DNA of 32,307 nt, taken from a virus. This document shows, in pieces, positions 1-32,307 of this stretch. Under the pieces are notes generated by a model. It did no database searches, was not told the origin of the DNA, and saw only the letters and a list, made by a program, of their open reading frames with translations. The DNA lies in IMG/VR virus record IMGVR_UViG_3300030380_003424, positions 1 through 32,307 of that record. One strand, 5' to 3'. The translations under genes and the position numbers were made by a program. Position 1 is the stretch's first letter, and every line of letters starts with the position of its first letter.

Positions 1-2618
1 CAAATAGAGGAGTCGGAAGAACTCCAATTCAGAATCATACGACTACAGTTGGAGGAACAAACGTCCCTGAGGTCTTCACAGAGATCATAACATTCAGAGG
101 ACGGAAAGCATCTCTCTACATGGGACAAATGAATCCCGATGGATATGTCGAGTCCTTTACTGAGATCATCAACGGATTTATCGAATCAAGTCCAAACATA
201 GACGAGGACGCTATCTCCTTGTCCTTGGTTCCTCTGACAGCGTTGATCGATAATGATATAAGTGAAATCTCTTTAGAGACTGGACTTGTACAAGGCTACC
301 ATAATTTTGACGATTTCAACGGATCGAAATTGGAGTATGGAGTGGCCTGCATGGAGAGCGAACCGTTTAATCTTATCGGATCAACGGGATCGGGAACCTT
401 GACAGTATCCGCGGCGGATCAACCTTTGGAGATTGCGAATGCGTTTGACGAATCTTTATATCCAGGAACGGACGGGACCTATCTCATTCATCCAAGATTT
501 CCCGATCTAAACAATCAAGTAGGGGGAAGACTTTTTCCTTCAACTGTCACGACAACTCAGATCACTTATGACAGTGGAGATTTGACTTACAACTCTCTAG
601 TACCTTCAGGTGCTTCGACTACTTTCCGAGTTCAAGTCTCTACTCCAAGAGGAGAGGTCAAGTCTTATCGGATGACTTCGGGAGTCCAACGATTTCCCGA
701 GATCGTCAATACTGTACTTGAAGCTAATCACACTGGATCAAGTCAAGGAGCGAATGGGTCCTTTGCTCAATGGACAATAGCGGACGATACGACTTTAATG
801 ATCAAGTCAAATGTGAATCGACAAGCCGCGCGTACTTCCATTGTCTTTTATTCATCCAAGCGCGCCTTAAGTCAATTTGAAAGAATGCATGGAATCAACA
901 CGCCAATGGCAATTTGGAGCGATACTTCAACGGGTATATACCAAACGCAAAACATGGAGAGACTTTGGTATCCTTTCGATATATGGTCGGAGGGACGTCC
1001 TTTTCCCGAAGATCCTTTAGTCGAAGAAGGAGCGCTCTTCCATAATCGCGCGGAGTTCGCTGAGGAGTTCGCCGCTCCAATCCTTGAGAATCAAAGTACA
1101 GAACAAAAGATCAACGGGATCGCAAAGGCATATTATCAAAACGGAGAATCTACAATCCTAGTCAAGGATAATCTAGGTCTTCCATCCTCTGCGACAACTG
1201 GAGTCTCTTATGATATAGAGGTCTCATACTATGATCGGAATCTTGATCAAGAGTCTTTCCAAACTTTCCCGATTACTCACCAAACGACCGCGACATATTC
1301 GGGAACGGATATCGGATTCCTTCTCCACATCGAAGAGCCTTTTTCCTCATCCATTCGGAGATCCTTTGGAGATTGGGAAGGATACGAACCGACAAAGATC
1401 TACTTGACAACTCGGATCAACTTTCAGACTCCAGGTCAAGCGATCCTCCAAATCCTCCAAAGCGGAGGAGGATCTTCAATCAATGGATCTTATGACAAGT
1501 CATCCGTCGGATTGAATCTTGACGAGATTGAGATCGATGTCCAATCCTTCCTCCAATATGAATCCATTCCTAACTTAATGATCAATCTTGACTTGAGAGG
1601 ACAAGGAACGGACTTAAGATCCACATTGACTCCACTCCTCCAAGCGATGGGAGCGGTCCTCGTTATGAGAAGGAATAGAGATGGAAGATCAAAGATCGCT
1701 CTCCAACCTTTGGGAATGGATCAGACAGCCGCGGCGGCTATAACTATCAACCAAGGAGATTGGTTGACGGATGATCCTCCAACATGGGACACCTATGAGG
1801 ACATTGTGAGTCAAGTCGAAGTCAACTTCGATTATGATATTGCAGAGCAGAAACTTAGAACGAAGAGAATCTTCAATAATCAAGAAGCGATTAATCGATA
1901 TGGTGGAGAAAAGTCAAAACTCACTCTTGATTTATTCGGAGTCTCGTCCGATCAAATCGGATCAACTGGAGGAGACTCATTCTCCTTCTTCCTTCCTGTC
2001 GTGTCTCGGATCTTCAATCTTTTATCCAATCCCCTTCGGACTTGGAGAGGATCGATCGGAACGGGTCAGAGTGCTTTGATTGATATCGGTCGATATGCTC
2101 TTGTCTCTTCCGATCGTTTAAAAGCTTATGGTCCTGAGTACGGAGTTGAGAATGGAGTCGGATTAATTCGGTCCATTCGTCAAGAGCTTTTAAGCGAAGG
2201 ATGTGAGTTGGAGATCTTGACAACGGGAACAAGAACGGCGGGATGGAATGACTCCGCTCTTGTCCTTGCCATCCCATTGACGACGACAGTCACGATCGAT
2301 CAAGATGTTTTCTCAAATACGAATCTCCTTGGAAACTCCGTCAAGGATTCTGAGTTCTTTAAAGCGGGAGACGTTGTGGATTATGTACTTGAGGGAGATC
2401 ACGATAATTCAATAACTGGATTGACGATTCAATCCATAGTCGACAACGGAACGACTGCGACAATTACTTTTACAGGTAATCATGGAATCAGTACAACAGG
2501 AGGAACTCTTGAACCGACTGTCTACACTTCCGCGGTCGCAGATCAGAAACTAGACGCTTATATCTCAAACGCTTCGGGAATCCTTGGATCTTCCGACGAT
2601 GGAAAGGAACTAGCTTAA
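1..2618 (+). CDS. Large tail tip/hub-like protein, 5' end cut by the window edge
   Basis: The frame is open from base 3 with no stop, so the first ATG at 120 is internal and the true start lies outside the left edge. It most likely lies at 32265 on the right end, which continues in the same frame and would give 886 residues. Position, directly after the tape measure in a circular map and directly before the lysin, is where siphophages encode the distal tail, hub or tip protein. The sequence is a large beta-rich protein. Its C-terminal third contains a GVGLIRSIRQELLSEGCELE segment that resembles the late part of hub proteins in general style only. No enzymatic motif was recognised. The role is inferred from gene order and size. 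It ends with a TAATG overlap into the lysin gene, which suggests translational coupling. Confidence 0.6.
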   Translation, partial: NRGVGRTPIQNHTTTVGGTNVPEVFTEIITFRGRKASLYMGQMNPDGYVESFTEIINGFIESSPNIDEDAISLSLVPLTALIDNDISEISLETGLVQGYHNFDDFNGSKLEYGVACMESEPFNLIGSTGSGTLTVSAADQPLEIANAFDESLYPGTDGTYLIHPRFPDLNNQVGGRLFPSTVTTTQITYDSGDLTYNSLVPSGASTTFRVQVSTPRGEVKSYRMTSGVQRFPEIVNTVLEANHTGSSQGANGSFAQWTIADDTTLMIKSNVNRQAARTSIVFYSSKRALSQFERMHGINTPMAIWSDTSTGIYQTQNMERLWYPFDIWSEGRPFPEDPLVEEGALFHNRAEFAEEFAAPILENQSTEQKINGIAKAYYQNGESTILVKDNLGLPSSATTGVSYDIEVSYYDRNLDQESFQTFPITHQTTATYSGTDIGFLLHIEEPFSSSIRRSFGDWEGYEPTKIYLTTRINFQTPGQAILQILQSGGGSSINGSYDKSSVGLNLDEIEIDVQSFLQYESIPNLMINLDLRGQGTDLRSTLTPLLQAMGAVLVMRRNRDGRSKIALQPLGMDQTAAAAITINQGDWLTDDPPTWDTYEDIVSQVEVNFDYDIAEQKLRTKRIFNNQEAINRYGGEKSKLTLDLFGVSSDQIGSTGGDSFSFFLPVVSRIFNLLSNPLRTWRGSIGTGQSALIDIGRYALVSSDRLKAYGPEYGVENGVGLIRSIRQELLSEGCELEILTTGTRTAGWNDSALVLAIPLTTTVTIDQDVFSNTNLLGNSVKDSEFFKAGDVVDYVLEGDHDNSITGLTIQSIVDNGTTATITFTGNHGISTTGGTLEPTVYTSAVADQKLDAYISNASGILGSSDDGKELA

Positions 2619-3313
2619 TGAGCAAGTACACTAAAAGACAACTAGAGGAACGACTTGATATTCTTGAACATGAGAACCGACGATATAAAAGAGCGATGAA
2701 TCAGCTTTGCATTGACATCGATAAAACTGTCGAAGTCAATATCAATGTGAATATCGATCGTAAAGTCCATCCAAACGAGAACACAGTCCAATCTCTAAAG
2801 AGAGCGGAAAAGGAATGGGAGTTGAATGTGACCGAACCGAATGGGGGAGGGAATTGGCAACGTATCAACTCTTATATAAAATCGACTGATGGGATCGGAT
2901 GGACTTGGGAAGACGACTATGTAAAGAACGGCCAATTCGCTTGGTGTGGAGCCTTCGCGGCTTATTGCTTTGGAGATATGGTTAATCTCCAAGTAAGAAA
3001 GAATACCTTTCCATCCTGCTATCGAATGAATAGAGATTGGTCCAACTCCTCCCGAGTTCAAACAGTTGACTCAATCCTTCCAGGAGATATCGTTGTTGTC
3101 TATACTTCCGACGATCATTCTCCATCCTATGGAAATCACATTACACTTGCGCGCACTTCTCCAAACGACCAAGGAGACTTCCACACGATCGAAGGGAATG
3201 CTCATGGAGTAGGTCCCGATCAAACATGGAGAGAGGGAGTTTGTAAACGGACTAGGAATCTTTCTAAAGTCGCTCGTGTTTATAGATTGATTGACGAGGA
3301 CTACAATGGATAA
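2618..3313 (+). CDS. CHAP/NlpC-type peptidoglycan hydrolase (endolysin or tail lysin)
   Basis: This 231-residue protein has an N-terminal charged helical segment (about residues 5-70) followed by a cysteine peptidase domain. The catalytic cysteine is probably C110 in FAWCGAFAAYC, the histidine H174 in GNHITLAR, and a third polar residue lies in TIEGNAHG (E192/N194). This order of Cys, His and Glu/Asn with a WCGAF motif is typical of CHAP and related amidase/endopeptidase domains that cut peptide cross-links in the cell wall. The start ATG overlaps the stop of the tail gene by one base (TAATG). The next gene encodes a small membrane protein, which favours a lysis cassette. Because it follows the tail tip gene, a virion-borne lysin that opens the wall during DNA injection is an alternative. 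Confidence 0.85.
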   Translation: MSKYTKRQLEERLDILEHENRRYKRAMNQLCIDIDKTVEVNINVNIDRKVHPNENTVQSLKRAEKEWELNVTEPNGGGNWQRINSYIKSTDGIGWTWEDDYVKNGQFAWCGAFAAYCFGDMVNLQVRKNTFPSCYRMNRDWSNSSRVQTVDSILPGDIVVVYTSDDHSPSYGNHITLARTSPNDQGDFHTIEGNAHGVGPDQTWREGVCKRTRNLSKVARVYRLIDEDYNG

Positions 3314-3527
3314 ACAAGAGAAAAAAAGGACGATGCTCCAACGAATGGGAGGACGGAAGGCAATGGCCTTTTATGCTACCTTGCTAGTCCTTTTCATTCT
3401 TGCCATAATGGACAAAGCTCATGCAGAGATCATCTCTGCTATTGATTCACTCTTCTTGATCTTCGCAGGTGCGAACGTCGCAAAAGGAAGACAAGACAAA
3501 GAAACTAAAAAGGAGGACTCCAAATGA
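3306..3527 (+). CDS. Small membrane protein, probable holin
   Basis: I chose the ATG at 3306 (73 residues) over an upstream TTG at 3291, because GAGGA at 3296-3300 is well spaced for 3306 and nothing similar precedes the TTG. A basic N-terminus with the segment GGRKAMAFYATLLVLFILA leads into one transmembrane helix. A second hydrophobic stretch (EIISAIDSLFLIFAGANVA) follows, then a charged tail rich in Lys and Glu. The GGRK plus two-helix pattern, ending in ANVAKG, is common among small proteins beside phage endolysins. Holin activity is inferred from size, topology and position. The gene overlaps the lysin end by 8 bases and its own stop overlaps the next start as ATGA. Confidence 0.6.
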   Translation: MDKQEKKRTMLQRMGGRKAMAFYATLLVLFILAIMDKAHAEIISAIDSLFLIFAGANVAKGRQDKETKKEDSK

Positions 3528-3889
3528 GTCTCAACGTTCAAGATCCAATTATCGCGGGATCGATCCGCGCTGTCTATAATGCTTCTTCTGTAAACGATAC
3601 GGATTGGCATGATCTCTCCTCAGACAACTTCGTCGACTCTGTGACGGGTTCCGCTTGTGCGGCTGGATTGTCCTTTGCTTTCCTTGCTGTCGTCAATAAA
3701 GGATCGAATCTAGCTTATATCAAATATAGAGCGCGCGGAGGAGCAGGAGACGCAGTGACTAACGAGCTTCCTGTTGATTATTACTACTCGGATGATGTCG
3801 GAACAATTAATACCACAGTATCAACAATCGCTTACAAGAAAGCCGCGGGATCAGATACATTCTACTTGATCGCGGGATTCTCTAAATAA
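3524..3889 (+). CDS. Small probable virion protein, unknown function
   Basis: This 121-residue protein is rich in Ser, Thr, Ala and short beta-type segments, with no membrane helix and no enzymatic motif. AGGAGG about 8 bases upstream gives a strong ribosome binding site, and the start overlaps the preceding stop as ATGA. It opens a run of five genes (this one, the repeat fibre and three related small proteins) that look like receptor-binding components. A role as a fibre base, adaptor or receptor-binding subunit is inferred from that neighbourhood. I do not recognise the family. Confidence 0.55.
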   Translation: MSLNVQDPIIAGSIRAVYNASSVNDTDWHDLSSDNFVDSVTGSACAAGLSFAFLAVVNKGSNLAYIKYRARGGAGDAVTNELPVDYYYSDDVGTINTTVSTIAYKKAAGSDTFYLIAGFSK

Positions 3890-3899
3890 GGAGTAAATT

Positions 3900-5633
3900 A
3901 TGAGTTTAGATATTAGACCAAATCCATCCGCGACAGGATCCGTCACGGGAGGACTTGAATATAAAGGAAGCTATAACGCTACAACTAACTCTCCCGATTT
4001 GACATCCTCCGAAAAAGGAGACTTCTATATCGTCTCCGTAGGTGGAACTTTAGCGGGAGTTACTTTAGATGTCGGAGATCATATTGTCTTTAATCAAGAT
4101 GCGGCTTCTCCCATTACTTCCGCAATGTTTGATAAGATCGACAATACGGATGCAGTCGCTTCGGTCAATGGTCAAACGGGAGTTGTCTCCTTAGACACCG
4201 ATAATATCTCCGAGGGATCCTCCAATCTTTATTATACGAATGCAAGATTTGATACTCAGCTCGGAACGAAGGACACCGATAATCTCTCGGAAGGATCTTC
4301 CAATCTGTATTATACAAATGCTCGGTTTGATACTCAGCTCGGAACGAAGGACACTGGAGATCTAACTGAGGGATCGAATCTGTATTATACAAATGCAAGA
4401 TTTGATACTCAGCTCGGAACGAAGACGACTGACAATGTAACCGAAGGATCCTCCAACCTGTATTATACAAATGCAAGATTTGATACTCAGCTCGGAACGA
4501 AGACGACTGACAATGTAACCGAAGGATCCTCCAACCTGTATTATACGAATGCTCGGTTTGATACTCAACTCGGAACGAAGGACACTGGAGACTTATCCGA
4601 GGGATCAAACTTATATTATACAAACGCAAGAGCGGACGCGCGAATCGGAGCGGCAAATCTAACCGATCTCAACGATGTCAATTATACCGCAGGAGCGGCT
4701 ATCAATGGATATGTTTTAGAATATGTCCATGCAAATACCCGATGGGAAGCGAAAGCGGCGAGCGGAGGAATCTCCCAAGTAAACGGAGATTCAGGTCCAA
4801 ATGTAACTCTAGATACTGATGATATCTCGGAAGGATCCTCCAATCTTTACTATACGAATGCTCGGTTCGATACTCAGCTTGGAACAAAGACAACGGATAA
4901 TTTAACCGAAGGATCCTCCAATCTTTACTATACGAATGCAAGATTTGATACTCAGCTCGGAACGAAAGATACCGATAATCTTTCGGAAGGATCCTCAAAT
5001 CTCTACTATACAAACGCAAGATTTGATACTCAACTCGGGACGAAGACGACTGATAATGTGACCGAAGGATCATCGAATCTCTACTATACGAATGCAAGAT
5101 TTGATACTCAACTCGGGACGAAGGACACTGGAGACTTGTCCGAAGGAGCGAATCTTTATTATACGAATGCAAGAGCGGACGCGCGAATCGGAGCGGCAAA
5201 TCTAACCGATCTCAATGATGTGAATTATACAGCGGGAGCGGGTATCAATGGATATGTTTTAGAATATGTACATGCAAATAATCGATGGGAAGCGAAAGAG
5301 GCGACAGGAGGAGGAGGAGGATCAAGACCGACAGTGACGGAGATCACTAGCACACCGTATACGATCGGAACGACTGACAGCGCAATCGGAGCGAGTGAAT
5401 TAGAACGTGCTTATATGTGTGACAGTGGAGCAAGTGCGGTTACTCTTCCGACTGCGATTGGAGCGGAAGGAGTAAAGATTCAAGTTAAGAATCGGATTGC
5501 TTCTTCGATTACTGTTTCCGCTCCAAATCCGGGAGTTCAACAAACTATTGACGGATCCAATTCCGTATCGATTACTAGTCAGTTTGAGAGCTTGACGTTT
5601 ATCTCTGATAATGCGAACTGGAATATTATATAA
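3900..5633 (+). CDS. Tail fibre with 11 tandem EGSSNLYYTNARFD repeats
   Basis: The 577-residue protein has an N-terminal domain (residues 1-98) and then six 25-26-residue repeats (100-253). A linker domain with the segment LTDLNDVNYTAGA follows, then five more repeats (306-434), a second copy of the linker and a C-terminal beta domain (about 470-577). The repeat core EGSSNLYYTNARFDTQL and the flanking VNGQTGVVSLDT are typical of phage fibres and are thought to build trimeric shafts. The C-terminal stretch, with ITVSAPNPG and ending FISDNANWNII, resembles the end domain of many fibres. It probably binds the host surface. It stands 10 bases after the previous gene, with AAGGAG upstream, and overlaps the next gene by TAATG. 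Confidence 0.85.
   Translation: MSLDIRPNPSATGSVTGGLEYKGSYNATTNSPDLTSSEKGDFYIVSVGGTLAGVTLDVGDHIVFNQDAASPITSAMFDKIDNTDAVASVNGQTGVVSLDTDNISEGSSNLYYTNARFDTQLGTKDTDNLSEGSSNLYYTNARFDTQLGTKDTGDLTEGSNLYYTNARFDTQLGTKTTDNVTEGSSNLYYTNARFDTQLGTKTTDNVTEGSSNLYYTNARFDTQLGTKDTGDLSEGSNLYYTNARADARIGAANLTDLNDVNYTAGAAINGYVLEYVHANTRWEAKAASGGISQVNGDSGPNVTLDTDDISEGSSNLYYTNARFDTQLGTKTTDNLTEGSSNLYYTNARFDTQLGTKDTDNLSEGSSNLYYTNARFDTQLGTKTTDNVTEGSSNLYYTNARFDTQLGTKDTGDLSEGANLYYTNARADARIGAANLTDLNDVNYTAGAGINGYVLEYVHANNRWEAKEATGGGGGSRPTVTEITSTPYTIGTTDSAIGASELERAYMCDSGASAVTLPTAIGAEGVKIQVKNRIASSITVSAPNPGVQQTIDGSNSVSITSQFESLTFISDNANWNII
4197..5201 (+). repeat. Eleven 75-78-bp coding repeats in two blocks of the fibre gene
   Basis: Block A (4197-4658) has six repeats and block B (4815-5201) has five. 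Units encode 26 residues, or 25 where one Ser is missing. Each block ends with a variant unit (TNARADARIGAAN) and is followed by the same linker of about 34 codons (4659-4760 and 5202-5303). Neighbouring units such as those near 4430 and 4508 are almost identical at the DNA level, which points to recent expansion or gene conversion. Confidence 0.95.
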
Positions 5634-6130
5634 TGTCTTACTTAACTACAAACTTAGCAGATCAAAAGACTAATATAACTTTTTTAAAAACGACTGTTAC
5701 AGCGTCTCAAGATGTTACGACTTCGTATGCTTTAGTTGAGGGAGGTCAAGTCACATACACTCCAACGTCTTCAGGTGCTGACATTGTATTAGAGTTTACT
5801 ACTGCTTACGGAAGAAAAGATCCAGATAACTCTATAATGTTTAGAGTTCAGATTGGAGATACTGTTGGAACTCTTGCCGATGTCGTCACGAGTAACATTG
5901 ATTATAATAATGACTTTGGAACGACTACGACGTCAAACACCACAGGACTCTCCGACTTGATCACATTGAAATATAGACTTGATGGATGGACAGGAGCGAA
6001 GGTTTTGCAAATACAATGCAAGACTTATAATAGTTCCGCGTCTCTTGAATCGATTGTGAACGGTACAAGAAAAACGACTAGTGATTCCATTTTGCTCTTC
6101 AATCCTTTTCTGATGATTTACGAGATTTAA
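5633..6130 (+). CDS. Small receptor-binding-module protein, paralogue 1 of 3
   Basis: This 165-residue protein starts in a TAATG overlap with the fibre gene. Its N-terminal half shares a pattern with the next two genes: a VTASQDVTTSYALVEGGQ-like segment, then VTYTP, then a hydrophobic VLEF strand, then KDPDN, then a FRVQIG strand. It has no signal peptide and no membrane segment, and appears to be mostly beta strands. The tandem array of three related proteins directly downstream of a fibre suggests alternative or co-assembled receptor-binding tips. The function is inferred from context only. Confidence 0.55.
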   Translation: MSYLTTNLADQKTNITFLKTTVTASQDVTTSYALVEGGQVTYTPTSSGADIVLEFTTAYGRKDPDNSIMFRVQIGDTVGTLADVVTSNIDYNNDFGTTTTSNTTGLSDLITLKYRLDGWTGAKVLQIQCKTYNSSASLESIVNGTRKTTSDSILLFNPFLMIYEI

Positions 6131-6132
6131 AA

Positions 6133-6636
6133 ATGACTTATCAAATACAATCAAGTTTTGCAGAGAACTTCAAAATCCTTACTGATACAAGCGTGACTAA
6201 ACAAGTTTTGACGACTTCATATGTATATGCGACAGGATCTGAGATCGATTATATCCCATCGATTAATGCTAATGAAGTGATTTATCACTTTAGTGTTCAT
6301 TTATTCGCGGATGCGGGATCCAGTGGAGAGAAGAATGCCTTCTTTAAACTACAATATAGTGACGACAATGGATCCACATTCTCAGACTTTGGAGATAATA
6401 CGGAAGTATACTTCGGATCTTCGGCTTCAATCATTCGGATCCGATCGGTCTTTGATGTAAAGTTTTGTTTAAATACTTCAGGATGGACAAGTACAAAGAG
6501 ACTGAGATTACTTGTCAAAGAAGACGCGGGATCCGACTGTGCCCTTCATCAATTCGATCAAGACTTTCTTGATGATAGCTCTTCTTATGCGAATCAGCAT
6601 TATTATCCGAGCGTGTCTTGCTACAGTGTGGAGTAA
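6133..6636 (+). CDS. Small receptor-binding-module protein, paralogue 2 of 3
   Basis: This 167-residue protein begins 3 bases after its paralogue's stop. It has the same opening plan: a VTKQVLTTSYVYATGSEID segment, then YIPS, then a VIYHFSVHLF strand and an AFFKLQYSDDNGSTF strand. It differs from the neighbours in a longer acidic C-terminal region with several Cys, Tyr and Asp residues. The similarity to the flanking genes is at the level of aligned motifs seen by eye, so it is old divergence rather than a recent copy. The role is inferred as part of the host-recognition module. Confidence 0.55.
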   Translation: MTYQIQSSFAENFKILTDTSVTKQVLTTSYVYATGSEIDYIPSINANEVIYHFSVHLFADAGSSGEKNAFFKLQYSDDNGSTFSDFGDNTEVYFGSSASIIRIRSVFDVKFCLNTSGWTSTKRLRLLVKEDAGSDCALHQFDQDFLDDSSSYANQHYYPSVSCYSVE

Positions 6637-6638
6637 AT

Positions 6639-7091
6639 ATGACTTATCTTAGAAAAAGAAAACAACAAAATTTAGAAACTGCTTTTACTGCAAATACAGC
6701 AAGTCAAACAGTTAGTACAACAGTCTTGGATATTACAAACAGTGAAGTCACCTTTACTCCTCCAAGTGGTAACTTTAATTTTGTAGTCTATGAATATACA
6801 ATCCAATATCATCACGATCCAGACAATGGAACAAATTTCTTTTTTGAATTAAGAGAGAAGATTGGATCGGGTGCATACGCTCAACTAGGTGACGGATACC
6901 GAGCGCAGGAAATCGCAGATACTCAATTATATCAGTCAACCTTAACAGGCCGTTTTTTAATTCCCATCTATTCAGGAGCAAGATCATATAAATTGACGAT
7001 TCGATCTTCTGCAACGAATAGAGAAGGTACTCTTCATTCAACTAGATCGGGAGGAGTTTATTCCCCGATCATTCAAATGTATTGTGTATAA
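6639..7091 (+). CDS. Small receptor-binding-module protein, paralogue 3 of 3
   Basis: I chose the ATG at 6639 (150 residues) because GGAG at 6630-6633 is correctly spaced. An upstream TTG at 6618 would extend back into the preceding gene. The sequence repeats the plan of the two upstream genes: ASQTVSTTVLDITNSEVTFT, then PPSGN, a VVYEYTIQYHHDPDNG stretch and a FFFELREKIG strand. The DPDN turn is shared with paralogue 1. It has a basic N-terminus (MTYLRKRKQQN). No known domain was recognised. It is probably a virion surface protein by position. Confidence 0.55.
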   Translation: MTYLRKRKQQNLETAFTANTASQTVSTTVLDITNSEVTFTPPSGNFNFVVYEYTIQYHHDPDNGTNFFFELREKIGSGAYAQLGDGYRAQEIADTQLYQSTLTGRFLIPIYSGARSYKLTIRSSATNREGTLHSTRSGGVYSPIIQMYCV

Positions 7092-7092
7092 A

Positions 7093-7437
7093 ATGTTTAA
7101 TATTCAGCTAGATTTAAAAGAGGCGAGTGAACTTCTTCGGACTCCGATCGGAATTGCGCTCGCTGTCATTCTCTTCTCTTCCGTTCTCCTTATCGTCGGA
7201 ATGAGTCTTGGGTCCTCCTCTAAAGAAGACGTATGCAAAGAAGAACTTATCTTGACTAAACTCCAAGAGAAGCAACTTGAAGACTTAGAGATTGAGTTCT
7301 CAAAGTGTATAAGTGAAGGAGAGACCTCATGCATCCAGCGAGAACAAAAGATTTGCAGACAAGAGAAAGAGAAGATCAAAGACAACTGCAACGTATTGAT
7401 CGAAAGCGTTTGTCCTGAGAAGGGAACTCTTCCATGA
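7093..7437 (+). CDS. Membrane-anchored Cys-rich coiled-coil protein
   Basis: The ATG at 7093 gives 114 residues. A GTG at 7084 would overlap the previous gene and has no better ribosome site. One transmembrane helix (residues 19-39, IGIALAVILFSSVLLIVGMS) is followed by a charged helical domain with six cysteines (48, 72, 80, 88, 99, 107). If the C-terminus lies in an oxidising compartment the cysteines could form disulphides. One membrane helix followed by a coiled coil resembles inner-membrane spanins, but the lysis cassette lies 4 kb upstream, so this is only a possibility. The stop overlaps the next start (ATGA), and the two genes probably act together. Confidence 0.55.
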   Translation: MFNIQLDLKEASELLRTPIGIALAVILFSSVLLIVGMSLGSSSKEDVCKEELILTKLQEKQLEDLEIEFSKCISEGETSCIQREQKICRQEKEKIKDNCNVLIESVCPEKGTLP

Positions 7438-7853
7438 TTAATCTAATCCTTCCTTTATTCGTCCTTCAATTTGGATACGCTTCGATTACTCTTGACGACG
7501 GTCATCTAATCAAAGCTCCATATGTCCAACAAGGCGCGGTCTCTGATACTTCGGGATTTATTCTCAAGGCTGGAGATATGGCCGATATCCAATCTTCTCT
7601 CCATGGAAACTCCTGTTTAATTCGAGTAAGTGAGATCAAGTCTCGCTTTGAATTGGAGACAGAATCCCGAGTCGGAAGATGTAAAGATCGTCTTGATGTC
7701 TTTAGAAAGTCTCTTGACGAATCGGAACTATTGAATAAGAATCTACAACTCAAACTAAAAGAAGAGCGATCAAAGTATAAAACATTACTTATCGGATCAG
7801 TCGCTGCGACGATCGCTCTTAGCGCGGCGAGTGTTTACTTCGGTACACGTTAA
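7434..7853 (+). CDS. Exported protein with C-terminal membrane anchor
   Basis: The 139-residue protein starts with a hydrophobic signal-like segment (MINLILPLFVLQFGYA) with a possible signal peptidase site after A16. A soluble region with two cysteines (C61, C83) and a helical, charged stretch (65-115) follows, and then a C-terminal membrane helix (117-137). No lipobox cysteine is visible, so it does not match an outer-membrane spanin lipoprotein. The ATGA overlap with the preceding membrane protein suggests a two-component envelope system, for example late lysis or superinfection exclusion. The function is not established. Confidence 0.55.
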   Translation: MINLILPLFVLQFGYASITLDDGHLIKAPYVQQGAVSDTSGFILKAGDMADIQSSLHGNSCLIRVSEIKSRFELETESRVGRCKDRLDVFRKSLDESELLNKNLQLKLKEERSKYKTLLIGSVAATIALSAASVYFGTR

Positions 7854-7864
7854 AGAGTTGTAAA

Positions 7865-9868
7865 ATGTCACAGAATGAAATCATGGGGAGAGTTGCCTTC
7901 GCAGCTCAATATGCTAAGCCGACCCCGAACGGAAGAGAATCATGGGAAGAGGCGATCGATCGTGTCGCTTCTATGCACAAAAAGAAATATCCAAATGAAG
8001 AAGAGCAGATCGATTGGGCCTTCTCCTTAGTCAAAGATAAGAGAGTTGTCCCGAGTCAGAGATCAACTCAATTCGGAGGAGAAGCAATCCTTAGAAGGAA
8101 CATGAGGATTTACAATTGTACTTTCTCACCTGCGGATCGTCCTCGCTTTTTCTCCGAAATGTTTTGGCTTTTACTTTGCGGATCGGGTACAGGATTCTCC
8201 GTTCGTAAAACAGATATTCTAAAGCTTCCTAGAATCATCATTAAGAACGCTTATCTCAATAGAAGATCAATGGAGTATATCGTTGAAGATTCAATCGAAG
8301 GATGGGCAAAGGCTCTCCAAGCTCTTCTTGATTCTTACTTCTTTACTGATTACTTTGATCATTCATATGATTATGAATTGGAGTTCAACTTCGACAAGGT
8401 ACGTCCCAAAGGATCTCCGATCTCGTCGGGTGGAATCGCTCCAGGTCCCGAGCCTTTGAAGAACTGTCTTGATAAGATTAAGAAGATCCTCCATTCAAGA
8501 TTCGGACAGAGACTCCGATCGATTGACGTGTTTGATATTTGTATGGAATTAAGTGCCGCTGTCCTGAGTGGAGGAGTGAGAAGATCCGCTTCAATATGTC
8601 TCTTCGATCAAGACGATGATCTCATGTTAAATGCAAAGACGGGCGATTGGTGGAGACATCATCCACATAGAGCATACGCTAATATATCCGCGACCGTTCC
8701 GACGGATGGAAGCGAGACAAAGCGGATGATCAATAAGGTCGTCAAGTTGAATAAACAATGGGGAGAACCTGGAGTTTACTTCTCTGACTCTCCAGACTTC
8801 GGAACGAATCCATGTTGTGAGATTGGCCTTTATCCATATTTCGTCCAATCCGCTTTCGGGACTCATCAAACGGATCTTCCTCTAAGTATCACTCGGAATC
8901 GAAGACGCTTGGAGATGGGCGGTTGGATGTGGAGAAGTGGATGGGCCGTTTGTAATTTAACTGAGATCAACATGGAGAAGAATCAAACTGAGGAGAAGTT
9001 CTTTGAGGCTTGCGAAGCCGCTTCATATATCGGAACTCTCCAAGCGGGATATACTGACACTGGATACTTAGGAAGAGTATCGAAGACGATTATTGAGCAA
9101 GAGGCATTGATCGGTGTCTCCTTAACAGGTATGCACGCGAATCCGCTTTCCTTTGTCCCTTCCATTCTCAGAGATGGAGCTACGATTGTAGAGGATACAA
9201 ATCAACTAACAGCGAAGAGAATTGGAATCAATCATGCCTCTCGTTTGACTTGTATTAAACCAAGTGGAAATACTTCAACTATCCTCGGGACTTCTTCGGG
9301 GATCCATCCATTCCATGCAGATCGATATATTCGGACGATCCGATTATCCAAGATCAATCCAATATGGGAACTCATCAAAGAGAATCTCCCTGAAGCGACG
9401 ATCGATCTTGATGGAGATACGGGGATTGTCCAATTCGCTTGTGTAGGGAATGGAACTCCAAGAGATCACCTTTCCGCTAAAGACTTCCTCGAGTCGGTTG
9501 CTCTCGTCCAATCTAATTGGGTAGAGACTGGATCAAGAGCAAGTCGAATTGAAGGCCTCTCTCATAATGTATCTAATACTTGTACAGTCAAGGACGATGA
9601 ATGGAATATGGTTTCCGATTGGCTTTGGAAGAATCGTCGATCTGTGAGAGGAGTCGCTCTTCTTTCGGACTATGGAGACACTGTATATAAAAACGCTCCT
9701 TTCCAAACTGTCAAAGAGGGAACTACTCAAGAAGAGGAATGGAATCGTTTAATGAGTCTTGATTGGACTTCAATCGATCTGACTTCGGTTGGAGGTGGAA
9801 ACGATGCGCATTTAACAAGCGGATGCGATGGGCTTAAATGTGAACTCCAAGCGAACGGGCAATCATAA
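7865..9868 (+). CDS. nrdJ: Adenosylcobalamin-dependent (class II) ribonucleotide reductase, monomeric type
   Basis: The 667-residue enzyme reduces ribonucleotides to deoxyribonucleotides using B12 to make the active-site thiyl radical. Recognisable parts are PSQRSTQFGG (63-72), C85 in RIYNCTF, CGSGTGFSV (105-113), SGGVRRSAS, N315-P-C317-C-E319, C363 in AVCNLTEIN, the CIKPSGNTSTILG loop (463-475), and a C-terminal Cys pair C654/C659 (C-x4-C), the shuttle that re-reduces the active site in monomeric RTPR. C85 and C363 fit the redox pair, C317 the radical cysteine, and N315/E319 its partners. Two oddities stand out. The usual NPCGE motif reads NPCCE, and about 42 residues separate it from CNL, where roughly ten is usual. 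It provides dNTPs for phage replication and ends in a 35-bp tail-to-tail overlap with the RecT-like gene. Confidence 0.93.
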   Translation: MSQNEIMGRVAFAAQYAKPTPNGRESWEEAIDRVASMHKKKYPNEEEQIDWAFSLVKDKRVVPSQRSTQFGGEAILRRNMRIYNCTFSPADRPRFFSEMFWLLLCGSGTGFSVRKTDILKLPRIIIKNAYLNRRSMEYIVEDSIEGWAKALQALLDSYFFTDYFDHSYDYELEFNFDKVRPKGSPISSGGIAPGPEPLKNCLDKIKKILHSRFGQRLRSIDVFDICMELSAAVLSGGVRRSASICLFDQDDDLMLNAKTGDWWRHHPHRAYANISATVPTDGSETKRMINKVVKLNKQWGEPGVYFSDSPDFGTNPCCEIGLYPYFVQSAFGTHQTDLPLSITRNRRRLEMGGWMWRSGWAVCNLTEINMEKNQTEEKFFEACEAASYIGTLQAGYTDTGYLGRVSKTIIEQEALIGVSLTGMHANPLSFVPSILRDGATIVEDTNQLTAKRIGINHASRLTCIKPSGNTSTILGTSSGIHPFHADRYIRTIRLSKINPIWELIKENLPEATIDLDGDTGIVQFACVGNGTPRDHLSAKDFLESVALVQSNWVETGSRASRIEGLSHNVSNTCTVKDDEWNMVSDWLWKNRRSVRGVALLSDYGDTVYKNAPFQTVKEGTTQEEEWNRLMSLDWTSIDLTSVGGGNDAHLTSGCDGLKCELQANGQS

Positions 9869-11003
9869 AGAATGTTCCTCCTCCTGGATTCGTATTGATT
9901 GCTTTCTCATATTGGTTGAAAGTCTTTTGATCAATAAGCTCCTCATTGAGTTGCTTTCTTAGCATGATCATTGTCTCACTCCATGCTCCGTTATAATGAT
10001 ATGAACTATCATGTACGGTATAACAATATTGAGCGAGATCCTTATGGATAGCAGGATCAAAGCAAGTTCCATAAAAAGAATCAAAGAGGCCTGCTAAGAC
10101 TTGGATATCCGCTTGATCCCATTCCTTAAATCCATCATATCCGATCTTCTTTGCTCCATCTTGAAAGAAGACATTGATCGGATTCATTCCGAAAGCGTAA
10201 AAGAGTTTGGCGAGTTGATCGGAGCTACATTGATTAAGCGGCTTTTGACTCATTGTCTCCATCGCGACCAAAGCTTGATCAACATCCACTCCCTCCTTCT
10301 TCAGCTCTTCGATCGTTGTGTTGACGTTTGAAAAGTCTCGGATTGGATTTGATTGCGAAGGAGGATTGATTGGAGCGGGAGGAGGAGTTTCTAATTTAGT
10401 TTTTTTTTTAGGAGCGGGAGCGGGAGGAGTGGATGATTTGGGCGCGCGCTCTCCTTCAACGGAAGCATAAACAATAGCGTCTCTTTGTGTCTCATCCTTG
10501 ATCATCATCTCGGCCAATTCATCGGGAGAGCAAGCGGTTCCTATGATCTCAGGGAAGGCAAGTCGAAGAAGAGCAGTCAAGGCGCGTTTATGCATCATCA
10601 CTTTAGGCATTTGTTTCCATGCTCTTTGATTGAGAGTTCCTCTAAGTCTTGCGTCTTCCAGAGTGTAAGTCCATGATTTAGGCTTCACATCGAATCCGAA
10701 CTCTTTGGACATCTCCAATTCATCACGACGTAAAGCAAAGACAGTGACTGATTCTTCTGTGATCTCTTCCCAAATAGCCGCGCATACTTTCTTTCCATCC
10801 TTTCCTACATAACGACGGACGGCTCCTGCCATTGCATCCGCATTGAGGGCGGGCTTTCCTTGGATACAATAAGTATGAGCGAGAGTGACTGCGACGTTGA
10901 ACTCAAAGAGATGTCCAAAAGTAAGGAAGCTCTTGACGTTATCATTGAAGTCGCGATCGGTTGAAAGGTTTTGGATTAATTGTAATTGATTATCGTTTAA
11001 CAT
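9834..11003 (-). CDS. RecT-like single-strand annealing protein with extra C-terminal domain
   Basis: Residues 1-170 carry the pattern of RecT-type annealing proteins: QGKPALNADAMAGAVRR (48-64), an ITEESVTVFALRR strand pair, a WTYTLEDARLRG helix, then WKQMPKVMMHKRALTALLR (129-147) and FPEIIG followed by SPDELAE. Such proteins bind single-stranded DNA and drive strand annealing in phage recombination. A Pro/Lys-rich linker (about 186-220) joins this core to a separate 165-residue C-terminal domain that I do not recognise. No exonuclease gene lies next to it. The gene is the last of a leftward unit headed by the XRE-type regulator and runs tail-to-tail into the reductase with a 35-bp overlap. 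The RecT assignment rests on motif pattern only. Confidence 0.7.
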   Translation of the reverse strand: MLNDNQLQLIQNLSTDRDFNDNVKSFLTFGHLFEFNVAVTLAHTYCIQGKPALNADAMAGAVRRYVGKDGKKVCAAIWEEITEESVTVFALRRDELEMSKEFGFDVKPKSWTYTLEDARLRGTLNQRAWKQMPKVMMHKRALTALLRLAFPEIIGTACSPDELAEMMIKDETQRDAIVYASVEGERAPKSSTPPAPAPKKKTKLETPPPAPINPPSQSNPIRDFSNVNTTIEELKKEGVDVDQALVAMETMSQKPLNQCSSDQLAKLFYAFGMNPINVFFQDGAKKIGYDGFKEWDQADIQVLAGLFDSFYGTCFDPAIHKDLAQYCYTVHDSSYHYNGAWSETMIMLRKQLNEELIDQKTFNQYEKAINTNPGGGTFFMIARSLGVHI

Positions 11004-11028
11004 GGTCTTCTCTCCAGTGTATAAAAGT

Positions 11029-11223
11029 TTATTGATTCGCTCGGATATTCGAGACAGTTTTTAAAATTGATTGATTGGGATTCTTTACTACGTTGTCTCT
11101 TTGAGTGCTTTCGTGAAATGATTGGAAAGCAAGAGCGGCTCCAAGAGCGATCAAAGTGATAAAGATAAAAGCGTGTTTCTCTGCGAATGTTCGTCGGTCT
11201 TTCTTTGGTGCGTATTTAATCAT
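11029..11223 (-). CDS. Small single-pass membrane protein
   Basis: This 64-residue protein has a basic N-terminus (MIKYAPKKDRRTFAEKH), one hydrophobic helix (about residues 19-33, FIFITLIALGAALAF) and a polar C-terminus with Gln, Asn and Ser. Its ATG overlaps the stop of the regulator gene in an ATGA junction, so it is co-translated with it. Early phage membrane proteins of this kind may alter the host envelope or exclude other phages, but no specific family was recognised. Confidence 0.55.
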   Translation of the reverse strand: MIKYAPKKDRRTFAEKHAFIFITLIALGAALAFQSFHESTQRDNVVKNPNQSILKTVSNIRANQ

Positions 11224-11432
11224 TTTGTGTATTCCTTAAAGTCTTCAGTGGTAAAAGTTGATCCAGTCATTTCGTTGATACAAGCGCATAATGTGAAAAT
11301 GAATTGTTTCGGTGCTTTATGCTTTTTGTTTAGTACATTGTATAAATGAGCTTTTGTATATCCCATTTGATCCGCTAAGTGATAAAGTTTATATCTCTTA
11401 GTCTTAAGAGCTTTTTTAATTTCGTCCTTCAT
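11220..11432 (-). CDS. Small Cro/XRE-type helix-turn-helix regulator
   Basis: The 70-residue protein is almost all helical, with a helix-turn-helix pattern around KLYHLADQMGYTKAHLYNVLN (a scaffold helix, then a turn, then a recognition helix with KAHLYNVL) and a following KHKAPKQFIFTLCACINEM helix. This is the pattern of Cro/CI and plasmid XRE repressors. It is divergently transcribed from the replication initiator gene across a 130-bp AT-rich region, the usual place for an early switch. It has a strong ribosome site (GAAAGGAG upstream of ATG). It probably represses its own promoter, the replication promoter, or both. Confidence 0.75.
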   Translation of the reverse strand: MKDEIKKALKTKRYKLYHLADQMGYTKAHLYNVLNKKHKAPKQFIFTLCACINEMTGSTFTTEDFKEYTK

Positions 11433-11454
11433 GTTGAACTCCTTTCGATGTCAA

Positions 11455-11483
11455 TCATTAAATAATTTTAGATCTACTGTCAA
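11455..11483 (-). promoter_or_regulatory. Leftward promoter candidate for the regulator operon
   Basis: On the minus strand a perfect TTGACA box (plus-strand 11478-11483) is followed 17 bases later by a weak TAATGA (11455-11460). TTTAAT at 11457-11462 with a 15-base spacer is an alternative -10. A second TTGACA-like core lies at 11449-11454. Both could also be operator half-sites. Confidence 0.5.
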
Positions 11484-11511
11484 GTTTATTTTATAAAAAA
11501 AGTAAAAAAAC

Positions 11512-11539
11512 TTTACAAAAGTAATTTGATTATTATATA
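11512..11539 (+). promoter_or_regulatory. Rightward promoter candidate for the replication operon
   Basis: TTTACA (11512-11517) and TATATA (11534-11539) are separated by 16 bases in a very AT-rich stretch. They are followed by GAAAGGAGTTC (11549-11559), the ribosome site for the initiator gene. The same 11-base ribosome-site sequence occurs in inverse orientation at 11436-11446 for the divergent regulator gene. Confidence 0.55.
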
Positions 11540-11562
11540 AGAGAACTTGAAAGGAGTTCATT

Positions 11563-12225
11563 ATGAATGAATATAATATGAGGAAATTAATTCTCAGTTG
11601 TCCCGATTTGGACGCAAACGAAAAAGTCCTTCTCTTTGCTCTTTGCTTTCGATTGGATTGGAATACTTGGAGCGGTCCAGTCTCTGTCTCCAATCTTTCG
11701 GAGTTGACTTCTAGTTCCGAGAGAACGGTCCGAAGAGTGATATCGAAGTTGAAAGACAAAGGAGTAATCTTACGAGTCTCAACTAGAGATCCAGGAGCTG
11801 TTAAAAGTCGAGTTGCATTGACTAAGATCAATCTCTCTTTCTTCTCTAAGTATGACAAGGTTGACACTGACAAGGTTGACACTGACAAGGTTGACACTGT
11901 TAAGTATGACAAGGTTGACACTGTTAAGCATGACAAGGTTGACCCCCATACAATAAGTTACAATAATAAACAATATTCTATTAACTCTCTGACTACTGAA
12001 GAACACGCGAGAGAGGCATTGAAATGGGGAGAGATGGAGAGAGAGGAGGAGATTGAAGAAAACGAAAGAGAGATCAATCAAGTCTATACATTCCGATATC
12101 CTTCTTCTATAGTTGATCCAGATGAAAGGATGAAAGCGGAGAATTATGTCAAAGCCAATTATCAACGATTAACATATTCCGATCGAGAGAGAATCATGTT
12201 TCCCGATCTAACTAAACCATTTTAA
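11563..12225 (+). CDS. Replication initiator (lambda O-like role) with winged-helix N-terminus
   Basis: The 220-residue protein has an N-terminal winged-helix domain (about 1-85; recognition region SNLSELTSSSERTVRRVISK followed by LKDKGVILRV). This type is used by phage replisome organisers and plasmid initiators. Residues 98-128 are a low-complexity run of KVDT units encoded by DNA iterons, and the C-terminal half is highly charged and helical (EMEREEEIEENEREI) with a final DERMKAENYVKANYQRLT helix. An origin inside the initiator gene, followed by a helicase-loader gene, matches the lambda O/P arrangement. By analogy the protein binds the iterons and recruits the loader. The family assignment is from architecture rather than a full-length match. 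Confidence 0.75.
   Translation: MNEYNMRKLILSCPDLDANEKVLLFALCFRLDWNTWSGPVSVSNLSELTSSSERTVRRVISKLKDKGVILRVSTRDPGAVKSRVALTKINLSFFSKYDKVDTDKVDTDKVDTVKYDKVDTVKHDKVDPHTISYNNKQYSINSLTTEEHAREALKWGEMEREEEIEENEREINQVYTFRYPSSIVDPDERMKAENYVKANYQRLTYSDRERIMFPDLTKPF
11854..11943 (+). repeat. Iterons: probable replication origin inside the initiator gene
   Basis: Five direct copies of GACAAGGTTGACACT start at 11854, 11869, 11884, 11908 and 11932. The first four are complete and the last is cut to 12 bases. Spacing is 15, 15, 24 and 24 bases. The longer unit begins GTTAAGTAT, and a variant of this lead also precedes copy 1. An AT-rich stretch (about 11948-11990) follows directly and could be the unwinding element. 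Confidence 0.8.
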
Positions 12226-12245
12226 GCAAAGCGAGGAGAGAAGTC

Positions 12246-13238
12246 ATGCAAAGCTTAAACGAATCATTATCCCTATTCCTCAAAGCCGTAGAAAAGAAAA
12301 GCGGAGGGGGGATCCAAACAAATGTCGGTCGTCCTGAATTGATCCACTCATTCAACTTGGAAGAAGAGAATCTTTTGACTAAAGAAGTGATCATGGGAAT
12401 CCCGAAACTCAAGATCAATTTCCTTCCTTCCTGCGGATATGCTGGATGCACTGCCTCCCATTCACAAATACATGTTAGAGAGCGAGTCGAGTTCGTTGAT
12501 GATCTTAGAGAGTATAATCCCGTTATGATCGAAGGAGAAGGAGGAGAACAAGTTGAAGACATATCAAAGCGTCCTCTCGGTTTAAGAGTGGAGGAGGATG
12601 GATTATGGATGCCTATTCAACATCGTTACGTCTATTCCGAGCCTTGTCCATACTGCGGAAGAACTAATCAATATCTCATCCGATTTAAACAAAGTGGATT
12701 AACAGCCGCGGCAATCGACAAGCATCTCGGGAATTATCAGTTTGAGGATGGATTGGAGGAGCTTGCTCAATCTTTCGCAAATAAGCAAATCAGAGGAGGG
12801 ATGATCTATGGACATACAGGGAATGGAAAAACGCATCTCTTGGCCGCTCTCGCTCGTGAAATGATATGGAGAGGGAAGAGAGTTCGATATGTATCTCATC
12901 AATCCCTTCTTGAAAGAATCAAACAATCCTTTGACGATAAGACCGATATTAAAGATCCTCGCTATACTTGGCTAGATCGTGTCGATGTCGTCTTCTTCGA
13001 CGAGCTTGGATTCTTTCGTATGAATGAATGGGGAATCCAAACGACGAACGAATTGATCCATGCTCTTTATGAATCGAATGTTCAAGTCCTCTTCGCTTCC
13101 AATCTTTCTCCTCGCGAAATGAAAAGAAAGTTTCTAGACATTAGGAGTCAGTCCAGAATTGCGGAGATGTGTAAGAACTTCTTGTTTGAGATGAAGGGGA
13201 ATGATCGCCGCGGAGATGTGGAAGGATTCTTTAAATGA
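12246..13238 (+). CDS. DnaC/IstB-like helicase loader ATPase
   Basis: The 330-residue protein has an N-terminal region with two Cys pairs (C63/C68 and C134-P-Y-C137, a possible zinc site) and a C-terminal AAA+ domain. Walker A is GHTGNGKT (189-196) and Walker B VVFFDELG (248-255). The sensor I asparagine is N286 in LFASNLSP, and an arginine-finger-like SRIAEMC follows (303-309). This is the domain order of DnaC-type loaders, which place the replicative helicase on the origin. It follows the initiator gene by 20 bases with GAGGAG upstream. No helicase or polymerase gene was seen, so the phage probably loads the host DnaB. The stop overlaps the next start as ATGA. Confidence 0.88.
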   Translation: MQSLNESLSLFLKAVEKKSGGGIQTNVGRPELIHSFNLEEENLLTKEVIMGIPKLKINFLPSCGYAGCTASHSQIHVRERVEFVDDLREYNPVMIEGEGGEQVEDISKRPLGLRVEEDGLWMPIQHRYVYSEPCPYCGRTNQYLIRFKQSGLTAAAIDKHLGNYQFEDGLEELAQSFANKQIRGGMIYGHTGNGKTHLLAALAREMIWRGKRVRYVSHQSLLERIKQSFDDKTDIKDPRYTWLDRVDVVFFDELGFFRMNEWGIQTTNELIHALYESNVQVLFASNLSPREMKRKFLDIRSQSRIAEMCKNFLFEMKGNDRRGDVEGFFK

Positions 13239-13522
13239 GTAATGAGAAACTAATTGAGGAGATCAAGAGACTCCGAGACTTGAGATATACTTGGAAGCAA
13301 GTCAGAGAAACTCTCTTTGATGAGACGAATCCTCCTTCAATCGCGACTCTCCAAAGATGGGCCAAAGGTCATAAGCCTCCAATCCCAATTCGAGAAAAAG
13401 CATTCAAGATTCTTCCAGAGTATGAGAATGATGTAAGAGAAGTCTTTATCCGACAACTCCGATCAATGGGATGGACTCCCGAAGAAATCAAGGAAGAGCT
13501 TAAGATGCTTCTCCCAAAATAA
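13235..13522 (+). CDS. Small helix-turn-helix-like protein
   Basis: This 95-residue, highly charged, all-helical protein is coupled to the helicase loader by an ATGA overlap. The segment YTWKQVRETLFDETNPPSIATLQRWAKG reads as helix, turn, recognition helix, and the C-terminus (SMGWTPEEIKEELKMLL) has a second similar helix pair. A DNA-binding regulatory role or a replication accessory role is plausible, but no named family was recognised. It is the last gene of the rightward replication unit. The 98 bases after it, up to the convergent deaminase gene, show no clear terminator hairpin. Confidence 0.6.
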   Translation: MSNEKLIEEIKRLRDLRYTWKQVRETLFDETNPPSIATLQRWAKGHKPPIPIREKAFKILPEYENDVREVFIRQLRSMGWTPEEIKEELKMLLPK

Positions 13523-13620
13523 CAAACGGCCAATCCTGGAGAGAAGTACAGAATTGACCGAATGCTAGAAAGGAATAGATCACCTCCAAACAAATAAAGA
13601 GAGTGAACAAAAAGAGACTA

Positions 13621-14085
13621 TCATTCAATATCATTCAAGTCAATCAAGTTAATCTCCACTTGATTCTCCTCTAGATACTCTTGTCCTCTTCGATCATACT
13701 TGGAAGATATGGGGAAGAAGACTTCCTTTATTCCTGAATGATGAATCAATTTAGCGCATACCATACAAGGCGCGGTCGTAATGACGAGAGAGCATTGATC
13801 AACTGAGATTCCCTTCTTAACTGCATTCATCAAAGCATTAGCCTCTGCATGATGACAGCCAATCTCAATATGAGTCCCGCTCTCAATCTTCAAGTCGTTC
13901 CTTTCACATCGATCTCCTTTACATAATGATCCAGCGGCTCCTCTTGGTGGTCCATTGAATCCCATTGAGATCGGATTGTTTGATTGATCAATGATGATCG
14001 CTCCGACATTTCCTCTACAGCATGGAGATCGATCGGATAAAAGGAGAGCATGATAATACCAATGTCTAGAAAACTCAGACTTCAT
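13621..14085 (-). CDS. Deoxycytidylate (dCMP) deaminase
   Basis: The 154-residue enzyme converts dCMP to dUMP, the substrate for thymidylate synthase. The zinc site is complete: H79-A-E81 in CHHAEANAL and PC107-M-V-C110. The N-terminal part has SDRSPCCRGNVGAIIID and GFNGPPRG, both typical of the dCMP deaminase (ComEB/T4 Cd) family. A further Cys/His set (C55, C60 and H72) may bind a second metal, as in T4 dCMP deaminase. The start ATG overlaps the end of the thyX-like gene by 11 bases, so the two consecutive pathway steps are translated from one message. Confidence 0.93.
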   Translation of the reverse strand: MKSEFSRHWYYHALLLSDRSPCCRGNVGAIIIDQSNNPISMGFNGPPRGAAGSLCKGDRCERNDLKIESGTHIEIGCHHAEANALMNAVKKGISVDQCSLVITTAPCMVCAKLIHHSGIKEVFFPISSKYDRRGQEYLEENQVEINLIDLNDIE

Positions 14086-14791
14086 TAATCAACTCCATGA
14101 TCTCTTTGATTCCATCCAGTCCAAATAGAATCGATTGAACTTCCTTCGCATAATCTTGGATCTCCACTTGAGAATGTGAATCCATCCTAAGATCTAAGAA
14201 GTGGAGAAGAGCTTGGAAAGAGACCGTCCAATAGCATTCCGAGTATAGAGACAAAGGAAGGATCATCCGAGCTTGTTCTTTGCATACTCCAATCTCAATC
14301 AATTCTTTATAAAGATCATGGCATTGATCAATGACTCCAAGATACTTCCGAGAGATAATCTCATTCTCATCCGATTCAAAAGGAGAGCCGCTTCCCTGTT
14401 TTACGGATCCGCTCGGTTTAGATCTCCACTCTTCAGGACAAAAGAACTCATAATCAAATTGAACATATCTTCCAGAGATCTCATTCCATGAGCATCCGAC
14501 TTGATGTTTCATCCATTGACGAAGGACAAAGATTGGAGCTTTAATATGGAAAGTAAAATGAATATGTCGAAAAGGAGAAGTATGTTTATTCTCCCAAAGA
14601 TATCGGATCAACTTAAGATCCTTCTCTTCGATCTTCTCAATCTTCTTTCCAAAGGATACCCGAGCCGCGTTTACAATCTCTTCAGCTCCTCCGCTTTGAT
14701 TCACTAGCTTAACAAAGCCTATCTCTTCTCCATGTTCTGGATAGTCTCGACAGCTGTCAATCTTTCTCTCATTCGGTTTACTTCTGTCCAT
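14075..14791 (-). CDS. thyX: Flavin-dependent thymidylate synthase
   Basis: The 238-residue protein methylates dUMP to dTMP using FAD, NADPH and methylene-tetrahydrofolate. The ThyX core is clear: an ARVSFGK segment, HTSPFRHIHFTFHIKAP (70-86), then RQWMKHQVGCSWNEISGRYV (91-110), and QARMILPLSLYSECYWTVS followed by FLDLRMDSHSQVEIQDYA. The signature region normally reads RHR near its start, but here it is K95-H96-Q97, while S101, N103-E104, S106 and R108-Y109 are kept. The first 73 bases overlap the preceding membrane-protein gene. No later ATG exists before the core, so this long overlap appears real. Confidence 0.92.
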   Translation of the reverse strand: MDRSKPNERKIDSCRDYPEHGEEIGFVKLVNQSGGAEEIVNAARVSFGKKIEKIEEKDLKLIRYLWENKHTSPFRHIHFTFHIKAPIFVLRQWMKHQVGCSWNEISGRYVQFDYEFFCPEEWRSKPSGSVKQGSGSPFESDENEIISRKYLGVIDQCHDLYKELIEIGVCKEQARMILPLSLYSECYWTVSFQALLHFLDLRMDSHSQVEIQDYAKEVQSILFGLDGIKEIMELINEV

Positions 14792-14982
14792 ATTTCGATA
14801 CGTCCTTCTTTACATGACTCCGTTTGAGTCTCTAAGTTTTTTTGAAGGAGATCGATCGCTTTGGATAGTCGCTCAATTTGTTCAACTGTCTTTCCAAAGG
14901 TTCGCGCTCCGTAAAAGATAAAGGAACCGATTGCTCCTAATAATCCGATCATGTTCCAAATGGATGAAAAGTCAATGCTCAT
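14719..14982 (-). CDS. Membrane-anchored coiled-coil protein
   Basis: The 87-residue protein has one N-terminal membrane helix (about 9-27, WNMIGLLGAIGSFIFYGA) and a long amphipathic helix to the end (VEQIERLSKAIDLLQKNLET and beyond). This topology is shared by some haemolysin XhlA-like and holin-accessory proteins, but its early-type operon with thyX argues against lysis, so the function is open. GGAG sits 8 bases upstream of the start. It is first in the leftward nucleotide-metabolism unit and overlaps thyX by 73 bases in another frame. Confidence 0.55.
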   Translation of the reverse strand: MSIDFSSIWNMIGLLGAIGSFIFYGARTFGKTVEQIERLSKAIDLLQKNLETQTESCKEGRIEIWTEVNRMRERLTAVETIQNMEKR

Positions 14983-15012
14983 TTTAATTCTCCTTAATTT
15001 AGTATGTCTTTT

Positions 15013-15040
15013 ATTATATTACTTCTATCCATTGACTCAA
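15013..15040 (-). promoter_or_regulatory. Leftward promoter for the membrane protein/thyX/deaminase unit
   Basis: On the minus strand TTGAGT (plus-strand 15035-15040) and a perfect TATAAT (15013-15018) are separated by 16 bases, about 30 bases before the gene start. Its -35 overlaps the -35 of the divergent rightward promoter by three bases, so the two cannot easily be used at once. Confidence 0.7.
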
Positions 15041-15060
15041 GACTCTTTTAAGCCTATGAT
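15032..15060 (+). promoter_or_regulatory. Rightward promoter for the ribbon-helix-helix/SSB unit
   Basis: TTGACT (15032-15037) and TATGAT (15055-15060) have an ideal 17-base spacing, 40 bases before the regulator ATG at 15101. The shared core TTGACTCAA is nearly palindromic and serves both directions. Confidence 0.7.
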
Positions 15061-15100
15061 CTAATATGATATTATATGACCTCAAGGAAGGTGGAAGAAT

Positions 15101-15250
15101 ATGTCTAGTAAAGATATATGTTTAAGAGTTCCGATCAAGATGCTTGATGAATTGAATCAGATCTCTAAAAGTGAAAATAGATCACGCGCTCGTGTTATGC
15201 GCGAAATGTTAGAACGTGGCATTAAAGAAAGGAAAACAAATGGGAGTTAA
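15101..15250 (+). CDS. Ribbon-helix-helix (CopG/Arc-type) regulator, 49 residues
   Basis: This short gene encodes a beta strand (KDICLRVPIK), a helix (MLDELNQISK), a turn, and a second helix (RSRARVMREMLERGIKER), which is the complete ribbon-helix-helix fold of CopG/Arc repressors. These proteins form dimers that insert the strand into the major groove. A strong ribosome site (AAGGAAGGTGG) precedes the ATG. It is the first gene to the right of two back-to-back promoters, so autoregulation and control of the opposite thyX unit are likely. Its end overlaps the SSB start by 11 bases. Confidence 0.8.
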   Translation: MSSKDICLRVPIKMLDELNQISKSENRSRARVMREMLERGIKERKTNGS

Positions 15251-15554
15251 TAATTTATCCATAATTGGGAATCTTGGAGCGGATCCAGAAAGCGTCGGAT
15301 CTTACGACAAAACGATCGTCAAGTTCTCCGTCGGAGTCAATGAAGCAATCAAGGGAGAGAAGAAGACGACTTGGTTTAGATGTGTATCCTTTGCGGCCAA
15401 AGCTGAATATCTTCTCAGATCATGTAAGAAGGGGACTCAAGTATATATCGAAGGTCCTCATCGATCGGAAGAGTATGAAGGAAAGACACGATGGACTTTA
15501 TATGTAAACAAGGTAATCGTCCTGAGTGATCGAAAGGATTCTCCTCATGTCTAA
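15240..15554 (+). CDS. ssb: Single-stranded DNA-binding protein (OB fold)
   Basis: I chose the ATG at 15240 (104 residues). An upstream GTG at 15216 would only add residues read from the regulator gene. The sequence follows bacterial SSB: NNLSIIGNLGADPE, then a VKFSVGVNE strand, then KTTWFRCVSFAAKAEYLL, then KGTQVYIEGPHRSEEYEGK and WTLYVNKVIVL. It coats single-stranded DNA during replication and recombination. The flexible tail and acidic C-terminal tip that bacterial SSBs use to recruit partners are absent; the protein ends DRKDSPHV. It may therefore work without the host SSB interactome. Confidence 0.88.
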   Translation: MGVNNLSIIGNLGADPESVGSYDKTIVKFSVGVNEAIKGEKKTTWFRCVSFAAKAEYLLRSCKKGTQVYIEGPHRSEEYEGKTRWTLYVNKVIVLSDRKDSPHV

Positions 15555-15720
15555 GAAGAAGAAGTCAGAACGACAGCTCCATATTGAAGCAATCGATCTA
15601 TGGTTAAGGATTGGGATTGAAGTCTTGAGAGATATTCCCGAAGTGTATGAGGAAGTTGAACAACATCTTAATCGGAAGATTGAAGAGATTATCTTTGCCG
15701 ATCTGGAGGAGTCTAAATGA
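15547..15720 (+). CDS. Small charged helical protein of unknown function
   Basis: The ATG at 15547 gives 57 residues and overlaps the SSB stop. A GTG at 15526 is possible but lies deep in SSB. AAAGGA about 8 bases upstream supports the ATG. The protein has a Lys-rich start (MSKKKKSERQ) and amphipathic helices (LWLRIGIEVLRDIPEVYEEV). No family was recognised. Its stop overlaps the small terminase start as ATGA, so it belongs to the SSB-terminase message. Confidence 0.6.
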   Translation: MSKKKKSERQLHIEAIDLWLRIGIEVLRDIPEVYEEVEQHLNRKIEEIIFADLEESK

Positions 15721-16208
15721 ATGATGATCTTGAAGGATTGGCGGCAAGAGAACTCTTTTTAGAAACTCTTAATAGCAAGGATGAAAGTAATACGCGCGTA
15801 AAGAACACAAAATACACATCGATCCTAGCTCATCAAATATGCGAACACGTATCAAAGGGGATCCCGATGAGGCAAGCCGCGCAAGCTTTGGGAATCTCAG
15901 AGTCAACCTTCCATCGGTGGAGAAGAGAGAAGGACGACTTCGCAGAGATGATTGATCAAGCGATTGGAGTGAGTGAGTCTCGGCTTATTACTGAGATCTC
16001 AGTGAATGAGGATTGGAGAGCAAAGGCTTGGATCCTGGAGAGACGCTTTCCCGAGCGATGGAGCAAGAGAGAACAAATCGATATGAATGTTTCCAAGTCG
16101 GAAGGACTTGAGGAGATCAAGTTGATGATGAAGCAAACGGATCATCTACTCGGAATTAATAAAAGCGAGGACGGAACAAACGAAGATCCAAATCAAGACG
16201 AAGATTAA
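15717..16208 (+). CDS. Terminase small subunit
   Basis: The 163-residue protein contains a helix-turn-helix (residues about 48-70: GIPMRQAAQALGISESTFHRW) followed by an oligomerisation-type helical region with WRAKAWILERRFPERWSKRE. That combination is seen in many phage small terminases, which recognise the packaging site and regulate the large subunit. The C-terminus is acidic (EDGTNEDPNQDED), as is common for the part that contacts the large subunit. It starts in an ATGA overlap with GGAGGAG upstream. The large subunit is separated from it by one unusual gene (16247-17239). Confidence 0.82.
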   Translation: MNDDLEGLAARELFLETLNSKDESNTRVKNTKYTSILAHQICEHVSKGIPMRQAAQALGISESTFHRWRREKDDFAEMIDQAIGVSESRLITEISVNEDWRAKAWILERRFPERWSKREQIDMNVSKSEGLEEIKLMMKQTDHLLGINKSEDGTNEDPNQDED

Positions 16209-16246
16209 TTCATAGTCAGACATGATATAAACCAAGAGAGAGAAGA

Positions 16247-17239
16247 ATGAATTATAATATACAAAGGGATATCCCGATCTTTAATACTATAAGCAGACAG
16301 GAAAGCAATATGAATCATCACGCGGCAAGAGGATATCGATTTGAGATGGAAGTCCTCGGAGCTTTTAAGGCGTCGGAGCTGTATGTCTCCAATCAAGAGG
16401 AAATGAGGATGATCACTGGAGAACGTGGATATTGTGACGGATGGATGGAGGAGAAAGATCCAAGCTTTGAAAAGCCGCTTAAGCTTTGCGAGATCGAAGT
16501 AAAACTTCGGAGTTGCGTCGGAAGAGAGCCGAAGGACGTTCTCATCGAGACTCTTTCAGATCGTCCTGTCAAATCCTTTCTTCAGCACGCTCTCCTCAGG
16601 GATCGATCCAATCGGAGAAGAATCATAGTACATGGATTCACTATGACTCTAGACGATCAAAGATCTCAAGGAGTGTGCTCATATGATCAATATGGATGCA
16701 TTGCAGTTGTGTATCTCCATAAACAATGGAATCGGTTTGGAGAGTTCCACTTCCGACAAGCGATCCGATTTTATGATAATTTCCACACTTTTAATGAGGA
16801 TCTTTATCAGTCGACTGACTTGGATGACTACTTCGATCGTTTATATGGGGATCAATCCATCCAGCCGTATCTTGACATGATTAATCAAAATCGACTCCAT
16901 GAATTGATTTCCCACATCTCTTTAAAGTTGAATGATTACACTCAAGAATACTCAACAACTCAACAACTCTTTTTAATCAAACTCCTCAATCATCAAGTAT
17001 CAATTGGAGTCCATTATCCTTTTAAAAGAATAAGAGACATTTTAAAGAGTGCTAACGGATCAACTGTTCTTCGTCCCTTCATCGATGAAGGATGGATCTT
17101 AAGAGAGGGAAGGAGACAGCAGACAGAATACAAGGTCGACTTTGAAGCGATCGTCAGAGGTCTCTTTGTAAGTAAGATGAGGATTAATATTGAGGACATC
17201 TTCCATAAAATAGGACTCGACTTCAAAGAAACGATTTAG
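16247..17239 (+). CDS. Putative PD-(D/E)XK nuclease with C-terminal winged-helix-like domain
   Basis: The 330-residue protein is unfamiliar as a whole. Its first part has the layout of a PD-(D/E)XK nuclease: an N-terminal helix with RGYRFEMEVLGAF (E33), then D64 in RGYCDGWM, then E84-V-K86 in CEIEVKLRS. A Gly/Phe/Glu helix, a lone Asp and an E-x-K strand are the catalytic set of restriction enzymes and Holliday junction resolvases. The C-terminal third (TQQLFLIKLLNHQ, then PFKRIRDILKSANG and LRPFIDEGWILREGRRQQ) looks like a winged helix. An alternative start is M22. It lies between the two terminase genes and 1.4 kb before a cytosine methyltransferase, so restriction, packaging cleavage and recombination are all possible roles. 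The assignment is tentative. Confidence 0.5.
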   Translation: MNYNIQRDIPIFNTISRQESNMNHHAARGYRFEMEVLGAFKASELYVSNQEEMRMITGERGYCDGWMEEKDPSFEKPLKLCEIEVKLRSCVGREPKDVLIETLSDRPVKSFLQHALLRDRSNRRRIIVHGFTMTLDDQRSQGVCSYDQYGCIAVVYLHKQWNRFGEFHFRQAIRFYDNFHTFNEDLYQSTDLDDYFDRLYGDQSIQPYLDMINQNRLHELISHISLKLNDYTQEYSTTQQLFLIKLLNHQVSIGVHYPFKRIRDILKSANGSTVLRPFIDEGWILREGRRQQTEYKVDFEAIVRGLFVSKMRINIEDIFHKIGLDFKETI

Positions 17240-17247
17240 GAAGAGCT

Positions 17248-18618
17248 ATGGATTTACAACTTAACGAGCTACAGCAAAACATAGTCGCAAGGATAAGGAG
17301 GAGAGATAAAGTCATAGCCGCTCGATGTGGATGGGGATCGGGAAAGACGAGCGGACTTGTCTTTGCTTTATGGTTTATCAGTCGAATCAGAGCGGGAACT
17401 TCCTCTCTCCTCATAACAGATACTTCTCCAAGATATCGATCTGTACTTGGTCCCGAGTTGCAAAAGTGGCTCGGTCCGCTTGGATGGACTTTTAATTCCT
17501 TGGAGATGAAGTGGAGTTGTCCTATAACAGGATCCTCAATATGGTGTCGATCCTACTTCCGACCAGGGACAAGAGAGGCAACTCACAATCCTCTTGAGGG
17601 ATTGAACATCACAAGTGGAGTCGCGTTGATCGATGAATGTCAAACATTCCGATCTGATGAAGTTGCTCAAAAGGCCTTGGGACGTTTACGCGCGGGTCCA
17701 TCTCCAATTCTCATCCTCGTCGGACTTCCTGTTTCCGATGCTTGGTGGTGTCACTTAGCAGAGAAAGCGGGATACAATCCTCTCCTCTTTACTTCCTATG
17801 TAAATCAATCCAACCTTTCGGATGATTGGTTTGAGGCGACTAAGCTCCTTCCCGAAGAGGAGCGGCTCGCGATGGTGATGAATCAACCGAGACCTCCAAG
17901 CGGCTTAATCTATAACGAATGGACGGAGAGTCATGTGGTAGATGGATTCAAGTACAAGGAGGAGATGACAGGAAGGATTGCGATTGACTGGGGATTTAGG
18001 AAGCCGAGTGTCCTGATAATGGTATATGATGAGGAGAGAGAAGCGACTGTTATTCTCCATGAGATCAATCCTCAAGAAGTCACGATCTCCCAACTCTCCA
18101 AGCTTATCCTTTCGATCGCGTGGCCTCGCAAATCAAAGGACTCCGCTCCAGGTCCGCGGATATGGTTGGATAGTGGAATTGCGGATAAAGCGGGAGCCGC
18201 TCGGAATGATCAAACAGGAAGGACAGCATTTAGAGAGATAATGAAAGCTCCCGATCATGGAGGGATTGGACTTCCTCTTCGATATACGACCGATCCCGTA
18301 TTGACGAACGTCCTTAACGGAATCCAAAAATTAAAGCGCGCCTTCGCTCGGAAAAAATATCTTTGTACAAGAGAGGTGTGGACGAGAGGAGAGAGAGCTG
18401 TCGGAAACTCATTCAGAAAAGCAATCCTCTCATATGGATGGAGTCCGACAAAGGACGAACCGAAGAAGGATGGGAGAGAGGATCCGTTGGACGCTCTTCG
18501 ATACGATTGTATAATTCATTACTGGAGTGATCTATCTACTCCATCATACTCTCCAACATCCCGAGCTAAGAAGTCAGAGAGACGAACTCGGAGGATCGGG
18601 AGAAAGGAATCATTTTGA
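17248..18618 (+). CDS. terL: Terminase large subunit
   Basis: The 456-residue protein has an N-terminal packaging ATPase and a C-terminal nuclease. Walker A is GWGSGKT (28-34) and Walker B VALIDE (125-130), with the catalytic E130 followed by CQTF as in many terminases. RNase H-like nuclease acids are visible at D247 (IAIDWGF), D308 (IWLDSG) and D415 in DPLDALRYD. It pumps DNA into the prohead and cuts concatemers. A ribosome site overlaps the end of the preceding gene. Its TGA at 18616 sits within the junction where two further genes start in the other two frames. Confidence 0.95.
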   Translation: MDLQLNELQQNIVARIRRRDKVIAARCGWGSGKTSGLVFALWFISRIRAGTSSLLITDTSPRYRSVLGPELQKWLGPLGWTFNSLEMKWSCPITGSSIWCRSYFRPGTREATHNPLEGLNITSGVALIDECQTFRSDEVAQKALGRLRAGPSPILILVGLPVSDAWWCHLAEKAGYNPLLFTSYVNQSNLSDDWFEATKLLPEEERLAMVMNQPRPPSGLIYNEWTESHVVDGFKYKEEMTGRIAIDWGFRKPSVLIMVYDEEREATVILHEINPQEVTISQLSKLILSIAWPRKSKDSAPGPRIWLDSGIADKAGAARNDQTGRTAFREIMKAPDHGGIGLPLRYTTDPVLTNVLNGIQKLKRAFARKKYLCTREVWTRGERAVGNSFRKAILSYGWSPTKDEPKKDGREDPLDALRYDCIIHYWSDLSTPSYSPTSRAKKSERRTRRIGRKESF

Positions 18619-19889
18619 CGTGGATATTACCAAAGAACTTACACACATCTCCCTTTGTGCAGGATATGGAGGGATTGACATTGGACTTAAACGAGTCCTC
18701 CCAAATCTGCGAACAGTCGCTTTTAGTGAGATCGAAGCCTATGCGGTCGCGAACTTGGTTTCAAAAATGGAAGCGGGACTCTTGGACGTCGCTCCTATAT
18801 GGACGGATCTTAAAACATTCCCATTCGTCGAGTTTCGTGGAAAAGTGGACATCCTCTCTGGAGGCTTCCCTTGTCAACCGTTCTCAGCTGCGGGACGTCG
18901 AAGAGGAGATGAAGATCCTCGACATCTCTTCCCATATATCAAGAGAGGAATCGCTCTTCTCAGACCTTCCATTGTTTTCCTTGAGAACGTCGAAGGAATC
19001 ATCTCCTCAAAGCTCGGAGAAGGATGGAGCGATCGAAAAGGAACGCCCGTTCTCCTCCATGTTCTCCGAGAGTTGGAAAGGTTGGATTATAAAGCGACGG
19101 CAGGAATATTTAGCGCGCGAGAGATCGGTGCTCCACATCAAAGAAAAAGAGTCTTTATCATGGCCTACTCCGATCAAAGAGGACTACAAAAGACGAGAAC
19201 CCAACTCACGACAGCAAGGACTCCCGAATATAGTCCTCAATGGCCCGCAAGAAGAGGAGAAGAGCAAAAAGATTGGGAGCCTTTGCGAACTCTATCCAAC
19301 TCCGATGCTAGGAGGACACGAAGGAGGATCAATCAAATACTATCAAAGGAGGAGGGAGATCGGAAAACAGATCGATCTTCACGGACAAATCACACTAGAT
19401 CAGAAAGTTTACAATGGACAACTGAATCCCCGTTGGGTGGAAACGTTAATGGGAGTTCCGATTGGATGGACTATAGCGACGTGTGCAAATCCGTATGTAA
19501 TAGAACGGATGAACTCAGACTCCTTGGGAATGGAGTCGTCCCCGCGACAGCTGAAAGAGCCTTCCGAATCCTTTGGAATCAACTGGGCGACTCCTAATGT
19601 CAGAGACCATAAAGGATGTCAAACCGAGGGATTCTTGGATAGAGGATACGGATATCAACTTCCCGATCATGTCAGAGAGGAGAGCTTGATTCATTCAAGA
19701 AAGTTTCAAGAACTTGACTCTTGTATAATTGGATCGTGTAAAAATGATCAACCTGTCTACTCTTATACAAAACTTATAGAATACTTTTGTCAATCTATGG
19801 ATGTGATGGAGGCAATCGATCACATTAATTTTAATTTGCTCTCAGGGATGGAGACTCAAGATTATAGTATTGAGGAAGATTGGGAATAA
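18615..19889 (+). CDS. Long protein encoded in the +1 frame over the methyltransferase gene
   Basis: This 424-residue frame stays open through the whole methyltransferase gene (18620-19597) and 292 bases beyond it, where nothing else is encoded. TTG at 18615 has AAAGGA at the ideal 6-base distance (18603-18608). The later half carries protein-like motifs that do not follow from methyltransferase conservation: WPTPIKEDYK (183-192), YPTP (227-230), LNPRWVETLMGVPIGWT (270-286) and WATPNVRDHKG (324-334). W-x-TP modules and LNP-x-WVE-LMG-P-GW are common in phage proteins associated with cytosine methyltransferases. The first half is rich in Ser, Lys, Arg and Trp and mirrors conserved methyltransferase motifs in another frame. 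The function is unknown, perhaps an accessory or specificity protein. It is far longer than any clear shadow frame in this genome. Confidence 0.65.
   Translation: MTWILPKNLHTSPFVQDMEGLTLDLNESSQICEQSLLVRSKPMRSRTWFQKWKRDSWTSLLYGRILKHSHSSSFVEKWTSSLEASLVNRSQLRDVEEEMKILDISSHISREESLFSDLPLFSLRTSKESSPQSSEKDGAIEKERPFSSMFSESWKGWIIKRRQEYLARERSVLHIKEKESLSWPTPIKEDYKRREPNSRQQGLPNIVLNGPQEEEKSKKIGSLCELYPTPMLGGHEGGSIKYYQRRREIGKQIDLHGQITLDQKVYNGQLNPRWVETLMGVPIGWTIATCANPYVIERMNSDSLGMESSPRQLKEPSESFGINWATPNVRDHKGCQTEGFLDRGYGYQLPDHVREESLIHSRKFQELDSCIIGSCKNDQPVYSYTKLIEYFCQSMDVMEAIDHINFNLLSGMETQDYSIEEDWE
18620..19597 (+). CDS. DNA cytosine-5 methyltransferase
   Basis: The enzyme (325 residues from GTG 18620) transfers a methyl group from S-adenosylmethionine to cytosine in a specific DNA site. 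Motif I is ISLCAGYGGIDIGL (10-23), motif IV GGFPCQPFS with catalytic C85, motif VI LENV (121-124), motif VIII GAPHQRKRVF (170-179), and motifs IX/X appear in RTDELRLLGNGVVPATAERAF (295-315). The region between motifs VIII and IX (185-265) is polar and Arg/Ser/Thr-rich and would be the recognition domain. Upstream in-frame codons only mirror terL, so the GTG just before motif I is preferred. AAAGGA lies 11 bases before it. It probably protects phage DNA from restriction. Target-site specificity cannot be read from the sequence. Confidence 0.92.
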   Translation: MDITKELTHISLCAGYGGIDIGLKRVLPNLRTVAFSEIEAYAVANLVSKMEAGLLDVAPIWTDLKTFPFVEFRGKVDILSGGFPCQPFSAAGRRRGDEDPRHLFPYIKRGIALLRPSIVFLENVEGIISSKLGEGWSDRKGTPVLLHVLRELERLDYKATAGIFSAREIGAPHQRKRVFIMAYSDQRGLQKTRTQLTTARTPEYSPQWPARRGEEQKDWEPLRTLSNSDARRTRRRINQILSKEEGDRKTDRSSRTNHTRSESLQWTTESPLGGNVNGSSDWMDYSDVCKSVCNRTDELRLLGNGVVPATAERAFRILWNQLGDS

Positions 19890-19892
19890 AAA

Positions 19893-19987
19893 AAGACTCC
19901 AACTAGATTGAATCTCAAGAAAAAAACTACTCTCTAACCAATAAGTAAAAATTGTTTAAAGTAAAAAATGATTCTAGTCGGAGTCTT
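19893..19987. repeat. 15-bp inverted repeat in a 233-bp AT-rich gap
   Basis: AAGACTCCAACTAGA (19893-19907) and TCTAGTCGGAGTCTT (19973-19987) pair at 14 of 15 positions across a 65-base AT-rich spacer. The copy at the left starts 4 bases after the stop of the long +1-frame gene. The remaining gap to the portal gene (19988-20122) is AT-rich with promoter-like boxes. The repeat could be a terminator or operator element or part of the packaging site. Confidence 0.6.
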
Positions 19988-20005
19988 GAGGCAATTTATA
20001 AACTC

Positions 20006-20034
20006 TTGATAAAGTTGTCAATATGTTTTATCTT
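20006..20034 (+). promoter_or_regulatory. Late promoter candidate before the portal gene
   Basis: TTGATA (20006-20011) and TATCTT (20029-20034) are 17 bases apart. A second possible pair is TTGAAA (20057-20062) with TAATAG (20081-20086), 18 bases apart. This is the only sizeable gap before the structural genes, which then run almost without spaces for over 20 kb in the circular map. Confidence 0.4.
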
Positions 20035-20122
20035 CTAGATTAAAGAATGATTTTGGTTGAAAAATTAGAATCTTTGGAAATAATAGAATAAAGTCCTTTG
20101 TTCTTATAGAAGAGGATCAAGC

Positions 20123-21544
20123 ATGAGCAACGAGCAAGACGAGAGAACTCCCGATCATCTCAAAGCGATGTATCCAAGATTTAGAACCCGCGGTATTAGT
20201 GGGACTCAAGTCTCGGGAGGGAAGATCACAGGCAAGGAACGCAATCCAAAACTGACAGGACTTAATTGGGTCCAAGAGGCAGAGGATATGCTAGCGACCG
20301 ATCCTGTCGTCCGTCGATCATGGCATATGTTAAGACAGACTCTTCTCTCTGCGACTTGGAGATTTGTTCCAGGAGTCGAAGGAGATGAGACCTCGGAAGA
20401 ACTTGCACGCTTTGCTAATGAAGCTTATGGATTCGATGGATACGCGGGACAAATGTCCACATCATGGGAAGAGCAATTAACTTATCTATGGGAGTTCGTT
20501 CCTGTCGGTTATAGATACGCAGAGGAGATCTATAGAGTCGGTCCCGATTCAAGAGGCAAGGTCCGCGTATGGTTAGACTATTATGCAGACAGAGAACCTT
20601 CAGCTCATAATCGTTGGTTGAGTAGAGATGGACAGCACTTGGATGGAGTCCTCCAGAACGTTGTCGGTTATACCTATACTCCCGAACCTATTCCATCCAA
20701 CAAACTTCTCCTCCTTACATTGAATCGGACGGGATCAAACTTCGAAGGAATCGGGATGCTTCGTCCCGTTTGGTGGTGGTGGAGAACTAAGCAAAGAGTA
20801 TCGAATCTCATGTGCGTAGGTTTGGAGAGATGGGCCTTGCCTACTCCAAAAGTAAAGGTCGATCGTTCTCAAGCGGAGATGCAAGGATTAACGGACGCGG
20901 ATATTAGTACAATGATTGAGGACGCGGCGGATCAAGCGGAAGCCTTCCTCTCAACTGAACTTGCTTATCTTGTCGAGTCTCCTGTCATTCAATTCGATTC
21001 CTATGCAATTACTCCAAATCTATACAGTCAAGGTCCACTCGACATCATCAAAGAATGTGACAATCAAATCTCTCAAGCCTTCCTCGCTCAATTCGCTAAT
21101 CTTGGGATAAGCGATTCGGGATCGCGATCGGTTGGAGAAGTCCACCTCTCAGTATTCCGAAGAGCCGCGATCAATCTATGCGATATCGTAGCCGCTCAAG
21201 TTTCGGGAGTAGATCGAAGAGGAGGAGGAACGATTGGAAGATTGATCCGATGGAACTATGGCGCGATTGATCCAAGTAAACTCCCTCGTCTAACTCATAC
21301 GGGATTGGATACTGACGATTTGGCGGAATCTCTTGGAATGCTTCCAGGTCTTGTCCAATCGGGCCTCCTTACTCCCGACGATGATTTGGAGAGAGCAATC
21401 CGAGAAAGACTTGGAGCGGGAGATCTTCCCGAAGTTGCCGAGCGCACTCCTTTGGAGAGATCCATGAATAAGGGAGGAGGAGTTGCATCCTTTGCCGAAA
21501 CTCTCCTCAAACGAAAAGGAAGAGACTATGGTCAAGAAGATTAG
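20123..21544 (+). CDS. Portal protein (Mu gp29/DUF935-like)
   Basis: The 473-residue protein forms the ring through which DNA enters and leaves the capsid. It follows the Mu gp29-type portal pattern: an N-terminal DPVVRRSWHMLRQTLLSATW segment, then a WEFVPVGYRYAEEIYR strand region, then SNKLLLLTLNRTGSNFEGIG leading into MLRPVWWWWRTKQ, and later ISQAFLAQFANLG. The C-terminus has Pro/Glu-rich loops (GDLPEVAERTPLERS). It follows the terminase cluster and precedes the protease, as expected. A ribosome site (GAGGA) precedes the ATG. The last 17 bases overlap the protease start. Confidence 0.9.
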   Translation: MSNEQDERTPDHLKAMYPRFRTRGISGTQVSGGKITGKERNPKLTGLNWVQEAEDMLATDPVVRRSWHMLRQTLLSATWRFVPGVEGDETSEELARFANEAYGFDGYAGQMSTSWEEQLTYLWEFVPVGYRYAEEIYRVGPDSRGKVRVWLDYYADREPSAHNRWLSRDGQHLDGVLQNVVGYTYTPEPIPSNKLLLLTLNRTGSNFEGIGMLRPVWWWWRTKQRVSNLMCVGLERWALPTPKVKVDRSQAEMQGLTDADISTMIEDAADQAEAFLSTELAYLVESPVIQFDSYAITPNLYSQGPLDIIKECDNQISQAFLAQFANLGISDSGSRSVGEVHLSVFRRAAINLCDIVAAQVSGVDRRGGGTIGRLIRWNYGAIDPSKLPRLTHTGLDTDDLAESLGMLPGLVQSGLLTPDDDLERAIRERLGAGDLPEVAERTPLERSMNKGGGVASFAETLLKRKGRDYGQED

Positions 21545-23471
21545 ACTCAAAGCAAAGAAGAAGAGAACTTCAGCTCAGACTCCCGCGCCTCCTAAAGACA
21601 GAGTAAGCGGATCGAAGAAGAATCCTAAAGGAGCGGCAAGCGGCTCAAGAGGAGGAATCAAGATTCCCGAAAAGTCCTTAAAAGCTCTTGAGAATTATCG
21701 TGATGAGCATAATGAGAAGTATACTGCAAAGTCTAAACGAGTTGATCTCGGAACTCTCAAAGCCGTTTATCAAAGAGGAGCGGGAGCCTTCTCCTCCTCC
21801 CATCGTCCTCAAGTTTCTTCTCGTGAACAATGGGCCTTGGCAAGAGTCAAAGCCTTCCTCAAATTGGTTGGAACGGGAGAGAGAAAAAAAGCTTACACGA
21901 CTGATCTTGATCTCCTCCCTTCAGGACATCCCCAAAAAAGCAAAGCCGAAAAAAAGGCCGAACTTTTAGCCGTTCCTAAGAAGTATGATCACATTGACTT
22001 TACTCCTCCCAAAGGAGCACAAGAAGCAGGAGAGCGCGCTTTAGAAGTCAGAGCATCCAAGCCCGAATCCCAAAGAGGGATGACAGCTGTCGGAATTGCA
22101 CGCGCTCGTGATCTTGCGAATGGGAAGGAACTATCTCCCGAGACCGTCCGTCGAATGCTCGCCTACTTCTCAAGACATGAAGTCGATAAAGATGGAAAGA
22201 CTTGGGACGATCAAGGAAAAGGATGGCAAGCTTGGAACGGATGGGGAGGAGACGCTGGATTTACATGGGCTAAGAAAGTAGTTAATCAAATGAATAACGC
22301 AGATAAAAAAGCGCAATCCCTCCGAGCTTATTCCGAAGCGAATATCCTTGGAGAAGCACATCCCGTTTATGACGTTCCCGATGGATTAACAATCGGTAAA
22401 CCGTTCAAGACTTTATCCCTCGGACAAGTCTCCTCTCGTATGAATGGAGACAATATTGGAAAGGAGATCGATGAAGATCTTCTCTCTGAGATGGTCCGAG
22501 TATTCCAAGAGCGACGCGAAGCTGATCCAGTCATCATCGATTGGCAACACGCGACAAGTCCATTCCAAGGAGGAACTCCCGCTCCTCCCGAGAGTGGAAA
22601 CGCTTTGGGACTCATCGTTGATCTAGACTTAAGATCTGATGGACTTTACGCAATCCCTGCTTATAACGAACGAGGACTCCAAGTCGTCAAGGATGCAGGA
22701 GGGATTTTATGGTCTTCTCCTGAGTATTTGCATGGAGAAATATTCACTCGGGACGGAGGAGACAAGATTGGAGACGCTCAACTTTTAGCGATCACCTTGA
22801 CTCCGCGGCCTGCTCAACAACATGACAAGATTGATCGAATCACACTAAAGGAGAATCTTATGGTGACCGAATCCGATTTAAAAGGAATGTCTCAAGATGA
22901 TCTCATCGATCTCGCTATGCAAAAGGACGCTATGGTCCGAAGCCTTGAAGCGAAGATCAAAGAGATGTCTCAAGAGAACGAAGCTAAAATCAATAAAGAC
23001 TCTGAAGCTCAATTGGCTGAAGATGACGACAAGAAAAAACTCAATGATCATTATGATGATGACAAAGACAAAAAACTTAATGATCATTATGATGATGATA
23101 AAAAGAAGATGATGGAACACGACGACAAAAAGAAGATGATGGAACACGACAAGGACAAAGACGAGAAGAAAAAAGAGCATTATAAAATGTTTGAGTCTCT
23201 TCCTTCCGCTCAACTCCTTTCTGAGATCCAATCTCTTCGAGAGCAAGTTCAAACTCTCCAATCGGAGAAACTTGACGCAGAGCGTCGCGAAGCTGTTGGA
23301 GCTCTTCTTCGAGAAGGGAAAATCTCACCTTCTGAAGAAGAAGCGGCAAGCAAAGCATTCGACTTTAAAAAGAATGGAGACGAGATTTTCTGGACTATGT
23401 TCTCCGAGCGTCCTGTCAATTCCGTCGTTCCTATGAATCAAGTAGGACATGGAGCAAGCGGACAATCTTAA
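21528..23471 (+). CDS. Head maturation protease (Mu gpI-like) fused to N-terminal domains and scaffold
   Basis: I chose the ATG at 21528 (647 residues) because of AAAGGA just upstream; a TTG at 21483 would extend inside the portal gene. A Lys-rich start leads into a domain with AYQRGAGAFSSSHRPQVSSR-type sequence (about 79-113), similar to small phage domains of the DUF5824 type. A second domain reads ELSPETVRRMLAYFSRHEVD and GKGWQAWNGWGGDAG (about 201-255). The protease follows (about 275-440), with IIDWQHA (337-342), GNALGLIVDLDLRSDGLY, WSSPEY (395-400) and LLAITLTPRPAQ (419-430), the pattern of Mu gpI-type proteases. Residues 445-647 form a charged scaffold with Asp/Lys repeats (500-550). 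The protease would trim head proteins, itself and the scaffold. Confidence 0.85.
   Translation: MVKKIRLKAKKKRTSAQTPAPPKDRVSGSKKNPKGAASGSRGGIKIPEKSLKALENYRDEHNEKYTAKSKRVDLGTLKAVYQRGAGAFSSSHRPQVSSREQWALARVKAFLKLVGTGERKKAYTTDLDLLPSGHPQKSKAEKKAELLAVPKKYDHIDFTPPKGAQEAGERALEVRASKPESQRGMTAVGIARARDLANGKELSPETVRRMLAYFSRHEVDKDGKTWDDQGKGWQAWNGWGGDAGFTWAKKVVNQMNNADKKAQSLRAYSEANILGEAHPVYDVPDGLTIGKPFKTLSLGQVSSRMNGDNIGKEIDEDLLSEMVRVFQERREADPVIIDWQHATSPFQGGTPAPPESGNALGLIVDLDLRSDGLYAIPAYNERGLQVVKDAGGILWSSPEYLHGEIFTRDGGDKIGDAQLLAITLTPRPAQQHDKIDRITLKENLMVTESDLKGMSQDDLIDLAMQKDAMVRSLEAKIKEMSQENEAKINKDSEAQLAEDDDKKKLNDHYDDDKDKKLNDHYDDDKKKMMEHDDKKKMMEHDKDKDEKKKEHYKMFESLPSAQLLSEIQSLREQVQTLQSEKLDAERREAVGALLREGKISPSEEEAASKAFDFKKNGDEIFWTMFSERPVNSVVPMNQVGHGASGQS
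22860..23471 (+). CDS. Scaffold protein from an internal start in the protease gene
   Basis: Within the protease frame AAAGGAG (22847-22853) lies 6 bases before ATG 22860 (M445), exactly at the boundary between the protease domain and the charged helical scaffold. Translation from here would give a separate 203-residue protein. It contains the Asp/Lys low-complexity stretch, a coiled coil (LPSAQLLSEIQSLREQVQTL) and a C-terminal helix. The arrangement is the same as lambda C/Nu3, where the scaffold is made from an in-frame internal start. The internal start is inferred from the sequence signal and the domain boundary. Confidence 0.65.
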   Translation: MVTESDLKGMSQDDLIDLAMQKDAMVRSLEAKIKEMSQENEAKINKDSEAQLAEDDDKKKLNDHYDDDKDKKLNDHYDDDKKKMMEHDDKKKMMEHDKDKDEKKKEHYKMFESLPSAQLLSEIQSLREQVQTLQSEKLDAERREAVGALLREGKISPSEEEAASKAFDFKKNGDEIFWTMFSERPVNSVVPMNQVGHGASGQS

Positions 23472-23574
23472 GATCAAAGCATTATCGGAAGAGAAGGGAT
23501 TGACTTATGCTCAAGCTCTTTCCGAATTCCGACAAACTAATACTCAAGAGTTCCTCAAAGCATACGGAGTTTAA
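23449..23574 (+). CDS. 41-residue frame continuing the scaffold C-terminus in another frame
   Basis: From ATG 23449 this frame encodes a helical peptide with NLKIKALSEEKGLTYAQAL and ending FLKAYGV. It overlaps the last 23 bases of the protease/scaffold gene in the +1 frame and fills the gap before the decoration gene. Sequence of this style (an E-K-G-x-T/S-Y-x-x-A-L helix) often forms the extreme C-terminus of gpI-type protease/scaffold proteins. It may be a small separate gene, or the end of the scaffold moved out of frame by an indel or by +1 frameshifting near TCT TAA (23466-23471). Confidence 0.5.
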   Translation: MEQADNLKIKALSEEKGLTYAQALSEFRQTNTQEFLKAYGV

Positions 23575-23577
23575 ATC

Positions 23578-23973
23578 ATGCAAACACAAAATATCGTTAA
23601 ATCATTTGTTGCCGCGTCTACTATTGCAGAGTTCGACGTTGTGAAGTTCGATGCAAATGGGAAGATCGCTCAATGCGCTCATTCAGACGCGGGATCGACT
23701 ACCATTCTCGGAATCGCTCAACGTGGATGCGCCGCGGGAGAAGTTACTGACGTTCTTATCCAAGGTGTATCTCGTGCAAAGCTTGCCGCGATCGCCGCTT
23801 TTGAAGGCGCAGGAGCTGCCGCTTTAACTGCCTCCAATGATGGAAAACTAGAGACAGCGGGATCGGGAGATTTTGTTATCGCTCGTATTCTTCCTAATAT
23901 CAATTCAACAGCAAGCGCGAACAATGATCAAGGCGAAGTCCTTTTCTTTGGTCCCTCTATTGTTAAAGCTTAA
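23578..23973 (+). CDS. Head decoration/stabilisation protein (DUF2190-like)
   Basis: The 131-residue, Ala-rich beta protein lies between scaffold and capsid genes, where phages encode decoration proteins. The segments AAGEVTDVLIQGVSRAK and DGKLETAGSGDFVIARIL, with an initial VAASTIAEFDVVKFDANGKI, are typical of the small DUF2190-type proteins found next to capsid genes. It would sit on the capsid surface and stabilise it after expansion. There are no cysteines except at two positions near GIAQRGCAAG and QCAHS. The assignment rests on pattern and position. Confidence 0.75.
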   Translation: MQTQNIVKSFVAASTIAEFDVVKFDANGKIAQCAHSDAGSTTILGIAQRGCAAGEVTDVLIQGVSRAKLAAIAAFEGAGAAALTASNDGKLETAGSGDFVIARILPNINSTASANNDQGEVLFFGPSIVKA

Positions 23974-23983
23974 GGAGTAAACA

Positions 23984-24994
23984 ATGGCTTCATCATATAG
24001 TAATATCCATCCAGTAGATCAGATTCTAACGAGCCTCGCGATTGAGTCCATTCCTTCGGACAATCAACTCATCGCTGATCAAGTATTTGAAAAAGTAAAT
24101 ATCCCTGAGCGAAGCGGTACTCTCCTCATCGAGAACACTCGGAACTTCATGGGAGCGACTGACCTTGACTTGGAGCGTGCTCCTGGATCAAGTCGTGCAA
24201 TGATCGGATCTTTTGATCGAACTAACTTGAGCTACAAAGCAAAGATCTATTCAGCAAGTGACTCAATCGCGATGGAAGATATCTTTGATTCTCAATATCC
24301 CGGATCAGAAGAAGCGCGTATTGTTCGTAAAGTAGCGCGCACAATGAAACTTGCTAAAGAGAAACGAGCTGCGGATCTTCTTTTTGATACTGCGAACTTT
24401 ACTAACAATAGTACAGTAGCCGCTTTAACAGGAGGAACAGGAAACAAGTTCAACGCCGCAGGTGGAGAACCTCTCCATGATCTTCATGTTGTAAAAGATA
24501 CTGTCTTCGCGAACTCTCATGGAATCAATCCCGATTGCTTAATCTTGGGACGTGATGTATTCCGAGAGATTGCGCGTAATCCCGAAGTACGTGGATTCGC
24601 GGGAAGCGTTGGGAATGGATTGGCGAGCGGAAACCGTATCTTAAATGACGAAGTTGTAATCCAAGTATTAAAAGACGTTCTCGGGATTCCTAACGTATAC
24701 GTTGGAGCCGCTCGTCGTGAGACTGCGAATCCTGGAGCCGCTTCAAGTGAAGGATACATTTGGACACGAGATACTATCTTCATGGGTATCCTTAAGGGAT
24801 CCGATGCGGTTGTCTCTAAGAGTGGAAACGTTAAGGCGATGCCTGTAGCGGCTCTTGACTTTGAATTCAGCGGATTAAGCGCGGGACAATATGACGCTCT
24901 TGATTCAACTCGTCGTTATGTATGGAATGAGGAAGTTCAATCATTCACTAAGATTGACGACTCTTTCGCTTTCCTTTTGACTTCTTGTCTATAA
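23984..24994 (+). CDS. Major capsid protein
   Basis: The 336-residue protein is in the correct place and size for an HK97-fold capsid subunit. It has an N-terminal arm (YSNIHPVDQILTSLAIES), an E-loop-like region (RAMIGSFDRTNLSYKAKIYS), a spine helix (EEARIVRKVARTMKLAKEKRAADLLFD), and a P/A-domain part with PDCLILGRDVFREIARNP and IPNVYVGAARR. AAGGAG lies close before the ATG. This protein family is frequent in phages with a Mu-like portal and a protease upstream. The start is well supported by the spacing to the preceding gene. Confidence 0.9.
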   Translation: MASSYSNIHPVDQILTSLAIESIPSDNQLIADQVFEKVNIPERSGTLLIENTRNFMGATDLDLERAPGSSRAMIGSFDRTNLSYKAKIYSASDSIAMEDIFDSQYPGSEEARIVRKVARTMKLAKEKRAADLLFDTANFTNNSTVAALTGGTGNKFNAAGGEPLHDLHVVKDTVFANSHGINPDCLILGRDVFREIARNPEVRGFAGSVGNGLASGNRILNDEVVIQVLKDVLGIPNVYVGAARRETANPGAASSEGYIWTRDTIFMGILKGSDAVVSKSGNVKAMPVAALDFEFSGLSAGQYDALDSTRRYVWNEEVQSFTKIDDSFAFLLTSCL

Positions 24995-25006
24995 GAGGCT
25001 GAGTTA

Positions 25007-25930
25007 ATGTTCTGCTGTCTTGACGACCACGATCATATATTATTAGCGGAGAGGATCGATGCCGATGAAAAGGCCATTGAAGACCTCGCTCGTCAAGCAA
25101 AAGAACAGCCTCCAATCTTAGCCCAAATCACGAAGGCAAAGATCAAAGAACTCAAAGCGGAGAAGAGAGCCGCAGATCAATTCGGAGTTGTTTATAAAAA
25201 AGCGACTCGTCGTCTTATGGATTCCCTAAAGGACACGATTGATCAATCTTCTCCCGAAGCTCTCCTCTCCCTCCCAAAGGATCAACTCATTGAATTAATC
25301 CTTGCTGGAGGGATTGCTGAATCTGTGGAAGATTTCATAGATCAGCAAAATAAAATGTTAGAGGCAATCAACGAATCGATATCAGTTGTCGATCCGACTT
25401 GGACTCCTCTTTTCATTCAAACGGAAGTCGAATCCATCCAAGCCTTGACAGTTCAAAACGTGTTTGACGATATAGTCGTTCCAAGCGTTGCGAAGAATGT
25501 TAAGGACTCGCTCCTCTCAATGGTTATCGATACTCCTCCTTCCTTAGCAATCTCGAATCTCGCTCTAAGTTTAGAGAGAGGAGCGGGGACACTGCAAACG
25601 GAAGTCAGAACAAAGATCTCTCAATTTGGAAGATCAGTAAACATGATAGCCGCGGATACTGTCGGAATGGATCACTATTTATATACAGGTCCAAAGGATG
25701 GAATCACGCGCTCTTTTTGTCGTCCTTTAGTTAATAAGGTAGTCGACAAAACACAACTAGGAAAACTAAACAATGGACAAGGATTATCGGTTCGGACTTC
25801 TGGAGGAGGATATAACTGTCGTCACTCTTGGAGTCCTGTCACAGAATCCTTTGTAAAAGCCGCGGGCCTTGACAAAGCGACAGCCGCGGACATATCCAAA
25901 GCCAACTCAGGAGGAAAGAAAAAGCGATGA
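25007..25930 (+). CDS. MuF-like minor head protein
   Basis: The 307-residue protein ends with the signature of the MuF/SPP1 gp7 minor head family: YLYTGPKDGITRSFCRPLV (224-242), then GGYNCRHSW (267-275) with C238, C271 and H273. These proteins bind the portal and may be injected or help DNA exit. The first 120 residues are charged and helical. The ribosome site is weak. The C-terminus is Lys-rich, and the stop overlaps the next start as ATGA. Its place after the capsid gene is less common than before it, but consistent with the compact head module. Confidence 0.82.
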   Translation: MFCCLDDHDHILLAERIDADEKAIEDLARQAKEQPPILAQITKAKIKELKAEKRAADQFGVVYKKATRRLMDSLKDTIDQSSPEALLSLPKDQLIELILAGGIAESVEDFIDQQNKMLEAINESISVVDPTWTPLFIQTEVESIQALTVQNVFDDIVVPSVAKNVKDSLLSMVIDTPPSLAISNLALSLERGAGTLQTEVRTKISQFGRSVNMIAADTVGMDHYLYTGPKDGITRSFCRPLVNKVVDKTQLGKLNNGQGLSVRTSGGGYNCRHSWSPVTESFVKAAGLDKATAADISKANSGGKKKR

Positions 25931-26874
25931 GAAAAGCTGTACTAAATAAGAACTATTCTTTTGAGTGGATCGCTCCAAGTCCGATCAATGGGACTCCCTC
26001 CTTGACTTTGGATGGAATCAATTATGATCTTTCTTTGTCTCGTCCAAATGCTACAGTCTCCGCGATTGGAAACGATCGAAGGACATTGACTGTCGATAAT
26101 CAAGGAACGGGATTGGAGAGGAATCAAGTCAAGGCCTTCCTCATTACGAATGGAGACACTTACTACAATGTCACAGTCGTGAGAGTTGTTGGAACTTCTG
26201 CAATCCTTGCCGAACCTCTCCCTCGTGAGATCGACTTGTCTTCGACTGCGACTCTTCAGTTTTCCCTTTGGTCGGTTGTCCTCCTTAGTACAATCAATGC
26301 TCTTTCGACAGCAAACACATATCCATTCATAGTCAACTATGTTTCGGACGTTGGAGCAAACACAAGGAACAAGATCGACAAAGGATTGATCAAGTCCACT
26401 CCTCGCCCATTCACAACGGGATTGACTCACGACGATCTAGTCGAGATCTTCGCTCCTCTTGCTGATATGGTCCCTCGTCGTCAATCGGACTTCCTTAGTC
26501 AGATCAACGCCGCTCAAGAGGAACTCATCCTCCAAGTCCGTGATGTCGTCCTCGTTCAAGATGCAACTGAAGACGAAGTATTCAATCCAGAACAATTCAG
26601 ATTAGCTCATGCTTATTGTACAGCCGCATTAATCTATGAACAAAATCTTCAAATGGATATAGCGGAACAAATGAGAGCGCGATGTTCTGAGTTAATGGAG
26701 ATCGCTCTTCGGTCTCTTGCTTTAGATCTGGATGGAGATGGAGTCATAGACTCTGGAGAGTTGGACCTTCGGGAGAGTGGAGGAAAGACGACCGACTTCC
26801 GCGCTTCATGGAAGAACTATCAACGATCCTCAAACGACTCCTTCTTCATTGCGACAAGAGGAATGCGTCATTAA
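25927..26874 (+). CDS. Neck/connector-region protein with an EF-hand loop
   Basis: The 315-residue protein has an N-terminal beta domain (1-120) and a C-terminal helical domain (about 165-265) of the type seen in head-tail adaptors (THDDLVEIFAPLADMVP, NPEQFRLAHAYCTAALIYEQ). A canonical calcium-binding EF-hand loop follows: D267-x-D269-x-D271-G-x-I-D275-x-x-E278. Position between MuF and the tail completion gene supports a connector role. Calcium could stabilise the neck or couple it to infection conditions. It is coupled to MuF by ATGA. Its own TAA lies in the stem of a hairpin (26872-26896). Confidence 0.7.
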   Translation: MRKAVLNKNYSFEWIAPSPINGTPSLTLDGINYDLSLSRPNATVSAIGNDRRTLTVDNQGTGLERNQVKAFLITNGDTYYNVTVVRVVGTSAILAEPLPREIDLSSTATLQFSLWSVVLLSTINALSTANTYPFIVNYVSDVGANTRNKIDKGLIKSTPRPFTTGLTHDDLVEIFAPLADMVPRRQSDFLSQINAAQEELILQVRDVVLVQDATEDEVFNPEQFRLAHAYCTAALIYEQNLQMDIAEQMRARCSELMEIALRSLALDLDGDGVIDSGELDLRESGGKTTDFRASWKNYQRSSNDSFFIATRGMRH

Positions 26875-26896
26875 ATAGGAAATCACTTCCTATTTA
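26872..26896 (+). promoter_or_regulatory. Perfect 10-bp hairpin covering the connector stop codon
   Basis: TAAATAGGAA (26872-26881) pairs fully with TTCCTATTTA (26887-26896) across the 5-base loop ATCAC. It is followed 2 bases later by the ribosome site AAAGGAG (26899-26905) of the next gene. No U-run follows, so it is more likely an RNA-processing or stability element, or a translation control element, than an intrinsic terminator. Confidence 0.75.
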
Positions 26897-26910
26897 GAAA
26901 AGGAGTCTCT

Positions 26911-27441
26911 ATGGGTACAGTAAAATTAAAGTTTCCAAAAAAGCTTTGGACAAAAAAAGATACAATGAGACTCGCAATGAACACGCTTGCATCCATTAAG
27001 CTTCGGACGTCCAAAGGATTGGACGCGAACGGAGAGAAGTTCGATGAGTATTCAGTGAAGCCAATATACATCCCAATCGAAAAAGGGACAGGAACAAGAC
27101 TCAAACCAAAGGGAGGGAGAGTCAGTCGGACGGGAAAGTCTGTTTTTTACTCTGGAGGATATGAAGAGTATAAGCATGAATCCCGAAAGCGAGGCGGTCC
27201 CGATGATTCTGCAAATGTGGATCTCGTCTTGAGTGGATCCTTGATGAATAACCTTGTCGTCCTGAATGCAGAGCAAACAAGATTCACAATCGGATTGACT
27301 TCTCATGTGCAATATTATGGATACTATGTAAATGAGAAGAGAGAGTTTATCGGACTCTCTGATAAGGATGTCGACATCCTCTTCAAAACGGTCCGCTCGG
27401 AGATCGCTAGCAAGATAAACAAGGAGGATAAAAAGAAATGA
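26911..27441 (+). CDS. Tail completion / virion morphogenesis protein (Mu gpG-like)
   Basis: The 176-residue basic protein shows the pattern of gpG-type morphogenesis proteins: a helical N-terminus (KDTMRLAMNTLASIKLRTSK), GLDANGEKFDEYS, a flexible Gly/Lys region, then LVLSGSLMNNLVVLNAEQ and a RFTIGLTSHVQYYGYYVNEK segment. Such proteins join heads and tails. The strong AAAGGAG before the start is exposed just after a hairpin. The stop overlaps the next start as ATGA. Confidence 0.72.
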   Translation: MGTVKLKFPKKLWTKKDTMRLAMNTLASIKLRTSKGLDANGEKFDEYSVKPIYIPIEKGTGTRLKPKGGRVSRTGKSVFYSGGYEEYKHESRKRGGPDDSANVDLVLSGSLMNNLVVLNAEQTRFTIGLTSHVQYYGYYVNEKREFIGLSDKDVDILFKTVRSEIASKINKEDKKK

Positions 27442-27902
27442 GTCAAGGAATATTCAAGAGTCTTGAGAAGTTGGAGGACATGATCCAAGCGATCGATCCG
27501 AAGACTGATTCTCATCAAGGCTTTGTCGCAATACAAACAGGGAACGGAAGGACTCTTCCTCTTGATCAACGTCCAAACTCAAATCGATACTTTGAGATTG
27601 AGACTGTCACCTTTGCGGAGGATGATGGATTGGCAGGATTAAGCGGAAGGAAGCGGACTTCCTTGGAGCTTAGGATAAGATATGATATTCCAAGCGACAT
27701 CGGATTCTTAAAAAGATTGATCAATGAGGATGCGTCTAAATTGATTGATACTTTGAAAGGTCCAAACTATGATTTAAGTACGACAGGGATCGTCTCTGTT
27801 ATACCTGGAATCCCATCAACGGAACCTCTCTCGGATGTTAATGGAGAACTCTTCGGATTCGTCCTTATCGTCCCTTTTGATTTATTATATTTGGAGGCAT
27901 AA
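27438..27902 (+). CDS. Probable tail terminator protein
   Basis: The 154-residue protein lies between the tail completion gene and the tail tube gene, the standard place of the tail terminator (lambda gpU-like role), which caps the tail tube and binds the head. It has alternating beta strands and helices (RYFEIETVTFAEDD, SLELRIRYDIP, GFVLIVPFDLLYLE), in keeping with the fold, but no strong motif. It is coupled by ATGA to the upstream gene and is followed within a base by the next start. Confidence 0.62.
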   Translation: MSQGIFKSLEKLEDMIQAIDPKTDSHQGFVAIQTGNGRTLPLDQRPNSNRYFEIETVTFAEDDGLAGLSGRKRTSLELRIRYDIPSDIGFLKRLINEDASKLIDTLKGPNYDLSTTGIVSVIPGIPSTEPLSDVNGELFGFVLIVPFDLLYLEA

Positions 27903-29192
27903 ATGAGTGTTACACATCGATCTCTTTCAATCTCTCCCGAATCATCATTCGGATCTCTCGCCGCTTTGACGGGTCTTCCTTCGACTTCGGGTCTTACTTT
28001 TGTTTCTATTCCTTGCGAACGTGATCCCATTGTCATTTATGGGGAGCCTGTCGCAAGTGAGCGCAACGATGCGCGGGATGGTTCTTATGGATTACCTCCT
28101 GAACCCGATACCGTTTTTTCTTCTGGTGCTCGTGTTCGTCGCCGTACTGGACAAGTTTCTTTAAGACTTGACTTGACCACAATCGGAAGCGCGGCGAGTC
28201 ACTATGACGCGAACTATCTTGGATACTTGTTAGGAGCAGGGTTCAAAACTGCAAAGCATTCTTTCGCAGACGATACCGCTTCGAACGTTACTAGCCAAAA
28301 TCTTTTTACTCCAACTACAGTCGAAGCCAATTATACAATCGGTGGATTAATTGGAGTAGATATTGCAGGCCGCGCGGAATACTCCGCAGTAACTGACAAT
28401 GATGAGAGCAACGACGTTGCAGTCTCTCCCGCTTTTTCTAACTTGACAACATCAAGCACAATCCGCGCTCTCCAAACGTGGTATCCTGGAAGCCGCGCAG
28501 AGACAGGAAACAAAGTGGCTTCCGTCGCTTTCCAAGTGCAAGGAGTGGACTTCTTGACGAATTGCTTTGGATGCGTCCTTGAATCAATCGCGATCTCTTT
28601 GGACAATGGTCGAGTAATGGCGGATCTAACTTATCAATCCGCTTGCATCCAAGATAATCATGGAGCCGCGGTTGCTCCTGTTGAACCGACTTATAACGCA
28701 GGATCTCCTCCGTTCTTTAGAGGATCTTACGTTGTCGTCTCTACGACTTCTCCAACTAGTTTAACGAATGCAACCGCAGGAGATAAGCTAGCGAGAACAG
28801 CTCTTGATTGTGAAGACTTCACCTTGACTATCACAAATACATTGACTCCTTTAGGTCATTCCAACTCAATACTCGCGATGTCGGATATGGAGATCTCGGA
28901 CGTCGATGTCGAATTGACATTGACCTTATCTTCTCCATCTACTACTTTAAACGACGATTATTTTAATCGGAAGCTTCGTCAAGTCTTAGTTGGGACAGGT
29001 CCAATCGCGGACGGCAAAGGATGCGCCTTCATGCTTCCCGCGGCTTATCTGACTAATGATCCTTCTCAGTATGATGTAAGTGGAAATGATATCGTTCGTC
29101 AAACATTAACATACAAACAAAGCCGATTCGGTGGAGATGTCGCAGAGACAGGCGCGGCGAACTCTCCAGTAAGAATTGGACTCGGAGTCTAA
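27903..29192 (+). CDS. Major tail (tube) protein
   Basis: The 429-residue beta-rich protein, upstream of the chaperone and tape measure genes, is the expected tail tube subunit. It has few Lys residues and many Ser, Thr and Asp, with strands such as TGQVSLRLDLTTIG and VASVAFQVQGVDF. It is longer than many tube proteins, so an extra surface domain (perhaps 200-330) is possible. No specific family signature was recognised. The call rests on gene order and composition. Confidence 0.75.
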   Translation: MSVTHRSLSISPESSFGSLAALTGLPSTSGLTFVSIPCERDPIVIYGEPVASERNDARDGSYGLPPEPDTVFSSGARVRRRTGQVSLRLDLTTIGSAASHYDANYLGYLLGAGFKTAKHSFADDTASNVTSQNLFTPTTVEANYTIGGLIGVDIAGRAEYSAVTDNDESNDVAVSPAFSNLTTSSTIRALQTWYPGSRAETGNKVASVAFQVQGVDFLTNCFGCVLESIAISLDNGRVMADLTYQSACIQDNHGAAVAPVEPTYNAGSPPFFRGSYVVVSTTSPTSLTNATAGDKLARTALDCEDFTLTITNTLTPLGHSNSILAMSDMEISDVDVELTLTLSSPSTTLNDDYFNRKLRQVLVGTGPIADGKGCAFMLPAAYLTNDPSQYDVSGNDIVRQTLTYKQSRFGGDVAETGAANSPVRIGLGV

Positions 29193-29195
29193 ATC

Positions 29196-29702
29196 ATGGC
29201 CATATCCTTTTTGACAAGTACAAACATCGAAGTCGATGTCTTTCTTACCTTTGATCCATCCGTTGAAATCACAGAGGATCAAAGATCCAACTATCTCACT
29301 AATGGAGTTATGGAAGGAGAAGTCAAAGAGGATGCAACGAGATTCACTATCAAAGCTCTCTCTCCATCCGATCGGGAGGAGGCCGAAGTCCGCGCGGGAT
29401 CATACACTCGAAGCGAACTCGGGAGAATGCTTTGGATTGAAGCTCCAAGCGATGATAAAGAAAAAGCACAATGGCATCACAATTTAAGCGAGGACGAGAG
29501 ACAGGCTTTCGGATCTTATCAGTCTTATCTTAATCAAGTATACATTGAGATGATCCGATCCTCCTTGACGAAGATTAATGGGGAGGAGGCCTCTCTTGAT
29601 TCCATCCAATCGATTCGCCCTGAATCTCATAGAGTGCAAGCAATTACAGAACTAGTCCTCCACATTCAAAGATTGAGCTTAGTTGGTGACTCGGGAAAAT
29701 AG
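29196..29702 (+). CDS. Tail assembly chaperone, short form (gpG-like)
   Basis: The 168-residue, acidic, helical protein stands directly before the tape measure, where tail chaperones lie. It is strongly Glu/Asp-rich (PSDREEAEVRAG, SDDKEKAQWHHNLSEDER). It ends SGK-stop at a GGGAAAA slippery heptamer, and the -1 frame continues as a longer product. By analogy with lambda G/GT, the short and long forms bind the tape measure and recruit tube subunits and are not in the virion. GGAG lies 8 bases upstream of the ATG. Confidence 0.85.
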   Translation: MAISFLTSTNIEVDVFLTFDPSVEITEDQRSNYLTNGVMEGEVKEDATRFTIKALSPSDREEAEVRAGSYTRSELGRMLWIEAPSDDKEKAQWHHNLSEDERQAFGSYQSYLNQVYIEMIRSSLTKINGEEASLDSIQSIRPESHRVQAITELVLHIQRLSLVGDSGK

Positions 29703-30136
29703 CTCTCGCCTCCTCTGTATGGATTCCATTTAGTGGGGGCCGCTCGTGGTCTTGTGATCAATGCCAATCTAAAAAAGGATTGAGACGACTCCGAGGAAAT
29801 TGTGGAGGAGCATTCCAAGCGGGACTCCCTTTATCTGATACGGATGAAAGAGGACGCTTTATTCCAGGATATCGCGTTGCTCCAAATTGTGGAGAGTTCT
29901 TCTCAGATCTCAAAGTCCGATCGTGTCCTATTGCGGATATGAATCGACTCGCTCCAATCATTACAGCTTATCATCGACATCGAAAAGGACTCCTATCCTT
30001 AACGGAATCTTTTAAAAGTCCTTCATGTGCAATCGTTGAAGCCTATGATATATTAGAAAATAATACGGATGAAATGATCCGACGTTCCCAAGAACAAAAG
30101 TTGAAGGAGATTAACAATGGCACAAACGCAAGTTGA
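29690..30136 (+). CDS. -1 frameshift extension of the tail chaperone (GT-like)
   Basis: The -1 frame is open from 29690 and has no good start codon, so it is probably reached by slippage at 29693-29699. The fusion would have 313 residues: 168 from the short form plus 145 from here, the first new codon being ATA at 29699. The new part has Cys pairs reminiscent of zinc binding (C-D-Q-C near the start, then GNCGG, PNCGE and SCP) and a helical C-terminus (DEMIRRSQEQKLKEI). It overlaps the tape measure start by 20 bases. Initiation at ATG 29719 or TTG 29780 is possible but less convincing. Confidence 0.85.
   Translation, partial: LGKIALASSVWIPFSGGRSWSCDQCQSKKGLRRLRGNCGGAFQAGLPLSDTDERGRFIPGYRVAPNCGEFFSDLKVRSCPIADMNRLAPIITAYHRHRKGLLSLTESFKSPSCAIVEAYDILENNTDEMIRRSQEQKLKEINNGTNAS
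29693..29699 (+). other. Programmed -1 ribosomal frameshift site GGGAAAA
   Basis: The heptamer fits X-XXY-YYZ in the short-form frame (G GGA AAA) and is followed at once by TAG (29700-29702). Slippage moves the ribosome into the -1 frame, open to 30136. Lambda uses the near-identical GGGAAAG. I could not assign a convincing downstream stem by eye. Confidence 0.9.
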
Positions 30137-32261
30137 AATAGAAGTCGAGTTAAGTGGGACGCAAAAAGTCGAGAAGGGGATTAAGGAGATCGAAGGAGGA
30201 TTGGAGGGAATTGGAGAGACAGGATCAAAACTCACTCAAGCTCTCGGATCAACAAATGAGAAACTCGGAGAAGGCTTGGAGGCGGTTTCGGGTACGGTGG
30301 GAGATGTGCGCGAAGCATTTGGAGAGCTTGGATCTTCCATCACTACAATCGGACAAACTGGAGTAAAAGGATTCATGTCCTTGATCGGTCCTCTCGGTAT
30401 GGTAGTGAGTGCAGGAATAGCAGTATATGAGACATTTAGACTAATTACAGGAGCCGCACAAGAAGCAGAGGAAGCACAAGAGGCAATGAACGCGGCCGCT
30501 GGAGATCTCCAAGCTAAACTAGAAGCACTTGCAGAGAAGGGAGTTATCCTCTCAACTAAAGAACTCCAAGCTTTCTCCAAAGCTGTCTTAGATTCTCAAA
30601 TCCAAAAAGAGAGAATTCAACTACAATTTGAGAAACAAAAGAAAGTATTCATTGAATTAGCGGACGCTCAAAGAGAACTCAATGTTTTAACGGATCAATC
30701 AACTGATCTCACTAAAGAAAACTTTAGGACTCGGATGGAAGCTCTTGCAGGATTATCCAAAGCGAGAGCGAGACACACCAAAGCAATATTAAAAGAAGAG
30801 CAGGCTCTTTCTAAACTTAGCCAAATGCAAACGAGAGCAGAAGAGAAGATTAGAAAGGCCGCAGTACAAGAGCAAGATCTTGAGAAGAGAGGAACGGATC
30901 AACTCAGGACGGACGCTCTTAAACTGCTTAGTTTAGAGAAAGAACTTAAACTCATTGAGACTCGTCAAGATACAGTTGCAGAGACAGAGCTTCAAATCAG
31001 AAGATTAGGAGAAGTTGAGACAAGCTATCTTGAGACTAAACAGAAGCTAGAGGATGCAACTCGGGAAGAAGTGGAGACCTTTCTTAAGGGAATCAAGCAA
31101 AGAAATAAGGGATTAAGTGAATCCTTCATTGCTAGGAAAAAGACCGAGGAAGAGATCCGCAAACTTGAAACAAGAGCGATTGAAAAGGAGATCGATGAAT
31201 ATGAGGCATCCAGAAAGATTCTCCGAGAAAAAAGAAAAGTAGAGAGAGAGCAACGATTTAGAAAAGATGTCGCTCTCCAAGCTCGTCTCAATCAAATCAA
31301 GATTAAAATGGATCTTGAAGGAATGGATCAAGAGATTGCTTTAGAGAATGAGAAACATCGATCCATTATCCAACTCACAAAAAAGAACAGTCTAGAGAAA
31401 CAAGTAGAGGAGCAAAGACACCAACTCGCTCTAAAGAAGATCTTTGAAAAAGAGCAAAGAGAGAAAGATCATCAAAGACAAATAGAGCTAGATAAAATTA
31501 GAGAGCAGAATCAAATGGAGATTGAACTTCAATTTGATCTACAGAGAGGAAAACTCCAAGCTCAACAGCAGGGACAAGGATTTGGAACCGAATTGGAGAA
31601 GATCCAATTTGAATCGGATCAAAGACTCAAGATTTTAGAGCTAGAGTTTGAGAGAGAGATCACACTTGCAAAAATGAAAGAGGAAGATCTTACGTCAATT
31701 CAAAAAAGATTTGCTGTCGAGAGACTAGCAATTACACAAGAGTCGACAAGAGAACAAGCCGATCTTCTCTCTGAATACTTCGCGGAATACTCGGAGGGAT
31801 TCGCTCAAGCTGGATTTAATGCGCTCTTCTTTGGAGAGTCTTTCCAAGAGGCTACTTCTCAAATCCTCAAAGCACTCGCCCAACAGGCTGTAAGTCAAGC
31901 GGTAATGAAGACCGCGGAAGGATTTGGACTCCTAGCTTTGGGACAACCGGGAGCCGCTCTCGCTTTCAAATCAGCAGCTCTCTTTGCAACCGCGGCAAGC
32001 GTCGCAGGTCTTGCATCGAATGCGCTTGGAGGAGGAGGAGGTGGAGCATCTCAAGCAGGAGCATCTCCGACGGGTCAGCCTTCAGTCGCTCCAACTCCAG
32101 AGAGAGAAGAAGTCACGACGGACTCAATGGTATTTAACATTAACTTCGGAGGAGCTGTCGTCTATGATACCAAGAAAGCCGCGGAGCAAGCCTTTGCCGA
32201 TCGTCTCGTCTCAATTATGAACACTCCTAGAAGGGGAGCTGTCCAATTCCAAAGGAGATAA
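30117..32261 (+). CDS. Tape measure protein
   Basis: The 714-residue protein is mostly long alpha-helical coiled coil (about 115-560, rich in Glu, Lys, Gln and Arg). It has a hydrophobic segment at 88-115 (SLIGPLGMVVSAGIAVYETF) and an Ala/Gly-rich C-terminal part (about 586-650) with a poly-Gly run. This is the classical tape measure plan: it sets tail length and may enter the host membrane. At about 0.15 nm per residue a tail of roughly 105 nm would be expected (an estimate from the general rule). It overlaps the frameshift product by 20 bases. The next gene begins 3 bases after its stop. Confidence 0.92.
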   Translation: MAQTQVEIEVELSGTQKVEKGIKEIEGGLEGIGETGSKLTQALGSTNEKLGEGLEAVSGTVGDVREAFGELGSSITTIGQTGVKGFMSLIGPLGMVVSAGIAVYETFRLITGAAQEAEEAQEAMNAAAGDLQAKLEALAEKGVILSTKELQAFSKAVLDSQIQKERIQLQFEKQKKVFIELADAQRELNVLTDQSTDLTKENFRTRMEALAGLSKARARHTKAILKEEQALSKLSQMQTRAEEKIRKAAVQEQDLEKRGTDQLRTDALKLLSLEKELKLIETRQDTVAETELQIRRLGEVETSYLETKQKLEDATREEVETFLKGIKQRNKGLSESFIARKKTEEEIRKLETRAIEKEIDEYEASRKILREKRKVEREQRFRKDVALQARLNQIKIKMDLEGMDQEIALENEKHRSIIQLTKKNSLEKQVEEQRHQLALKKIFEKEQREKDHQRQIELDKIREQNQMEIELQFDLQRGKLQAQQQGQGFGTELEKIQFESDQRLKILELEFEREITLAKMKEEDLTSIQKRFAVERLAITQESTREQADLLSEYFAEYSEGFAQAGFNALFFGESFQEATSQILKALAQQAVSQAVMKTAEGFGLLALGQPGAALAFKSAALFATAASVAGLASNALGGGGGGASQAGASPTGQPSVAPTPEREEVTTDSMVFNINFGGAVVYDTKKAAEQAFADRLVSIMNTPRRGAVQFQRR

Positions 32262-32264
32262 TAA

Positions 32265-32307
32265 ATGCCTTTAAATAATCCTTCTCCAAACTTCGCTCTA
32301 TTATCCT
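32265..32307 (+). CDS. 5' end of the large tail tip/hub gene, cut by the right edge
   Basis: ATG 32265 has AAAGGAG at 32251-32257 with 7-base spacing. Fourteen codons (MPLNNPSPNFALLS) plus one base fit before the edge. Base 32307 plus bases 1-2 complete a Ser codon, and the frame then continues from base 3 without a stop to 2618. This is the natural start of the gene listed at 1-2618. Confidence 0.8.
   Translation, partial: MPLNNPSPNFALLS

Follow-up and report, generated by a model that had tools for sequence, protein, structure and literature searches.

A probable two-polypeptide cytosine-5 DNA methyltransferase encoded in overlaid reading frames of a viral genome

The locus and its two open frames

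What is the nature of a long open reading frame that completely encloses a viral methyltransferase gene in another frame of the same strand? The question is raised by the window, i.e., the whole stretch of DNA that was analyzed (a virus record from IMG/VR, 32,307 bases long), in which terL (17248-18618) is followed by a pair of overlapping ORFs, termed alpha and beta, and then by a portal gene (20123-21544, phrog_113). Taking alpha as frame 0, beta is read in the +1 frame and encloses alpha entirely (Table 1). An earlier note on this DNA had put the dual-frame overlap at about 980 bp, and it measures 978 bp. The meeting point described there was also borne out, since the terL stop (18616-18618), the TTG of beta and the GTG of alpha all fall inside 8 nt. 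Beta has the well-spaced ribosome site that had been claimed for it, and judging by its position this single site could serve both starts. Among the neighboring genes examined at the window locus, no restriction gene was recognized. Elsewhere in the window, a ribonucleotide reductase-like gene (7865-9868, phrog_367) and a gene for a RecT-like annealing protein (9834-11003) were observed on the opposite strand.

Table 1. Positions of the alpha and beta features in the window.
Feature	Position	Strand	Basis or remark
Shine-Dalgarno-like AAGGA	18604..18608	+	6 nt 5' of beta TTG, 11 nt 5' of alpha GTG; sequence
Beta ORF, TTG start, 424 aa; predicted target-recognition/motif IX subunit	18615..19889	+	phrog_1008 5e-17; shuffle tests
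Beta N-terminal region, over alpha motifs I-IV	18615..18930	+	clade-conserved; I-III z=32; helices in model
Alpha ORF, GTG start (the realistic one), TAA at 19595-19597, 325 aa; predicted C5-methyltransferase catalytic domain, motifs I-VIII and X	18620..19597	+	PF00145, motifs, structure model
Alpha motif I, HISLCAGYGGID	18644..18679	+	
Alpha motif IV, GGFPCQPFS, with catalytic Cys	18860..18886	+	
Alpha motif VI, ENV	18983..18991	+	
Alpha motif VIII, QRKRVFI	19139..19159	+	
Beta WPTP, first of three [W/Y]-[P/A]-T-P elements	19161..19172	+	
Beta YPTP, second [W/Y]-[P/A]-T-P element	19293..19304	+	
Beta motif IX, LNPRWVETLMGVPIGWT	19422..19472	+	alpha frame reads ESPLGGNVNGSSDWMD, barely constrained beyond the demands of beta
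Alpha motif X, RLLGNGVVPATAERAF	19517..19564	+	+1 frame without constraint here
Beta C-terminal part, mostly past the alpha stop	19584..19889	+	opens with third element, WATPNVRDHKG (kept in L006 and L007)

The way in which the two ORFs begin is shared by many relatives. In 41 of 55, the sequence ATGTG is found at the start, its ATG belonging to beta, its GTG to alpha and one G to both. Alpha has a single possible start in 31 of the 55, and in 23 of these 31 that start is the GTG of ATGTG. The window carries TTGACGTG where these relatives have ATGTG, and its beta begins with TTG as opposed to the usual ATG.

A search of IMG/VR with alpha yielded 80 loci. The +1 frame was open over most of the gene (~190-560 codons) in nearly every one, versus only ~30-130 codons for the +2 frame, and in every intact gene where the pattern LNPxWVExLMG was found it occurred in the +1 frame. 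The openness was compared with a null in which the alpha protein and its codon usage were kept and synonymous codons were shuffled. None of 1000 such shuffles of the window was stop-free in the +1 frame, the mean being 6.6 stops. Similarly, 55 non-redundant homologues contained 132 stops in the +1 frame against 442 expected, with no such depletion in the +2 frame (1195 observed, 1253 expected). The other gene-overlapping open frames of this genome reach 161-165 aa, as previously claimed.

Motifs and constraint in the two frames

Alpha matches PF00145 (2.5e-37) and contains C5-methyltransferase motifs I, IV (PCQ), VI (ENV), VIII and X, all invariant or nearly so in alignment A5. Motif IX is absent from its own polypeptide, the best match to the motif IX model being located in the +1 frame. 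In an AlphaFold model of alpha (51 sequences), motifs I-VIII scored mostly >80 and motif X ~96, while residues 195-300, where the small domain would sit, were mostly low (35-56 in most blocks). The best solved-structure match to this model in Foldseek was M.HhaI, over ~180 residues. As modeled, alpha is the large catalytic domain without a folded small domain.

The missing motif is in beta. The LNPxWVE element had been regarded as typical of phage proteins linked to methyltransferases; the tie to methyltransferases stands, but "linked" falls short, since LNPxWVExLMGxPxGWT is C5-methyltransferase motif IX itself. It occurs in frame in the single-chain phage enzymes of Magnar (VSAEFYEWLMGLPRGW) and ShiLan (LAPAFSEWMMGWPAGW), and the single-chain enzyme of phage Invicta carries the classical form, LTPRECxRLQGFPD, also in frame. 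Residues 69-243 of the window beta match phrog_1008 ("DNA methyltransferase") at 5e-17. The nested betas of Tadhana, R23.9, ABMM1 and ev129 match the same profile (from 1.6e-74 for Tadhana to 5e-28), as do the split C-terminal subunits of mycobacteriophage Hexamo (gp88, 4e-84) and Gordonia phage Geodirt (1e-76) and the C-terminal halves of the single chains from ShiLan (residues 196-388, 2e-61) and Pelosinus L157 (186-397, 7e-25). The latter two are natural fusions and thus link beta with what follows motif VIII in a single chain. The description of phrog_1008 gives no sign that its members often overlie another methyltransferase gene in its +1 frame. These profile matches show homology between beta and the C-terminal half of both single-chain and split C5-methyltransferases, and beta presumably carries the small domain; given this homology, an unrelated phage protein is unlikely. 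The AlphaFold model of beta alone was poor apart from some helices (mean pLDDT 55).

For the N-terminal region of beta, a counterpart in single-chain or known methyltransferases is absent. In L014, L016, L022 and L041 this region forms a separate ORF of 107 aa. In these four loci and in L024, one stop was observed near beta codon 107, with an ATG two codons on, giving an N-terminal and a C-terminal ORF. In L046 (4005-7205), an ORF of 1067 aa joins beta in frame to a PD-(D/E)XK nuclease domain (PF12705, 1.4e-5).

Both frames are intact and under constraint, and the motifs are divided between them. Between the window and its relative L001, third positions differ in 120 of 451 codons of terL, versus 15 of 186 in the N-terminal part of alpha (Fisher 3.7e-8). 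When alpha was held fixed in homologue pairs <62% identical, +1 conservation exceeded the null at motifs I-III (z 32), VII-VIII (z 20) and IX (z 31), and weakly at IV-VI (z 4). At motif X it was not above the null (z -4), and third positions there differed in 70% of comparisons; because the excess is lacking at this point of the same genes, shared ancestry cannot explain it elsewhere. In the reverse test, with beta fixed, frame 0 was above the null everywhere (z 18-40) except in the motif IX segment (z 2.4). Taken together, the two tests indicate that only alpha is under constraint at motif X, and only beta at motif IX. The R23.9-like set, whose members are too closely related for a shuffle test, was given no weight here. 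In the P2-like phages, an independent set, the pattern recurred, with third-position differences of 0.26-0.35 from motif IV to IX, versus 0.52 before IV and 0.59 at X.

The purifying selection that the earlier note had proposed to look for in both frames is thus seen as constraint in both of these codon-shuffle tests. In the tail of beta past 19597, where coding constraint was likewise in question, the comparison of the window with L006 gave a normal coding pattern, in that 40 codons showed 10, 9 and 22 differences at beta-frame positions 1, 2 and 3. There is therefore strong support for the suggested conserved overlapping gene pair, since in diverged homologues the +1 frame remains open and constrained together with its motifs.

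The proposed enzyme, its precedents and the alternatives

The locus very probably encodes a two-polypeptide C5 DNA methyltransferase in overlaid frames, with alpha as the catalytic body and beta as the part bearing motif IX and recognition. Beta would be translated from the start adjoining that of alpha, and the two proteins would associate as a heterodimer, which is likely in that alpha represents the large domain and beta would carry the small one. Alpha would supply SAM binding and the catalytic Cys, and beta, which holds motif IX and the VIII-IX region (with the [W/Y][P/A]TP elements at the putative site of the target-recognition domain, TRD), would supply DNA recognition. The complex would then methylate cytosine, with beta as the main determinant of the target, and may act as an orphan modification enzyme that shields phage DNA from restriction.

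M.EcoHK31I recognizes YGGCCR, and its smaller polypeptide, of ~176 aa, is reported in a paper of 1995 to be read from another frame of the gene for the larger one. The large polypeptide of this enzyme comprises motifs I-VIII and X and a predicted TRD, and the small one motif IX (PMC3404938). The general arrangement therefore has a precedent, although no description of such a pair had been known to the earlier note; for the nested arrangement in phages, no description was found in the literature (open-licence papers). The same division is present in the window, with I-VIII and X in alpha and IX in beta in an alternative overlapping frame. The pair thus most likely works like EcoHK31I, to which it is likened by the described division of motifs and not by sequence kinship. 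Unlike M.EcoHK31I, the window alpha lies wholly inside beta, and beta, at 424 aa, carries an N-terminal domain that covers motifs I-III as well as a tail that holds another WATP element; the absence of a recognized restriction gene among the neighbors examined is a further difference. A point against the heterodimer is that the predicted TRD of M.EcoHK31I is in the large subunit (PMC3404938), whereas here the variable region would, by homology, be in beta. The poor model of beta, the missing methyltransferase counterpart of its N-terminal region and its TTG start in the window also count against this reading.

M.AquI is also cut into two polypeptides after motif VIII, but its small subunit contains both IX and X (PMC3404938), while in the window X stays in alpha. 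An AquI-like division with overlapping frames was found in Hexamo gp89/gp88, Geodirt, L102 and L180. M.HhaI and M.HaeIII, in contrast to the window pair, are single chains with all motifs in one frame, most of them in the large domain, the variable region and motif IX being in the small domain (PMC3404938). Alpha matches their large domain, and the division between alpha and beta corresponds to the natural cut between large and small domains.

Of the alternatives, the one that fares best, though it is itself unlikely, is that alpha is self-sufficient and beta an independent protein (e.g., a regulator or counter-defense factor) that shares its DNA by accident. An N-terminal domain unrelated to methyltransferases would suit such a protein, but the motif IX missing from alpha sits in beta, the C-terminal part of beta has its homologue in the in-frame C-terminal half of single-chain methyltransferases, IX and X are each constrained in one frame only, and the interior of alpha is predicted to be poorly ordered. 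Production of one fused polypeptide by programmed frameshifting from alpha into beta is highly improbable. Single-chain relatives (ShiLan L089 and Pelosinus L157) do have motifs I-VIII, the TP region, IX and X in one frame; in the window, however, X returns to frame 0, and a chain containing both IX and X would thus need two opposite shifts. Moreover, the start of beta adjoins that of alpha in nearly all window-like relatives, and conservation of beta already begins 5' of every plausible shift site. That the +1 frame is an untranslated shadow, kept open by how alpha uses its codons and by the constraint on its protein, is scarcely credible: a conserved main frame does lend shadow frames some similarity (the alpha-fixed nulls are above zero), but chance is ruled out by the codon-shuffle, +2-frame, terL and motif X controls, third-position divergence is lower than in terL of the same genome pair, the effect is missing at motif X of the same genes, and the IX segment is conserved in +1 and not in frame 0.

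Nested, split and single-chain forms

The loci were scanned with models of motifs IX and X, and were termed nested when IX was in the +1 frame and X in frame 0. This arrangement was found in 72 of 80 window-like, 78 of 80 P2-like and all 25 classified R23.9-like loci, as well as in 68 of 79 GTDB loci, although the last fraction is not independent evidence since the GTDB set was picked by the motif of beta itself. The IMG/VR sets had been picked by alpha. Among the 269 classified loci, 252 were nested, 9 canonical, 5 split (both IX and X in +1) and 3 single-chain of the LMG type; the nested arrangement was absent from the methyltransferases with an in-frame motif IX (the 9 canonical and 3 LMG-type). 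This wide occurrence and the usually overlapping or adjoining starts (ATGTG) are further differences from the M.EcoHK31I precedent. In a tree of the catalytic part (quick method, unrooted), the nested state appeared across very different lineages, with ~5 changes, which suggests an old arrangement with occasional conversions to other forms.

The titles of the GTDB records include Paenibacillus and other Bacillota, Bacteroidetes, Proteobacteria, Planctomycetes, Verrucomicrobia and Chloroflexi, and many of these loci may be prophages. In one Roseovarius assembly, five loci on the same chromosome (L124, L125, L127, L128 and L129) match the nested pair equally, as if they lay on repeated prophages. 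The frame relations of IV, IX and X are shifted in L137, L145, L147, L154 and L176, perhaps through gene decay or sequencing errors. In a mycobacteriophage (L090:1489-2485) and a Gordonia phage (L096:1486-2707), the methyltransferase consists of overlapping ORFs, the second of which is in +1 and carries IX and X.

Annotation of the pair varies. Separate annotation of the second frame in some phages, which the earlier note had mentioned, was confirmed for Tadhana, and the Ssp-JY39 record has beta only. The near-alike loci of two Synechococcus phages (L004 and L097) are annotated in opposite ways, one with beta only ("hypothetical protein") and the other with alpha only ("cytosine-specific DNA methyltransferase"). 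Genome records often retain one frame only, so that half of the enzyme may be absent from the annotation of many phage "methyltransferases", and a cloned alpha alone may be inactive.

The chances are about even that these loci represent a very widespread class of phage and bacterial C5-methyltransferases, in which the catalytic and recognition domains are two proteins encoded over the same DNA, in the clade of the window usually from overlapping starts (ATGTG) and with an N-terminal domain gained by beta, and in which frameshifts within a single stretch interconvert the single-chain, split and nested forms. If so, nearly 1 kb of DNA would code for both subunits of one enzyme with both frames constrained and the ratio of the subunits fixed by the overlap, and changes of specificity in beta would be tied to simultaneous changes in alpha. 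A curiosity of one E. coli enzyme would then become a general gene architecture, with hundreds of loci in several bacterial phyla, and the series of single-chain, split and nested forms would offer a way to test how a long gene overlap arose.
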